A stretch of 64,000 nt of DNA from contig JABVCK010000028.1 of the NCBI GenBank assembly GCA_013540605.1, positions 124,001 to 188,000 on the forward strand. Reading direction: 5' to 3'. This DNA comes from Bacillota bacterium (GTDB lineage Bacteria > Bacillota > Clostridia > Ch29). A model generated the notes under the pieces. It searched no databases and was not told the origin of the DNA. It saw only the letters and a list, made by a program, of their open reading frames with translations. Each line of letters begins with the position of its first letter. The first letter of the stretch is position 1. Shown one piece after another: positions 1 through 64,000 of the stretch. The position numbers and the translations under genes are program-made.

Positions 1-241
1 CCAAAAAAACTGGAACATATAGCAGCACATAGTCCCAGCGTGCAGAGAGTAGTTGTTCATTCAATATCGTCTTGTCCTGTTCATATTGAATGGCTAGATA
101 GCGTGCAGCTAAAAATTCTGTTATCGACTGATGGAAAAAGGAGAGGTCCTGCATAGAAATCGGAGCCATAAAGTACTGTGATTCAATTAGCCAATTAATT
201 ATTACATCTGCATCAAACTCATAGCTATCATTTTTTATCAT
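1..241 (-). CDS. 3' part of the SIR2-NACHT gene, out of frame with the 5' part; runs off the left edge
   Basis: On the minus strand an open frame runs without a stop from an ATG at 241 to the window edge. It reads like the end of a NACHT ATPase region: a helical stretch followed by FFHQSITEFLAARYLA, matching the H-x(4-5)-EFLAA motif that closes many NACHT modules. It is the direct continuation of the gene at 228..2054 if one 10-bp repeat unit is removed. Its ATG lies a few bases upstream of the TGA that ends the upstream frame, so translational re-initiation is conceivable, although no good ribosome binding site is visible. The C-terminal sensor region (often TPR-like repeats in this class) would lie outside the window. 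Confidence 0.75.
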   Translation of the reverse strand, partial: MIKNDSYEFDADVIINWLIESQYFMAPISMQDLSFFHQSITEFLAARYLAIQYEQDKTILNEQLLSARWDYVLLYVPVFL

Positions 242-254
242 TTTTTATCATTTT
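227..254. repeat. 10-bp tandem repeat (ATCATTTTTT, about 2.8 copies) that breaks the SIR2-NACHT frame
   Basis: On the plus strand 231-240 and 241-250 are identical (ttttttatca), preceded by atca and followed by tttt. Ten is not a multiple of three, so each unit gained or lost shifts the frame of the minus-strand gene. With one unit fewer the codons read A-V-K-M-I-K-N-D-S-Y-E-F and join the two halves of the gene with no stop. Confidence 0.9.
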
Positions 255-2054
255 CACTGCAAGTAATTCATATAACTCGACAACCCGAAATCTCTCTGTG
301 CCCTTTTTGCAAAGATTGTATGCGAGTTCTTGGAAAACATCTTCCCAGACAAGACAATACTCAAAACTATCATTAAAAGCAGTGTTCAAGTAGTTAAAAT
401 ACGACCAGAGAGGGCTGATAGGATTGGGATCGCTGTAAAATGTCAGCTTACCTTGTTTAAGTAGATTAAAAAACAGCGGCTTTTGAAAATGCGCAAAGAA
501 TTCTTCTTGGTTGCGATCCGGCATTGTATAGCCGCGTTGCTCCAAGAATTCTCCCACATAGTCCTTTTCTATTTCTAATAAATGGTATTCAGGGAGATAA
601 AGATTATCCAGAGGTTCTTTGAAGCGCGACGCAATAACAACAGTATTTTCGTAGTTATACTTTTTTAATTCATGTAAACATGCGTGATTATCGAGAAACT
701 TCTTATCAACTTCGTTAAATGAGTCTAGAAGTAAAATTATTTTATTGTTTTCTATCCAATCCATGATGGGTATCCCTTCCGGCAACTGCGACTCGATCAT
801 GGTACGAAGGGTACCCTTGCCGGAATAGCCCTTTAAATCTATGTAAATTGGAATTTTAGGAAACGTATTCTCTTTAGGGTTTATGCACCATTTTTGTAGC
901 TTCTCGGCAATTTTAGTGCAATATTGTCTAAGAAAGAATGTCTTTCCAGCCCCGGGATTCCCTGTTAAAATAAAACTTTGAGACGTTGTATTTTGCACAT
1001 CTAAAGAAGAAACATGATCAAAATAAGAACCATCTGCTTTATACCTCTTGAGCATAAGAGGAAACACTATGTCTCCAGGAGTTTTAAATTGCTGTATTAG
1101 ATACCTGGCATAACGCTCTAACTTAAGTTTTTGATTCGAAGTAATCCAAGCGCCTTTCCTTTGTAGTTTCTGCGGAAAGGCCTTTTGAAGGTTTTTCTTA
1201 TTTTTTGTTATAAGGCTCCTCAATAATGGTAGTAAAGAACTATAATCACGCCCATTTTCTGTATGGAGGGTCTCGTAGCTTAAAATCTGAATTCCATAGT
1301 TTAAAAACCAGTAATCTCTCTCGATATTAGAAACATCTGCGACGATGGCGAAGTGATCGCGTGGATTATGCTTGAACTCATTTTTGATTTTACCAATAAT
1401 ATGGAGGAAATCCGGATCAGTCAAACCAAAGCCGATAAAAACGATTGTGCGAGTGAGCAATAGCGTTTCAAGAGTTCTATATACATATGCTTTATCGCCA
1501 TTTTCATATAGACGTTGATATTGCTCAGCGGAAAGAATAATACTTTCACAGTTTCCAACATCTCCGTGTGGCTTGAAAATAAAGTTCTTTTTTCTAATGT
1601 GAACTATTGCCGCACAATCCATTGCCTTTCGATTGCTTACTACCTCGTATTGCTCTAACAGTCCGCGTTGTTGTAATGTTTGCTCTAAAAGCGAATCATA
1701 GTTTGTCGTGATATAGCAAGATGAACCCAAGTCAGCTATGAGTTCATGGATCAAATGCGGCTTTGCAGCATCAACTCGGCAAGATGAACGTATGAAATTG
1801 GCAAATTCGTCTTCATTGAGTATATTACGACCAATTCCAGCCGCAATAAGGGGCTGGGTATCTTTGTAAAAACGAACATCTGCCGAGCTAATACCCTTAT
1901 TTTCTATGAATGCAACCAGTTCATCTAAAAGTCTCTGCCAACTCGGCAATCCTGACCAAGCGGAAACCCCGGAACCAATAAATAAAACAGTCCCCTCGTT
2001 GGTCAAAGCTTTCTTTATTTTCTTATGCAACTGGCTATTAGTTAACTTTTCCAT
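228..2054 (-). CDS. SIR2-domain NACHT/STAND NTPase (anti-phage type), truncated by frameshift
   Basis: The 608 codons start at ATG 2054, preceded by AAGGTGAAG. Residues about 1-290 are a SIR2_2-type domain: glycine-rich IGSGVS (26-31), TTNYD (116-120), KPHGD with the probable catalytic His163, and GFGLTDPDF (208-216). Residues from about 360 are a P-loop NTPase with Walker A GNPGAGKT (365-372) and Walker B IILLLDSFNE (439-448). Proteins of this layout (Avs5/SIR2-STAND and SIR2-NACHT groups) are known to sense phage and deplete NAD+. Whether this one does is inferred. The frame ends at a TGA created by a 10-bp tandem duplication at 231-250, before the C-terminal NACHT helices and the sensor domain, so the product as read should be inactive or altered. 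Confidence 0.85.
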   Translation of the reverse strand: MEKLTNSQLHKKIKKALTNEGTVLFIGSGVSAWSGLPSWQRLLDELVAFIENKGISSADVRFYKDTQPLIAAGIGRNILNEDEFANFIRSSCRVDAAKPHLIHELIADLGSSCYITTNYDSLLEQTLQQRGLLEQYEVVSNRKAMDCAAIVHIRKKNFIFKPHGDVGNCESIILSAEQYQRLYENGDKAYVYRTLETLLLTRTIVFIGFGLTDPDFLHIIGKIKNEFKHNPRDHFAIVADVSNIERDYWFLNYGIQILSYETLHTENGRDYSSLLPLLRSLITKNKKNLQKAFPQKLQRKGAWITSNQKLKLERYARYLIQQFKTPGDIVFPLMLKRYKADGSYFDHVSSLDVQNTTSQSFILTGNPGAGKTFFLRQYCTKIAEKLQKWCINPKENTFPKIPIYIDLKGYSGKGTLRTMIESQLPEGIPIMDWIENNKIILLLDSFNEVDKKFLDNHACLHELKKYNYENTVVIASRFKEPLDNLYLPEYHLLEIEKDYVGEFLEQRGYTMPDRNQEEFFAHFQKPLFFNLLKQGKLTFYSDPNPISPLWSYFNYLNTAFNDSFEYCLVWEDVFQELAYNLCKKGTERFRVVELYELLAVKMIKNDKK

Positions 2055-2307
2055 ACTTCACCTTATATAGCACGCCCATAAGATCCCTTGAGCATTTAAA
2101 CAAGGGAGGGCATGCTTATGCTTTTTACTCTTACCGCATGGCAGTAATTCTAAAATAATGATTCTTTTGATATCACTTATTTGATTATTAATATATCAAT
2201 GCACAACCTACTCTTTTAGAATATTGTAAACTTTGTAGACCCATTTGTCGATGCGCTTTTTATAAAATATGCAATAAAAGATTGGGGATAGCGTCCACTT
2301 CGTGGAC

Positions 2308-2352
2308 TTATCTCTTTTTTGTAGACAGTATCTCAATGACAATGTTACTCAT
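2308..2352 (-). CDS. 14-residue micro-ORF, MSNIVIEILSTKKR
   Basis: A minus-strand ATG at 2352 is preceded by AAAGGAGA with a 6-nt spacer, as good as any site in the window. It encodes 14 residues with a hydrophobic front half (IVIEIL) and a basic tail (TKKR), then TAA. It follows two hairpins with T-tracts (2440-2486 and 2381-2414). Next, 2293-2307 (gtccac ttc gtggac) forms a small hairpin. I do not recognise the peptide. It could be a leader peptide, a small toxin or a chance ORF. The gap 2055-2307 between it and the SIR2 gene holds no other gene that I can see. Confidence 0.35.
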   Translation of the reverse strand: MSNIVIEILSTKKR

Positions 2353-2380
2353 ACTTAATCTCCTTTCGATTTTTAATAAA

Positions 2381-2414
2381 CAAAAAGACATGATAGTTTA
2401 ATAACCATCATGTC
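2381..2414 (-). terminator. Hairpin with T-tract between the tRNA terminator and the micro-ORF
   Basis: On the minus strand GACATGAT (2414-2407) and ATCATGTC (2394-2387) form an 8-bp stem followed by TTTTTG. It sits only about 17 nt before the ribosome binding site of the 14-codon ORF, so it may act as an attenuator for that ORF rather than as a simple terminator. Confidence 0.6.
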
Positions 2415-2439
2415 TCAGGCATAGTTGCATTGATAATAT

Positions 2440-2486
2440 ATAAAAAAGCTACATCTTCCAGTTCATTTAGACAAGAAAATGTAGCT
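2440..2486 (-). terminator. Rho-independent terminator of the tRNA operon
   Basis: Eight bases after the last tRNA the minus strand forms AGCTACATTTTC / AAGATGTAGCT with one G-T pair, followed by TTTTTTA. This is a standard intrinsic terminator for the seven-tRNA transcript. Confidence 0.85.
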
Positions 2487-2493
2487 TTAACTA

Positions 2494-2570
2494 TGGTGCG
2501 CCCTGAGGGACTCGAACCCCCGACCAACTGATTCGAAGTCAGCGACTCTATCCGACTGAGCTAAGGGCGC
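2494..2570 (-). tRNA. tRNA-Arg (anticodon TCG)
   Basis: The acceptor stem GCGCCCT/AGGGCGC, D-loop AGTCGGA, anticodon loop CTTCGAA and T-loop GTTCGAG are all visible. CCA is encoded (tgg at 2494-2496 on the plus strand). It is the last gene of the tRNA cluster and precedes the terminator. Confidence 0.95.
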
Positions 2571-2587
2571 ATATTATTTTAATTAGT

Positions 2588-2661
2588 TGGAGCGGGTGAT
2601 GGGAATCGAACCCACGCGACTAGCTTGGAAGGCTAGGGCTCTACCATTGAGCTACACCCGC
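2588..2661 (-). tRNA. tRNA-Gly (anticodon TCC), copy 1
   Basis: The 74-nt cloverleaf has acceptor GCGGGTG/CACCCGC, anticodon loop CTTCCAA and T-loop GTTCGAT, with encoded CCA. It is identical over its whole length to the first gene of the cluster at 3032-3105. Confidence 0.95.
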
Positions 2662-2687
2662 ACATCATCATGCTCATTGAAGAATAA

Positions 2688-2763
2688 TGGTGACCCATCC
2701 GCGACTCGAACGCGGGACACCCTGATTAAAAGTCAGGTGCTCTGCCGACTGAGCTAATGGGTC
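2688..2763 (-). tRNA. tRNA-Lys (anticodon TTT)
   Basis: The acceptor is GACCCAT/ATGGGTC, the anticodon loop CTTTTAA in a CTGA/TCAG stem and the T-loop GTTCGAG, with encoded CCA. It is 76 nt long. Confidence 0.95.
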
Positions 2764-2769
2764 ACTAAA

Positions 2770-2845
2770 TGGCTGGGGCGGCAGGACTCGAACCTACGGA
2801 TGCCAGAGTCAAAGTCTGGTGCCTTACCGACTTGGCGACGCCCCA
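2770..2845 (-). tRNA. tRNA-Gln (anticodon TTG)
   Basis: The acceptor is TGGGGCG/CGCCCCA, the anticodon loop CTTTGAC in a CCAGA/TCTGG stem and the T-loop GTTCGAG, with encoded CCA. The U1-A72 pair is typical of tRNA-Gln and fits a GatCAB organism, which charges it through Glu-tRNA(Gln). Confidence 0.95.
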
Positions 2846-2863
2846 TCATTATATTTTATATTT

Positions 2864-2940
<77 letters not shown>

Positions 2941-2949
2941 CATATCATT

Positions 2950-3026
2950 TGGCGCGCCTGCAGGGACTCGAACCCCGGGCACACGGATTAGAAGTCCGTT
3001 GCTCTATCCACCTGAGCTACAGGCGC
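2950..3026 (-). tRNA. tRNA-Arg (anticodon TCT)
   Basis: The acceptor is GCGCCTG/CAGGCGC, the anticodon loop CTTCTAA in a CGGA/TCCG stem and the T-loop GTTCGAG, with encoded CCA. It is 77 nt long and reads AGA codons. Confidence 0.95.
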
Positions 3027-3031
3027 ATATT

Positions 3032-3105
3032 TGGAGCGGGTGATGGGAATCGAACCCACGCGACTAGCTTGGAAGGCTAGGGCTCTACCATTGAGCTACA
3101 CCCGC
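3032..3105 (-). tRNA. tRNA-Gly (anticodon TCC), copy 2
   Basis: First gene of the cluster on the minus strand, identical to the copy at 2588-2661. The transcript order is Gly-Arg-His-Gln-Lys-Gly-Arg. Confidence 0.95.
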
Positions 3106-3126
3106 ATTTATCTCCGACAATTAGAT

Positions 3127-3155
3127 ATTATAACAAAACCGTTTTTCAGTGTCAA
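3127..3155 (-). promoter_or_regulatory. Consensus sigma-A promoter of the tRNA operon
   Basis: The minus strand has TTGACA (3155-3150), exactly 17 bases, then TATAAT (3132-3127). Both hexamers are perfect. Transcription would start about 15 bases before the first tRNA-Gly. Confidence 0.9.
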
Positions 3156-3243
3156 CATGATTGTTCTTCCATAATCCCGCGTTCCGGGGAGTAATGCTTT
3201 TATTATAATATGTCTGCCGGGTCAGGTCAACAAACATTTAATT

Positions 3244-3726
3244 CTAAATCTCCAAAATATCAGCCTTTACCTCATCATCTGTTATCTCTATTATTCCATA
3301 GGTAGATCTGCTTTTATTCCTTGAGCTTGAAACGCTTCCCGGATTCATCATTACCATCTCATCGATTTTTATTATCTTTGAACAATGGGTATGACCAAAA
3401 AGTATTATATCCGCTTCAATTTCTTTTCCTCTATAATACAGTGTATTCAGACCATCCTTTACTCTGTACCTATGCCCGTGAGTGGCGAATACATTTTTCC
3501 CTTCTATTGTTAATAAAACCTCTGGCGGATAAGAACCCAACCCGGTGAAATGGTCGCAGTTTCCATGCACGGCGATTATTTCTCCTTTATAAAAGTCTTT
3601 TATATATTCTACATCTTTTGCGTAATCTCCCAGATGAAACAAGAAATCCACTTTCCCCATTTCCTGCAAAGCCTTAACTATGTTCTTTTTGTCACCGTGG
3701 CTGTCACTCAGTATTCCTATCCTCAA
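3244..3726 (-). CDS. YfcE/MJ0936-type metallophosphoesterase
   Basis: The 160-residue protein carries all five blocks of the small YfcE family: SDSHGD (7-12), HLGDYAKD, HGNCD, THGHRYRV and GHTH. These residues ligate two metal ions, usually Mn or Ni. Family members hydrolyse phosphodiesters, and the physiological substrate is generally unknown. The ATG at 3726 lies inside the end of rdgB (23-nt overlap), so the two are translationally coupled. As I recall, B. subtilis has the same pair as ysnA-ysnB. Confidence 0.9.
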   Translation of the reverse strand: MRIGILSDSHGDKKNIVKALQEMGKVDFLFHLGDYAKDVEYIKDFYKGEIIAVHGNCDHFTGLGSYPPEVLLTIEGKNVFATHGHRYRVKDGLNTLYYRGKEIEADIILFGHTHCSKIIKIDEMVMMNPGSVSSSRNKSRSTYGIIEITDDEVKADILEI

Positions 3727-4333
3727 GGGTTTTCCTCCTTTTGCCGTTCATAAGCATCTCTTTTGCTTTTGCCAGCGCTTCTGCCCTGTGGCTTATCAAG
3801 TTTTTTGTCTTTGAATCAAGCTCTGCAAAGGTCTTCCGGTACTCCGGCAGATAAAACAAAGGGTCATAGCCAAAACCGGATTTCCCTCTGGGTTCAAACA
3901 GTATTTCTCCCTTGCATTCGCCCCTGACGGTAAAATACGAATAATCCGGAAATGCAACCGTTACTGCGCAAACAAACCTGGCCTGTCTTTCTCCTGCCGG
4001 GATATGCTTCATCATTTCCAGGAGCTTGGCATTGTTTTTTTCGTCCGTCGCTCCTTCACCGGAAAACCTTGCAGAAAAAACTCCTGGCTGCCCATCCAGC
4101 GCATCCACTTCCAGGCCTGAATCATCTGCAAGGGCTACCTCCCCGCAAGCCTTCATTACTTCAAACGCTTTTTTGAGCGAGTTCGCTTCAAAAGTATTCC
4201 CGTCTTCAACAACGTCGACCTCCTGACCGGTTTCCTCGACAGAGACTGCCAGGTACCCCGCTTCTTCCATTATATTCTTAATTTCTTCAATCTTTTTCTT
4301 GTTTCTACTTGCTACCACAAGTCTCTTGACCAT
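3704..4333 (-). CDS. rdgB: RdgB/HAM1-type XTP/dITP diphosphatase
   Basis: This house-cleaning enzyme hydrolyses dITP, ITP and XTP to the monophosphates. Seen in order: the nucleotide-binding start [13 protein letters not shown], the catalytic block [20 protein letters not shown], the FGYDPLF loop and the C-terminal SHRAEAL. I place the start at ATG 4333 (MVKRLVVAS). The frame opens earlier, but family members begin right at this strand, and the start then overlaps the end of rph by 29 nt. It is the third gene of gerM-rph-rdgB-yfcE. Confidence 0.92.
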
Positions 4334-5078
4334 CGAGTTCCAGCCCCCCGGGCAGCACATCTTCCAGCGCTTTCTTCTGCGTTTCAATGAGCTTTGCTAT
4401 TCCATCGGCAGCTAAGTCCATCATACGGTACATATTGTCAATGGTGAACGGAAATGCTTCGCCGGTACCCTGGACTTCAACAATTTTACCTGTTCCCGTC
4501 ATAACCACGTTCATGTCTACTTCGGCTTTGCTGTCCTCTTCATAACACAGGTCCAATAGAATCTGTCCGTTGACCATGCCGACGCTTATGGCGGCAACCA
4601 TGCCGGTAATCGGAATCCTTTGTATGATTCCCTGTTTTTTCATGAAGCCTAAAGCATCCACCAGGGCTACAAAGGCTCCTGATATTGATGCTGTCCTTGT
4701 CCCTCCGTCGGCCTGCAGCACATCACAGTCGATCCATATAGTATGCTCCCCGCCCAGCTTGTCCAGTTGCACCACCGAGCGAAGAGCCCTTCCAACAAGT
4801 CTTTGTATCTCCTGGGTTCTTCCCTCGGGCCTTCCCTTGGAAATTTCTCTGGGTTTTCTTATCTGGGTTGAGCGTGGAAGCATAGAATATTCAGCCGTTA
4901 TCCATCCCTGGCCCAAACCCTTTAGGAAGGGCGGAACCTTCTCTTCGACCGAAGCCGTACATAATACCTTTGTATCTCCTGTTTCGATGAGAACCGAACC
5001 TTCGCCGTATTTGGTAAAATTCTTGGTGATTCTCACCGGTCTCAGTTCATTGAACTCTCTACCATCTATTCTAGGCAC
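4305..5078 (-). CDS. rph: Ribonuclease PH
   Basis: The 257-residue phosphorolytic 3'-5' exoribonuclease trims tRNA 3' ends using phosphate. Visible signatures are the N-terminal R-x-D-GR-x-x-x-ELRP block, [31 protein letters not shown] (phosphate site and core) and the [11 protein letters not shown] / [11 protein letters not shown] segment. Length is slightly over the usual 240-250. It follows gerM on the minus strand (gap 103 nt) and overlaps rdgB at its 3' end. Confidence 0.95.
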
Positions 5079-5180
5079 CCTCTCATCTCCTTTTCATCTC
5101 TGGCTATATACTACTTTTATATACCTAATTACTGTATTTTTCAAGCAGACAGCCGTTTAACTTGGCCGCATACCGGTTTA

Positions 5181-6209
5181 TCAATCATATATATTGGCAA
5201 AGACAGGCACATCTATGGAGCTCTCAAGGGCTGTTCCGCTGGGCAGCACAGCAGCTTCATTATCTACTAAGAATTTTACTCCAACAACAGACGGGTATTC
5301 CTTAAGAGTCAGTGCAAATGACCTGACAATTTTTTCTGCCGTTCTATCGCTGCCGTCAGAACCGAATAATTCATCCTCAAAGTTCAGATAGACAATCCCG
5401 TTTTTCGTTCCCATACCTTTTATTTTAACGTTTTGAGGGATTGATGATACCAGACCGCTGTCGGCGGGAGGACCTTCCAAAAGGCACTTAATAGCAACAT
5501 CCATACCGTCTCCTGCGCTTCCTACTCCAATCGTCACCGGTACAAAATATTCCGCCCCAGTTTCATTCCCACCCAAAAAGTAAACCGTCACCCTGGAACC
5601 GCTTTCGTTTCCGATAAGATTAATATCTTCTCTGGCAATCGGGTTTGACACCCTCGTCCCAAAGGCAAGGCTTTCCAGGGTCTTTCCTTCAAACATGAAT
5701 TGGACCTCATCAACGGTGTTGAACTCTGTCAAGGTATATACAACGGATTGCACCATCAGTTCTTCCTCTTCTGCACTGGCATAGTCTAAAGCTTCACCGG
5801 AAAGGTCGATTTTTGCCAGACCATCCCGTATGGTAAGGCCAAGGATCTTCGTATCCGCCGGAATAGCTGAGTATAACCCCATATGCTGGGCGATATCGGA
5901 GTCCTGCCCGTCCTCAATGATTTTCTCCAACGCGGTGCGGGCAATTCCCTCTTTCCATACTATGCTTCTCGTTATAGGAACCAAATAACCTTTGTTGTCC
6001 CTATAATACAGAACGGTCTCCCTCAACCTCACATCTCCTTCGGGTTGCGACGGCTCGTCCTGCTCCGCCCGGTCGCTATCATCCGGGGAATCTTCGACAA
6101 TTTCGTCTCCTTTGATCCAATCCCTGAATGCCTGGATGGGATTGAAGCAGCCGGCCAGAAAAATCGCCGTACATAATACAAGCACGGCAAGCGTTGCGCG
6201 TCTATGCAT
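5181..6209 (-). CDS. gerM: GerM-type lipoprotein with two GerMN domains
   Basis: Sporulation and spore-germination lipoprotein. The start is ATG 6209, 7 nt after GGGGAGG. The frame is open upstream but has no other good site. The N-terminal hydrophobic segment ends in the lipobox LAGC (Cys21), followed by an acidic linker rich in D, E, S and P. Two GerMN repeats follow (about 70-190 and 205-335), each with the pattern IRDGLAKIDLSGE / TKNGIVYLNFEDE. GerM is needed for normal engulfment and germination in Bacillus. Its place ahead of rph-rdgB-yfcE matches Bacillus and supports a spore-former. Confidence 0.9.
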   Translation of the reverse strand: MHRRATLAVLVLCTAIFLAGCFNPIQAFRDWIKGDEIVEDSPDDSDRAEQDEPSQPEGDVRLRETVLYYRDNKGYLVPITRSIVWKEGIARTALEKIIEDGQDSDIAQHMGLYSAIPADTKILGLTIRDGLAKIDLSGEALDYASAEEEELMVQSVVYTLTEFNTVDEVQFMFEGKTLESLAFGTRVSNPIAREDINLIGNESGSRVTVYFLGGNETGAEYFVPVTIGVGSAGDGMDVAIKCLLEGPPADSGLVSSIPQNVKIKGMGTKNGIVYLNFEDELFGSDGSDRTAEKIVRSFALTLKEYPSVVGVKFLVDNEAAVLPSGTALESSIDVPVFANIYD

Positions 6210-6253
6210 TTCTATTCCTCCCCAAATCCATTTAATGGCAGGGGACACACCAC

Positions 6254-6346
6254 CTATCAGTGGCCAGTGATCAGTGATCAGTGGCTAGCACCTAGGACCT
6301 AGTACCTAGCACCTGGAACTGGGAACTGGGAACTAAAAACTGAGCT
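6254..6346. repeat. Heptamer-word repeat island (family B)
   Basis: The sequence reads as successive 7-bp words with drifting identity: CAGTGGC CAGTGAT CAGTGAT CAGTGGC, then TAGCACC TAGGACC TAGTACC TAGCACC, then TGGAACT GGGAACT GGGAACT. It has no coding potential and lies in the gap between gerM and the UPF0316 gene. Similar islands occur at 11545, 28555, 38950, 40934, 42660 and 60862. Confidence 0.8.
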
Positions 6347-6399
6347 GCGGAATGTCCCCACTATAATAAAATATATTAGCGAGGAATAGTCCCTATGAT

Positions 6400-6924
6400 T
6401 TATTTTTTCTTAATCTTCCTCATATAGCCTCCCCTGATGCTCCGCGCGTCGCTCACGGTAATAAACGCTTCTTCGTCTATTTCGTTCAGGTACTTCATAA
6501 GCGTAGGCAGCTCCTTCCTTTGCAGGGCGATATGCAGCATGCATATCGGGCCATCCTTGCCCATACCTTCGACTGTTGTAACACCGAACCCTAAGTCCCT
6601 CAATCTTTGTGTGAGTTCGGTATCACACACTTTCTTGGGTATTACGTTTACCATCATGGTGCCTAGGGCCATCTTGTTTTCGATGTAACTTCCCACTATA
6701 TTCCCTGTAGCAAAGCCTGAAGCGTAGGCAAGCAGGTTGCCTATGTTGTCCAGCCCGCTGACGACCTTTCCAAGCGCTACAATATATATGATAACTTCAA
6801 AAAAACCTATTAGTGCTGCATAGTTTTTCTTGCCCCGGACTATAAGCAGCATTCTTATGGTAGACATCGAGACATCGGTTACCCTCGCGCAAAATATGAA
6901 TAGATAATTGAGAAAAATCATCAT
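6400..6924 (-). CDS. UPF0316 membrane protein (DUF5698 + DUF2179), YebE-like
   Basis: The 174-residue protein has about three transmembrane segments in residues 1-95 (NYLFIFCARVTDVSMSTIR opening, then FFEVIIYIVALGKVV and LLAYASGFATGNIVGSY). A soluble DUF2179 domain follows (about 100-165), with GFGVTTVEGMGKDG and ITVSDARSIRGG. DUF2179 also ends the YitT family. Function is unknown. Start ATG 6924 is preceded by GAGGCGG. Monocistronic as far as I can see. Confidence 0.85.
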   Translation of the reverse strand: MMIFLNYLFIFCARVTDVSMSTIRMLLIVRGKKNYAALIGFFEVIIYIVALGKVVSGLDNIGNLLAYASGFATGNIVGSYIENKMALGTMMVNVIPKKVCDTELTQRLRDLGFGVTTVEGMGKDGPICMLHIALQRKELPTLMKYLNEIDEEAFITVSDARSIRGGYMRKIKKK

Positions 6925-7044
6925 GTATTAATCCGCCTCCACAAAAATAGTATTTGAAAATTAATGAAAGTTTATTTTTGGTAATCATATTCATTGACCA
7001 TACTAATATTTATATCGTCTAAAGTCAACAAAAACCTATGATTC

Positions 7045-7077
7045 AAAAAATAAAATAGGGGGACTGCCATGTCCCCC
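7045..7077 (-). terminator. Intrinsic terminator of the amidase gene
   Basis: Just past the stop codon at 7088 the minus strand forms GGGGGAC ATGGCA GTCCCCC followed by TATTTTATTTTTT. Confidence 0.9.
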
Positions 7078-7087
7078 GGTTGTTCTT

Positions 7088-9094
7088 TTAATTTGCCTGC
7101 TTCAAAAGAACTTCATCGACGTACCTCTTTATGCCGTTTGCCAATGCCTGTGCACATTTCTGCCTGTAGGCCTCCGTTGTAATCAGAGCCTTTTCACTGC
7201 TGTTGGTCAGAAAGCCGAGTTCTGCAATCACCGCAGGCATCTTTGTCTCCCTGATTACTACCAGCTTATCCCTTGGGTCCAAGCCCCTGTCAACGGTTTT
7301 GAGCTCCTTCAACAATTCCTCCTGGATGATTTTTGCGTAGGTATAGTTGTCCCTGTTGTCCAGTTCGTTTTTACTGCTCGGATAATACAGGATCTCCACT
7401 CCGTAAATGGAAGTGCTGGTATGGGCGTTGAAGTGAACGCTCATATACAGGTCGGCGTTGGCCTCATTTGCAATCTCCGCCCTCCCGTACAGGTCTACGA
7501 AGGTATCATCCTGCCTTGTCATCAGTGTTCTGAACCCCATACCTTCAAGGATCCCCTTCAGCCTTAGCGCTACATCCAGATTTAGGTCCTTCTCCTGAAC
7601 CCCATCCTTTGTAGTGGCGCCGGGGTCCTGTCCCCCGTGCCCGGGATCAATAACCACCAGCATATCCTGGTATAGGACAGGCACACCGGATAGCTCTATG
7701 GTTATATTGTCGGTCTTCTCCGGTGAAGTAACCTTGTATTGCAAATCATCTTTCAGGAACACTATAACATAGCTGGCATCCCTTGAAGAATCGTAGGGAA
7801 CAACCTGTATCCTGTCTACTACCCCGTTATTGACGAATACCTCCCCTTCTTCGAGGACGGCCGTATCTCCGGGAATCTCCACAAGCATGCTCTTTGTATT
7901 TTTGTCGCAAATCACATTGTACCTGACGCTTTTCCCCGTATTAATTGAAAGCAGCGCGGTTTTCCAACCCGTCTCGGTATACTTAATTGCCTTAAGGGGC
8001 TCCCCGTTAAGGTTCACAGCAAGACCGCTATCACTGGTTTCTACGCTGTACTGGAGCGGCGCATCAAGGTCAATGACCACCCTTACGGTATTTTTTTCAA
8101 ACTGTGAGTACCGTACAGCCTTAACTCCGTTCTTGCCAATATTTATTGTCCCTCCGGTTGTACCTTCCAGATAGGTGTTCGGGAGGTCTACCACAATACG
8201 GTCCGGCATTTGCAGCACTATTGTATTATACTCAAGCCTTGCCGTTGAGTTAATGACCACCTTGTTGCGCTGCCCGCCCTCTTCAAAACCGATGCTCTTT
8301 ATCGCGTTGGCCATTTTTATCTTCAATTTCTTTTCAGCTTCATCATAGGTTATACTGTATCCGGACGGAGACGCGAGGTCGATAACCACCCTGGACACGT
8401 CCGGGTTCACTTCAAATTGCGAGGCTCTAACCCCGACTATATTTCCGCTGTTTACATCCACATTTTTTGATTGCGCTCTGAAAACCGTATTGGGAAAGTC
8501 AATAACCAGCCTGTCCGGCTCCTGCAGGAACATCGTCTGGTACATTACCTTTCCGGTAGTTTTAAGCACCAGGGCTCCTTCTGTATTATCATAGTACATA
8601 TCGAGGATATCAGCCTTAGGATAGTCCAGAAGAACCGTATATGTAGACGCAACCCAGCCGACTTTCAATCCAAGGGCTTCACTGACAGCCCTGACAGGTA
8701 CCATAGTCCTGTCGTTGATAATTTTTGCCGGTACTTCGAGGGAAGTGGTGTTTCCGTTTATTGTCATTTCCTTGCTGTTAATCTTCAGCTTAATGACCTT
8801 TTCGCCTGTATTTACGGTCACTTCATATTTTCCCGCGTTCCAGTCAACACGGGCTCCGGTACTCTCTGAAATAACCCTTATTGGCACAAGGGTCCTATCG
8901 TCTAGAATTACTGCCGGTACATCGCTCTTTATTTCTTTACCGTTGAGCTTTATCGTTACCGGTGGAGCTTTATATGTAATCTGTTTGCCGTCCATATGTA
9001 ATATGAGCGTCTGCTGGCCTGCAGCCATTGCAGGCAGACTCACCGACAGCAGTACCATAACCAATACCAGCGCCACAACCTTCTTCAATTCCAC
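7088..9094 (-). CDS. Secreted N-acetylmuramoyl-L-alanine amidase with copper-amine-oxidase-like N-domain and AMIN domains
   Basis: The 668-residue exported cell-wall hydrolase has a signal peptide (residues 1-25, cleaved after AMAA). Residues about 43-156 are a copper amine oxidase-type N-terminal module with paired motifs DDRTLVPIRVISESTGA and NDRTMVPVRAVSEALG. Two or three AMIN repeats follow (about 160-460), recognised by DRLVIDFPNT and DRIVVDLPNT. The Amidase_3 domain covers about 478-662 with zinc ligands H486, E501 and H554 and catalytic E625. It should cut the amide between MurNAc and L-Ala. This architecture is common in clostridia and is often tied to cell separation or sporulation. 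Confidence 0.93.
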   Translation of the reverse strand: MELKKVVALVLVMVLLSVSLPAMAAGQQTLILHMDGKQITYKAPPVTIKLNGKEIKSDVPAVILDDRTLVPIRVISESTGARVDWNAGKYEVTVNTGEKVIKLKINSKEMTINGNTTSLEVPAKIINDRTMVPVRAVSEALGLKVGWVASTYTVLLDYPKADILDMYYDNTEGALVLKTTGKVMYQTMFLQEPDRLVIDFPNTVFRAQSKNVDVNSGNIVGVRASQFEVNPDVSRVVIDLASPSGYSITYDEAEKKLKIKMANAIKSIGFEEGGQRNKVVINSTARLEYNTIVLQMPDRIVVDLPNTYLEGTTGGTINIGKNGVKAVRYSQFEKNTVRVVIDLDAPLQYSVETSDSGLAVNLNGEPLKAIKYTETGWKTALLSINTGKSVRYNVICDKNTKSMLVEIPGDTAVLEEGEVFVNNGVVDRIQVVPYDSSRDASYVIVFLKDDLQYKVTSPEKTDNITIELSGVPVLYQDMLVVIDPGHGGQDPGATTKDGVQEKDLNLDVALRLKGILEGMGFRTLMTRQDDTFVDLYGRAEIANEANADLYMSVHFNAHTSTSIYGVEILYYPSSKNELDNRDNYTYAKIIQEELLKELKTVDRGLDPRDKLVVIRETKMPAVIAELGFLTNSSEKALITTEAYRQKCAQALANGIKRYVDEVLLKQAN

Positions 9095-9352
9095 TACCCC
9101 CTGCTATGTAATAGTCGATTTTTTTGTTGCAGTGTATGCCGCGAACCACGGTAATATATTCGACCTTAATTTACATAATACCTTTTTATTTTTTCTATTT
9201 CTACCCTATAATTGTAAATTTAATACTCATGTAATAATGATGTAATAGGACCGTAACATTACAGAAATCATATGTAGTTTGACATCTTTTCTTATTATTT
9301 GACGCAATTCCCCGGGAAATGTTTCGGTTTATATCAAACTTATATGCCGACG

Positions 9353-9378
9353 CAAATAAGCCCGGGTAAAACCCGGGC
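9353..9378 (-). terminator. GC-rich hairpin, probable terminator after the AIR-synthase-like gene
   Basis: GCCCGGGT/ACCCGGGC with a 3-nt loop lies 56 bp after the stop codon at 9434 and is followed on the minus strand by TTATTTG. The T-tract is weak. Confidence 0.6.
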
Positions 9379-9433
9379 CCAGGCCGCCGCTTGAATTCCA
9401 TTCAGCTGCTGAAAATCAGAAGGGGGCAGCCCT

Positions 9434-10411
9434 TCATATTACCTTATACAATTCATCTGTTCCGGGAGCTTCTATCGGGATTTCGATATCCCCTTCCACC
9501 AGAACCCTTTCCCTGGCGGTTATTTCACCAATATCGGCTACACGTATTCCCTGCTCTTTCAAGGCCTTTTCCATCTCATCGCTGTTGCGGCAGACGATGA
9601 TCATGCACCCGCTGGAGATAAGCTTCAGGGGGTCCAGCCCCAGTTCTTCACATATTATCCTGGTTTCCCTTTTAAGAGGTATTCTATCCCTGAAAACCCG
9701 CAGTCCTACATCCGAAGCTTCTGCTATTTCCCACAGAGCACCCAGCACCCCTCCCTCAGTGACATCGTGCATGGCGGTTGCACCCATCTTCCCCCCAATA
9801 ATACCTTCCTTGACAACGCTTATATGCTTCATAAGGCCCCTGGCCTCTTCAAGGACGTCCCTGCCCAGCCTCGCCTCCAGCCTATCGGCCAGATCATAGG
9901 CGATAATTGCAGTGCCTTCCAGTCCCGCCCATTTGGTCATAAGTATCCTGTCTCCGGGCCTCGCCCCCGATGAGTTTATAATCCTGTCTCTGGGCGCCCT
10001 TCCGATTGCGGTGGTGGATACTACCATCCTATTTACAGAAGCGGTGATCTCCGTGTGGCCTCCGATTATCTCCACATTCAACATTTCTGCTTCTTCGGAT
10101 GCCTGCCTCACCACTTCCTGTATTTCCTCCACCGTCGTTCCCTCCGGAGCCATTATGGTCATCAGCAGCCCGATAGGTTCAACCCCGTTGGCCGCAACGT
10201 CATTGCAGGAGATATGTACGGCAAGGCGTCCCACCTCATTACTCGCCCCGGTTATGGGGTCTGTGGAAACTACACAGGCATACTCTCCAAAATCCAATAC
10301 GCTGCAATCCTCCCCCACCTTGGGCCGTACCAGCACTTCTTTTCTTTGGAATTTGAAATTTGTAAATATTTTGCTTTCGAGTACATCGGAAGGAAGTTTC
10401 CCGCTTTTCAT
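9434..10411 (-). CDS. AIR-synthase-related protein (PurM/HypE/ThiL fold)
   Basis: The 325-residue protein has the fold of PurM, HypE, SelD and ThiL. An ATP-binding N-terminal half contains VGEDCSVLDFGEY, VVSTDPITGA and CNDVAANG. A C-terminal AIRS_C half starts near residue 150 (PGDRILMTKWAGLEG) and contains AMHDVTEGGVLGALWEIAEAS. HypE's C-terminal acceptor cysteine is absent, so it is not a hydrogenase maturation HypE, and the ring-closing PurM of this genome is at 45033. Stand-alone members occur in many clostridia with no known reaction. It begins 17 nt after the preceding gene, so they form one operon. Confidence 0.85.
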   Translation of the reverse strand: MKSGKLPSDVLESKIFTNFKFQRKEVLVRPKVGEDCSVLDFGEYACVVSTDPITGASNEVGRLAVHISCNDVAANGVEPIGLLMTIMAPEGTTVEEIQEVVRQASEEAEMLNVEIIGGHTEITASVNRMVVSTTAIGRAPRDRIINSSGARPGDRILMTKWAGLEGTAIIAYDLADRLEARLGRDVLEEARGLMKHISVVKEGIIGGKMGATAMHDVTEGGVLGALWEIAEASDVGLRVFRDRIPLKRETRIICEELGLDPLKLISSGCMIIVCRNSDEMEKALKEQGIRVADIGEITARERVLVEGDIEIPIEAPGTDELYKVI

Positions 10412-10428
10412 TTCCTATCCCCTCTTTA

Positions 10429-11052
10429 TCATGTCATATTCACAATTATCATTATACCATTTTCTCGTTTTTTGCAAAATGTTTCCTTCCATTTGTCTAT
10501 AGTAAGAACCCTGTGGTCCGATATTATTGCTATGTAATGAATATCCTGCGGTTTTACCGGGTGAAATACCATCACCTCAGCATCATATCCGAACTCCAAA
10601 TCTCTCCTCTTTCCGAGATTATCCTGAAAACTCAGGGAGGTCTCCCAATATTCTTCGGCTGTTTTTTTGCCCCTGCCCTCAAGATAATGGACTGCACCGC
10701 AAAATTCCTCTTCGCTGTGTAGTACAAAGGGTTCATACAGCTCATTTGCTTTGTTCTCGTTCGCAATCCAACATCTTGAAGGGTCAATCGTCAAGGCAAG
10801 CAGTATGCTGTGGGAATGCCACTGATGACCTTCTTCAAAGTTCATACTGGCAAATATAGCCTTGGTCCTGTCCACCCATTCGGGTATATATTGCGGCCTA
10901 AACGAGTTGATAAAACGGTGAAATCCTTCATAGCGGCTCTTGTAAGTCGACTTGTTGTTGTATACTATTCCATTTTCTCTTACCTCTCGGTAATCGTTTA
11001 CATTAATCACGTGGTAAACCATGCCTGTCTGAGTATAGTCCGGGAAAATCAT
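10429..11052 (-). CDS. Uncharacterised protein, possibly ADP-ribosyltransferase-like fold
   Basis: The 207 residues start at ATG 11052 after CGGAGGTG with a 4-nt spacer. I do not recognise the family. The opening VYHVINVNDYREVRENGIV and the late EVMVFHPVKPQDIHYIAII resemble the first strand (H) and the last strand (E) of DarT/KptA/DUF4433-type ART folds, with DRTKAIFAS between them. This is a pattern impression, not a demonstrated homology. No signal peptide or membrane segment is visible. It is co-transcribed with the AIR-synthase-like gene. Confidence 0.6.
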   Translation of the reverse strand: MIFPDYTQTGMVYHVINVNDYREVRENGIVYNNKSTYKSRYEGFHRFINSFRPQYIPEWVDRTKAIFASMNFEEGHQWHSHSILLALTIDPSRCWIANENKANELYEPFVLHSEEEFCGAVHYLEGRGKKTAEEYWETSLSFQDNLGKRRDLEFGYDAEVMVFHPVKPQDIHYIAIISDHRVLTIDKWKETFCKKRENGIMIIVNMT

Positions 11053-11255
11053 AAAGCACCTCCGCCAAAATAGTCGATGGCCAACCCATTCCATGTATCA
11101 AACCGGTTAAGTTCCAGCCAATAGTTAAACTGTGATTAGTACCCGATTTTTATACAAAAAATCCTGCCTCTGGCAGGATCTGAATTTCATTGAATAGTTT
11201 TTTCCCGTACTATTTATCCTCACTAATGGGAATTCTATTATTGGAGGTGGACCTC

Positions 11256-11408
11256 TTGACAAACATCAATTGCTCAGAAAGCTGTGTATACCAGGAGAAC
11301 GGCAAGTGCCAGCTGACCCATGTCAGCATAATTTCCGGGATAACCGGCCATAAATGCGCCTACTTCCAGGAAAAAAAGCCAACAGAAGATGATTTCAAAT
11401 CTAAATGA
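11256..11408 (+). CDS. 50-residue cysteine-rich small protein
   Basis: A TTG start at 11256 follows TTGGAGGTGG with a 5-7 nt spacer. An upstream ATG in frame exists but has no such site. The sequence has four cysteines in the arrangement C-x3-C-x7-C-x13-C (SESCVYQENGKCQLTHV, then GHKCAYF), which suggests one zinc or a disulphide pair. Similar short clostridial proteins are often mislabelled as a hydroxymyristoyl-ACP dehydratase. The real function is unknown. The stop overlaps the end of the remnant on the other strand. Confidence 0.75.
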   Translation: MTNINCSESCVYQENGKCQLTHVSIISGITGHKCAYFQEKKPTEDDFKSK

Positions 11409-11553
11409 GGAACATTGCAACTATTGTAGTGGCAGCCAAGCCTATCATTACCGGTTTAAAGTTCCTCCGGGCTAAATCGATAGGCAGGACACGGCATATT
11501 GCCGCTGCGGGTATAAGCCCCCATGGGACAATCGTTCCCCCGCCGATATCAGT
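11401..11553 (-). pseudogene. C-terminal remnant of a membrane transporter
   Basis: One minus-strand frame ends at TAG 11403-11401 and encodes about 50 residues: TDIGGGTIVPWGLIPAAAIC, a loop PIDLARRNFKPV, then a hydrophobic helix and stop. The GG-T-x-VPW-x-IP pattern resembles the C-terminal end of NhaC/anion-type antiporters, but I cannot fix the family. Upstream of about 11553 the frame runs straight into a heptamer repeat island, so the rest of the gene is gone. Confidence 0.55.
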
Positions 11554-11672
11554 TGTCAGTTGCCAGTGATCAGTGGCCAGAGTATAGGGAAGTGCTTATG
11601 GGAAAAAAACTGTAAGGCTTACCCTAGCAACTAGGAACTGGGAACTAGAAACTAAGCTACTGTGATCTAGTA
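11545..11672. repeat. Heptamer-word repeat island (family B) with internal core
   Basis: CAGTTGT CAGTTGC CAGTGAT CAGTGGC words are followed by a core with agtgcttatggga (11591-11603) and aggcttaccct (11615-11625), then CTAGGAA CTGGGAA CTAGAAA CTAAGCT words. The first core segment recurs exactly at 28576-28588 and the second at 42770-42780. Confidence 0.8.
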
Positions 11673-11688
11673 CCTGCAGCTTTCTTTC

Positions 11689-11945
11689 TTAGCCAAACCG
11701 CCTGCACAATACATATTTGGAAATAGCATCCCTCTGCCGGCTGTCCAGTTGTATCAGATTGTTTATATGAGCCGGAAGATAACTGTCATACTTGATTTCC
11801 AATATGGATGTGCCGTTATCGACTGCATTTGCCATGGGTACATCAAAATTCAAAAAATCAATGGATGAAATTCCTGTTTTCACATTGCTGTCAATGGTTA
11901 TCTGAACGAATTGATCAACAGCTGTATAGATTCTATAAGGGGAAA
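11689..11945 (-). pseudogene. C-terminal remnant of a VTC-domain (polyphosphate polymerase-like) protein
   Basis: The minus frame ending at 11689 reads ITIDSNVKTGISSIDFLNFD, then GTSILEIKYDSYLPAHINNL and RQRDAISKYVLCRRF. This is the end of a VTC domain (strand with ILEIKYD, then ISKY-x-x-CRR). The first about 15 codons instead lie across the plus-strand kinase remnant, so the junction is near 11930-11945. About 80 C-terminal residues survive. The 5' part is missing. Confidence 0.65.
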
Positions 11946-12077
11946 AAAGGTAATTTCGGGCTCGGCCTGGCAATAAGCAAAAGCATAATTGAAAAACACA
12001 ACGGTAAAATTACCGCTGAAAATTTAGAACCCGGTGCCTTGTTCAGGATTGTGGCACCGCTTAGTTGCGAACAGTGA
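11928..12077 (+). pseudogene. C-terminal remnant of a histidine kinase (HATPase_c G2 box onward)
   Basis: The plus frame contains RFYKGKKGNFGLGLAISKSI followed by IEKHNGKITAEN and a final FRIVAPLS. This is the F/G2-box end of a sensor histidine kinase ATPase domain. Nothing upstream in this frame resembles a kinase, so only the last about 50 residues remain. It is joined head-on to the VTC remnant. Confidence 0.75.
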
Positions 12078-12194
12078 CAACCGGCATGATTCTGGTTGTC
12101 ACTGCAAACCTTAACATGATCTGGAGGAATTAATAACTTCATGTAGAATAATTACATAATTGTAGACCACAAGTTAGATAAAGGGAGTGATCAA

Positions 12195-13052
12195 ATGCAA
12201 GGCTACGAAGACACCCTTATTGAAAGCTTTATCAAAGTGGCGCCCTATATCAATCCGCTGACAATAAGGGATATAGCTGTTACAATCTCAGACCGCAATA
12301 AAATACTATCATATACACCGGGTAAAAAACTGAACCACGGGATTAAACCGGGTGACCCGGTAAAGGAAAATTCCCTGGTATACATGGCGATGAAAGAGGA
12401 GAAAATTGTCGCAAAGAAAATTAGTAAAGAGCTTTACGGCATCCCCTATTGTGGGGTTGGAATTCCCTTAAGAAACGAACAGACAGGTGAGGTCGTTGGA
12501 GCTGTTGCCTTTGCGGAGAATACCGAGAACCAGGATACGATGAGGGATATGGCCTTCCAGCTTTCCTCAAGCATTCAGACCGTAAACGAATCCACCCAGA
12601 CCGTAGCTGCCCAGGCACAGGAACTAGCCACACTGGCCCAAAGGCTGAATGATATTTCCAACGTTTCATACGAACAGATAAAAAAGGTCGATGAGATAGT
12701 TGACTTTATAAAGGGTATCGCGTCACAAACCAATCTTCTTGGACTGAATGCCGCCATCGAGGCAGCCAGGGCCGGGGCAGCCGGAAACGGTTTCGGCGTT
12801 GTTGCCAGCGAGATAAGAAAACTTTCAATGCAAAGCAGCGATTCGGTGGAGCGCATTCAAGCAACTCTTCAGCAGATCAAGAAAGGTAGTGAAGAGATTA
12901 AGCGGTCGGTCGAGATTTTGGAGAATATATCTAACAACCAGGCTTCAATTTTTCAATCGGTGGCCAGCTCTATAGAAGAAGCCACCGCTATGGTTGAAGA
13001 ACTCTCCAGCTATGCCGACAACCTCTCCCAGAGCGAATACCTGCAAGATTAA
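12195..13052 (+). CDS. Soluble methyl-accepting chemotaxis protein (YfmS-like)
   Basis: The 285-residue cytoplasmic chemoreceptor starts at ATG 12195 after AAAGGGAGTG. No transmembrane segment is visible. Residues 1-110 form a small ligand-sensing domain ([21 protein letters not shown]). The coiled-coil signalling domain is centred on [17 protein letters not shown] (about 180-196) and [13 protein letters not shown]. Length and layout match the B. subtilis soluble receptor YfmS (about 286 residues). It should couple through CheW/CheA; the ligand is unknown. A hairpin repeat starts directly after its stop. Confidence 0.9.
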
Positions 13053-13053
13053 T

Positions 13054-13134
13054 GAGACACGGGGACGGTTCTTGAATGAGACACGGGGACGGTTCTTGTG
13101 TCTGGGACAGACACAAGAACCGTCCCCGTGTCTC
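13054..13134. repeat. Family A hairpin repeat, three units with GACAC/GTGTC arms
   Basis: Unit 1 (13054-13073) and unit 2 (13078-13103) share gagacac + ggggacggttctt. Unit 2 closes with gtgtct. Unit 3 (13109-13134) is the exact inverse, giving a palindrome with 26-bp arms and a 5-nt centre (gggac). Two inverse cores within one island resemble paired REP/BIME elements. It starts 2 bp after the chemoreceptor stop codon and could also act as a terminator structure. Confidence 0.9.
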
Positions 13135-13200
13135 CCACCCGTGTCTCCCAATTCGTCCCACTGATGGTTTGAACAATATCTATGAAAGAAGGTATCAATT

Positions 13201-13920
13201 TTGAGCAAATTGTATTATGAGTTGGCACAGATGTATCATGAAATGTACCAGTCCATCTTCGATTATCAAAAGGAATTCAAATTCTATGATGCCATACTAA
13301 AGGAATTCGACTGCAGCCGGATCCTGGAGGCCGGCTGCGGGAGCGGAAACCTTGCTAAATATCTCGTTAATGCGGGCTATGATTACATAGGTTGTGATTT
13401 ATCAGGCGATATGCTGAAAATTGCCAGGGAAAACAATCGCAATGTGCAGTTCTTGCAAAGGGATATGAGGGAATTAGGGTTTGACGGAAATTTTGATGCG
13501 GTTTTGATAACAGGCCGCAGTTTTACGTACATGACGAGGAACGATGACGTAAGAAGATGTCTTGGTTCGGTGCATAAGTCGTTGAAGCCCGCCGGGATTC
13601 TTATATTCGATAATTTTAATGCAAGCGAACTGTTTTTGAATTTTGAAAGCCATATGGAATATGCTTCGGAATATAATGGGAAGGTATACAGGAGGGTAAG
13701 CGATAATTCGTTCAATATGGAGACAGGATGGACTTGGAACTGGGATGCAAAATACTATATTGAGAAGGACGGTAATGAAATAGAAGCGGTTGAAGACAAA
13801 TCGGTATTAAGAGCATTTACCGAAGACGAACTGAAGCTGTTCTTAAAGTTGTGCGGGTTTGACATAATAAAAGTGATAAAAGAGGGAGTTGCGATAACGA
13901 TGGTTTCGCAAAAGGTATAG
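13201..13920 (+). CDS. Class I SAM-dependent methyltransferase
   Basis: The 239-residue protein starts with TTG at 13201 (AGAAGG upstream, a modest site). The SAM-binding fold is clear: motif I ILEAGCGSGNLAKYL (about 41-55), an acidic residue after strand 2 (GCDLSGDML), the QRDMREL segment and motif IV FDAVLITGRSFTYM. This matches the Methyltransf_25 type, often acting on small molecules. The substrate cannot be deduced. It converges on the endonuclease III homologue with 3 bp between stop codons. Confidence 0.88.
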   Translation: MSKLYYELAQMYHEMYQSIFDYQKEFKFYDAILKEFDCSRILEAGCGSGNLAKYLVNAGYDYIGCDLSGDMLKIARENNRNVQFLQRDMRELGFDGNFDAVLITGRSFTYMTRNDDVRRCLGSVHKSLKPAGILIFDNFNASELFLNFESHMEYASEYNGKVYRRVSDNSFNMETGWTWNWDAKYYIEKDGNEIEAVEDKSVLRAFTEDELKLFLKLCGFDIIKVIKEGVAITMVSQKV

Positions 13921-13923
13921 CCC

Positions 13924-14568
13924 CTAATATTTTTCTGCGGCAGCAGCACAGTCACTCGCCAGAATACAGTTGGCGCAATCGGGCTTCTTCCTGCAGCATT
14001 CTTTGGAATGCCTTACTATCAGTGCGTGATACTCATTGAACAAACCTTCATGCCTATCCAACCTGTTTTCAAAGATCACCCGCACGTCATCGTAGTCGTC
14101 CGGCATGTCAAAACCCAGCCTCCCGAACAACCTTCTGGTATATGCATCTATTACGAATACGGGTTTCCCAAGCCCATACAGTATTATAGAATCTGCCGTT
14201 TCCCTACCCACACCGTTTATACCTAAAAGCTCTTTCCTGAGTTCCTCAACATCCATTTCCATCAATCGGCTAAAACTGTATCCCTTACCGCTGAACCAAT
14301 CGAGAAAATTTCTGATTCTATTTGCCTTTACATTGAAAAAACCGCTGGGCTTTATCATTTCGGCCAGCCTGTTCACATCCATACGATGCAGGATCTCAGG
14401 CTCCAGATAGGGCTTCATGTTGACAATAGCCTTCTCAACATTGCTCCAGGAAGTATTCTGGGTAAGAATGGCTCCAATCACTATCTCAAACCGGGTATCC
14501 CCCGGCCACCAGTGCTGCGGTCCATAATGCCGGTATAGTTTATTGTATATGCCCATTAATCTATCCAT
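13924..14568 (-). CDS. HhH-GPD base-excision glycosylase, endonuclease III / MagIII-like
   Basis: The 214-residue DNA repair enzyme starts at ATG 14568 after GAGGGGAAGGT. Helix-hairpin-helix LLGINGVGRETADSIILYGL is followed by VIDAYTRR, where the Asp is the catalytic residue of the family. The C-terminal C-x6-C-x2-C-x5-C set (CCRKKPDCANCILASDC) holds a 4Fe-4S cluster. Tyr in DAYTRR and the WWPGDTRFEI opening fit the MagIII / 3-methyladenine glycosylase branch better than classical Nth, which has a Lys in the hairpin loop. Confidence 0.88.
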   Translation of the reverse strand: MDRLMGIYNKLYRHYGPQHWWPGDTRFEIVIGAILTQNTSWSNVEKAIVNMKPYLEPEILHRMDVNRLAEMIKPSGFFNVKANRIRNFLDWFSGKGYSFSRLMEMDVEELRKELLGINGVGRETADSIILYGLGKPVFVIDAYTRRLFGRLGFDMPDDYDDVRVIFENRLDRHEGLFNEYHALIVRHSKECCRKKPDCANCILASDCAAAAEKY

Positions 14569-14823
14569 ACCTTCCCCTCCCCACACGAGTCCCTAAAATT
14601 ATACCACGACATTTTCTGCCGGACAAATCCCTATTGCCTTGTCTGGGTCTCTTTTTTCTCCATCAATGCAAGGCTTTTGACATATATCTACACGATTCTT
14701 TTCGCAAATATGGTAGAATATGAATAAGAAAACGACTCGAGGCCTAAACACCCTTTAGAAAGAATTGAAGTGATGTCGCTGACCATCACAATAGAGTAAT
14801 ATTCTTTGAGGTGATGAACAATC

Positions 14824-17799
14824 ATGATGGCTGTCATAACAAGCACAGATGGTATTATTCGGTATGCCAGCCCTTCCCTGCTGGAGAAAACCGGGTACAG
14901 CAAAGAAGAAATCATCGGAATGAATTTCTGCAATTTGATAGGCAGTGCTGGAAAAAGCCTTCCCCTCCCGGAAAAAAAATCTGAAAAACATAATATCAGC
15001 AATCAATGGCGGCAAATCACGGTCGCAACAAAGGGCAAAGGACATGTTTGTTTTTCCGTTAGTACAGACTACTGCACCTGGGGAGATATGGAGGCTATTG
15101 CGCTTTTTATGCAGGAGACCTCCCCTTCAATGGAAGAAAAGACGTTTTACGGACAGGTTCTGGATATTCTGCCCGACCCTGTTTTTGCTATTGACTGCAA
15201 GGGGAATGTTACCCTCTGGAATAAAGCTATTGAACAGCTTACACGCGTGAAGAAAGAAGAAATCCTCGGAAAAGGGGATTATGCATATGCTCTCCCCTTT
15301 TACGGCGAGAGAGTGCCCAGTCTGGTAGATCTAGCTTTAAAACCAGACCCCCAGACAGAAAAGAAATATAAATCCTTCCACCGCTACGAGGATAATAGCG
15401 TTGAGGGAGAAATCCACGTCTCGTCCTTAGATTATTATGACTGGACGAAGGCTTTCCCCATATATGATGAAAAGGGAAATCTGCTTGGAGCAGCATCCAT
15501 ATCCAGGGATATCACCGACAGGATAAAAGCTCAGCGAGAATTAGAGTTTTCGCAAAAGCGATTTAAAGAGCTGTTTGACAACAGTCCCGATGCCATCGCC
15601 TATTTTGATAAAAACCACTTTATACAGGATATAAACCCCGCTTTTACACAGCTCTTCGGATATACACTGGAAGAATGCAGAGGAATAAATCTGGATGAAA
15701 TAGTGACAAGGGGAGAGGATATTCAAAGGGCTGCAAAGATTACATACAAACTTTTTGAAGAAGGCATTGCGGATCTGGAGGACTTCCGGTACAGGAAGTC
15801 GGGAGAACCAGTCCTTGTAGGCATCAGGGGTGTACTTGTAAGAATAGACGGTGAAGTGGTTGGGGGATACGGCATTTACAGCGATATTACAGAAAGGATA
15901 AGATACAAGGAAGACCTGGAGTCCGCCAATGCCGAGCTGGAAGCATCCCTTGAGGAGTTAACGGCAGTGGAGGAAGAATTGAGAAATCATTATGAAAAAC
16001 TTCTGGAGAGCGAAGAAAAATACAAAGCTCTTGTCACCCGGATGCAGCAGGGATTAGCCCTCCTTGAAGCCGTATATGATAAATGCGGCAACGTTGTTGA
16101 TTTCCAGTTTCTTGATATGAACGAGAGCTTTGAAGGGCTGTTAGAAAAAAAGCGGGATGAGGTTATCGGCAGAACCCTGCTGCAAATACTCCCCACCATA
16201 GAAGATTACTGGATGCAAAAGCTCAAGCATGTTCTAGGGACCGGAGAAGCAATCCGTTTTGAGGATTATGTCCAGGAACTGAATACGTACCACGAAGTGG
16301 TGGCCTACAGGCCAAAACCCCGGCAAATTGCGTTGATCATCACCAATGTAACTGAAAGAAAACTGGCCGAAGAGGCGCTGCAGGCCAGTGAACTGACTTT
16401 CCGAACTTTATTTGAAGGTTCGTCGGACCCCATATTGATTCTAGATGAATACAAATTTGCAGACTGCAACCCAGCCACAGTCAAAATACTGGGATACCCC
16501 GGCAAGGAGAGCATTGTGGGAAAGACCCCCTGGGAAATCTCTCCCGAAACACAGCCCGACGGTACGCCTTCCAGAAAAAAAGCCATGGAACTCGCGGCCC
16601 AAGCTCAAAAGAAGGGAAAGTGCAGGTTCGAATGGTGGCATAAAAAAAGCGACGGCACGGTATTTCCGGTAGAAGTTATGCTGACGTCCATCATGCTCCA
16701 CGGCAAGAAAGTCCTGCACGCGGTAATCAGAGACATAAGCGACCGCAAACAGATGGAAGAAAAACTCAAATACCTCAGTTTCCATGACCAGCTTACCGGC
16801 CTATACAACAGAAGGTTTTTCGAGGAAGAATTGAAACGACTGGATACTCCAAGGAACCTCCCCCTGACCATAGTTATGGCAGATGTAAACGGCCTCAAGC
16901 TGACTAATGACGCCTTCGGCCACGCAATGGGCGATGAGCTTTTGAAAAAAGCGGCGGAGGTCCTCAGGAAAGCCTGTCGGACCGACGACATCGTTGCAAG
17001 GATTGGTGGGGATGAATTCTCCATTCTTTTGCCAAGAACGGATGCCAGTGATGGGGAGCAAATTGTGGAACGCATTAAGAACCTAACCCTGAAGGAAGAA
17101 GTTGCTTCAATTAAACTATCCGTTTCCTTCGGATGGGAAACCAAAACGGACAGTACTGAGAAAATACAGGACATCATAAAAAAAGCCGACGATAATATGT
17201 ATAAGAAAAAACTATATGAAAGCCCCAGCATGAGAAGCAAAAGCATCGACATCATCCTCCGCACCCTACACGAGAAAAACAAAATGGAAGAAGAGCATTC
17301 CAAAAGGGTGGCCCAGTTTTGCGAAAGAATGGGAAAAGCCCTGGGTCTGTCAGCAGACGAAAACACAATAATAAGAACCGCAGGATTGCTCCATGATATA
17401 GGAAAAATTGCCATAGACGACAAACTTTTAAGCAAGCGCGGAAGACTTACGGATTTTGAACGCGAAGAAGTGCGGCGCCATTCCGAAGTGGGATACCGCA
17501 TCCTCAGCTCCGCAAACGAAATGACAGAGATCGCGGAGTATGTCATTGCACACCACGAAAGGTGGGATGGGAAGGGTTATCCGAAGGGCCTGAAGGGAAC
17601 GGATATACCACTTCAGTCAAGGATAATCGCCATTGCCGATGCCTTTGATGCCATGACCAGCGTTAGAAACTACAGAAATGCATTACCTGAAGAAACAGCC
17701 GTGAGAGAGTTGATAAATAATGCTGGTACCCAGTTTGACCCTCATTTGGTAAAAATATTTATCGAGAAGGTATTGGGGGTTGCTGCCAAAGGGGTCTGA
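14824..17799 (+). CDS. Multi-PAS diguanylate cyclase / HD-GYP phosphodiesterase
   Basis: The 991-residue cytoplasmic signalling protein starts at ATG 14824 after TTTGAGGTGATG. About five PAS-type domains (near 1-100, 110-235, 240-360, 395-510, 515-640) with a coiled coil at about 365-395 precede a GGDEF domain and an HD-GYP domain. GGDEF is intact (ARIGGDEFSIL near 725) and keeps the inhibitory I-site RTDD five residues upstream. HD-GYP is also intact (LLHDIGKIA near 855, HHERWDGKGYP near 910). It could therefore make and break cyclic di-GMP, with PAS domains choosing between them. No transmembrane segment is visible. It converges on a chemoreceptor across a shared terminator. Confidence 0.93.
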   Translation: MMAVITSTDGIIRYASPSLLEKTGYSKEEIIGMNFCNLIGSAGKSLPLPEKKSEKHNISNQWRQITVATKGKGHVCFSVSTDYCTWGDMEAIALFMQETSPSMEEKTFYGQVLDILPDPVFAIDCKGNVTLWNKAIEQLTRVKKEEILGKGDYAYALPFYGERVPSLVDLALKPDPQTEKKYKSFHRYEDNSVEGEIHVSSLDYYDWTKAFPIYDEKGNLLGAASISRDITDRIKAQRELEFSQKRFKELFDNSPDAIAYFDKNHFIQDINPAFTQLFGYTLEECRGINLDEIVTRGEDIQRAAKITYKLFEEGIADLEDFRYRKSGEPVLVGIRGVLVRIDGEVVGGYGIYSDITERIRYKEDLESANAELEASLEELTAVEEELRNHYEKLLESEEKYKALVTRMQQGLALLEAVYDKCGNVVDFQFLDMNESFEGLLEKKRDEVIGRTLLQILPTIEDYWMQKLKHVLGTGEAIRFEDYVQELNTYHEVVAYRPKPRQIALIITNVTERKLAEEALQASELTFRTLFEGSSDPILILDEYKFADCNPATVKILGYPGKESIVGKTPWEISPETQPDGTPSRKKAMELAAQAQKKGKCRFEWWHKKSDGTVFPVEVMLTSIMLHGKKVLHAVIRDISDRKQMEEKLKYLSFHDQLTGLYNRRFFEEELKRLDTPRNLPLTIVMADVNGLKLTNDAFGHAMGDELLKKAAEVLRKACRTDDIVARIGGDEFSILLPRTDASDGEQIVERIKNLTLKEEVASIKLSVSFGWETKTDSTEKIQDIIKKADDNMYKKKLYESPSMRSKSIDIILRTLHEKNKMEEEHSKRVAQFCERMGKALGLSADENTIIRTAGLLHDIGKIAIDDKLLSKRGRLTDFEREEVRRHSEVGYRILSSANEMTEIAEYVIAHHERWDGKGYPKGLKGTDIPLQSRIIAIADAFDAMTSVRNYRNALPEETAVRELINNAGTQFDPHLVKIFIEKVLGVAAKGV

Positions 17800-17820
17800 T
17801 ACAGACCCCTAAATTATTTT
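17788..17820. terminator. Bidirectional terminator between convergent signalling genes
   Basis: GGGGTCTGATACAGACCCC followed by TAAATTATTTTT on the plus strand. The stem includes the last codons of the GGDEF/HD-GYP gene, and the opposite strand gene ends at 17809. Confidence 0.8.
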
Positions 17821-19455
17821 TACATGAACCCCGATTGCCCCTACTACTGCATTATCGGCTTCGTCTTTGATCGGGACAGATACGGTTATATTAATCGAGC
17901 CGGTCGACCGTCCAATATAAGGCTGTGTTACAAAACTGTTTCCCTTTAAGGCCTCAACAACCCATGTCCTGAAAGCAATATTTTTGACGGTTGAATCCGA
18001 AGTCATAAACCTAAGATCTCCTTTGCTGTCAACAATCATTACATTTTCAATATGGTGATTATCATTCAGCAATTTATACGATTTTTCCTTCAACCTGTCG
18101 GTATTGAATACCTTGACAGACGGGTCCCGGCTCATTTCAAGCAATTGTGCCTGTATTCTGGGAATCGCCTCAAGTACCTCGGGAGACATTTTAAAACCTG
18201 AAATAAATTCCGAAGAAATATTTTTCATGTCAGTGGCCATATCAAGAAGTTTCCTGCCATTGTTTGAAAGAAATTCAAAATAACTCTTCTGCTGCTGGCT
18301 TGATGCTGAAACTTGCTGGGCGGAAGCAGCCGTTTCTTCAGAAACGCTTGCAATTTTCTCAGCTTCCTCCACTACTATCTGTACTTTTTGAACCTGGTCC
18401 ACCGTAAGCGTCTTTATGTTTTCAGTTGCCGCATTGAGCTCGTCGATACTCGATACAATTTCATCAAAGGCTGTTCCGGAATCCTTTCCTTTTTTTATGT
18501 TCATTTCAGCCATTGCCGCACTTTTCTCGACCTGATTTGCGGTTTCCCTTGATTCCTTCTGTATGGTCTCTGCCAGATCCTTTATCTCCTTAACTGCCTT
18601 TACTGATTGCTCCGCCAATTTCCTTACTTCCTCAGCAACTACAGCAAACCCTCTTCCCTGTTCTCCTGCCCTTGCTGCTTCAATAGCGGCATTTAAGGCT
18701 AATAGATTGGTTTGCTCCGCAATATCCGAAACCACCATAACAAAGTCATTTATTTTCTCTGTCTGTTTTTCCAGTGTTCTCATGCTCTGACCTGCCATGG
18801 CATTGGTATCCGCCGAAAGCCTTATACTATCGATCAGCTCTTCGAGCGTAGACCTGGTTTCCTTTACCCGCTCAACTATGTTAAGGGTTATTTCTTCTCC
18901 CCTTTTAATGTCTTTAGCAATTTCTTCAGACATTTCCTTTAAAGCCATAACACTTTCCAAAGCTTCCTGTGTCGACCCTGCCTGCTCTCCTGCCCCCCCG
19001 GCAATCTCATCTATAGAAGCTGCTATTTGCCGGGCAGCCTCGTTTGCATCTTCTATGCTGTTATTATTCAACCCGGTTAAATAGTCAAGCTCTTCCGATG
19101 CCCTCTGCATCCGTCCAATCAGCATAAAAATGTTACCGAACAACGCATTGACCGTTTCGACCATGAAACCTTTATTATCCTGTGACCTGCTCAGCCTGAA
19201 GGCCTGCGTTATATCTCCCCGGACTACATCCCTGAGAACCTTTTCGACATCCGTTAACGGCTTTACCGCTCTGTCCAACACCAGCAAAGATACCGTCAAT
19301 AGTACCAAGATTGAGAATGCTCCCGGCATTAATACTGCCTGGAGAGGTATTTTCCCCAATATTAGAGATAATACGGCATAAGCTACAACCGGTAAGCCGA
19401 AAACTGCAACTAAAAATAAATAAACTTTAGATGCTGAGAGCGAACGCTCTTCCAT
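17809..19455 (-). CDS. Methyl-accepting chemotaxis protein with C-terminal Cache-like domain
   Basis: The roughly 548-residue receptor has two N-terminal hydrophobic segments (about 13-60), a HAMP ([18 protein letters not shown]), then the signalling coiled coil with [18 protein letters not shown] and [18 protein letters not shown]. Unusually, a PDC/Cache-like sensor follows the signalling domain (about 430-545: [28 protein letters not shown], then [20 protein letters not shown]), and there is no large extracellular domain between the membrane segments. I prefer ATG 19455 to the ATG two codons earlier, because AGGGGGT touches the latter. Confidence 0.88.
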
Positions 19456-19560
19456 ATTCATACCCCCTATTCCACGCGCTGCTGCGCTTCTCTACTTATT
19501 GCCTTATTATCTGTATCGCCAGGATACTTTGCAGACTTTACACCTTTATTCTTTTAAAGG

Positions 19561-19619
19561 GACAAGGGGAAAGGTGGCAGACAAGTCCCTGTCCCCTTGT
19601 CTGCCACCTTCCCCCTGTC
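19561..19619. repeat. Family A-like long hairpin with GGCAGACAA arms
   Basis: The left arm (19561-19584) and right arm (19597-19619) are almost perfectly complementary (about 23 bp) around the loop gtccctgtcccc. The loop is a diverged relative of the complement of GGGGACGGTTC. It lies between gatB and a chemoreceptor gene transcribed on the same strand and could also serve as a terminator. Confidence 0.75.
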
Positions 19620-19641
19620 GCATACCAATCCCCGTATACCA

Positions 19642-21075
19642 TTATTTGCCTAAGAGTTCTTTTAAAAGTTTGTTCACCACCTGGGGGTTTGCCTTACCCC
19701 TGGTTTCCTTCATGGTTTGCCCGACCAGGAATCCCAAGGCCTTCTCCTTACCCGCTTTATAATCCTCAACGGATTGCGGGTTTGCATAAAGGATAGCCTG
19801 AATCACGGCCTTTAATTCGTTCTCGTCATTAATCTGAAGCAGCCCAAGGCTCTTGACCAATACTTCAGGCTCTTCGCCGGTTTCAAACATCTCTGTGAAC
19901 ACCTTCTTTGCCGCCGAGCCGCTTATGGTTCCCTTGTCCACCAGTTCAAGCAAGGCAGCCAGGTGTTTTGCCGGGAAGGGGATTTGTGCGGGCTCCATGC
20001 CCTTCTCGTTCAGTATTCTCAAGAGTTCTCCCATCACCCAGTTGCTCACGGTCTTGGGTTCGCCGCTGTATATGCCTGCACACTCTTCAAAGAACAGCGC
20101 CATAGGCAGCGATGCGGTAATCACCCCTGCATCGTATTCGGGCAGACCGTATTCCCTGATATACCTTTCCAGCTTGACATAGGGCAGTTCAGGCAGCTCG
20201 GACTTCAGACCCTCGACATAGTCCCTTTCCAGCACCACGGGAACCAGGTCGGGTTCCGGGAAGTACCTGTAGTCATGGGCCTCCTCCTTGCTCCTGAGGG
20301 AAGTGTTGATTCCCCTGATATCGTCCCATTTCCTGGTCTCCTGTACCACTTCGCCCCCGGACTCTATAAGCTCAATCTGCCTTGCCTTTTCATTCTCAAT
20401 CGCGTTTACAAGGGCTTTGAAGGAGTTAAGGTTCTTCATCTCGGTTCTGGTCCCGAGCGTTGTGGTTCCGGCCGGCCGTACCGAGAGGTTGACGTCAAAC
20501 CGCAGGGAGCCTTCCTGCATTTTGCAGTCGGATACTCCAATATATTCGAGTATGGATTTTATCTTTTCGGCGTAGGCACGCGCTTCCTCCGCGCTCCGCA
20601 TATCCGGTTCGGATACGATCTCAATGAGGGGAACCCCGCAGCGGTTGTAGTCTATCAATGTGCTGCCGTCATCGGTGTCGTGCAGCAGTTTCCCCGCATC
20701 CTCCTCGATATGTATCCTTGTTATACCTATTTTCTTTGGACCGTCTTGCGTATCTATTTCAATATACCCCCTGCTGCAAATGGGAAGGTCGTACTGGGAT
20801 ACCTGGTACGCCTTCGGCAGGTCGGGGTAGAAATAGTTCTTCCTGTCCAGTTTACTGAATTCCGCAATGCTGCAGTTGGTTGAAATGCCGGCCTTGACCG
20901 CGTATTCAACCACCTTCCCGTTGAGCACGGGTAAAACGCCCGGAAGCCCGAGGCATATAGGGCAGCAGTGAGTGTTTTCATCCCCTCCGAACGCGGTAGT
21001 ACAGCCGCAGAATATCTTCGTTTCGGTGCACAGCTCAGCATGTATTTCAAGCCCGATAACCGTTTCGTATTTCAA
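19642..21075 (-). CDS. gatB: Asp/Glu-tRNA amidotransferase subunit B
   Basis: The 477-residue subunit binds the misacylated tRNA and phosphorylates the glutamyl or aspartyl end before amidation. Seen: [10 protein letters not shown] start, the zinc-cysteine region [20 protein letters not shown], the [15 protein letters not shown] active-site block, the EDAGK motif and the C-terminal YqeY-like tail ending KLLKELLG. Length is normal. It is last in gatC-gatA-gatB, 14 nt after gatA. tRNA-Gln in this window would be its substrate. Confidence 0.97.
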
Positions 21076-21089
21076 CGCATATCACCTCC

Positions 21090-22547
21090 TCAGATTTGTG
21101 GCCGGGCGCCATTGTGGCCGGTATTTTGCTCATAGGCGTAAGCAGCGGCCAGGACCGTACCTTCATCAAAGGGTTTCCCGATTATCTGCAGCCCGACGGG
21201 AAGACCGTCTACAAAGCCGCAGGGAACGGATATGCCCGGAAGCCCCGCGATGTTCACCGGAATGGTATATACATCGGACAGGTACATCTGCAAGGGATCA
21301 TGGGTCTTCTCCCCTGCCTTAAAGGCTACGGTCGGCGAGGTCGGACAGACCACTACGTCGTATCCGTCAAACACCCTATCAAAGTCCTGCTTCACCAGCG
21401 TCCTGACCTTCTGGGCCTTCTTGTAATATGCATCATAGTAGCCCGAGCTTAGAGCATAGGTGCCCAGCATTATCCTCCGTTTGACCTCATCGCCGAAGCC
21501 CCGGCTCCTTGTCGCGACAAACAGGTCCTTTAAATCCTTAAAGCCTTCCGCCCTGTAACCATACCTTATGCCGTCATACCGGGCAAGGTTGGAACTCGCT
21601 TCGGCCGAGGCTATTATATAATAGGCTGCGAGGGCGTATTCGGTATGGGGAAGGGATACCTCTTCGCATACAGCCCCCAGCTTTTCAAAATCCTTTATCG
21701 CCGCCATAACCGTATTCTTTACGTGGGGGTCGATGCCTTCGGCAAAGTACTCCGCTGGAATGGCAACCCTAAGGCCCTTTATTTCACCCTTTAAACTCCT
21801 GGTAAAATCCGGGACATCCAAATCAACCGAGGTTGAATCGAATTCATCGTAACCGGAAATATGGTTCAAAACAATGGCGCAATCGGTCACATCCCTTGTT
21901 ATCGGCCCTATCTGGTCAAGGGATGACGCAAAGGCAACAAGCCCATACCTGGAAACCCTTCCGTAGGTTGGCTTCATTCCAACCACACCGCATAGGGCGG
22001 CAGGCTGCCTGATGGAGCCTCCCGTATCCGAACCCAGGGCGAAGAAGGCTGTCCCCGATGCTACAGCAGCAGCGGAGCCGCCGCTTGAGCCCCCCGGTAC
22101 CCGCTGCAGGTCCCAGGGGTTGTAGGTCTTCTTAAACCCCGAATTCTCTGTGGACGACCCCATCGCAAACTCGTCCATGTTGGTCTTGCCGACCAGGACT
22201 CCCCCGGCCCGGTCCAGCCGGCTGTATACCGTGGCGCTGTATGGCGGGACGAAATTATTTAAAATATTCGACGCGCAGGTTGTTTTAATATCCTCGGTGC
22301 ACATATTGTCCTTAAGGGCCATGGGCACTCCTGCTATATCTGCAAGGGCTTCACCCTCTCCTATAAGCCTGTCCACTTCCCTTGCCTTCGCAAGGGCCTG
22401 CTCCTCCGTTACCGTTATGTACGCGCCAACCCTGTCATCCACTTCTTTTATTCTGTCAATTATGTACCGGGTTACTTCCTCGGAACTTATCTCCCTTTTC
22501 CTTATCCTGTCGGCCACCTGGCTGACCGTCATGTGATGCAGCTTCAC
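21090..22547 (-). CDS. gatA: Asp/Glu-tRNA amidotransferase subunit A (amidase)
   Basis: Releases ammonia from glutamine and passes it to GatB. The amidase-signature Ser-cisSer-Lys triad is present: Lys in VPMALKDNM, Ser in [15 protein letters not shown] and the nucleophile Ser in [17 protein letters not shown] place the start at GTG 22547 ([10 protein letters not shown]), 6 nt after GGAGGG. The open frame extends a few codons further to a TTG without a site. Length is 485 residues, normal for the family. Confidence 0.97.
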
Positions 22548-22565
22548 CGGAATTCCCTCCAATCC

Positions 22566-22850
22566 TTATTCAATAACCCTTGGCACCCTGAAGCATCCCT
22601 TATCGCTGTCGGGTGCATTCTGCAGTATCTTGTCCCTATCCATGGACGGCCTTACCCTATCCTCCCTGAAGACATTCTTAACCGATAATATATGGGCTGT
22701 GGGCGGCACTTCTTCAGTGTCGACCTCGTTCAATTTCTCAGCGTATTTGAGTATATCGTTTAGGGTTTTGGTAAAGTTCTCCTTATCCTCCTCCGAAAAC
22801 TCAAGCCGCGCAAGCTCTGCCACATATTCTACATCCTTCCTGGTAATCAT
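22566..22850 (-). CDS. gatC: Asp/Glu-tRNA amidotransferase subunit C
   Basis: The 94-residue subunit stabilises the GatA-GatB complex. It begins ITRKDVEYVAELARLEFSEE, the usual opening of the family, and ends with DKGCFRVPRVIE. ATG 22850 follows GGAGGTGAGC. It is first of the gatCAB operon. Confidence 0.95.
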   Translation of the reverse strand: MITRKDVEYVAELARLEFSEEDKENFTKTLNDILKYAEKLNEVDTEEVPPTAHILSVKNVFREDRVRPSMDRDKILQNAPDSDKGCFRVPRVIE

Positions 22851-22966
22851 ACGCTCACCTCCGTCTTTGCCTATATAAAGAGCAAGAGGGTTATTAAACC
22901 CCCTCCGATTAAACTTACTATATATTATAATCTATATTCGATGGAATTGTAAAAGCAAAATCGCCA

Positions 22967-23107
22967 TTAATCCGCTTCATCGCTGAGAATTATTACCTTC
23001 CATCCCTTGAGTTTCATATTCAGAAGCCACAATATTTTGTCTATGATGGTCCTGAAATTATAGTCCTCAACGTAGTATACGTTTCCCCTTTTTAGTTTGT
23101 ACTTCAA
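22967..23107 (-). CDS. 46-residue small protein of unknown function
   Basis: A minus-strand TTG at 23107 is preceded by AAGGGAGTGTAAGAC. The frame encodes 46 residues beginning MKYKLKRGNVYYVEDYNF, a mixed basic and aromatic sequence, then a predicted amphipathic helix (TIIDKILWLLNMKL) and a strand GWKVIILSDEAD before TAA. The composition is protein-like and the start is supported, but I do not recognise it. It lies between ligA and gatC on the same strand. Confidence 0.55.
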   Translation of the reverse strand: MKYKLKRGNVYYVEDYNFRTIIDKILWLLNMKLKGWKVIILSDEAD

Positions 23108-23205
23108 GTCTTACACTCCCTTGGATATTAAAATAATATACTAAATGTTAAATTTTTATCAGTTTGTAGTATACTATTATATTATATACGTTTTGATTAT
23201 CCCTT

Positions 23206-25400
<2,195 letters not shown>

Positions 25401-26858
25401 TCTTGATGTTGATTGCAGCGTTTATATCTCTGTCTAACATATTACCACATTCGCACTGAAATACTCTCTCAGACAAAGACAGGTTTTCTTTTTTCTTTCC
25501 GCATTTGCTGCAGGTTTTGGAGCTTGGAAACCACTTGTCTATTTTGACAAGCTGTTTCCCTTGTTCCCTTAGCTTGTAGTCTAGAAATGACGTAAACATT
25601 CCAAAGCTGTTGTCTGCTATGCTTTTACCGAAATTTAAGGCTTGAGACATGCCTTTCATGCTTAAGTCCTCTATGCATACGGCATCATAGGCATTGGTTA
25701 TCTGCCTTGACAGCTTATGCAAAAAGTCCTTTCTTTGATTTGCTACTTTTTCGTACAGTTTTGCTAATTTAATGCGCTGTTTCTCTCTGTTTTTACTACC
25801 TTTTTGGCATTTTGACAGCTTTCTCTGCTCTTTTGCAAGCCTTTCTACGGCTTTATGGTAATATTTTGGATGATTAGCGAATTCTCCATCGGATGAGACA
25901 AAGAGTTCTTTCATGGAAAAGTCTAACCCTACAATGTTTACCGGCTTTATCTCTTGTATTTGATCTTGATACTCAAATAAGATGCTTGCGAAGTATTTGC
26001 CTGTTGGTGTCTTACTAATAGTTACAGCTTTTAGTATGTAATTATTTGGTATTTGCCGGTGTTGTTTTATTTTTACTTGGCCGATTTTAGGCAGTTTCAA
26101 GTATCCATCCTTTAGACTGATGTTTCCATTTACATGATTTGTTGTGTAGCTTTGACGGTTATGTTTCTTGGATTTGAATCTTGGAAACCCAGTCTTTTTA
26201 TCTCTAAAAAAGTTATTGTAAGCTGTCTGCAAATTGATTTGGGCATTGGCAAGGGCCAGACTGTCAACTTCTTTGAGCCACTCAAACTCTTTTTTGTACT
26301 GTGCCGGTGTATTGTTCAGCTTTTTACCTGTCTGATTGTAATATTCTATTTTATCAGCGAGCATACGGTTATAGATAAACCGCACACAGCCGAAAGTCTT
26401 GGCGAATAGTATTTGCTGCCCGGCATTTGGATATATTCTAAATTTATATGCCTTGTTCATCACCCTCAACCTCCCTGAAAACAGTATATCACAGTGGAGT
26501 TAATCGAACAAGTGTTTGCATTTATTTTGTTCAGAAATAGGCAATTTATCCCACCACATTAGAGGTAGGGGACTTCTTGCTGCGGTAGGTTAAAGCTCAC
26601 ACACAAATATTATATGGCGGTTTACACAATGATACAAAAACCAGCTTTTTTTCAATGCAATACGCCTTCTCTCTATCTGAGAATTTAACTGCCTTATAGA
26701 AAATTATATCAGCATATCAGCCTTTTTATAAGATGCAAATATAATATGCCTTTACGGGCAGTCGTCCGCAGACATGCAGCTATGGCATGGTAACGCTTTC
26801 CATCCATCCATGTCTATGGTAGAATTGAATGTATAGTAAACTACAAGGAGGAATCTGT

Positions 26859-27155
26859 ATGAAAAAGGAAGTACTCCCCGGAGTGGTAATAGAAACCCTG
26901 TCGGTCGGTGAAAACCTTATGACGGTTAAGGGCATCCTATCAAAGGACAGCACTGTCCCAAACCATTCCCATCCCTATGAGCAGACAAGCTTCATACACA
27001 GGGGAAAACTCAAGTATACCGTCAACGGAAAGGATATAATAATGAACGAAGGGGACAGCCTTATAATAAAGCCCAACGAAGAGCACTCCTGCGTAGCGCT
27101 GGAAGACACTGAGGATATAAACACCTTTTTTCCCATAAGGAAAGATTACCTGTAA
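26859..27155 (+). CDS. Small cupin-domain protein
   Basis: The 98-residue single-domain beta-barrel starts at ATG 26859 after AAGGAGG. It has the cupin pattern PNHSHPYEQTSFIHRGKLKY, in which two histidines and a glutamate would bind a metal, then GDSLIIKPNEEHSCVALEDT with the third histidine. The function of such small cupins is usually unknown. The 260 bp before it (from 26600) hold only the flank of the IS left end and an AT-rich stretch with no gene. Confidence 0.85.
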   Translation: MKKEVLPGVVIETLSVGENLMTVKGILSKDSTVPNHSHPYEQTSFIHRGKLKYTVNGKDIIMNEGDSLIIKPNEEHSCVALEDTEDINTFFPIRKDYL

Positions 27156-27195
27156 TATGTATCAAAGCCCTGCCGGTCAAACCGCAGGGCCCATT

Positions 27196-28137
27196 TCATT
27201 CGAAAATCCTGGCAACGCTGTCTATGCTTTCGTAGCCGCTGATGTCGTGCTCCATCAGGGGTATCCTGTACAGTATCCTATCCCCGAACCTCTCCTGGAT
27301 TTCCTCCATGTACTTATCCTCTACTTCCTTCCTCTTCCTCCAGAAGTCGCTGTCAATATTCTCCGGCATCACCCTGTTCACGATGACCCCTTCCACGTGT
27401 ACCCCGTTTCTCTCCAGATAGTTTATGGCCTTGTCGGTCTCCAGTATCGGGAGCCTCTGGGCATTGACGACAAAGACAAACCCCGCCCTCTTATCGTCGA
27501 TTATAAAGGTTCGGGCCTTCTCAAAGCTTTCCTTCCTGCGGTTCAGGATGTCCAGCACCGGGTCTTCCTTAACCCTCTCAGCCAGCGACTTGTCCGCAAC
27601 CGAGGCCATCTTCATCATATCATTTATATTTTTTCTCCTTTGAATCATGCCCTGGAGCCATCCCCCCATCAGTTCGGGCAGGGACAAAAGCCGCAGGGTG
27701 TGCCCGGTGGGCGCCGTATCGAACACTACCCTCTCGTATTCCCCTCCCACCATATCAATGACCTCGATAAACTTATCGAAAATTGCCGCTTCCTCGGCGC
27801 CGGGCGAATGATAAGCCGCATCGAGCTGCTGCTGTATCTGGCTTATGATAATGGGGCTGAAGCTGCCCTTCATCTGCTCCTTTATACTGTTTATATACTT
27901 CCGGCTCTCCTTTTCGGGATCGATTTCTATCCCGTACAGGTTTTTCTCCAGCATCCTCGGCTCTGCTCCCAGGTCAACCTGGAATATCTGCCCGAGGGAA
28001 TGGGCAGGGTCCGTGGACAGCACAAGGGTCTTGTAGCCCTTGCGGGAAAGATACAGGGAATAGGCAGAGGAACAGGTTGTTTTTCCCACGCCTCCCTTGC
28101 CTCCGAAGAATACGATTTCTTTTTCCTTTAGATTTGC
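27196..28137 (-). CDS. ArsA/GET3-type anion-transporting ATPase
   Basis: The 313-residue single-module protein starts at ATG 28137 (MANLKEKEIVFFGG). The deviant Walker A FGGKGGVGKTTCSS is at about 10-23. Switch I LSTDPAHSL and switch II FDTAPTGHTLRLLSLPE also match. ArsA drives arsenite efflux, while GET3-like proteins deliver tail-anchored proteins. Single-domain clostridial members have no proven role, and no arsB/arsD/arsR is nearby, so arsenic resistance is not supported. Its start lies 22 bp after the small gene 28160-28459. Confidence 0.85.
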   Translation of the reverse strand, partial: ANLKEKEIVFFGGKGGVGKTTCSSAYSLYLSRKGYKTLVLSTDPAHSLGQIFQVDLGAEPRMLEKNLYGIEIDPEKESRKYINSIKEQMKGSFSPIIISQIQQQLDAAYHSPGAEEAAIFDKFIEVIDMVGGEYERVVFDTAPTGHTLRLLSLPELMGGWLQGMIQRRKNINDMMKMASVADKSLAERVKEDPVLDILNRRKESFEKARTFIIDDKRAGFVFVVNAQRLPILETDKAINYLERNGVHVEGVIVNRVMPENIDSDFWRKRKEVEDKYMEEIQERFGDRILYRIPLMEHDISGYESIDSVARIFE

Positions 28138-28159
28138 CATGGAAATCAATCCCCTCTCA

Positions 28160-28459
28160 TCAGTGGAAATGATATTTCTCAAACTGCTCGCTCAGGATAT
28201 CCTTCTTGTCATCCATCCTGATCTCCCAGCCCTCCAGCTCCTTTGCCATATACGGCAAAAGCTCAAGGGTATAATAGGAGGCAGGGGAAGGTATCCCCAG
28301 AAAATCCGAAAAGCACAGCAGTATGAAATAGTCATTGGCATCAAAGGCGTCCTTTTTTATCACCCGGATGGAGTTTTCCCTTGCGCCTTCGAAAAACCCC
28401 CTGTTGAAGTCAGCAAAGAATTTTGCGATATCCTTCAGCCTATCAAGAATTCTACCCAT
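28160..28459 (-). CDS. 99-residue protein paired with the ArsA-like ATPase
   Basis: ATG 28459 (MGRILDRLKD) follows AAGGAGGTAATGGTT. The sequence is helical with hydrophobic faces (IAKFFADFNRGFFEG, YFILLCFSDFLGIP, LELLPYMAKELEGWEIR). The phrase FSDFLGIPSPASYYTLELLP looks like a conserved segment, but I do not know the family. It is immediately upstream of the ArsA-like gene on the same strand and probably acts with it. Confidence 0.7.
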   Translation of the reverse strand: MGRILDRLKDIAKFFADFNRGFFEGARENSIRVIKKDAFDANDYFILLCFSDFLGIPSPASYYTLELLPYMAKELEGWEIRMDDKKDILSEQFEKYHFH

Positions 28460-28511
28460 AACCATTACCTCCTTGAAGTTGGAAAGTTGGATAGTCGAAA
28501 GTTGAAGTGTT

Positions 28512-28538
28512 GACAAACAAGGTGCGTCCCCGTTTGTC
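28512..28538. repeat. Family A hairpin with GACAAAC/GTTTGTC arms
   Basis: gacaaac (28512-28518), loop aaggtgcgtcccc, gtttgtc (28532-28538). The loop differs by two changes from AAGAACCGTCCCC, the complement of the family core, while the arms are unlike those of the other copies yet fully complementary. Confidence 0.75.
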
Positions 28539-28554
28539 CCCACAGAAATCAGCT

Positions 28555-28680
28555 ACCAGATGACAGACGTCAGGGAGTGCTTATGGGAGATACCCAAAGG
28601 CATAACCCAGTTCCTGTGATCTGTGATCTAGCCCCATCCCCTGCGATCTGCGATCTGCGAACTGCGATCTATTATCTAAA
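28555..28680. repeat. Heptamer-word repeat island (family B)
   Basis: Contains the core segment agtgcttatggga (28576-28588), then CTGTGAT CTGTGAT CTAG words and CTGCGAT CTGCGAT CTGCGAA CTGCGAT CTATTAT. It abuts the stop codon of pcrA at 28676. Confidence 0.75.
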
Positions 28681-30832
28681 GCGGTTTTATCGGCGCCATG
28701 GAAGCCAGCAGCTTCTTCACTCCCATGCCCGGGAAAGCTATGGTTATCTCCTGGTCATCCTTCTTATCCTCCACCTTTATTATCGTACCGATACCCCATA
28801 TCCGGTGCTGTATTCTCTTCCCGGGGACATATCCCTGGTTTCCTCCCTTTGCACTGCCGGTAAAGGTCCTTGCATCGGCCCGGCTTGAGGCAGCCCTGAC
28901 AGGGGCTCCCACTTCCTCCAGGAGTTCCTCCGGTATCTCATCAATAAATCTCGATTTCAGGTTTTCCGCTGTCCGCCCGTATAGAGTTCTGGTCCTGGCC
29001 CATGTGAGGTATAGTATCTCCTCGGCCCTGGTCATTCCAACATAACACAGCCTTCTTTCCTCCTCAACCTCATCAGGGTCCAGAAAAACCCTTGCGTTAG
29101 GGAAGATCCCTTCCTCCATACCGGTTATGAACACTACGGGAAACTCAAGGCCCTTAGCGCTGTGCAGGGTCATAAGCGTTACCCCTCCGCCTTCCTCCAG
29201 GTTGTCGACATCCGACACCAGGGCAACTCCCTCCAGAAATTCCTGCAGGGTGCCCTGGCCTTCACAATTCTCTTCAAACTGCACGGCCGCGGACACCAAC
29301 TCCTGGATATTCTCAATCCTGCCCCTCGCTTCTATGGTGCCCTCCTGCTCCAGGGCCTTTACATAGCCGGTCCTGTCAAGTACGTCCGAAATAAGGGCAA
29401 CAACCGAATACCGGTCCTTGTCCGATATAAAACCTTCCATCAGTTCGACGAACTCGGACACCTTTTTTGCAGGTCCCGTCGAAACGCATCCCGTTTCTTC
29501 CACGAACTTCATTGCCTCGAACAGACCTATCTCAAACCGGGAAGCGTATTGTTCGAGGGCGTCGAGCGTCCTGTCGCCGATACCCCTTCTGGGCTCGTTT
29601 ACAATTCTTTTCAGCGATATATCATCCGATGGATTATAAATAAACCTCAGATAAGATACAACGTCCTTTATTTCCTTCCTCTGGTAAAACCCCAGGCTGC
29701 CGACTATCCTGTGAGGTATTCCTTCCCTGATGAAAGCTTCCTCCAAAACTCTGGACTGGGCGTTATTCCTGTAAAGGACCGCTATGTCCGAATACTTTTT
29801 CCCTTCGTTTTCCTTCAGCCTCTTTACTTCTGCAACGACAAACTCAGCCTCCTGGTACTCCCTGTCATTCTGTCTGTATCTTACCCTGCATCCTTCACCC
29901 TTGCTGGTCCAGAGGCTCTTGCCCTTCCGCTGGCTGTTTCTGAGAATGACCTCGTTGGCCGCATCCAGTATATTTTTAGTGGATCGGTAATTCTGCTCAA
30001 GCTTAATTACCGTAGCTTCAGGGTAATCCTTTTCAAAATCCAGTATATTGCCTATATTTGCCCCCCTGAACTTGTAGATGGACTGGTCATCATCCCCGAC
30101 TACGCACAGGTTTTTATGCATGCCGGACAGCATGTGCACCAGCCGGTATTGGGGAATATTGGTATCCTGGTATTCATCCACAAGTATATATCTGAACTTA
30201 TTCTGATAAAACTTCAGAACATCGGGATGCAGCGTAAACAGTTCAATCGTCTTCAGTATAATGTCGTCAAAGTCAAGGGCGTTGTTGGCCTTGAGCTTGT
30301 TCTGGTAAAGGCGGTACAGCCGCCCTATCTGTTCCATCCCGAAGCTGTCAAAACTGTCGCTTATAAACTCCTCGGGGCCCTGCATCCTGTCCTTCGCCCC
30401 GCTGATCAAGGACAGCACCTTTTTGGGAGAAAAGTTGTTTTCACTCAAACTCATCTCCCGGATGCAGTCTTTGATGAGAACCTGCTGGTCCGAAGCGTCA
30501 TATATGACAAAATTCCTGGTATACCCGATCTTCTCTATATCCTGCCTTAGTATTCTCACACAGGCCGAGTGGAACGTGCTGACCCACATCCAGCTGTTTT
30601 CCTCCCCCAGGAGGCGGAACACCCTTTCCTTCATCTCATTGGCCGCTTTGTTGGTAAAGGTTATAGCAAGGATACTGCCGGGGTGGACGCCTTTCTCCCT
30701 GATGAGGTAGGCTATCCTGTGGGTGAGAACCCTTGTTTTGCCCGAGCCGGCACCTGCAAGTATTAGAAGCGGTCCCTCTGTATGCTGCACGGCCTCCAGC
30801 TGTTTGGGATTTAGTCCTTCAAGATAATTCAT
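28676..30832 (-). CDS. pcrA: UvrD/Rep-family DNA helicase PcrA
   Basis: The 718-residue SF1 3'-5' helicase acts in repair and in removing RecA. The start is ATG 30832 (MNYLEGLNPKQLEAV) after AAGGAGA. Motifs in order: Q-motif LNPKQLEAV, Walker A LAGAGSGKTRVLTHRIAYL, DEYQDTN (motif II), GDDDQSIYKFRGA (III), QNYRST (IV), VTLMTLHSAKGLEFPVVF (V) and VGMTRAEEILYLTWA (VI). The C-terminal Tudor-like tail (GIGTIIKVEDKKDDQEITIAF) is present. pcrB, which precedes it in Bacillus, is absent here. ligA follows after the intervening genes. Confidence 0.96.
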   Translation of the reverse strand: MNYLEGLNPKQLEAVQHTEGPLLILAGAGSGKTRVLTHRIAYLIREKGVHPGSILAITFTNKAANEMKERVFRLLGEENSWMWVSTFHSACVRILRQDIEKIGYTRNFVIYDASDQQVLIKDCIREMSLSENNFSPKKVLSLISGAKDRMQGPEEFISDSFDSFGMEQIGRLYRLYQNKLKANNALDFDDIILKTIELFTLHPDVLKFYQNKFRYILVDEYQDTNIPQYRLVHMLSGMHKNLCVVGDDDQSIYKFRGANIGNILDFEKDYPEATVIKLEQNYRSTKNILDAANEVILRNSQRKGKSLWTSKGEGCRVRYRQNDREYQEAEFVVAEVKRLKENEGKKYSDIAVLYRNNAQSRVLEEAFIREGIPHRIVGSLGFYQRKEIKDVVSYLRFIYNPSDDISLKRIVNEPRRGIGDRTLDALEQYASRFEIGLFEAMKFVEETGCVSTGPAKKVSEFVELMEGFISDKDRYSVVALISDVLDRTGYVKALEQEGTIEARGRIENIQELVSAAVQFEENCEGQGTLQEFLEGVALVSDVDNLEEGGGVTLMTLHSAKGLEFPVVFITGMEEGIFPNARVFLDPDEVEEERRLCYVGMTRAEEILYLTWARTRTLYGRTAENLKSRFIDEIPEELLEEVGAPVRAASSRADARTFTGSAKGGNQGYVPGKRIQHRIWGIGTIIKVEDKKDDQEITIAFPGMGVKKLLASMAPIKPL

Positions 30833-30915
30833 AGTTATTCTCTCCTTGGTTTGTCCTTTGCTGCCATTAGATTCTACCATTAGATTCTACCATGAAATCA
30901 CGCCGGAATAAAGCA

Positions 30916-31027
30916 TATATCAAGGGACCGGTCCCTTGATATAACATAAAACAACCCCAGTATATCATGGGTATATCATGGGGACGGTTCTTCTGATATA
31001 TATCATGGGGACGGTTCTTCTGATATA
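30916..31027. repeat. Family A hairpins with TATATCA/TGATATA arms
   Basis: A 28-bp perfect palindrome (30916-30943: tatatcaagggacc/ggtcccttgatata) is followed by two tandem units, each tatatca + tggggacggttcttc + tgatata (30972-31000 and 30999-31027). The repeat supplies the stop codon of the gene remnant that ends at 31003. The pcrA upstream flank also holds a duplicated attagattctacc at 30868-30893. Confidence 0.9.
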
Positions 31028-31330
31028 CCGTCCAGCCTCTCCCTGCCTGTCCCGTCGGTTTTAATCCGGTATGTGCCCAGGTCTTCACCGGCATCCATGT
31101 AGTATATCCATTCGCCGATCACGTTTATACCGACGCTTTCATCATCGTTCAGCCTTGTCTCCGGACCCTTGCCCTCGATGTCCAGCTTATACAGCTTTCC
31201 GCCGTCGGACATGTTGCTGAAATATATAGTTTCTCCATCTACATTGATATGGCGGGAGGAACTGCCGCTCAACCTGGTCTTTCCGGTTCCATCGGTACGT
31301 ATCCTGTATATCCTGTTTTCAGCTGTTCAA
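31003..31330 (-). pseudogene. Remnant of a DUF5050-type beta-propeller protein
   Basis: The frame gives repeated propeller strands: IYRIRTDGTGKTRLSG, IYFSNMSDGGKLYKLDIEG, EWIYYMDAGEDLGTYRIKTD. These are the YxxxxDG-type repeats of DUF5050/WG-like periplasmic proteins. No start or signal peptide is found. The 5' side joins directly to the lipoprotein remnant, and the last residues (ISEEPSP, stop) are encoded by the hairpin repeat, so both ends are lost. Confidence 0.65.
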
Positions 31331-31822
31331 TTTAAGCACTCCTTCGGAGCATATTGATTTTTCGGGCGAATGGCCTATCCTGAGGTTGGACAGCTTTATT
31401 CCCTTCACTTCATTGAATACCATTATATTGGCGTTTCTGGGCTGGGACAGAAACTCCACGGGTTTTTCCCCCAGTCCGGCAATGGAAAGGTTTTCAACAC
31501 CCTGGATGGTCAGTTCCACATCACCCAACCTGTTAAAAAGGAGGACATGGGGATTGGTCTCTTTTTCGTCCTTCAACTCTGAAAGCAGGTAGACTCCCGG
31601 CTGCAGCACGATTTCCCTGTCTGGGCCTATTGCTTCGTAAAATTCCTGCACCGTTCCAACCTCTATCCTTTTTTGCGTTTCCCCGATAACCTGCGCATCA
31701 TCTCCCGGTATATTTCCATCCTGTACGGCCGGTGCAGCCGGTGTCCCTTTTCTCGCACATCCGGTAAACATCAACGCTGCCGCTATGCAAATTAACAGTA
31801 TAATTGCCTTGTACCGCGTCAT
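31319..31822 (-). pseudogene. 5' part of a lipoprotein gene, truncated
   Basis: ATG 31822 (MTRYKAIILL) follows AAAGGAGGAGCATAT. The signal peptide ends with the lipobox FTGC (Cys21). The body (IVLQPGVYLLSELKDEKETN, VELTIQGVENLSIAGLGEK, NANIMVFNEVKGIKLSNLRI) has the repeated short strands of a right-handed beta-helix. The frame stops after KSICSEGVLKLNS, just where more helix turns would be expected, and the sequence continues as part of an unrelated propeller gene. About 167 residues survive. The truncated lipoprotein could still be made. Confidence 0.65.
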
Positions 31823-31930
31823 ATATGCTCCTCCTTTCTCCCGGCATAATACCCTACCGCTACCAATATCAAAACCCGCCTCCTGGATATAATTCCACAA
31901 AAAAGCTGCCGTTCCTCCATTATGTATTAC

Positions 31931-31982
31931 ATATCAAGGGGACGGTTCTGCCGATATATCAGCAGAACCGTCCCCTTGATAT
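31931..31982. repeat. Family A paired hairpin with ATATCAA arms
   Basis: A 21-bp left arm (31931-31951, atatcaaggggacggttctgc) and its exact complement (31962-31982) surround cgatatatca. This is the inverse-pair arrangement also seen at 13078-13134. It lies between livF and the lipoprotein remnant. Confidence 0.9.
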
Positions 31983-31994
31983 ATTTTCCGTTTG

Positions 31995-32702
31995 CTATTG
32001 ATTTTTGCCCAGGTAAGCCTCCTGTATGGATTTATCCTTGAGCAGCTCCCGGGCGCTGCCTTCCATGGTAATTCTGCCCTGTTCAAGCACATAGGCCTTA
32101 TCCGCAACCGAGAGGGCTTTATACGCATTTTGCTCAACCAGCAGTATTGTTTTGTTCATCTTCTTGATGTCCTCGATTATTTCAAATATTGTCTTGACAA
32201 GAAGAGGCGCCAGTCCCAGGGACGGTTCATCCAGGAGAATAAGGTCAGGATTGCTCATGAGGCCCCTGCCCATGGCCAGCATCTGCTGCTCTCCACCGCT
32301 GAGAGTTCCTGCCACCTGGCTGACTCTTTCCTCAAGCCTCGGGAAAAGCCGGAAGACATCCTTAAGGTCCTTTTCTATGCCTTCCTTGTCCCTCCTCAGA
32401 TAGGCCCCCATCATGAGGTTCTCCCTTACCGTCAGGTTGGCAAAAACCAATCTCCCTTCAGGCACCTGGGATATCCCTGCTTTCACAACCTTATAGGGCA
32501 GCTTTGGCAGTTCCTTTCCCTTGTACTCGATAGAGCCCTCTTTGGGTTTGATTATCCCGGAGATGGTATTCAGGAGGGTGGATTTACCTGCACCGTTGGA
32601 ACCTATTATGGAGACTATCTGCCCTTCCTGCACTTCAATGCTAACCCCCTTAAGGGCGTGAATACCTCCATAAAAAACATTGACGTTCTCTACCTTCAGC
32701 AA
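31995..32702 (-). CDS. livF: Branched-chain amino acid ABC transporter ATPase LivF
   Basis: The 235-residue ATPase has Walker A GSNGAGKSTLLN, signature LSGGEQQMLAMGRGL, Walker B LILLDEPSLGLAP and the LivF-typical end GSARELLKD. The start is TTG 32702 ([13 protein letters not shown]), after GGAGGT and overlapping the last codons of livG. The open frame extends another 39 codons upstream, but that part is the shadow of livG. It is last in livJ-H-M-G-F. Confidence 0.93.
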   Translation of the reverse strand: MLKVENVNVFYGGIHALKGVSIEVQEGQIVSIIGSNGAGKSTLLNTISGIIKPKEGSIEYKGKELPKLPYKVVKAGISQVPEGRLVFANLTVRENLMMGAYLRRDKEGIEKDLKDVFRLFPRLEERVSQVAGTLSGGEQQMLAMGRGLMSNPDLILLDEPSLGLAPLLVKTIFEIIEDIKKMNKTILLVEQNAYKALSVADKAYVLEQGRITMEGSARELLKDKSIQEAYLGKNQ

Positions 32703-33472
32703 ACTACTACCTCCTCCTCCCCGAGATATGCTTCTATTACCTTTGGATTGGCCTGTACATCCTGGGCAGTGCCCTCGGCAAGCTTCCTGCCGAAGTTCAG
32801 TACAACTATCTTCTCGCATATCCCCATAATCAAATCCATATGATGCTCAATAACCAGGACGGTCAGGTTAAACCTGCTCCTGATTTCTTTTATAAGCTCC
32901 ATAAGCCTTATGGTCTCATCGGGGTTCATGCCTGCCGCAGGCTCATCAAGCAAAAGAAGTTTCGGCTTCAAGGCCAGAGCCCTTGCAATTTCCAGTCTCC
33001 TCTGCAGACCGTAGGGGAGATTCCCGGCAACGACATCCTTCCTGTCCCCCAGCCCCATTATATCCATTAACTCACCCGCCTGGTCGAGAAGGCCCTTTTC
33101 TTCAACCCTGAACCTTTTGCTCCTTACAAGCGAATCAAGTATGGTGTACCGTGCGTTATAGTGGCACGCCGTAAGGATATTCTCATAGGTTGTCAGCTTT
33201 TTGAACAACCTGATATTCTGAAAGGTTCTGGTTATTCCCATCTCAGCCACCTGATAGGGTTCCAGCGAGTTGATCTCCTTACCTTCGAATAGTATTTCGC
33301 CCTCGGTTACCTTATAGATACCGGTAATAAGGTTGAATATGGTGGTTTTGCCTGCCCCGTTTGGGCCGATGAGACCGAATATGCTGTCTTTCTCGACCAC
33401 AAAATCCACGTTTCCAACCGCCGTTAGACCTCCGAACTGTTTTGTTACGTTTTTCAACTCCAGGATGCTCAT
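32696..33472 (-). CDS. livG: Branched-chain amino acid ABC transporter ATPase LivG
   Basis: The 258-residue partner ATPase has Walker [17 protein letters not shown], the LivG-typical insert [35 protein letters not shown] in place of a canonical LSGGQ, Walker [14 protein letters not shown] and switch His [10 protein letters not shown]. It overlaps livM by 4 nt and livF by 7 nt. Confidence 0.95.
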
Positions 33473-34368
33473 TCCTTATCTCCTCCAATCGTCTGCTGTC
33501 TTGGCCTCCCGAAGGAAGCAAGCCGGGAGATAAGTTTCTTTATATTGCCTGCCGTGATCTCGTAACCGCCCATTAATCCCTGGGGCCTTGTTATCATTAT
33601 GAATACAACCGCGACTCCGTACACTACCAGCCTCCATTTTGCGAAGGTTCGCAGCAGCTCCGGCAACGATGTAAGCACCAAAGCGCCTATGACGCTGCCT
33701 GAAATACTTCCCAAACCTCCGAATATGACTATTATAGTAAGCTCGGTGGATTTTATAAGCTGAAACATCTTCGGCTGCAGAAAGCCCAGGTAGTGCCCGA
33801 GCATCCCCCCTGCCACCCCTGCAAAGGCAGCACTTATGGCCAGGGCAATCATTTTGTACCTGAATACGTTTATACCGATGGTCTGGGATGCCATTTCCTC
33901 TTCCCTTATGGCCTTCATATTCCTTCCATGCCTTGAGCGGATTAGATTGACAAGAATTGCTATGCCTATTATATCCAATATAACAACATTCGTAAGGTTT
34001 GTATACATAGGTATACCGGGCCATCCCCTGGCTCCTCCGAAGTACTGGACATTGTCGAGAATAAGCCTTATGGCTTCCCCAAATCCCAGGGTCGCAATGC
34101 AGAAGTAGTCTCCCTTCAGATTGAGGGTCAGCCTGCCTATGAAAAGGCTCGCCAGAGCGGCTCCCATTGCTCCTATGAGAAGGGAAGGTATAAACGGAAG
34201 ATGGAACTTAATTGTCATCATGGCGGTAACATAAGCTCCTATAGCCATAAAACCCGCATGCCCGAAGGAAAACAGACCTGTGAAACCTGTAAGCAGCGAC
34301 AGTCCCAACACCGCCATCAGGTTTATCCCTGAAAGTATTAGAATCCCCTTAATATAAAACCAGTCCAT
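33469..34368 (-). CDS. livM: Branched-chain amino acid ABC permease LivM
   Basis: The 299-residue inner-membrane permease has about eight hydrophobic segments. Family markers are [20 protein letters not shown] (about 24-43) and the EAA-type coupling loop with [16 protein letters not shown], followed by [13 protein letters not shown] and the ending [13 protein letters not shown]. It is 12 bp downstream of livH and overlaps livG. Confidence 0.95.
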
Positions 34369-34379
34369 TGTCCGCCCCC

Positions 34380-35261
34380 CTACGCCTTGTCCTCTGTAAT
34401 CTTGCCCATCAGACCCTTGGGACGTACCACAAGAATAAATATCAACAGTACAAAAGCTATGAGATCCCTGAACTGGGAGGACAAGTAACCCGAAGTGAAG
34501 GTTTCAATAATACCCAGCAGCACAGAGCCTATAACCGCGCCGGGAAGGCTGCCCAACCCCCCGAAGACTGCTGCAATAAAGGACTTAATGGTAATATTGC
34601 CGATTTGCGGATAAACCGTGTATTTCATTCCGAACAATATCCCGGCGATACCGGCCAAAAATCCGCCCATTCCGAACACAATCAGGATTATCCTGTCGGT
34701 ATTGACCCCCATGAGGGCGCTGGCCCTCAGACTATAGGCGCTGGCCCTTATACCCATACCGGTCCTTGTCTTTTCTATAATGAAAACAAGGACCGCAAGG
34801 CTTATTGCCGATATAAGGAACATGGTAACATCCAGCCGCCCTATATTTACGCCTCCAATGTTAAAGGGAGCCGCCGAAAACACCCTCGGGTAAGTCCTGA
34901 AGGTAGGACCTATGGGTGAAGCAATAATTATGTTTTCCAGGAATATCGAAACGCCCATCGCTGAAATAATGAAATAGAGGAAAGGTGCATTTCTCTTCCT
35001 CAGGGGGCTGTACGCTATCCTTTCTATTGCCACTGCGAGGATTCCTGCCCCAAAGGCGGCAAAGCAGAAGGCGGCAGTAAAGGGAAGCTTAAAGGCAGTC
35101 ATGGAGAAGAAACCTATATAGGCCCCTATCATTATTACTCCCCCATGGGCAAAATTGCTGAAGTTCATTATACTGTACACCAGAGAATAACCTACTGCCA
35201 TCAGCGCATATACGCTCCCTATAGACAATCCGTTGATCAGTTGCTGAAAAAAAGCAGACAT
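34380..35261 (-). CDS. livH: Branched-chain amino acid ABC permease LivH
   Basis: The 293-residue permease begins QQLINGLSIGSVYALMAVGY, the standard LivH opening. It has MNFSNFAHGGVIMIGAY, a coupling loop around SLRASALMGVNTDRI, FGGLGSLPGAVIGS and the final LVVRPKGLMGK. It pairs with LivM to form the channel. A 14-bp perfect hairpin separates it from livJ. Confidence 0.95.
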   Translation of the reverse strand: MSAFFQQLINGLSIGSVYALMAVGYSLVYSIMNFSNFAHGGVIMIGAYIGFFSMTAFKLPFTAAFCFAAFGAGILAVAIERIAYSPLRKRNAPFLYFIISAMGVSIFLENIIIASPIGPTFRTYPRVFSAAPFNIGGVNIGRLDVTMFLISAISLAVLVFIIEKTRTGMGIRASAYSLRASALMGVNTDRIILIVFGMGGFLAGIAGILFGMKYTVYPQIGNITIKSFIAAVFGGLGSLPGAVIGSVLLGIIETFTSGYLSSQFRDLIAFVLLIFILVVRPKGLMGKITEDKA

Positions 35262-35303
35262 GTTTTACCTCCTCTATGACCCCGGTCAAATAACTTTTCT
35301 CAT

Positions 35304-35334
35304 AGAATAGAGAGGGGTTACCCCTCTCTATTCT
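35304..35334 (-). promoter_or_regulatory. Perfect 14-bp intercistronic hairpin between livJ and livH
   Basis: AGAATAGAGAGGGG, a 3-nt loop, then its exact complement. No T-tract follows on the minus strand (ATGAGAAAAG), so I read it as an mRNA-stabilising or processing hairpin that lets the binding protein be made in excess of the permeases, as is common for ABC operons. A weak terminator is the alternative. Confidence 0.55.
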
Positions 35335-35351
35335 ACTATAGCAGAATACTA

Positions 35352-36527
35352 TTATTTAGCAGAGTATTTCTGCTGGAATACGTACTGGCCGTCAACTATC
35401 TTGATGATAGCAGCGTCTTTGCCTTCCGGGTTATGCGTATCCTTGCTGATATTGATCTGGCCGGTAATACCTTTAACCTGTGCTGTTTCAAGAGCGTCCC
35501 TGATTGCTACGGGGTCAAAGCTGTTTGCTCTCTTTATAGCATCCACCAGGAGTTGAACAGCATCGTATGCAAGGTATCCGTTGAGCTCAACCGGCAGGTT
35601 GTATTTTGCTTTATAAGCGGCCTTGAATTCCTGCACATCCGGATCGTCGAAGTCAAGGTGGTTAACGAAATAGCTTCCCTCAATGGCATCCTTAGCCATC
35701 TCAAGAAGTACCTCGGAAGGCCATCCGTCTCCACCCATAAGTACGGCGTTTATGCCGAGCTCCCTTGCCTGGTTTGCGCTAAGGGCAACCTCTTTGAAGA
35801 AATAGGGCATAAATATTACTTCTGGGCCTGCATTCTTGATTTTGCTGAGCTGAGGCCTGAAGTCAACATCCCCGAACTTGAACGCTTCCTTTGCAACTAT
35901 CTCTCCGCCCTTTTCAACGAAGTACTTTTCGAAGAACTCAGTAAGACCCTGGGAGTAATCATCGGCTACGTCATACAGGATTGCTGCTTTTTTGAAGCCC
36001 AGCACATCATAAGCATAGCCGGCTGCAACCGCGCCCTGATAGGGGTCTATGAAACAAACCCTGAAGTTGAATGGCTTTGTCTTGCCGTCAACAACCGTTA
36101 CCTTGGGGTTGGTGGCAACGGTAGCTATATCCGGAACCTTCATTTCTTCAAGTACCGCGGATATGGAGATTGCCTGGCCGCTGGCGTTCGGGCCGATTAC
36201 CGCAACAACCTTATCCTGGGAGGTAAGCCTTTTTACTGCATTAACAGCCTCTGTTGCATCGCCCCGGGTGTCGTATCCCACAACTTCGATTTGCTTGCCC
36301 AGCAACCCGCCGTTTTTATTGATATCTTCAAACAACATCTTAACCGTGTTCAGCTCACAGGTTCCCCATACAGCCTGGTCGCCGGTAAGGGAGCCTATCC
36401 AGCCCACTTTAACCACTTCCGGCTCCTTGCTTTCTGCCGGTGTGTCAGCAGGCTTTGAACATCCTGCCAGTGTAAGACTTAAGGTTAGTAAAGTCGCCAA
36501 TGCCAACAATACAACTCTTTTACTCAT
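35352..36527 (-). CDS. livJ: Branched-chain amino acid-type substrate-binding lipoprotein
   Basis: The 391-residue extracellular binding protein starts at ATG 36527 (MSKRVVLLAL) after AAAGGAGGG. The lipoprotein signal ends LAGC. The periplasmic-binding-protein type I fold is clear: VGWIGSLTGDQAVWG, NKNGGLLGKQIEVVGYDTRG, VIGPNASGQAISISAVLEE, then DDYSQGLTEFFEKYF. It captures the ligand for LivHMGF. The family also binds urea or other amides, so the substrate is inferred. The region 36555-36787 upstream has an A/T-rich tract and should hold the promoter, but I cannot fix it. Confidence 0.92.
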   Translation of the reverse strand: MSKRVVLLALATLLTLSLTLAGCSKPADTPAESKEPEVVKVGWIGSLTGDQAVWGTCELNTVKMLFEDINKNGGLLGKQIEVVGYDTRGDATEAVNAVKRLTSQDKVVAVIGPNASGQAISISAVLEEMKVPDIATVATNPKVTVVDGKTKPFNFRVCFIDPYQGAVAAGYAYDVLGFKKAAILYDVADDYSQGLTEFFEKYFVEKGGEIVAKEAFKFGDVDFRPQLSKIKNAGPEVIFMPYFFKEVALSANQARELGINAVLMGGDGWPSEVLLEMAKDAIEGSYFVNHLDFDDPDVQEFKAAYKAKYNLPVELNGYLAYDAVQLLVDAIKRANSFDPVAIRDALETAQVKGITGQINISKDTHNPEGKDAAIIKIVDGQYVFQQKYSAK

Positions 36528-36787
36528 CAATAACCCTCCTTTATATTTATGCAAATTTATGTATAATTATACTTACGCTTCGCAACCACCCCCTGTCCAA
36601 TAATCGGTTTTTTAGTCCATATACTTATATAATAAAACTTATTCGGAAATAAATAAAGTTTTTTTTTTGAAATCTTCTATTTTTTTGCCGGAAGAATCAT
36701 AATTACTGGAAAATAATACTACTATTCTCTTCATAAATATTCATTTTCCTACAATTCAGAAATTTGATTTTTCTAGGTTTGCAGGGG

Positions 36788-38218
36788 TTATAGATCGTAG
36801 TACAGTTTATATTCTATCGGATGAGGAACTCTACTTACCAAAAGCTCATCAGCCCTTATTTTTTCCATCTGGTTTTTTATAAGCTCCGGTGTGAACACTC
36901 CCCCCTCAAGAAGGAAGGCATGGTCCTTCTCCAGGCAATCCGCGGCTTCCCACAGGGACTTCGGCAGGGCTTTAATTCTTCCCTTCTGTTCCTCATCAAG
37001 GGCGTATACATTAACATCATAGGGGCCAAACCCCTCTGCCACCGGGTCAATTTTATTGTTTATCCCGTCAAGGGCAGCCATAACCAGGGCGGAATATGCA
37101 AGGTACGGGTTGCAGGCAGCGTCCAAGGGCCTGAACTCAAACCTTTTATCCTCCGGGCTTGTGGCATAACCCGGTATCCGGATTACGGAACTCCTGTTGG
37201 CAGTACCAAAGCAAATGCTAACCGGCGCCTCATATCCGGGCACCAGCCTCTTGTATGAATTTGTGCTGGGGTTTGTGAAGGCCATCATGGCAGGAGAGTG
37301 TTTGAGAATACCCCCTATTGCATAGAGGGCGGTTTCACTAAGGCAGGAGTATCCATTTTCATCGTAAAAGACGGGTTTCCCCTCTTTGAAAAATTGCATA
37401 TGTACATGCATACCATTTCCCGCCTCACCATAGAAGGGTTTGGGCATAAAAGTTACTGTTTTCCCGTTGGCCATGGCCGTATTCTTGACTATGTATTTTA
37501 GGAGCAGCGTCCTGTCTCCGCTTTCCCTCAACCCGCTAAAGCACAGCTCGATCTCCACCTGCCCCGGACCGCCGTTTTCGCTGTGGTGATACTTTACCGG
37601 GACACCGTGTTTCAACAGCTTTGTTACCATTTCATTTCTGAGATTGTAGCTCGAATCATGCGGAATATCAGCATGATATCCTCCGTGGTGCATCACCTTA
37701 TACCCGGGGTTTCTGCCGTCTTTGTTTGCGGTATTCCACTCTGCCTGTTGAGAATCAATCATTACCTCCATATGCTGCGGCGAAATGTCAAAGGAGAAAT
37801 GGTCGAGTATGTAGAACTCGAATTCCGGGCCCAGCAGTCCTTTGTCGGCTATACCCGTTTCTGCCATGTATTTCTCCGCCTTTTCCGCCACAAACCTCGG
37901 GTCTCCACCAAACCGCTTACGCCCGCCCGCAAGCGTATAGATGTCGCCTATCATGACCAGGGTGGGTTCCTCGGCAAAGGGGTCGGTAAACGCAGTGCGT
38001 ATATCGGGTATGAAAACCATGTCGGACTTTTCTACGCTGAGAAACCCGTAGCTTGACCCATCAAAACCGATCCCCTTTTCAAGGGTTTCCTCCGTAAAGG
38101 TACCCGAAGGAATTGTCAGGTGGTGCCACCTTCCTGCAAGGTCCGCGATTTTAAAGTCGATGAACCTGATACCCTCCTTTTCACAAAACGCAGCCACCTC
38201 TTTGCAACTGTTGAACAT
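36788..38218 (-). CDS. glnA: Glutamine synthetase, type I-like
   Basis: Makes glutamine from glutamate, ammonia and ATP. From ATG 38218 (MFNSCKEVAAFC, after GGAGGGG) the protein has 476 residues. Seen: beta-grasp IRFIDFKIADLAGRWHH, the GFDGSSYGF loop, metal ligands in GPEFEFYILD and GGPGQVEIEL, the ammonia/ATP loop NGMHVHMQFFKEGKP, NSYKRLVPGYEAPV and RFEFRPLDAACNPYLAYSAL. I see no clear NLY-type adenylylation site. An Lrp/AsnC gene sits 35 bp upstream on the same strand and may control it. Confidence 0.93.
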   Translation of the reverse strand: MFNSCKEVAAFCEKEGIRFIDFKIADLAGRWHHLTIPSGTFTEETLEKGIGFDGSSYGFLSVEKSDMVFIPDIRTAFTDPFAEEPTLVMIGDIYTLAGGRKRFGGDPRFVAEKAEKYMAETGIADKGLLGPEFEFYILDHFSFDISPQHMEVMIDSQQAEWNTANKDGRNPGYKVMHHGGYHADIPHDSSYNLRNEMVTKLLKHGVPVKYHHSENGGPGQVEIELCFSGLRESGDRTLLLKYIVKNTAMANGKTVTFMPKPFYGEAGNGMHVHMQFFKEGKPVFYDENGYSCLSETALYAIGGILKHSPAMMAFTNPSTNSYKRLVPGYEAPVSICFGTANRSSVIRIPGYATSPEDKRFEFRPLDAACNPYLAYSALVMAALDGINNKIDPVAEGFGPYDVNVYALDEEQKGRIKALPKSLWEAADCLEKDHAFLLEGGVFTPELIKNQMEKIRADELLVSRVPHPIEYKLYYDL

Positions 38219-38253
38219 AAAAATCCCCCCTCCAGTTATTCTTATATTCACAC

Positions 38254-38688
38254 TTATAATTCAACCCATGTGGTCTCCTTTGCTGTCGACAGGACCATGT
38301 AAGTGTATGTGTTCGGAGCCACGTGGTTTATCCTGTCGATAAGGTGCTCAAGCTCTTTCGTGTTCTTGGTCTTTACCTTGATGAGAAAACAGGTGTTGCC
38401 GGTAACCTTATGGCATTCCTGGACCTGGGGTATCGCGGAAATCATCTCCGCCATTTCAGCAATCGGCTTGTTTCCTACCGGTACCGATATAAAGGCGGTT
38501 ATGTCCATACCAACCTTTTCCGCATCGATAATAGCGGTATAGCCCTTGATAATCCCCTCCTGTTCCAGCTTTTTTACCCTTTCAGCAGTCGCCGACGTAG
38601 ACAGCCCGATTATCCTGCCAAGCTCGGCAATGCTTAGCTTGCCATTCTTCTGGAGTTCTCCTATTATACTTTTGTCTAAGCCATCCAT
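38254..38688 (-). CDS. Lrp/AsnC-family transcriptional regulator
   Basis: The 144-residue protein starts at ATG 38688 (MDGLDKSIIGELQ) after AGAGGATG. The N-terminal winged helix (LSIAELGRIIGLSTSATAER, then VKKLEQEGIIKGYTAIID) is followed by the ligand-binding RAM domain (DITAFISVPVG, VQECHKVTGNTCFLIKVK). It probably senses an amino acid and acts on glnA and the liv operon downstream (inferred). B. subtilis has an AsnC-type gene, yezC, at the corresponding place beside the pur operon. Confidence 0.92.
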   Translation of the reverse strand: MDGLDKSIIGELQKNGKLSIAELGRIIGLSTSATAERVKKLEQEGIIKGYTAIIDAEKVGMDITAFISVPVGNKPIAEMAEMISAIPQVQECHKVTGNTCFLIKVKTKNTKELEHLIDRINHVAPNTYTYMVLSTAKETTWVEL

Positions 38689-38892
38689 AATGCACATCCT
38701 CTTCCATAATATTCTAACATCATTTTATAACACATGTCCCCCTAAACACAAGTGCATTTTACGGTTTTTAGCTGTTTTCATAGTCAATTTTGCTGATATT
38801 TCAGGATTATACCGTTAATTTTTAGTGTTTTCCCCATAATGCGAGAATCAAAAGCAGCCCATCGTTGATTGAGTACGGGCTGCCAATCCGAA

Positions 38893-38947
38893 CACGGAAC
38901 ACGGGGACGGGACGGGACACGGGGACGGGATACGGGGACAGGTATCC
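38893..38947. repeat. Family A repeat cluster, last unit with GGATAC/GTATCC arms
   Basis: Three tandem cores (acggggacgg) with different left arms (ggaacac, gggacac, gggatac). Only the last has both arms: ggatac (38928-38933), ggggacag, gtatcc (38942-38947). It is another arm sequence with both sides changed. Confidence 0.7.
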
Positions 38948-38949
38948 GA

Positions 38950-39066
38950 TGTTACAGTTTCTAGTTCCCGGTTATCAGTTCTCAGCCTCCAGGGTTAGTC
39001 TTGCAGGCTTTTTCCCTTAAGCTTTACCCTATGTACTGGCAACTGGTAACTGGCATCTGATAACTG
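38950..39066. repeat. Heptamer-word repeat island (family B)
   Basis: Words such as CAGTTTCTAGTTCCC GGTTAT CAGTTCTCAG are followed by a core variant (taagctttaccct) and ACTGGCA ACTGGTA ACTGGCA TCTGATA ACTGATT. It ends at the stop of the dehydrogenase gene (39070). Confidence 0.7.
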
Positions 39067-39069
39067 ATT

Positions 39070-40038
39070 TTAATACTGACGGCCATAATCTATCACATTT
39101 ATCATTTTTTCCCTTTCACCTTTTCCGAAGCTTTCCAGGTTGGTTATGAATATATCCATCAGCCTATCCATATAGTGAGGTGTAGGTCCTGCTATATGGG
39201 GAGTTAGGATCACGTTCTCCATTCCCCACAGGGGACTGTCCTCGGGCAGGGGTTCCTTCTCGAACACATCCAAAGCGGCACCTGCTATCCGTCCTTCCTT
39301 CAGCGTTTTAACCATAGCCGCCTCGTCTACCACGTCTCCCCTTGCTATGTTTATGAACCAAGCTGTTTTCTTCATCTTTTTGAACTGCTCTTCGCCTATC
39401 ATTTTGTAGGTGTCATCGGTCAGAGGAACCAGGGTAACTACGAAATCACTCTGTTCGAGAAGGGTATCCAGTTGTTCTGTTCCATAGACCTCATCAAAGT
39501 TCTCAACCGGTTCAACCGTATTCTTAACGCCAATGATTCTTACATCAAAGGCCTTGAGTTTCCTCGCAATTTCCCGGGCTACAGCCCCAACCCCAATGAA
39601 ACCTACGGTTTTACCATAGAGTTCGTCGATCTTGACAGGGTCCCACTTCCTGTTCTTCTGGGCTTCTACATAGTGAGCGGACCTTCGCACTATCATCAGC
39701 AGGAGGCCCATTGCGTATTCGGACATCTGTATCCTATGTACGCCCCTGGCATTGGTAAGTATGATACCCCTGTCCTCCAGGTATTTAAGGGGCAGGTGGT
39801 TGATACCTGAAAATACGCATTGTATCCATTTAAGGTTTTCCATCTCATCGAAATCTTCCACCTTGGCTTCCAGCTTATTGAATAATAGCACCTCTGCTTC
39901 CTTCAGAAACCGTTTTTCCTCTCCGGTGGCATTATCAAACTCTTTAATCTTCACAACCTCGATCCCGTCGCCGAATTTCTCTTTGATCCTTGCCATCAGA
40001 TTATCGTCCAGAGTGTAAGTGCTTACAATCTTTATCAT
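39070..40038 (-). CDS. D-isomer-specific 2-hydroxyacid dehydrogenase
   Basis: The 322-residue NAD(P)-dependent oxidoreductase starts at ATG 40038 (MIKIVSTYTL) after GGGAGGG. The Rossmann motif is GFIGVGAVAREIARKL. The catalytic Arg is in INIARGDVVDE, Glu in DVFEKEPLPEDSPLW and His in LTPHIAGPTPHY. The substrate (hydroxypyruvate, 2-ketoacid or other) cannot be told. The downstream part of its region is occupied by repeats. Confidence 0.9.
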   Translation of the reverse strand: MIKIVSTYTLDDNLMARIKEKFGDGIEVVKIKEFDNATGEEKRFLKEAEVLLFNKLEAKVEDFDEMENLKWIQCVFSGINHLPLKYLEDRGIILTNARGVHRIQMSEYAMGLLLMIVRRSAHYVEAQKNRKWDPVKIDELYGKTVGFIGVGAVAREIARKLKAFDVRIIGVKNTVEPVENFDEVYGTEQLDTLLEQSDFVVTLVPLTDDTYKMIGEEQFKKMKKTAWFINIARGDVVDEAAMVKTLKEGRIAGAALDVFEKEPLPEDSPLWGMENVILTPHIAGPTPHYMDRLMDIFITNLESFGKGEREKMINVIDYGRQY

Positions 40039-40128
40039 AGATTTCCCTCCCGAATAGTTTTGCATTTATACTTTACCTTATATTTATACACTTTGCAACT
40101 TCAATCCAAACATTGCCAAGCCATTAAC

Positions 40129-40455
40129 TTATTCCGGCTTATACTCCCCTCCGGCGTCATAACCCTTCTCCAGCCTGTCGAGTATCAGGTTGTACCCATC
40201 GGCCCCATAGTTAATACACCGGTTCACCCTGCTGATGGTGGCAGAGCTTGCCCCTGTCGCCTCCACAATCTCGTTATAGGTCTTGCCTCTGCGAAGCATA
40301 CGCGCTACCTGAAACCTTTGGGCCAAAGCCTTCAATTCAGTTATTGTGCAGACATCTTCAAAGAACATGTAGCACTCTTCAATCGTTCGAAGCTGCAAAA
40401 TCGCTTTGAATAAATGATCGGTTTCTGTATCCTTTAATTTCGGGTTAACGGTCAT
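40129..40455 (-). CDS. yerC: YerC/YecD-type TrpR-family regulator
   Basis: The 108-residue protein has a TrpR-like helix-turn-helix: CTITELKALAQRFQVARML, then GKTYNEIVEATGASSATISR followed by VNRCINYGADGY. This group is annotated as YerC/YecD, and its effector is unproven. In B. subtilis yerC lies between purD and pcrA, as here, which supports the orthology. ATG 40455 follows GGGAGAG. Confidence 0.9.
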   Translation of the reverse strand: MTVNPKLKDTETDHLFKAILQLRTIEECYMFFEDVCTITELKALAQRFQVARMLRRGKTYNEIVEATGASSATISRVNRCINYGADGYNLILDRLEKGYDAGGEYKPE

Positions 40456-40614
40456 TTGCCATCTCTCCCTCTTCCTAATTCTATATTATGATTATAACCC
40501 AAATCTCCTCCTACTTTAACACTTTTGTTTGATAAACTTTTGAGACAAGTTTACAGGAATACTAATTGATAAGCAGCAAAAACTAATATTAATTCAGAAT
40601 AGGGAGATGAGGAC

Positions 40615-40830
40615 ATGACAGAAAGCAGAAAGGACAAATACGGCGAATACGGCAGGCTTCCGGATAATATTTTTGAAACGTACAATGCAGGAATGTACCC
40701 CGCAACTTACAGGACAACAAATGCGCTGATCTTCCCGGATAGGCTCGTTGCCGGCGAGGAAGTGTTAAGCGGGGAACAGCTGTCGCAGCCCACCGAGGAT
40801 GAGGAACAGAAAATACAAAAAAAGGAATAA
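40615..40830 (+). CDS. 71-residue hydrophilic protein of unknown function
   Basis: ATG 40615 follows AGGGAGATGAGGAC. The sequence is charged at both ends (ESRKDKYGEYGRLPDNIFET at the front, EDEEQKIQKKE at the tail), with a middle part YNAGMYPATYRTTNALIFPD. No cysteines, membrane segment or known motif are present. It is divergent from yerC across a 160-bp gap. Confidence 0.6.
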   Translation: MTESRKDKYGEYGRLPDNIFETYNAGMYPATYRTTNALIFPDRLVAGEEVLSGEQLSQPTEDEEQKIQKKE

Positions 40831-40933
40831 TATCAAAAAAAATAAGACATTCTATTAATATAAGGGGATGCACCATAATCAAAAGGGACATGCCATCGGG
40901 GACATTCCGCGGCAAGGAATACATCGGGAATAT

Positions 40934-41052
40934 CCCGACCAGTACCAGTTATCAGATGACAGTGGCTAGTGACCAGTGGCCAGTGGCTAGTGACCAGTGG
41001 CCAGTGGCTAGGACCTGTGATCTGTCGACTGCGATCTATATCTACGAAGTAC
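40934..41052. repeat. Heptamer-word repeat island (family B)
   Basis: CAGTGGC TAGTGAC CAGTGGC CAGTGGC TAGTGAC CAGTGGC CAGTGGC TAGGACC, then CTGTGAT CTGTCGA CTGCGAT words. It is one of the cleanest 7-bp registers in the window. A diverged family A fragment (gtgtccccttt, twice) follows at 41066-41101. Confidence 0.85.
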
Positions 41053-41137
41053 GAACTAACAGCAGTGTGTCCCCTTTCCGCTAAAGGTGTGTCCCCTTTT
41101 GACAATCTGATAAACACTTGAAAAAGGAGGTAAAACC

Positions 41138-41329
41138 TTGACCACATTTCATCTGATCCACGTGGTTGTCGGAGCCGTATTAGCGGGCGTAAATTTCTGG
41201 AATATGTTTGACCCGACAACCAGGGCGTACCTGAACGCTATAATCGGACTAGTAGTGCTGGTGTACAATGCATATTATCTATTCGGCAGAGACAACGTGG
41301 ATGTAAGAAACAAAGAATCAGGTTCCTAG
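41138..41329 (+). CDS. 63-residue protein with two membrane helices
   Basis: A TTG start at 41138 follows AAAAAGGAGG. The sequence has two hydrophobic helices (LIHVVVGAVLAGVNFW and LNAIIGLVVLVYNAYYLFG) separated by a short loop NMFDPTTRAY, then a polar tail. This is a hairpin membrane protein of unknown function. Its stop codon lies in the stem of a strong terminator. Confidence 0.7.
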   Translation: MTTFHLIHVVVGAVLAGVNFWNMFDPTTRAYLNAIIGLVVLVYNAYYLFGRDNVDVRNKESGS

Positions 41330-41348
41330 GAACCTGATTCTTTGTTTC
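41307..41348. terminator. 20-bp perfect hairpin, bidirectional terminator for the small membrane protein and purD
   Basis: GAAACAAAGAATCAGGTTCC, a 2-nt centre, then the exact complement. The outer stem is T-rich on both strands (TTTGTTTC), which suits termination in either direction. purD ends 44 bp away on the opposite strand. Confidence 0.8.
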
Positions 41349-41391
41349 ACCATACACTCTGGTCACTAGCCACTGATTACTGTCCACTATT

Positions 41392-42645
41392 TTATCCCGC
41401 TATATCCTTCCTATACTGGGCGCCCTTAAACTGTATCCTTTCAACAGCTCCATAGGCTTTTTCCCTTGCCTGCTGCTTGCTGTCACCCATGGCAGTGACC
41501 CCCAGTACCCTTCCGCCGTTAGTATAGAATATTCCGCTATCCTGCTTTGTACCCGCATGAAACACATAAACATCTTCTTCCTGAGGCCCTTCCAGGCCCT
41601 GTATTATTTCACCCTTTTTATAGTCTGACGGGTATCCGGCCGAAGCCATTACAACACAAACACTGGCCCTGCTCGCCCACTCTATTTCTATATCCTTCAG
41701 GGTTCTTTCGGTCACTGCGTTCATCACCTCAACGAGGTCGTTCTTGAGCCTAGGCAGTATGACCTGCGTTTCCGGGTCACCGAAGCGGCAGTTGAACTCA
41801 AGAACCTTGATGCCATCACCCGTAGCCATCAGGCCGAAATACAGGACCCCTCTATAGTCGATTCCTTCTTTCCTCATCGCATCTAATACCAGAGCCATTA
41901 TCTGCTCCCGGAATTCCCTATCTATCTCCGGGGTATAAATATCGTTCGGAGAAAAGGTTCCCATTCCCCCGGTATTGGGTCCCTTGTCATCGTCAAAAAT
42001 CCTCTTATAATCCCTGGCGCTTTCCATAGGTACAATCGTTTGACCGTCTACAAAGCACAGCATGGTCATTTCGGTGCCCTCCAGGAACTCTTCAATCAGC
42101 ACCTTATCCCCCGCACTGCCGAACCTGCGCTCCACCATTATTTCCCGAAGTCCCTGCTCCGCTTCGTCCCTATCCTTAGCGATTATTACGCCCTTCCCCG
42201 CGGCAAGCCCATCGGCCTTGATGACAACGGGAAACCCGAATATGCCAATATTCTCCAGGGCATCCTCAAAGTCTTCAAATACACGGAAATCGCCCGTGGG
42301 AATATTATGTTTTTTCATGAAGCTCTTTGCAAACACCTTGCTGCCTTCCAGCATCGCTGCCCTGCCGCCGGGTCCGAACACCTTCAGGCCTCTTTTATTG
42401 AACTCATCGGCAATCCCTGCCACAAGAGGCGCTTCAGGCCCAACAACGGTAAGGTCTATACCCTTCTGCTGGGCAAAATCCGCCAGGCCAAATACGTCTG
42501 TATCTCCTATTTCCACACATTCGGCCATACCGGAAATGCCCCCGTTTCCGGGTGCGGCATAAATCTTTTCAACCAGGGGGCTTTGGCTTATCTTCCAAAC
42601 GAGGGCGTGCTCCCGCCCACCTCCTCCTACAACAAGAACCTTCAT
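41392..42645 (-). CDS. purD: Phosphoribosylamine-glycine ligase
   Basis: The 417-residue ATP-grasp enzyme catalyses step 2 of IMP synthesis. Seen: MKVLVVGGGGREHALVWKI, PLVAGIADEFNKRGLKVFGP, the ATP-grasp loop DGLAAGKGV, EGTEMTMLCFVDG, and NTGGMGTFSP with the final NCRFGDPETQVILPRL. It is last of the pur operon, separated from purH by a 223-bp repeat island. Confidence 0.96.
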   Translation of the reverse strand: MKVLVVGGGGREHALVWKISQSPLVEKIYAAPGNGGISGMAECVEIGDTDVFGLADFAQQKGIDLTVVGPEAPLVAGIADEFNKRGLKVFGPGGRAAMLEGSKVFAKSFMKKHNIPTGDFRVFEDFEDALENIGIFGFPVVIKADGLAAGKGVIIAKDRDEAEQGLREIMVERRFGSAGDKVLIEEFLEGTEMTMLCFVDGQTIVPMESARDYKRIFDDDKGPNTGGMGTFSPNDIYTPEIDREFREQIMALVLDAMRKEGIDYRGVLYFGLMATGDGIKVLEFNCRFGDPETQVILPRLKNDLVEVMNAVTERTLKDIEIEWASRASVCVVMASAGYPSDYKKGEIIQGLEGPQEEDVYVFHAGTKQDSGIFYTNGGRVLGVTAMGDSKQQAREKAYGAVERIQFKGAQYRKDIAG

Positions 42646-42659
42646 TCCTACACCCCTTT

Positions 42660-42868
42660 CATCAGTGGTCAGTGGCCAGTGGTCAGTAATGTCAAAAATT
42701 GGAAAGTCAACAGTTGCCAGTTATCAGATGCCAGTTGCCAGCTATCAGTTGTCAGAATAAAGACTTCAGAGGCTTACCCTGATGCCTGTGATCTGTGATC
42801 TGTGATCTAAGGTCTATTATCTAGCACCTGTGATCTACGAACTACCAACTACCAACTGCGAACTAAAA
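42660..42868. repeat. Heptamer-word repeat island (family B) inside the pur operon
   Basis: CAGTGGT CAGTGGC CAGTGGT CAGTAAT, then CAGTTGC CAGTTAT CAGATGC CAGTTGC CAGCTAT CAGTTGT, core aggcttaccct (42770-42780), then CTGTGAT three times, CTAAGGT CTATTAT CTAGCAC CTGTGAT CTACGAA CTACCAA CTACCAA CTGCGAA. It is the longest island and lies between purH and purD, so it should be transcribed. Confidence 0.85.
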
Positions 42869-44413
42869 TTAATGTTTAAAGTGCCGCATCCCGGTGAACA
42901 CCATCGCTATTCCGTGCTCATCGCAGGCCTTGATGGAATCCTCGTCCCTCAGGGACCCCCCGGGCTGGATTATCGCCTTAATGCCGGCCTTCGCCGCTGC
43001 TTCCACGCAGTCTGCAAAGGGGAAGAAGGCGTCCGAAGCCATAACGGCACCCTCAAGGCCGAATCTGGCCTGTTTAATGGAGTTTTCCACAGCCCAGATC
43101 CTGTTGACCTGTCCCGGGCCTATCCCCAGCGTCTGCCCGTTCTTTGCGATTACTATACCGTTGGACTTTATGTGCTTGGATACCTTCCATGCGAACATGA
43201 GGTCCTCCATGGTCTGCCGGTCCGGCTTTGCCTGTGTCACCACCTTCAATTCCTGATCTGCAAGGAGTCTGTCCGCATCCTGTACCAGCAGGCCTCCGTT
43301 TACCTTTTTAATATCCGCCCGGGAACCTGTGTCCTTGCTGCTGATGTTGTCCAATCTAAGTATCCTTATGTTCTTTTTGCTCTTCAGTATCTCAAGGGCA
43401 TCACCGGTATAACCCGGGGCTATTACTATCTCTATGAAGATTTCGTTTATGGCGCCCGCGATATCCCTGTCGATTATGCTGTTTGACGCCACTATGCCGC
43501 CGAATATCGAAACCGGGTCGCACTCAAAGGCCTTTTTCCACGCCTCGAATACCGTATTCCCGACTCCCACCCCGCAGGGGTTGGTATGCTTGACGCCTAT
43601 TACCACCGGTATATTGGGGTCAAACTCCTTCAGCAGCTCCAGCGCGCCGTTTGTATCATTTATATTGTTGAAGGAAAGCTCTTTCCCGTGCAGCTGGACC
43701 GCTTCCGTAAGGGTGCCTGCCCTTTTTCCCACCTCCCGGTAAAAGGCGGCCTTCTGGTGGGGGTTCTCGCCGTACCTGAGGTCCTGTATCTTTTCATATG
43801 TAAGCGTTAGCTGCTGCGGGAATTCTATGCCCAGCCTTTCGTTGAAATACCCGGTTATAAGGGCATCGTAGTGGGCAGTGTGGCTGAAGACCTTCGCACA
43901 AAGCCTGAACTTCAGCTCAGAGGAAATATCCCCGTTCTGCTCAAGCTCTCGGATAACCGTATCATAGTCGGCAGGGTCCACGATAACCGCAACATCCTGG
44001 TAGTTTTTGGCCGCGGCCCTGAGCATGGTGGGGCCGCCGATATCTATGTTCTCTATAGCTTCCTCCAGGGTAACGCCGGGTTTCTGAATGGTCTCCTTGA
44101 AGGGATAAAGGTTTATTACAACCATGTCTATGGGTTTTATGTTCAGCTCGTTGATCTGCCTCATATGCTCCTCATTCTTCCTGATGGCAAGCAGCCCCGC
44201 ATGAATGCTGGGATGCAGGGTCTTAACCCTTCCGTCAAGGCACTCCGGGAATCCCGTCACCTCGGATATGCCTATAACCTCCACACCGTTTTCCTGCAGC
44301 ACCCTGGCGGTACCGCCCGTTGATACAATCTCATAACCATACTTAACAAGCACCCTGGCAAATTCCACTATGCCCGTTTTGTCCGAGACGCTGATCAAAG
44401 CTCTTTTCTTCAT
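42869..44413 (-). CDS. purH: Bifunctional AICAR transformylase / IMP cyclohydrolase
   Basis: The 514-residue protein completes IMP synthesis. The N-terminal MGS-like cyclohydrolase domain (1-200) starts [16 protein letters not shown] and has STGGTARVL and [12 protein letters not shown]. The C-terminal transformylase has [28 protein letters not shown] with the catalytic Lys-His, and the ending [20 protein letters not shown]. It overlaps purN by 4 nt. Confidence 0.96.
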
Positions 44414-45051
44414 AGCGCACCTCCATCTTTTATATAAACTCTCCTGCCGTCGATGCAGAGCATTTCATTGCAGAAAAGCCTTACTGCCTCCGGCAGCAGC
44501 CTGTGTTCCACCTCAAGCACTCTCTTAGCAAGGCTTCCCACCGTATCATCCTGGTATACCTTTACCGCTTCCTGCAGTATAATGGGTCCGGTGTCGGCCC
44601 CCTCATCAACAAAATGCACGGTAGCCCCTGTTATTTTCACACCGTACTCCAATACCGCCCTGTGAACCTTCTCCCCGTAATACCCAACACCGCAGAACGA
44701 GGGTATCAGGGAAGGGTGTATGTTGATAATCCTGTTCTGAAACGTCTGTACAAATCCTTTGGACAGTATTTTCATATACCCCGCCAGCACAACGAGGTCA
44801 ATATGCAAATTTTCCAGTTTCTCTATAATGCTGTTGTTATAATCCTCATAGGAGGCAAAGTCCCCCGGATTCAACCACAAACCTTCGATACCCTTAGCCC
44901 TGGCCCTCTCAAGGGCAAAGGCCTCTCTGTTATCCGAGATAACCGTCATAATCTTTGCATTATTTATGTACCCGGATTCTATGCCGTCTATTACCGATTG
45001 GAGGTTGCTTCCCCTGCCGGATGCAAGCACTGCTATTCTTTTGTATTCCAT
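44410..45051 (-). CDS. purN: Phosphoribosylglycinamide formyltransferase
   Basis: The 213-residue formyl-THF-dependent enzyme has the opening [19 protein letters not shown] and the catalytic Asn-His-Asp set in [14 protein letters not shown] and the motif [16 protein letters not shown]. It overlaps purM by 19 nt. Confidence 0.96.
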
Positions 45052-46070
45052 AATTCTACTCCTCCGGTACCTGAGAATATCCTTCCAATGACCCTGGGTT
45101 TTTCCTCCCTTAATGCCTCCAGCACCCTGTCCGACTGCTTCGGGGATACTACCATAACCAAACCCATGCCCATGTTGAAGGTCCTGAACATTTCCTCGGT
45201 TTCAACATTGCCGTTTTTCTGAAGGTATCTGAAAACCGCGGGTATTTCCCAGCTTCCGAGTTCAATCCCCGCCGTAAGTCCGCCGGGTATAACCCTTGGG
45301 ATATTGTCAATAAAACCTCCGCCCGTTACATGTACGATGCCCTTTATTTCCGCCGACCGGAGAGCCGCCTTGATCTGATTTACGTATATCCGCGTAGGCT
45401 TCAGAAGTTCCTCCCCCAGCGTACAGCCGAATTCTTCAATATATGAATCCACGTTTAAGCCCATTTTGTTGAATACTATGCTGCGGACCAGGGAGAACCC
45501 GTTGCTGTGCACCCCGGAGGACGGAATCCCGATGATAAGGTCCCCTTCTTCAATCGAGTGCCCGTCTATAATTTGGTCCCTATCCACAACACCCACCGCA
45601 AACCCTGCCATATCATATTCGCCATCGCTGTAAAACCCCGGCATCTCCGCGGTCTCGCCCCCTATAAGGGCACACCCGGCTTCACAGCAGCCGTCGGATA
45701 TTCCCTTGACAATATCAGCCACCTTCTCCGGGTCCAGCCTGCCCGTGGCTATATAGTCCAGGAAGAATAACGGAACTGCACCCATACAGGCTATATCGTT
45801 GACGCACATTGCCACACAGTCAATTCCCACCGTATCGTGCTTGTCCATCATGAACGCAAGCTTGAGCTTTGTTCCTACACCGTCGGTCCCGGATACAAGC
45901 ACAGGCTTTTTGTAGTTTGACAGGTCGGGCTGAAAAGCGCCGCCAAAACCCCCGATTCCTCCCAGCACACCGGGAATACGGGTCCTGGCCACGTGCTCTT
46001 TCATCAGTTCCACAGCCCTTGCTCCGGCATCGATATCCACACCCGAATCCCGGTAAGACAGATTACTCAT
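45033..46070 (-). CDS. purM: Phosphoribosylformylglycinamidine cyclo-ligase (AIR synthetase)
   Basis: The 345-residue protein has YRDSGVDIDAGARAVELM at the N-terminus, the ATP-loop GGFGGAFQPDL, LVSGTDGVGTKLKLA, CVNDIACMGAVPLFFLDY and GGETAEMPGFY. The C-terminal part has HVTGGGFIDNIPRV. It is 11 bp after purF. Confidence 0.96.
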   Translation of the reverse strand: MSNLSYRDSGVDIDAGARAVELMKEHVARTRIPGVLGGIGGFGGAFQPDLSNYKKPVLVSGTDGVGTKLKLAFMMDKHDTVGIDCVAMCVNDIACMGAVPLFFLDYIATGRLDPEKVADIVKGISDGCCEAGCALIGGETAEMPGFYSDGEYDMAGFAVGVVDRDQIIDGHSIEEGDLIIGIPSSGVHSNGFSLVRSIVFNKMGLNVDSYIEEFGCTLGEELLKPTRIYVNQIKAALRSAEIKGIVHVTGGGFIDNIPRVIPGGLTAGIELGSWEIPAVFRYLQKNGNVETEEMFRTFNMGMGLVMVVSPKQSDRVLEALREEKPRVIGRIFSGTGGVELWNTKE

Positions 46071-46081
46071 AGAAAACCTCC

Positions 46082-47497
46082 TTACTTCTGCAGAATATAC
46101 TTATCCCCTTCTTCGGGGACCGCCATGGGGTAGTTTCCGCTGAAGCATGCATCACAGTAGGCTAAATCCCCGCCCACTGCTTCCTTTAATCCCTGCAGGC
46201 TCAGATAACCAAGGCTGTCCGCCCCAATCATCCGCCTTATATCCTCAACCGAGTAATTAGCGCCTACCAATTCCCTCCGGGAAGGTGTATCTATTCCGAA
46301 GTAGCATGGGTACTGCACCGGTGGGGAACTGACCCGCAGGTGCACCTCAATGGCTCCGGCGTTTTTTATCATCTGTACAAGCTTACGGCTTGTCGTTCCC
46401 CTTACTATTGAGTCATCGACCATAACAACCTTCTTACCCCTGACTATATCCTCCAGGACATTCAGTTTAAGGGCCACTCCTATTTCTCTGAGCCTTTGCT
46501 TTGGCTGGATAAAGGTCCTTCCCACATACCTGTTCTTAACCAGGCCCTCCACAAACGGAATGCCGGAAGCCTCCGAGTATCCTATGGCCGCAGCGGTACC
46601 CGAATCGGGAACAGATATGACAATGTCCGCTCGGGCGGGGTGCTCCCTGAACAGTACGGTCCCCGACCTCTTCCTTGCCATGTATATGTTTTTCCCGCCC
46701 ATTATGCTATCCGGCCTGCCAAAGTATATAAACTCGAATATGCAAAGCCTGTCTGACCCCGGGATATCCGCATGGTAGCTCCGGGGGCCTGCCCCATCTA
46801 TTACCATAATCTCTCCGGGCTCCACGTCCCTTATGAGCCTTGCGCCTACGGTATCAAAGGCACAGCTTTCGGAGGACAGCAGATAGCTGCCATCCTTCTT
46901 CCCGAGACTCAAAGGGCGGATTCCGTAAGGGTCCCTTGCCCCGATGAGCTTATCCCCGGTCATTATGACAATGGCATAGGCCCCTTCTATCATCTTCATG
47001 GTTTCCCTGACCGCATCGACAATATCGCCCTTGTCCAGCCTTGCTATCAGGTTGGCAATCACTTCACTGTCTATGGTGGTCTGGAAGATCACACCTTCGT
47101 TCTCAAGCTGTTTGCGGAGCACTCCGGCGTTGACCAGGTTCCCGTTATGCGCCAGGGCGATATTCCCATTCCTGTACCTGACGACCAGGGGCTGCGCATT
47201 GATAATATGGCTGTCCCCCGTGGTGGAATACCTGACATGGCCGCAGGCGATACCGCCCTCCAGGTCCTCCAGGATCTCATCGTCAAATACCTCGGACACC
47301 AATCCCATCTGCTTGTAGTGCCTGATGCGGCCGCCGCTGCTCACCGCTATTCCGGCGCTCTCCTGGCCTCTGTGCTGCAACGCGTACAGGCCGTAATAGG
47401 TTATCCGGGACAGGCCCTGGTTCTCCCCTCCATAGATGCCGAAAATGCCGCATTCTTCCCTGAGTTTGTCTTCCGGTAGGACTATTCCATTATACAT
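46082..47497 (-). CDS. purF: Glutamine PRPP amidotransferase
   Basis: First committed enzyme of the pathway. From ATG 47497 ([10 protein letters not shown], after GGGAGG) it has 471 residues. A 15-residue propeptide precedes the catalytic Cys ([10 protein letters not shown]), as in the self-processed Bacillus type. The glutaminase domain has [15 protein letters not shown] and [11 protein letters not shown]. The PRPP loop is [17 protein letters not shown]-x2-C near the end (YCDACFSG) is consistent with the Bacillus-type 4Fe-4S cluster. The start overlaps the end of purL by 16 nt. Confidence 0.95.
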
Positions 47498-49680
47498 TTC
47501 AAAGCCTCCCGCCACTGGATTTCCATATCCTTGACCGGCAAATCTATTTCTTTGTGACCGTTTATCGCAACTTCGAGCGTGCTGCCCCCCACATGGCCCA
47601 TATTTAAACAATCCACGCCGGTTTTGCGTGCCAGTTCCTCAACCCTGGCAAGGTCATCCGGGCTTGTTGTTATTATTATCCTTGACTGGCTTTCCCCGAA
47701 GAGGAGAGCATCCTTCCGCAGGCCGTCCCCGCATGATACCACTGCTCCGATATTGCCCGAAATGCAGCATTCCGCCAGGGCTACGGCAAGACCCCCTTCG
47801 CTGCAGTCGTGGGCAGACTTGACGTATCCCTTCCTGATGCCCTCCAGACAGCATTCCTGCACCTTCTTTTCGGTTTGCAGGTCAAGCTCGGGCACCGCGC
47901 CCCTCTCCATACCGTGTATAACCTTCAGGTATTCGCTGCCGCCGATTTCTCCTTTGTTCACACCCAGCATCAGCACCACATCGCCTTCATCCCTGAAGGC
48001 CTGGGTGGTAATGTGGTCCACATCCTCAACCAGTCCTACCATGCCTACTATGGGCGTAGGGAATACCGCATCGGTCTCGGTCTCGTTATAAAAGCTTACG
48101 TTGCCGCTGATTACGGGAGTTCCCAAAGCGCGGCACGCATCGCTCATACCTGAAACCGACTGGCGGAACTGCCAGAAGATTTCCGGTTTTTCCGGGTTGC
48201 CGAAGTTAAGCCCGTCCGTCACCGCCAGCGGCCTGGCACCGCTGCAGACCAGGTTTCTGGCAGCTTCTGCTATGGCTATCGCACCTCCCACACCGGGGTT
48301 AAGGTAACAATACCTGCTGTTGCAGTCGGTTGTAAGGGCTATGGCTTTCCTGGTTCCCCTTATCCTGATAACCGCAGCGTCCGAGCCGGGTGTTACCGCC
48401 GTACAGGTTCTGACCATGTGGTCGTACTGCCTGTATACCCACTCTTTGCTGGCGATATTAGGTGAGCCCAGCAGCTGCATCAGAATTTCGTTCATATTCT
48501 CGGGTATAGGGATACTATTCAAATCAAGGGTTTTGCGCTCCTCTATATAGCCGGGTTCCCTGTACTCCCTATGGTAGACAGGCGCCTGGTCGGCAAGGGA
48601 TTTTGCGGGGACCTGTCCTACTATCACGCCTTTATCCCTTATCGTCAGCATTCCGTCATCGGTGACCCTGCCGATTACCGATGAATGCAAGCCCCATTTT
48701 TCAAATATTGCAGTTACTTCATCCTCCCTGCCCTTTTCTACGATAACCAGCATCCTTTCCTGGGACTCGGATATCATTACCTCCACCGGGATCATACCGG
48801 CTTCCCGCCTTGGTACAAGGCTCACGTCTATGTCCATGCCGCTGTTGCCCCTGCTTGCGGTTTCACTGCATGCGGAGGTCAAGCCCGCTGCTCCGAGGTC
48901 CTGCACACCGACAACACACCCTGTCTGGAACAGTTCCAGGCACGCTTCCAACAGCAGCTTCTCCATAAAGGGGTCCCCAACCTGTACGGCGGACCTGTTC
49001 TCCTGCGACTCCTGGGTAAGCTCGGTTGACGCAAAGCTGGCGCCTCCCATACCGTCCCTTCCGGTGGACGCACCGACAATCATGACCGCGTTGCCTGCCC
49101 CTGCCGCCGTACCCCTCTTTATATCCTTATGTTCAATTATTCCTACGCACATTGCGTTAACCAGCGGATTTCCCTTGTAACAGTCGTTGAAATACACCTC
49201 GCCGCCTACGGTCGGTATCCCGATACAGTTGCCGTAACCTGCTATCCCTGCCACAACGTGCTCAAAAAGGTATTTTGTCCTGCTGTTATCCAATTCACCG
49301 AACCGGAGAGAGTTCAACGACGCTATGGGGCGGGCTCCCATAGTGAAAATATCCCTTATAATTCCCCCTACGCCGGTTGCCGCTCCCTGGTAAGGCTCTA
49401 CGGCAGACGGGTGGTTGTGGCTCTCTATCTTCATAACCACCGCCATATTATCCCCTATGTCAACTATTCCCGCGTTTTCACCCGGTCCCTGGAGCACCCT
49501 CTCACCCGAAGTCGGGAACATGCGGAGAACCGGTTTGGAGTTTTTGTAGCTGCAGTGCTCCGACCACATAACCCCGTACAGATTAATCTCAAGCTCGTTC
49601 GGCTCCCTGCCCAGAATACCCTTTATCTTCTCGTACTCATCGCAGGTCAGGCCGACTTTCCGGTAAAGGTCCTTATCCAT
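47482..49680 (-). CDS. purL: FGAM synthase subunit PurL (small type)
   Basis: The 732-residue catalytic subunit of the PurS-PurQ-PurL complex lacks the N-terminal PurS and C-terminal glutaminase parts of the long proteobacterial form. Seen: [68 protein letters not shown] and [16 protein letters not shown]. It overlaps purQ by 8 nt. Confidence 0.97.
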
Positions 49681-50380
49681 CGATGCCGCCCCCTTCCAGG
49701 TAGTTTATTATGGATTTGAATATGATTACCCCGTCTTCATTGTTCAGAATCCTTTCCATGCATCTTTCGGGGTGCGGCATCATCCCGAGGACATTTCTTT
49801 TCTTATTGCATACTCCGGCGATATTCTTCAGGGAACCGTTGGGGTTTCGGCCTTCAATCACCTGGCCGTCCGGACCGCAGTACCTGAAGACGATCTGGCC
49901 GTTTACCTGCATTTCCTCCAGGGTGCTGTCGTCAACAAAATAGTTTCCGTCACCATGGGCAATCGGAATATTCAATACCTGCCCCTCTTCGCAAAGGTTT
50001 GTAAAGGGAGTATTGGCATTCTCCACCTTCACCGATATGGTTTCGCATATAAACTTCATGTTCTGGTTTCTTAAAAGCGTACCGGGCAGGAGGCCCGCCT
50101 CTGTCAGTATTTGAAATCCGTTGCATATGCCTATGACCGGTTTCCCCCTGTCCGCAAACTCGATCACTTTGTCCATAACCGGTGAAAACCTGGCTATGGC
50201 CCCGCAGCGAAGATAGTCGCCATAGGAAAAACCGCCGGGCAGCACTATACAGTCAAACCCTGACAGGTCTCTGTCTTTGTGCCATATATATTCGGTCGGC
50301 TGGCCCATTACATCCCTCAGGGCATGATAACAGTCAATATCACAGTTGGAACCCGGAAACACAACCACGCCAAATTTCAT
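49673..50380 (-). CDS. purQ: FGAM synthase glutaminase subunit PurQ
   Basis: The 235-residue class I glutamine amidotransferase has a nucleophile elbow [11 protein letters not shown] with the catalytic Cys, oxyanion region [15 protein letters not shown] and the His-Glu pair in [10 protein letters not shown]. It delivers ammonia to PurL. It begins 2 bp after purS. Confidence 0.96.
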
Positions 50381-50382
50381 CC

Positions 50383-50631
50383 CTATACCTCCAGAATCTC
50401 GTAAGAGTAGTCCTCAATAACGGTATTTGCCAGAAGCTTTTCGCACATGTCCTTGAGGTTTTCTTCCGCCTCTTCCCTTGTCGGGTTCTCCAGTTTCAAC
50501 TCAATCAGCTTGCCCATCCGCACGTCCTCAACCCCATCGTATTTCATCGACAGAAGGGCTTCCTTTATCGCATTTCCCTGCGGGTCCGCTATGCTTTTCT
50601 TCAATGTAATGAATACCCTGGCGTAATACAT
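50383..50631 (-). CDS. purS: FGAM synthase subunit PurS
   Basis: The 82-residue small subunit starts at ATG 50631 ([12 protein letters not shown]) after GGGGGG. It has the family segments [36 protein letters not shown] and the tail [12 protein letters not shown]. It bridges PurQ and PurL. The stop codon of purC lies just past its start (overlapping). Confidence 0.93.
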
Positions 50632-50632
50632 A

Positions 50633-51343
50633 CTATTTACCCCCCAACAGTCTTTCCAGTACCTCATGATAGCTCTCCTCTACCTTTCCGAGGTCCCTTC
50701 TGAACCTATCCTTGTCCAGCTTTTCATTGGTGTCCGCATCCCACAATCTGCAGGTATCCGGAGATATTTCATCAGCCAGAATTATTTCACCGCAGCACCT
50801 TCCGAACTCCAGTTTGAAATCCACCAGCTTGATATTCGCTCTCTTAAACCGCTCGACCAATATATCGTTTATCCTGAAAGCCATAGCCTTTATCTTTTCC
50901 ACTTCTTCCGGGGTGGCAAGCTTCATCGCCTCGATATGGTATTCATTGATCATAGGGTCTCCCAGCTCATCGTTCTTGTAGCAGAACTCCAGCACCGTTA
51001 CCGGGAGCACCGTTCCTTCCTCCAGTCCCAGCCTTTTTGAAAGGGAACCGGCGGCGATATTCCTGACAAGGACTTCCAGCGGAACTATCTCAACGCTCTT
51101 TACCACCATGTTTCTGTCATCGATCTTCTCAATATAGTGGGTGGGTATACCTTCCTTTTCAAGCAATTCAAACAGATATGCGGACATTGCATTGTTGATG
51201 ATGCCCTTTTCAACGATTGTGCCTTTCTTAACCCCGTTGAACGCTGTGGCATCATCCTTGTATTCAATTACATACCTGCCGCTTTCCTCGGTGGCAAACA
51301 CCTTCTTTGCCTTACCTTCGTAGAGCATCTCAAGTTTTTTCAT
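50633..51343 (-). CDS. purC: SAICAR synthetase
   Basis: The 236-residue ATP-dependent ligase has the opening [16 protein letters not shown], the [17 protein letters not shown] block, [21 protein letters not shown] and the signature [10 protein letters not shown] with [14 protein letters not shown]. The start is ATG 51343, 7 nt after GGAGG. A TTG two codons earlier is less likely. Confidence 0.96.
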
Positions 51344-51372
51344 TGCCAAACCTCCGTTTCTTGATTTTTGCC

Positions 51373-51870
51373 TTATGTTAGTTTATCCCGTACCTCAAGG
51401 TCCTTTTGTTTAACGTCATCAGCCATCTGTTTCCTGTAATCCTTAAGCCTTTGCCGCAGCTCAGGGTATTTAAGGGACAATATCTGTACCGCAAGAAGGG
51501 CGGCATTCTCGCTTCCGTCTATTGCGACCGTGGCTACGGGTATGCCCTTGGGCATCTGAACTATCGAAAGAAGTGAATCCAGACCGTCCATGGTGGACGA
51601 CTTTACAGGTATGCCGATAACCGGCACCGTGGTGAGGGCAGCCAGCACTCCCGGGAGGTGGGCTGCTTTTCCGGCAGCTGCAATTATCACATCCACGCCC
51701 CTGGCCTCGGCGCCTTCCGCGAATTCCACGGCCATACCGGGCGTCCTGTGGGCGGATATAACCCTGACCTCCTTGCCTATACCGAACTTGTCCAGTATTT
51801 CCAGAGCTCTTCCCACCACCGGAAGGTCTGAATCGCTTCCCATCACAACAGCAACTTTTGGACTATTCAC
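51373..51870 (-). CDS. purE: N5-CAIR mutase PurE
   Basis: The 165-residue class I PurE has [42 protein letters not shown] and [23 protein letters not shown] start at 51870 follows GGAGGG with a 7-nt spacer. It is first gene of the operon purE-C-S-Q-L-F-M-N-H-D. purK and purB, present in the B. subtilis operon, are missing here and must be elsewhere or absent. Confidence 0.95.
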
Positions 51871-51890
51871 TAAAAATCCCTCCTATCGCA

Positions 51891-51927
51891 TAAAAGCCCT
51901 GCAAAGGTTTGGGTGAAACCTCCGCAG
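51891..51927 (-). terminator. Riboswitch-controlled terminator before purE
   Basis: CTGCGGAGGTTT, loop CACCC, AAACCTTTGCAG (two G-U pairs), then GGCTTTTATG. It ends 13 bases before the purE ribosome binding site. A second hairpin (51960-51989, ACGGATTTG/CAAATCCGT) directly follows the aptamer and is the likely partner in switching. Confidence 0.8.
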
Positions 51928-51991
51928 AGCATTGTTAACGGGGGGTACGTTTACCGTACACGGATTTGTATCAAAAAATGCAAATCCGTTT

Positions 51992-52064
51992 TCACCCATA
52001 GTCAGGCAATTTACGGTTGCCTGGTAGAAACTCGCGGACCTTATTACCGCAGTTATATGAGTGA
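51992..52064 (-). promoter_or_regulatory. Guanine riboswitch aptamer of the pur operon
   Basis: The minus strand matches the purine aptamer in order: P1 TTTCACTCATA, J1/2, P2 CTGCGG/CCGCGAG with loop TAATAAGGT, GTTTCTACC, P3 with CCGTAAA, then GACTATGGGTGAAA closing P1. The base corresponding to position 74 (GAC in GACTATG) is C, which specifies guanine or hypoxanthine rather than adenine. Guanine should stabilise the aptamer and turn the operon off. Confidence 0.93.
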
Positions 52065-52091
52065 AACGCTATTAAGCTTGTTGTCTCTTTA

Positions 52092-52120
52092 ATCTTAACA
52101 AAGCCCTATACCAGTGTCAA
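52092..52120 (-). promoter_or_regulatory. Promoter of the pur operon
   Basis: TTGACA (52120-52115), exactly 17 bases, TAAGAT (52097-52092) on the minus strand, about 25 bases upstream of the riboswitch. Confidence 0.85.
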
Positions 52121-52348
52121 TAGAATTTACGAATAATTTACAATCTATACGTTTATTTATCTGAAATAATACGTATGATTTTATCTGTTTATGATATGAA
52201 TGTTCGTTAAACAGGAGAAGGTTGTCCCCTGACATTAAATAAACTGCAGGGTTAATAATATTGTTTCACTCCGAGCAAAAAATATAGAAAACAAACTTCA
52301 TATCTGATACAATTTTGAAAACAGGAACAGCAGCAGGGAGGCGGTATA

Positions 52349-53428
52349 GTGAAGGAATATAGAATTGCAGTAATTCCCGGCGATGGTGTCGGTAAAGAAG
52401 TTATGCAGGAAGGACTCAAAGTCCTGAAAAAAGTTTCAAGCATCAACGGTGGTTTGGGTTTCGCCTTTGACCATTTTGCCTGGGGCTGTGAATACTACCT
52501 TAGAAACGGAAAGATGATGGACGAGGACGGGCTTGAAAGGCTCAAGTCCTACGATGCAATACTGCTCGGTGCCGTCGGATTCCCCGGTGTTCCGGACCAT
52601 ATTTCCCTCAGGGACCTTCTGCTGAGGATTCGGCAGGGCTTCAACCAGTACATAAACTTACGTCCGGTTAAACTTCTTCCCAATGTGGAGTGCCCGATAA
52701 AGAACAAGGGTCCTGAAGACATAGATATGGTGTTTGTAAGGGAGAATACCGAAGGAGAATATGCGGGTGTAGGCGGTTTCCAGAGAGAGGGCAGCCAGGA
52801 TGAGGTAGCACTTCAGACAAGCGTTTTTACAAGGCGCAACACCGAAAGGGTTATGGATTTTGCGTTTAAACTCGCCGGGAAAAGAAACAAAATGAAAAAG
52901 CTCACCAGTGTTACAAAATCCAACGCCCTGAATTACAGCATGGTATTCTGGGACAGGGTTTTCAAGGAGGTATCGGCGAAATATCCCGACATACAAACCG
53001 AGTCCTACCACGTGGACGCGACATCAATGTACATGATTCAGCGGCCGGAGGATTTTGACGTTATAGTTGCCTCAAACCTGTTTGGCGACATCCTTACCGA
53101 TTTGGGTGCAGCCCTTCAGGGAGGATTGGGCTTCGCTGCAGGGGCCAACATTAACCCCGAGCGTGAATTCCCGTCCATGTTCGAACCGGTTCACGGCTCA
53201 GCGCCGAATATTGCAGGAAAGAATATCTCGAATCCGATCGCAATGGTCTGGACTGTCAAGCTCATGCTGGATTTCCTGGGCCATAGAGAAGAAGGAAACA
53301 TAATCATTGATTCTATTACTGAAGTCCTTAAGCACAGAGAAAGGCTGACACCGGACCTGGGAGGATCGGGCTCCACTTCACAGGTCGGAGACATGATCTG
53401 TCGGGCCATGGAAAAACAAGCTATATAA
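52349..53428 (+). CDS. Tartrate / D-malate-type decarboxylating dehydrogenase (isopropylmalate dehydrogenase family)
   Basis: The 359-residue beta-decarboxylating dehydrogenase starts at GTG 52349 after GGGAGGCGG. Seen: YRIAVIPGDGVGKEVMQEG, INLRPVKLLPNVECP, VRENTEGEYAGVGG, the substrate Lys-Asp parts SVTKSNALNY and FGDILTDLGAALQGGLGFAAGANIN, and the NAD loop FEPVHGSAPNIAGKNISNP. The LRDLLLRIRQGFNQYINLRP segment fits TtuC/DmlA (tartrate or D-malate) rather than LeuB or Icd. It stands alone, divergent from purE. Confidence 0.85.
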   Translation: MKEYRIAVIPGDGVGKEVMQEGLKVLKKVSSINGGLGFAFDHFAWGCEYYLRNGKMMDEDGLERLKSYDAILLGAVGFPGVPDHISLRDLLLRIRQGFNQYINLRPVKLLPNVECPIKNKGPEDIDMVFVRENTEGEYAGVGGFQREGSQDEVALQTSVFTRRNTERVMDFAFKLAGKRNKMKKLTSVTKSNALNYSMVFWDRVFKEVSAKYPDIQTESYHVDATSMYMIQRPEDFDVIVASNLFGDILTDLGAALQGGLGFAAGANINPEREFPSMFEPVHGSAPNIAGKNISNPIAMVWTVKLMLDFLGHREEGNIIIDSITEVLKHRERLTPDLGGSGSTSQVGDMICRAMEKQAI

Positions 53429-53460
53429 AAGACATACCAGACAGGGGGATACCAGACAAG

Positions 53461-53501
53461 GGGAAGCAAAAGAACCGTCCCTTTGCTTCCCTTTGCTTCC
53501 C
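53461..53501. repeat. Family A hairpin with GGGAAGCAAA/TTTGCTTCCC arms
   Basis: A perfect 10-bp stem (53461-53470 with 53482-53491) closes the loop agaaccgtccc, the complement of GGGACGGTTCT. A further tttgcttccc repeats the right arm up to the stop codon of apgM. It lies in the 72 bp between two convergent genes. Confidence 0.9.
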
Positions 53502-54712
53502 TAGGCGCCGTATTTGTCCAGCCTCCTGGCGTTTGCCAGGAGCAAAGGCATGAGGTACTTGCTCTCGAAGAAACCCAGACCTCCTGTATTGCACTGGTTC
53601 TCGGTAAACCTTGTAGTATTGTCCGCCCCGCAGAAGGGTGAATTTATCAGCACCGGAACGGGGTGCCAGCTGTGGGAACGCAGGGCGCAGGGAGAAGAGT
53701 GGTCCCCCGTTATCGCGAGCACATTGGGGCGCTTGCCGAGCAGCACCGGAAGGGCCCTGTCCACCTTTTCAATTACGCTGACCTTTGTTTCAAATTCGCC
53801 ATCTTCACCGGCCTGGTCGGTACCCTTAACGTGTATAAAGAAAAAATCATATTTATTGTGGAACTCAACATAGGTTTCGAACAGCCCCTCTACAGAATCC
53901 GGAGCAGGTAAAAGCGTCATGCCCAGCAGGTCCGCTATTCCCCTGTACATGGGATAGGCTGCAATGGCAGCCGCCTCCAGCATGTATTTCTGCTTAAAAC
54001 CGGGGATACGGGGCCTGGAAGAGATCCCCCTCAGCAGTATGCCGTTCGCAGGGTGCTCATCCTTTATCAGGCCGTTTGCTTTCTCAATAAATTTGTTTAT
54101 TATACCTGCCGTAAAGGCAGCCTCTTCCTTCTGGGCTTCGGCCTTTAACGGCGCAAGCCCTTCGTGCTGCGGGTCGGTATCATTTATGGCGGGATTAAGG
54201 TCCTGTCCCCTGAATACAACCACAAATCTGTGCCCTTTACCCGCTTCTATTATAACCTCAATTCCATCTATCTCCTTAATCTCCTTGAGTTTTTCGCAGA
54301 GCTCCCGGTTCTTTTCGGTCGGTATCCTTCCTGCCCGTCTGTCGGTTATAATGCCCTTTTCATCCAGCGTGGCGAAATTCGCCCGGGCAGCCACATCCCC
54401 GTGCTTGAGTTCTACCCCCAAACCCACCGTCTCAAGTACCCCCCTGCCAATAACCGTCTCTATCGGGTCATACCCGAATATCCCAAGGTGCCCCGGACCG
54501 CTGCCGGGTGTTATCCCGGGCAGGACAGGTATATGCCTTCCGCAAACCGAACTCTTTGCAAGAATATCCAGATTTGGGGTCGAAGCATATTCCAGGGGGG
54601 TCTTGTTGCCATAGTCACTGTCCGGTATATCCCCCAACCCATCCAAAACAACCATTACTATCTTCGAATTGTTTTTCTTGATAAGCCCTTCCATAACCTT
54701 ATCGATGCTCAT
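53501..54712 (-). CDS. apgM: Cofactor-independent phosphoglycerate mutase, archaeal type (ApgM)
   Basis: The 403-residue alkaline-phosphatase-superfamily enzyme interconverts 3- and 2-phosphoglycerate. Seen: VVLDGLGDIPDSDYGNKTPLEYA with the first metal Asp, LPGITPGSGPGHLGIFGYDP with the phosphoserine site, HVKGTDQAGEDGE, the metal pair region AITGDHSSPCALRSHSWHPVPVLI and the end LMPLLLANARRLDKYGA. ATG 54712 follows AGGGGTGTGG. Confidence 0.92.
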   Translation of the reverse strand: MSIDKVMEGLIKKNNSKIVMVVLDGLGDIPDSDYGNKTPLEYASTPNLDILAKSSVCGRHIPVLPGITPGSGPGHLGIFGYDPIETVIGRGVLETVGLGVELKHGDVAARANFATLDEKGIITDRRAGRIPTEKNRELCEKLKEIKEIDGIEVIIEAGKGHRFVVVFRGQDLNPAINDTDPQHEGLAPLKAEAQKEEAAFTAGIINKFIEKANGLIKDEHPANGILLRGISSRPRIPGFKQKYMLEAAAIAAYPMYRGIADLLGMTLLPAPDSVEGLFETYVEFHNKYDFFFIHVKGTDQAGEDGEFETKVSVIEKVDRALPVLLGKRPNVLAITGDHSSPCALRSHSWHPVPVLINSPFCGADNTTRFTENQCNTGGLGFFESKYLMPLLLANARRLDKYGA

Positions 54713-54753
54713 CCTGCCACACCCCTTGTCTAATATTGTTATCTACCAAAACT

Positions 54754-56100
54754 TCATTTATCCAACATTTCTATTAAAAAATATTTCTCCATTTCCTGAA
54801 ATCTAAAGTCTTCCCGTTCACCTGTAAGTATAAGGGATAATCGTGAATTTTTATCATTAAACAATGCAAATTTTAAAAATTCAATTGATGTCTCATCAAT
54901 ACAATGGAAATTTTTGATCCCTATCCAGATTATTAATTTGCTTGATAGATGATTTAAAACCTGAACCATTGCCTTGAAAATTCTGTTCTTCTCTACTTCC
55001 GGCGATAAATACTCATAGCCGACAGCTGTTAGGCCAAGAGTATCAAGTACGCTTAAGTTAAGCCGGGCTAAATCCATCCAATAGTGCTGGGGAATCTCTT
55101 CTAATATTTCATCCGATACCGATGTAACGATTTCCTCAATTAAACTGGAAATCCAATAATAGGAAACTTTTATGGGATAGCATTCGGTATTAAATACAAG
55201 CGTATTCCCTCTATCTCTTTTCTGTATTATGTCTCCTTGAACATTTTTATCCTGTGAATAAAAAATTTTAACCTTATTGCTATAAGAGTGTTCTTGTGTT
55301 TTTTCCTGTAAATAACTTTCATGGTGCTTATCACATTTTACTATCTCTTCATAAATCTTTTTAGTACTGTCCATAGGTCCCACGTTTAGTTCTTCCCTTA
55401 GTACACTGCAGCACCTTTTATACTGATTCAAAGCTGATTTCCTGTCTCCCAACTCCAGATAAACCTTTATAAGCTCTACATACAATTCTTCCTGAAGGGG
55501 ATTGTGCCTCAACATCTCTTCCAGTACTTCAATACATTTAAAATAATTCCCCTGATTTTTATAAATCGAAGTAAGCTGGCATAATACTTCAAAATATTTT
55601 CTCTGAAATCTCTGCCGTTCATAGAATATCCAGTCATTCCATTCCGGACAGTTTTTGATATAAAAGCCTTCAAGAAAGTCTCCCCGGTATATGCTCTTTA
55701 TTCTTTCCAGCTGTTTTAAGGAATTGAACTCTTCTCTTTGATTTATGGCCTTCAGCATGTCCTCCATTTCGAAAACATCCACATATATATCCGGACCATC
55801 CATGTTGAGCTTGCACCGGTCCTTTTGGGTGATGATAAGCTCGTGTCCGTCATGGCCATCCATAAGTGTCTTTCGTAAGGCCCAAAGATTATATCTCATA
55901 TTATACCGTACAGCTTCGATATTGCCGGAATCCCAGAAAAAAGAAGCCAGTTTGTCCCTGCTTATAGGCTTCCCTTTATGAAAAGCCAAATAGCATAGAA
56001 TCCCTATGGCCTTATTGCTCATCTTATCGATAATAGGGCGACCGTTCAACAGGATTTTCAGATTTCCCAGCATGTATATTTCGAGCCTGGCCAATTCCAT
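54754..56100 (-). CDS. SARP/BTAD-type transcriptional regulator
   Basis: The 448-residue regulator starts at ATG 56100 after AAGG, 7 bp downstream of the amidohydrolase stop, so it is co-transcribed. Residues 1-100 are an OmpR-type winged helix (EIYMLGNLKILLNGRPI, LLSNKAIGILCYLAFH-like segment, MRYNLWALRKTL). Residues 100-245 are the bacterial transcriptional activation domain of TPR-like helices (YRGDFLEGFYIKNCPEWNDW, EELYVELIKVYLELGDRKSALNQY, VLREELNVGP). The last about 200 residues match nothing I know. SARP-like activators are typical of Actinobacteria but also occur in clostridia. It may control its own cluster. Confidence 0.85.
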   Translation of the reverse strand: MELARLEIYMLGNLKILLNGRPIIDKMSNKAIGILCYLAFHKGKPISRDKLASFFWDSGNIEAVRYNMRYNLWALRKTLMDGHDGHELIITQKDRCKLNMDGPDIYVDVFEMEDMLKAINQREEFNSLKQLERIKSIYRGDFLEGFYIKNCPEWNDWIFYERQRFQRKYFEVLCQLTSIYKNQGNYFKCIEVLEEMLRHNPLQEELYVELIKVYLELGDRKSALNQYKRCCSVLREELNVGPMDSTKKIYEEIVKCDKHHESYLQEKTQEHSYSNKVKIFYSQDKNVQGDIIQKRDRGNTLVFNTECYPIKVSYYWISSLIEEIVTSVSDEILEEIPQHYWMDLARLNLSVLDTLGLTAVGYEYLSPEVEKNRIFKAMVQVLNHLSSKLIIWIGIKNFHCIDETSIEFLKFALFNDKNSRLSLILTGEREDFRFQEMEKYFLIEMLDK

Positions 56101-56107
56101 CACAACC

Positions 56108-57649
56108 TTATCTCATGAACAGGATATTGCCTTCCTTAATGGTTGCCATAACCTTTATATCTTTAATATGGGCTTTGTTTACCTTTAGAGGATTTTGATC
56201 CAATACTACCAGATCTCCAAGTTTTCCCACTTCTATGCTTCCCTTCTGCTTTTCTTCAAAAACAGCCTTTGCTCCGTTTATGGTATAGAATTTAAGCGCT
56301 TGCATGACATCAACGGAATACTCGACCTTAGGATGATTTACCGCCGTATGGATTCCCAGAATGGGATTCATGGGAGTAACATCACTGTCGGAGCCCCCTA
56401 CCACGGTGATTCTCCTCTCAAGTATTTTCTTCAAGGGGTTTGTCCTTCTACTCCTTTCTGGGCCCAGCCTTGTTTCATACATACCGTTCTTATTTCCCCA
56501 GAAATATTCATAGGCAGGCTGCATGGAGAGTATCAGTCCCAATCGGGCTGCCCTATCAATATGCTCTTCGAGCGGCAGTTCAAAGTGTTCTATACGGTGG
56601 CGGTGGTCCTCCCTTGGATATATAGATTGTGCATATTCATAGGCATTCAATATCTGTTCTATGGCTCTGGTACCTATGGCATGAACAGTTACTTGAAGGT
56701 GACTGGTATGGGCATTCAACACAAATTCATTTAAATCCTCCTGGCTAAAAAACAGGACGCCGCTGGTTGAGGAGTCATCGCTGTAGGCTTCGGTTAAGGC
56801 TGCCGTCCTTGACCCAAAGGAACCGTCAAGGAATATGCATCCCCCAATCCTGGACAAATTCTTATTTAGAATCTTCTCTATATTTACAGTTTGATAAAAC
56901 AATACTACATCTATTGGGAAAACTTCTTTGTTATTGAATATCATCTCCGCATCCTTGTCATGGAAGGTAAAACCTCCTTCCATGGCATTCAATGTAGTTA
57001 TCCCATTTTCAACAGCCTTGTTCAGGGCTTTATTAACCGCCTTAAGCCTCGTCTGGTCAGAGATGGTGTTGAAGATTTGATTCCGAACCAGAGCACCGGC
57101 TTTTCCCGTTAGCAAGCCTGTAGGAAGATTTCTTTCATCCCTAGCTATGCCCTCAAGATTGTAGGGTAGACTCAGCTGGTGCAGGGCCAGGGAATTGACA
57201 ACGCTTGTATGATATTCCACTCTGTTGATCCAAACGGGATTATTGGGCGCACATTCATCCAGTTCATACCGGGTGGGCATCCTTTGTTCTTCAAGGCGTA
57301 ATTCGTCAAACCCTATACCCCTAATCAATTTTCCGGGCGGCATATTTTGGGCCTTTTTTTCTATCAGCACAAGCAATTCGTTTATGCTTTTTACATTGCT
57401 CAAATTCACATCCAGCATATTCAGGCCGGTTTGTACCAGATGGACATGGCTGTCATAAAAGCCCGGCAGCACGGTTTTCCCATCTAAATCAAGGACTTCA
57501 TTGGCATAATCCAAATATTTTTTATACCCTTCGCCATCTCCCAGGTCGATTATTTTCCCCTGGCTTACTGCTATCCAGTTGCATATTGTATTATTGTCAT
57601 CCATAGTCAGCACTGTGCCATCATATACGACTAAGTCTATCTCTCCCAT
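56108..57649 (-). CDS. YtcJ-type amidohydrolase (Amidohydro_3)
   Basis: The 513-residue metal-dependent hydrolase starts at ATG 57649 (MGEIDLVVYDG). Seen: composite-domain start TVLTMDDNNTICNWIAVSQG, metal motif VLPGFYDSHVHLVQTG, FLDGSFGSRTAALTEAY, VTVHAIGTRAIEQILNAYE, HRIEHFELP and the C-terminal GGSDSDVTPMNPILGIHTAV. Members split N-formimino, exoenzyme or amide substrates, and the true substrate is mostly unknown. It sits between the M20 peptidase and the SARP-like regulator on one strand. Confidence 0.88.
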   Translation of the reverse strand: MGEIDLVVYDGTVLTMDDNNTICNWIAVSQGKIIDLGDGEGYKKYLDYANEVLDLDGKTVLPGFYDSHVHLVQTGLNMLDVNLSNVKSINELLVLIEKKAQNMPPGKLIRGIGFDELRLEEQRMPTRYELDECAPNNPVWINRVEYHTSVVNSLALHQLSLPYNLEGIARDERNLPTGLLTGKAGALVRNQIFNTISDQTRLKAVNKALNKAVENGITTLNAMEGGFTFHDKDAEMIFNNKEVFPIDVVLFYQTVNIEKILNKNLSRIGGCIFLDGSFGSRTAALTEAYSDDSSTSGVLFFSQEDLNEFVLNAHTSHLQVTVHAIGTRAIEQILNAYEYAQSIYPREDHRHRIEHFELPLEEHIDRAARLGLILSMQPAYEYFWGNKNGMYETRLGPERSRRTNPLKKILERRITVVGGSDSDVTPMNPILGIHTAVNHPKVEYSVDVMQALKFYTINGAKAVFEEKQKGSIEVGKLGDLVVLDQNPLKVNKAHIKDIKVMATIKEGNILFMR

Positions 57650-57808
57650 ATTCATCACCCTTTCCCATGCCACCATAAAGACAGCTTTAGAGTATACCCA
57701 TAGATTTATATTCGACAAATTCTTTCTATACCTTTTTTTCTTGTTGTTTTTTTCAATTTTTTCCCCAACATGCATATGAACCAGCATTTGCTGGTTCATA
57801 TAATATGA

Positions 57809-59014
57809 TTATGACAATGTTCTGCAAAGAAAATCATAGATTACCTCTGCCGTCTTCACGACACTGTACAGTGAAACATATTCGTCGCCCGTATGATAAT
57901 TTTCTCCCCATGGGCCGAATACAAAAGTAGGCAGTTTTGCCCTAGCCCCCAGATGATTAAAATCTCCTATGCTGGAGAAATATGCTATTTCGCCGGGCTT
58001 ACCCGTCACAGCCGTGATGCTTTCCTGCAGTTTTTGTGTGTAGGGATGGGATTCTTCTACTATATACGGCTCAAAGCCTCCATTCTGTGGATGGGGTGCA
58101 TCCCTGAATTTCATGACTGCAGTGCCCTTAATATTCGCCCGTCTAATGGCTTCCTGCAGCTCTTCCTCCAGGCATTCCCGGCTTTCCCCCCTGACCACAT
58201 GTCTGAATACCGTAAAAGAAGCTTTATCTGCCACACTGCAGACAGCTCCTCCGCCTTCCGCTTTGATTATGCAAATTGACCCCGTACCCAATTTTTCATC
58301 TGTTATCAACTTTGAATTCTTTAACTCCATCATAACCCTGGCTGCTTCCACAACTGCATTGATACCCTGCTCCGGGTTTGCAGCATGGGCCGATTTCCCT
58401 GTAAATTCCACCGTATAATTCCATCCTCCCCTGGCTCCGAGGCAAAGGCACGGAAAACTAACTCCGGTAAATCCGCTGCTGGGCTCAGGTACTATGGCCA
58501 CATCCACTCCGTCAGCCATACCATCCATAATTATAGCGTCAGTTCCCAATCCATAGGGCCCTTCTTCATCGGATACCAGGGTATAGAGTATCTCTCCGTT
58601 AAAATCCTTAACGGTATTGATAAATGCTTCTAAGGCCAGCATTATGGCGGCCGAACCGGATTTCATATCCAGAGAGCCTAGTCCGTAAAGCCGGTCTCCT
58701 TCTATGGTGGCTTTCAGCGGGTTCTTTGTCCAGCTTTCACAAATTTCAACCGTATCCATATGGCCGTTCAATAGGATTCTGGGACCTTTTTCATTCCCCT
58801 TAATTCTCCCCACCACATTGATTCCATTAAAATTTGTTATCCTTTTTTCATAATAACGATGATATTCAGCCGGGATATCCCTTTCCCGGAACCAGTTATA
58901 AGCAAACTCCATGATTTCTTTCTCACGAAAATACGGACTATAAATCTCGACCAACTGTGTAAGTAGTTCAATTACTCTATCACGATTAATATACCTGTCT
59001 GCTCTAACGGTCAT
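57809..59014 (-). CDS. M20-family metallopeptidase / amino-acylase
   Basis: The 401-residue ArgE/DapE/YgeY-type zinc enzyme has ILLNGHMDTVEICESW with the first zinc His-Asp, LYGLGSLDMKSGSAAIML with the bridging Asp, VSDEEGPYGLGTD with the catalytic Glu pair, the dimerisation lid with GKSAHAANPEQGINAV and the last His in GENYHTGDEY. It probably cleaves a dipeptide or N-acyl amino acid. A hairpin (57781-57799, aaccagc/gctggtt) follows the stop. Confidence 0.9.
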   Translation of the reverse strand: MTVRADRYINRDRVIELLTQLVEIYSPYFREKEIMEFAYNWFRERDIPAEYHRYYEKRITNFNGINVVGRIKGNEKGPRILLNGHMDTVEICESWTKNPLKATIEGDRLYGLGSLDMKSGSAAIMLALEAFINTVKDFNGEILYTLVSDEEGPYGLGTDAIIMDGMADGVDVAIVPEPSSGFTGVSFPCLCLGARGGWNYTVEFTGKSAHAANPEQGINAVVEAARVMMELKNSKLITDEKLGTGSICIIKAEGGGAVCSVADKASFTVFRHVVRGESRECLEEELQEAIRRANIKGTAVMKFRDAPHPQNGGFEPYIVEESHPYTQKLQESITAVTGKPGEIAYFSSIGDFNHLGARAKLPTFVFGPWGENYHTGDEYVSLYSVVKTAEVIYDFLCRTLS

Positions 59015-59163
59015 TTCTATGTTTAACCCCCTAACAGTTAGGATAAAAAAACAATCCTGATATCATATGATTCAATAGTCAGGGACAGTCTTCATTGCAG
59101 TTATAAAACCGCAAGAAAGAATGTCCCTTGACTAAACTTGCCGAAGATATATTGTTAAATCAA

Positions 59164-60600
59164 TTATGCAGTTTCTTTCTCACCGTCATGGTAAGTCTTA
59201 ACAGACGTGATTTCTCCTTCCTTGAACATGAATTTTCCGGTTACGGCATAAATAATCGCAATGATTGGTGCCAAATATGCCAGGAACACGTAGGGAAGAT
59301 ATTCCACGGTTGCTACGCCCAGGACCCCGGTAAAGTAAACACCGCATAGCCCCCATGGTACCAGAGGTGATGTAACTGTGGCGGAATCCTCACATGTCCT
59401 GGAACAAACCTGGGGCAGCAGATTTAATCTTCTATAGGCGGGCACCAGCATTCGCCCGGGAATAATTATGGCCATGTATTGGCTGGCGGAGAACAGGTTC
59501 ACGGCTATACTGGAAAGTACATGGGTAATTATTAAGCCTTTTACATTGCTGACCAGGCCTGAAATCTTATCTAACAGCACTTCCAGCATCCTTGTCTTCT
59601 CAATAATTCCACCGAAGCTCAGAGCAATAAAACCTAACGAAATGGTCCACATCATGCTTTGGAGACCTCCGCGGCTTAACAGTTTATCTACAGCCTCTAT
59701 TCCTGTTTCTGAAGTAAAACCATAGTTCATGAAGTTAAGAACATCTGCCAGGCTGTACCCCTGGAAGATCATTGCAAATGCACCACCCACCAGGGAAGCT
59801 ATGATCATGACAGCCAGCCCCGACATCTTACGTACCGCTAAAACTATAACCAAAATTGGTGGAATTAAAGTAATAGGGCTGATGAAATAACTCTCCTTCA
59901 AACCGGTCAAGATGGCATCAACCTGCGCTGTGTCTATTGTTCCTCCCGAGAATTTTGCTCCCATTATTCCATACAGAGCCAGTGAAATAAGTACAGCAGG
60001 CCCCGTGGTGTAAATCATGCTTTTTATATGATCAAATAAATCAGCTTCAGCCACACCGGCTGCCAGGTTAGTAGAATCTGACAATGGTGACATCTTATCG
60101 CCGAATATTGCTCCGGAGACAACTGCTCCTGCGGTAATAGGCGCAGGAATTCCCAACCCATAACCTATTCCCATGAAAGCCACCCCAAAGGTTGCCCCCG
60201 TTGTCCATGAGCTTCCTGTGGCAAGGGATGCAACACAGCATACAAAACAAACGGTAAGTAGAAATACAGAAGGTGATAGAATCTTAAGTCCGTAATAGAT
60301 CAGAGTGGGTATTGTGCCCGCTGGAATCCATGACGCAATCAAAACCCCTACCATCATCAAGATCAGCATAGGCAGCATGGCTATTTGGCAGCCATAGAGG
60401 ATTCCTTCCTGAACGTCATCCCATGTATAGCCCGACATCATTGCAACGATGGCTGCCACCACAGAGGCAAGAATCAAAGTGATATGTGTGACCCAATCCG
60501 CATGTAAGACAAAAATTTGTACAAACATGGCAACACATAGGAAAAGAATAACAAATAATGCCCCTCCAAAACTAGGTCTTTTCTCTTTGATACCCGACAT
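59164..60600 (-). CDS. NhaC-family Na+/H+ antiporter
   Basis: The 478-residue membrane protein has about 11-12 hydrophobic segments. Family markers are LMMVGVLIASWIPAGTIPTL, SLATGSSWTTGATFGVAFMG, GAVVSGAIFGDKMSPLSDST, and AINLFSASQYMAII-like followed by CSRTCEDSATVTSPLVPW. Members exchange Na+ for H+ or malate/lactate-type ligands. It is first of a four-gene cluster with a peptidase, an amidohydrolase and a regulator, so it may import or export the substrate of these enzymes (inferred). The gap to the peptidase holds a dyad (59076-59137) distantly like family A. Confidence 0.9.
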   Translation of the reverse strand: MSGIKEKRPSFGGALFVILFLCVAMFVQIFVLHADWVTHITLILASVVAAIVAMMSGYTWDDVQEGILYGCQIAMLPMLILMMVGVLIASWIPAGTIPTLIYYGLKILSPSVFLLTVCFVCCVASLATGSSWTTGATFGVAFMGIGYGLGIPAPITAGAVVSGAIFGDKMSPLSDSTNLAAGVAEADLFDHIKSMIYTTGPAVLISLALYGIMGAKFSGGTIDTAQVDAILTGLKESYFISPITLIPPILVIVLAVRKMSGLAVMIIASLVGGAFAMIFQGYSLADVLNFMNYGFTSETGIEAVDKLLSRGGLQSMMWTISLGFIALSFGGIIEKTRMLEVLLDKISGLVSNVKGLIITHVLSSIAVNLFSASQYMAIIIPGRMLVPAYRRLNLLPQVCSRTCEDSATVTSPLVPWGLCGVYFTGVLGVATVEYLPYVFLAYLAPIIAIIYAVTGKFMFKEGEITSVKTYHDGEKETA

Positions 60601-60734
60601 TCACCAACACTTCCTTTCTGTATAATTTATATCAATCATATCACCGGCATGTGGGAAGGAGTGTTTTAAAAAATGTTTAATTTTTGTTTTCCTGATAAAT
60701 TTTCAGAATTTTTTTTAAACCGCATCATAACGGG

Positions 60735-60861
60735 GTCAGGCTTGTCAAAACGGAAGCAGAAGCATGGAAGCATGGGCAAGTGGAAGCATGGGCAAGTGGA
60801 AGCATGGGTGTGAAGCATGGAAGCATGGGCATGGAAGCATGGGGACGGTTCTTTTGCTTCC
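60735..60861. repeat. Family A repeat array with GGAAGCA/TGCTTCC arms
   Basis: Five to six tandem ggaagcatggg units with short spacers (caagt, tgt) lead to one complete unit: ggaagca (60833-60839), tggggacggttcttt, tgcttcc (60855-60861). The arm sequence is shared with the copy at 53461. Here the left arm alone has been amplified. Confidence 0.9.
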
Positions 60862-60992
60862 GCAGATCGCAGTCGGCAGATCGCAGATATTAAATCACAG
60901 GTCGCAGGTGCTAGGTGCTAGGTACTAGGTGCTAGGTACTAGGTGCTAGGTACTAGGTGCTAGCCACTGGCCACTGATAACTGGCAACTATG
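60862..60992. repeat. Heptamer-word repeat island (family B), inverse orientation
   Basis: CGCAGAT words are followed by AGGTGCT AGGTGCT AGGTACT AGGTGCT AGGTACT AGGTGCT AGGTACT AGGTGCT, then AGCCACT GGCCACT GATAACT GGCAACT. The 7-bp period is nearly perfect over eight units. Together with 60735-60861 it fills the 440-bp gap between the antiporter and the toxin gene, in which I see no gene. Confidence 0.9.
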
Positions 60993-61044
60993 AAAAAGTA
61001 CCGCCAACACAGACGGTACTTCCTTTTAATGCCAGTCTATCTCA

Positions 61045-61347
61045 TCACTTTATAACCCTGGTTAAATCCATTTTGGCATTGATAATTCGGTGAATTTCAA
61101 TCGTATCTTCTAACACAACATAAAATACCAGGTATTTATCAACTACCATTTTTCGATATCGAAAACCCATTATATCTATTGGATATTCTTCACACATCAA
61201 GGAAAATTCTTTCAAAGTATTGATTTTGTCAATGATTCTATCATATTGTTTTATAGCTGTGCTTTGGTAGAATTGGGATAGATAATCAATCATATCTGCC
61301 AAATCAACCTTTGCAGTAGGAAGCATGCTAATTTTATAGCTTTTCAA
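61045..61347 (-). CDS. RelE/ParE-family toxin
   Basis: The 100-residue toxin has YKISMLPTAKVDLADMIDYL, then a basic strand-rich part GFRYRKMVVDKYLVFYVVLE and IHRIINAKMDLTRVI. Members either cleave mRNA at the ribosome or poison gyrase. Sequence alone does not decide which. It overlaps the antitoxin gene by 14 nt and is downstream of it. Confidence 0.88.
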   Translation of the reverse strand: MKSYKISMLPTAKVDLADMIDYLSQFYQSTAIKQYDRIIDKINTLKEFSLMCEEYPIDIMGFRYRKMVVDKYLVFYVVLEDTIEIHRIINAKMDLTRVIK

Positions 61348-61606
61348 TCAGTTTTTCCCTCATTTCTTTAGATACTTCATCAAAATCATATCTAGCATCT
61401 GTTGATTTTGCTTCCAATGCAGCTTCTTTTAATTTTTCATAAATCATAATATCCAACTTATACTTTTCATAGGCTTCCATACTCATGACAACCATATCGC
61501 CATAGCCATTTTTAGTAAGAAATACCGGTTCAGCGGTTTCATGAACAATTCTCGATATATCGGCAAAGTTATTTCTTAAATCTGATACTGGTCTAATATG
61601 CGGCAT
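61334..61606 (-). CDS. Phd/YefM-family antitoxin
   Basis: The 90-residue antitoxin has the Phd/YefM N-terminal dimer and DNA-binding part (PVSDLRNNFADISRIVHETA, PVFLTKNGYGDMVVMSMEAY). A charged flexible tail neutralises the toxin. ATG 61606 follows AAGGGGTGG. The pair probably represses its own promoter just upstream (AATTATGCTATACTAATTAA region). The region 61607-61796 has no other gene. Confidence 0.88.
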   Translation of the reverse strand: MPHIRPVSDLRNNFADISRIVHETAEPVFLTKNGYGDMVVMSMEAYEKYKLDIMIYEKLKEAALEAKSTDARYDFDEVSKEMREKLIEKL

Positions 61607-61796
61607 AATACCACCCCTTAATTAGTATAGCATAATTTTATCATAATTATGCTAATTCATCAATTGAGTTTTAAGGATTTAGGGGTATTTTCTTTTTTAC
61701 TCCCACTCTATCACCAAACTTTATCTTGAGGTTATTCCTCTTGATTTCAGTTATTTCTATTGTCTCATATTCTCATATTATTGTCTATTTTTGAGT

Positions 61797-62036
61797 TTAA
61801 CAATTATTTTGTTTGAAAATTGTCAGTACCTTGAACTGCCATTCTCCCGGTATAGCTCCTGTTGATGTGAAGGTGAAGTCCTTCTCTGTTCCCTCGGTTA
61901 CCTTGCCTGGTATCTCATGGCCTCTGTTGGTGTCAAAAAATCGGAGGCTCTCTTTGTGAATGTGTACGTCCAGCGCTATTCCGGTGAAGTCCTTCTCTTC
62001 CGGAAATCTAAAAACATATACAGCTCTTTTGTCCAT
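61797..62036 (-). CDS. 79-residue protein of unknown function, phage-type context
   Basis: ATG 62036 follows ATAGGAGGTG. The sequence YVFRFPEEKDFTGIALDVHI and GEWQFKVLTIFKQ suggests a small all-beta protein. No motif is recognised. It is downstream of a phage replication-type gene on the same strand. Confidence 0.6.
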   Translation of the reverse strand: MDKRAVYVFRFPEEKDFTGIALDVHIHKESLRFFDTNRGHEIPGKVTEGTEKDFTFTSTGAIPGEWQFKVLTIFKQNNC

Positions 62037-62082
62037 AACCAGGCACCTCCTATTCCTAAAAATAAAGCCATGTATCGTGAAA

Positions 62083-62124
62083 GCACCGTGCTTTTACTGT
62101 GCCCTTTTGGTGCCTGCACGGTGC
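62083..62124. promoter_or_regulatory. Inverted pair GCACCGTGC / GCACGGTGC, candidate operator or hairpin
   Basis: gcaccgtgc (62083-62091) and its reverse complement gcacggtgc (62116-62124) are 24 bp apart, with further gtgcc/ggcac words between. It lies between the two phage-type genes at 61797 and 62170. No T-tract follows. Confidence 0.4.
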
Positions 62125-62169
62125 CTATACCATGTTATTATACTATAACCTCATCCACCTGTAAAATAC

Positions 62170-62967
62170 CTATTGAAATTTCGGTGGTGGTATTTGGCTT
62201 GACTTCTTACAGGAGAGTGGATTCCGGTATTTGTTGAAATTCATAATCTGGATATAACTGTTGCCATCTGCATGGTAGCGCACGATAAAGCGGTTATCGT
62301 GCAGCTTCTGCAGCATTTCGTCAACCTGGCTGGCGGTTACATCATCGTACCCCATTATCATTTTTTTGATTTTCCTTGGTTTGTCCTCCAGGCGTCCTTC
62401 CCTACCTGCTATGCACCATAACCCTATGAATAAAAGGCGGGTCAATGGTGGAAGCTCGCCCATGGTATCCTTATTGAAAATGATTTGCTGTATGCTGCGT
62501 ATTTGTTCCATCTGCCTGTGAAACTCAGGGGATAAGTGTATTTTGTTCATTTTGTTTTTCTCCTCTCCAAATATGCGATTAAACTCTTTTTCTCCGATGT
62601 ATCCAGCTGCCGCCCAGCAGAAGTCTTCTCCGAGCTCTGCGTCTTCGCAGTGAATTTCAATGTTGCCATTCTCAAGCCTGGTGTATTCTGCATCCATAAT
62701 GCTTTTGTACTTCTCTATGCCGTAGTCGGTTATTCTGCAGTCTTCGTCCCATACAAATGATGCCGGCATGCCGCACCCTCCAATAATCAAGTCGCAGTCG
62801 ATTTCTTCTCCGCTGCGTAAAAGGTCTAAAAAGTTACTCATGCGGTTAAATTCGATTACAACCGGTTCTCCATCGTTGCAATCAGGGCAAATGACACGAA
62901 CCTCCTTGCCGTTGAGGGTGCTCACCTCGCATCCACATTTGTGGCATTTAAAAATCGCAAAACTCAT
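62170..62967 (-). CDS. Zinc-ribbon protein joined to a phage replication-type winged-helix region
   Basis: The 265 residues start at ATG 62967 after AAAGGAGGAACG. Residues 1-35 carry two CxxC pairs (FKCHKCGCEV, VICPDCND), a zinc ribbon. The middle (about 40-150) is acidic and unassigned. From about residue 160 the sequence IRSIQQIIFNKDTMGELPPL and LLFIGLWCIAGREGRLEDKP, then FIVRYHADGNSYIQIMNFNK, is the N-terminal domain of phage replication-initiator (DnaD-type) proteins, which normally starts near its own Met. It then stops early, so it looks like an in-frame fusion that lacks the usual C-terminal part. Confidence 0.6.
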   Translation of the reverse strand: MSFAIFKCHKCGCEVSTLNGKEVRVICPDCNDGEPVVIEFNRMSNFLDLLRSGEEIDCDLIIGGCGMPASFVWDEDCRITDYGIEKYKSIMDAEYTRLENGNIEIHCEDAELGEDFCWAAAGYIGEKEFNRIFGEEKNKMNKIHLSPEFHRQMEQIRSIQQIIFNKDTMGELPPLTRLLFIGLWCIAGREGRLEDKPRKIKKMIMGYDDVTASQVDEMLQKLHDNRFIVRYHADGNSYIQIMNFNKYRNPLSCKKSSQIPPPKFQ

Positions 62968-63058
62968 TTTCGTTCCTCCTTTTCGGTATTCTGCCTGCTC
63001 CTGGTTGGTTATCCACCCGCGCCGCGTGGAGGCGGCAGGCTTGAGGGTACCGGCGGTC

Positions 63059-63481
63059 TTATTTTACCGCCGTCATGTAGTCGTAAAGTTTGGCCTTCAG
63101 GGTAAGGATCATGGATTCCTGCATCGTGGCTTTTACTCTCCAGTACTCCTCTTTCTGGAGGATGTCGGCGAGTTTGGTTTGAAGTCTCTCGATCTCTTTA
63201 TTCAGGTCCTCGATGTTGGTCTGCATCAACTTAATCTTATTTTGATCATTCTGTCTGGCAGTCTTCATCTCTTGTAATTGCTTCTGGTACTTTCCCTCGG
63301 CTGTGTGCGCCTGGTCGATGTAATACTGCGTGGTGTAGGCTGCGTCGTCGTCGATGTTTCGCTCAGCAATCTCAAAGGCTCCGGTGAATGCTGCTGCCAG
63401 GTAGCTGTTTTCGCCAAGCTCGGCGACCATCTTTCTGATCTTCTCCAGGGTGTTGCGCTCCGCTTCCTTCGTGGCTATCAT
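63059..63481 (-). CDS. 140-residue coiled-coil protein, phage-type
   Basis: ATG 63481 follows AAGGAGG. Residues about 65-115 form a heptad coiled coil (QKQLQEMKTARQNDQNKIKL, IEDLNKEIERLQTKLADIL). The N-terminal part contains EKIRKMVAELGENSYLAAAF, a segment seen in small phage proteins. Function unknown. Its ATG overlaps the TGA of the preceding frame (ATGA). Confidence 0.65.
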   Translation of the reverse strand: MIATKEAERNTLEKIRKMVAELGENSYLAAAFTGAFEIAERNIDDDAAYTTQYYIDQAHTAEGKYQKQLQEMKTARQNDQNKIKLMQTNIEDLNKEIERLQTKLADILQKEEYWRVKATMQESMILTLKAKLYDYMTAVK

Positions 63482-63630
63482 CGTTGTGCCTCCTTCTTGC
63501 TGATCCAGTTTTCCTTTGCCTGTCTGCAGGCTTCAAGGGTGGGTCTTACGCAGGAGAATAACTCTCCATCTGTGTGCCGGTAGTCGTATTGTACTGCTGT
63601 CTTCCTTGTGATGTTGCTTAATGAAATATA
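63478..63630 (-). CDS. Small phage-type protein, 5' end uncertain
   Basis: The frame ending at 63478 encodes AVQYDYRHTDGELFSCVRPT, then LEACRQAKENWISKKEAQR, which reads like a real short phage protein. Upstream the frame stays open to 63723 but offers neither an ATG nor a ribosome binding site near a plausible start, so the 5' end is unknown or lost. Confidence 0.45.
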   Translation of the reverse strand, partial: YISLSNITRKTAVQYDYRHTDGELFSCVRPTLEACRQAKENWISKKEAQR

Positions 63631-63837
63631 AGATGATTTGGAGGTGGGGGTTGGTAGAAATGGGGCTATACAAACTAATCTCGTAGCGGCGGCAATAAGT
63701 TTGACATTGACGTTGCTGTACAAGGTGATATTGAGGAGGTTTCATTGAAAACTCGAGATAAACATAAAAAAACACCCCCGCCAGTGGCAGGAGCACATCC
63801 TAACCATATTCTGTCACATCGGGCGGGAGGTGTCAAG

Positions 63838-64000
63838 ATGAAGTTAAAAAGAGCAACATACAGGCACATAGAGGCAGAAATACATGCGTACTATGATACA
63901 CTGCAAGCAATAAAGGACTTGCGGCGGGATATAATCCTGGCTGGTCGGCAGGAGGCATATGGGGCGGTAGTCGGCGAGAGATACGCTGGAACCAGCATAG
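63838..64000 (+). CDS. Start of a phage ArpU/RinA-like (DUF1492-type) protein, runs off the right edge
   Basis: ATG 63838 follows GGGAGGTG with a 5-nt spacer. The first 54 residues (MKLKRATYRHIEAEIHAYYD, then TLQAIKDLRRDIIL) match the opening of small phage late-transcription regulators of the ArpU/RinA/DUF1492 type found near the terminase genes. The frame is also open back to a TTG at 63745 with its own GAGGAGG, so a 31-residue longer form is possible. Genes to its left run the other way. Confidence 0.65.
   Translation, partial: MKLKRATYRHIEAEIHAYYDTLQAIKDLRRDIILAGRQEAYGAVVGERYAGTSI

Follow-up and report, generated by a model that had tools for sequence, protein, structure and literature searches.

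The split gene and its repeat array

The window, a stretch of 64,000 nucleotides of contig JABVCK010000028.1 in a Bacillota assembly (GCA_013540605.1), begins inside a gene that is read on the reverse strand and is divided between two overlapping open reading frames. The second of these runs out of the window into the surrounding segment of the contig (116001-128000, here L002), on which coordinates are marked as such; a window position equals the L002 position minus 8000. The features of the gene are the following.

Window 228-2054, minus strand: ORF1, 608 aa, a SIR2-like NADase domain and a NACHT-like NTPase, cut short by a TGA at 228-230
Window 1689-1709, minus strand: motif TTNYDSL, which contains Asn118, predicted to be catalytic
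Window 1554-1574, minus strand: motif KPHGDVG, which contains His163, predicted to be catalytic
Window 939-962, minus strand: Walker A motif GNPGAGKT of a P-loop NTPase of NACHT/STAND type, after the SIR2 domain
Window 708-737, minus strand: Walker B region ILLLDSFNEV, found by inspection
Window 226-254, minus strand: perfect tandem array of 29 bp, 2.9 copies of a 10-bp unit, of AAAATGATAA type on the coding strand
Window 1-241, continuing to L002:6439 (L002:6439-8241), minus strand: ORF2, 601 aa, the last part of the NACHT module followed by a C-terminal region, the presumed sensor
Window 95-136, minus strand: NACHT-closing motif FHQSITEFLAARYL in the second frame (ORF2), found by inspection

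A sequence-only reading of the window had placed a frame break by a TGA at codon 608, at a repeat, and ORF1 indeed encodes 608 residues ending in ...MIKNDKK before that stop. ORF2 starts with an ATG at 239-241 and overlaps ORF1 by 14 nt, and GC3 is similar in the two open halves (0.366 and 0.363). Taking out one repeat unit yields a single frame of 1202 codons when computed on the whole contig, so that the rescue predicted from deleting one unit holds, and the one-unit form was moreover observed as an allele in another assembly (see below). The restored frame had been followed to the window edge; it is open there, but it does not end there, the second frame running on for 601 codons. The same reading was mistaken in one assignment: the ATG overlapping the stop, in the letters ATGA, lies not in the second frame but in the third, where a stop follows after 9 codons. 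Two-protein expression, which had been proposed on the strength of that ATG, is possible, but no Shine-Dalgarno-like sequence was seen before the true ORF2 start, and the proposal is thus left without ribosome-binding-site support.

The two exact adjoining copies of TTTTTTATCA that had been reported at 231-240 and 241-250 were confirmed, and they form part of the longer array at 226-254. The unit of this array, 10 bp long and lying in a reading frame, is not divisible by three, and within the window no other tandem array of such a period lies well inside a recognisable gene. When the window was simulated 100 times with a second-order Markov model, no period-10 array as long as this one arose, nor did any array of period 7-30 with at least 19 matching bases. 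Even the form with one unit fewer has, on the coding strand close to where the NACHT module ends, a 9-bp direct repeat, AAAATGATA, whose copies are spaced by 10 bp.

Domain composition and relation to known defence proteins

ORF1 has a SIR2-like domain, with a match to SIR2_2 (PF13289) at E=8.3e-30 and 104.2 bits against a curated cut-off of 24.5. The closest known defence proteins to this domain are ThsA and DSR2, and in an alignment their catalytic Asn and His fall on N118 (of TTNYD) and H163 (of HGD); in DSR2 the catalytic pair is N133/H171 (PMC11087589). For the following NTPase, Walker A and B are present and the NACHT profile (PF05729) matched with E=0.001 and 19.4 bits, below the curated cut-off of 26.7, hence we call the domain NACHT-like. 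With this qualification, the SIR2 plus NACHT-like identity read from the letters is supported. A weak match to the NACHT antiphage protein EruA was found at ORF2 residues 21-64, and a fold predicted for the NACHT region from its one sequence reached a pLDDT of 39 and was discarded. Profile searches of the C-terminal region in ORF2 returned no confident family match, so that the term sensor is a presumption; the region shares one polypeptide with the NACHT module in the unbroken allele described below, but not in the window allele. Taken together, the gene is best explained as encoding a putative bacterial NLR-like protein composed of a SIR2 NADase effector, a NACHT-type NTPase and a C-terminal presumed sensor, and judged by its domains the product is most likely an abortive-infection anti-phage protein.

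Several known systems share parts of this composition. The bNACHT, or NLR-related, antiphage proteins (PMC12169576) likewise have an N-terminal effector, a central NACHT-like NTPase and a C-terminal presumed sensor, whereas the gene described here has a SIR2 effector where bNACHT25/32 have a nuclease, a NACHT score below the Pfam cut-off and a frame split by a repeat. Avs5 (AVAST type 5, PMC12931631) also joins a SIR2 NADase, a STAND NTPase and a sensor; on the side of differences, the PADLOC matches here, from a set of models in which Avs5 may be missing, included none for Avs, and the present protein has the canonical HG motif. ThsA of Thoeris and DSR2 resemble it in the SIR2 domain and its aligned catalytic Asn and His, but differ in that here a NACHT-like NTPase follows the SIR2 domain. 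The NCBIfam Dsr2 equivalog model scored 43.2 bits against a cut-off of 1400. No gene for a ThsB TIR partner was seen among the neighbours, which include a HipA-like kinase, transposases, SatD and DUF3307, and given the NACHT-like NTPase and the lack of a TIR partner nearby, we rejected an identification as ThsA of Thoeris.

Homologues of the same architecture were not found in relatives, the class, the phylum, plasmids, phages or viral contigs, where only Thoeris-type SIR2 or generic NACHT proteins were recovered, and the junction is therefore not comparable across species. Similarity of the NACHT module end, taken by itself, to a distant NACHT protein (L012) was not significant, 48 of 500 shuffles scoring as high, so that the argument for a continuous gene rests on the unbroken allele and not on homology.

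An unbroken allele in a second assembly

When the one-unit read-through protein was used to query one genome from each of 84,980 species, with search patterns that favour close relatives, exactly one relative was returned, a 6,590-bp contig (JASEIZ010000118.1, here L019) in the metagenome-assembled genome (MAG) of Desulfobacterales bacterium isolate Yes71-19. It aligns over its full length to L002:9466-2881; the 6,576 aligned bases contain not a single substitution, and the alignment has two gaps. One gap corresponds precisely to a single 10-bp unit that the window's genome has and L019 lacks. The other consists of ten Ns and a 4-nt overlap, which is a scaffold join, and we rejected it as a real difference. 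L019 is open in one frame for 1006 codons: the frame enters within the SIR2 domain, crosses the site and closes at the stop that naturally ends ORF2, the first 196 codons of the gene lying beyond the end of the contig. Over the stretch covered by L019, the one-unit reading is thus an observed allele, and full-frame and broken alleles both exist in otherwise identical environmental DNA. A relative with the same two units that still reads in frame, which would have spoken against a disrupted gene, was looked for, and the only near-identical sequence found has one unit fewer. By the rule of three, the absence of substitutions in 6,576 sites places divergence below about 5e-4 per site, and this near-zero divergence indicates that the unit number changed recently.

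A contig of a Desulfobacterales MAG that is identical to a Bacillota genome over 6.6 kb has probably been mis-binned, or else reflects a very recent transfer. Both ends of L019 fall within genes, and when 30 kb of adjoining window DNA was compared with the Yes71-19 MAG, nothing near-identical turned up; within that MAG the L019 stretch alone is near-identical to the window's genome. A transfer of the locus into Desulfobacterales is less likely than mis-binning in view of the mid-gene breaks and the unmatched neighbouring DNA, and we infer that L019 derives from the window's organism, or from one nearly identical to it, living in the community that was sampled. Isolates and MAGs from the Yessentuki mineral water field have been published (PMC9686372, PMC11708057), the second paper giving the projects PRJNA760784 and PRJNA1083965; the name Yes71 would fit well 71 of that field, and by its name Yes71-19 may belong to these projects. 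The genes of the window, judged from their open reading frames, look like those of an anaerobic, spore-forming member of Bacillota, and a search for 16S in the window's genome gave no match, so that this genome, too, is probably a MAG.

Proposed slipped-strand switching and its alternatives

We propose that slipped-strand replication at the AAAATGATA repeat could add or remove one 10-bp unit. The extra unit extends the 9-bp direct repeat to 2.9 copies, which is the classical geometry for gain and loss by slippage, and since 10 does not divide by three, every gain or loss would change the frame. With the extra unit, the predicted product would stop at 608 residues, before the NACHT module is complete, and would lack all of the C-terminal region with the presumed sensor; with the unit absent, a protein of 1202 residues would be made. 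The state of defence would then be ON or OFF with the unit number, and the cost of the system may be what drives the change. On this reading, which we consider probable, unit gain and loss by slippage toggles an NLR-like NADase gene at a site that is mutable and polymorphic, and the allele in the window is the split one, presumably OFF. Against it stand the comparison of only two sequences, the low coverage of L019 and its place in a MAG of another phylum, a copy number of 2-3 that is short for a classical contingency locus, and the sub-threshold NACHT score. The stronger form, a true reversible contingency locus whose 10-bp repeat toggles between a sensor-bearing full form and a sensorless SIR2-NACHT fragment, with armed and disarmed cells coexisting in the environmental population, is a tentative and rather doubtful extension.

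Precedents for such switching are known from other genes. Phase variation has been noted for the defence gene PglX of BREX/Pgl (PMC9122589), and in icaC a short tandem repeat toggles the gene reversibly under a fitness cost (PMC4117637). In both, as would be the case here, frame-shifting variation turns a costly gene on or off, while the present site differs in its 10-bp unit, its 1.9 or 2.9 copies and its NLR-like gene, and is seen as two alleles. For SIR2-NACHT genes, our search of the open-access literature turned up no description of phase variation. Immunity by cell suicide is costly, and repeat-driven switching has been proposed as bet-hedging, documented mainly for methylation-based systems; an NLR-like bacterial gene with full-frame and broken alleles offers a clean, testable case, at one locus.

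The chances are about even that the window records a one-off recent inactivation, in which a single duplication arose in its lineage, no switch is maintained, and L019 retains the ancestral allele. Such a duplication may have been neutral, or favoured because an NADase defence is costly; the one-unit frame encodes the whole gene and would therefore be ancestral, and one event suffices to explain two alleles. The few repeat copies and the failure to find a homologue with a conserved array among relatives, class and phylum also favour inactivation and, together with the mere two sequences, speak against a switch. On the other hand, such duplications can by their nature revert, so that even after an accidental first event the site would stay mutable, and no substitution separates the alleles. 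For a switch, one may further point to the array as the only one of non-3n period well inside a recognisable window gene, to the existence of both alleles and, by analogy, to icaC and PglX.

It is improbable that the organism has a single allele and that the second came about through an error of assembly or sequencing in one of the sources. Both alleles are known here from assemblies alone, L019 is of low coverage (4.2x in its record title), mis-binned or scaffolded across its 10-N join, and the window's genome, as stated, is itself probably a MAG. However, k-mers of at least 20 are all unique at the site in both alleles, which makes collapse or invention of a unit by assembly unlikely, and the alignment is otherwise free of errors over 6.58 kb. 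We give a similarly small chance to the two-unit form still yielding a full-length or two-part protein. RNA polymerase might lose one A in the A6 run, or a +1 shift might occur at AAA-TGA, in either case fusing the frames with few extra residues, or ORF2 might be made separately from the ATG at 239-241 by translational coupling. In silico, loss of one A gives the open frame ...MIKNDKNDSYEFD... with three extra residues, and the 14-nt overlap and the initial ATG of ORF2 would suit coupling. Yet an A6 run is short for efficient slippage, the ORF2 start has nothing resembling a Shine-Dalgarno sequence before it, and, given the single-frame allele, function does not require a split form. Some frame leakage may occur in the two-unit allele all the same, because loss of one A from the A6 of the transcript would restore the frame.

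Neighbouring genes and other repeats

Directly downstream of the split gene and on the same strand, L002:5683-6393 (minus) encodes a protein of 236 aa with weak HipA-like / actin-fragmin-kinase similarity, and a 67-aa ORF in another frame (L002:5489-5692, minus) overlaps it. The HipA-like gene is possibly a partner of the SIR2-NACHT gene, or is possibly itself frameshifted. Mobile elements lie close by: a Mutator/IS256-type transposase at L002:4076-5265 (plus) has a stop codon near L002:4949, its second piece continuing the same Pfam model, and an IS3-type element occupies L002:469-1621. Immediately upstream of the accessory locus, at window 2494-3105, are seven tRNA genes (Arg, Gly, Lys, Gln, His, Arg, Gly), a possible insertion hotspot.

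Two other kinds of repeat were seen in the window. Clusters of degenerate 7-bp tandem repeats of CAGTGGC, CTGTGAT and AGGTGCT types, mostly intergenic, are located at 6256-6334, 28614-28670, 40937-41019, 42662-42865 and 60759-60963. Short tandem repeats with a common GGGGACGG core (GGGGACGGTTCTTG and similar) occur at 13051-13150, 30972-31027 and 38890-38939, and look like dispersed repeat elements.
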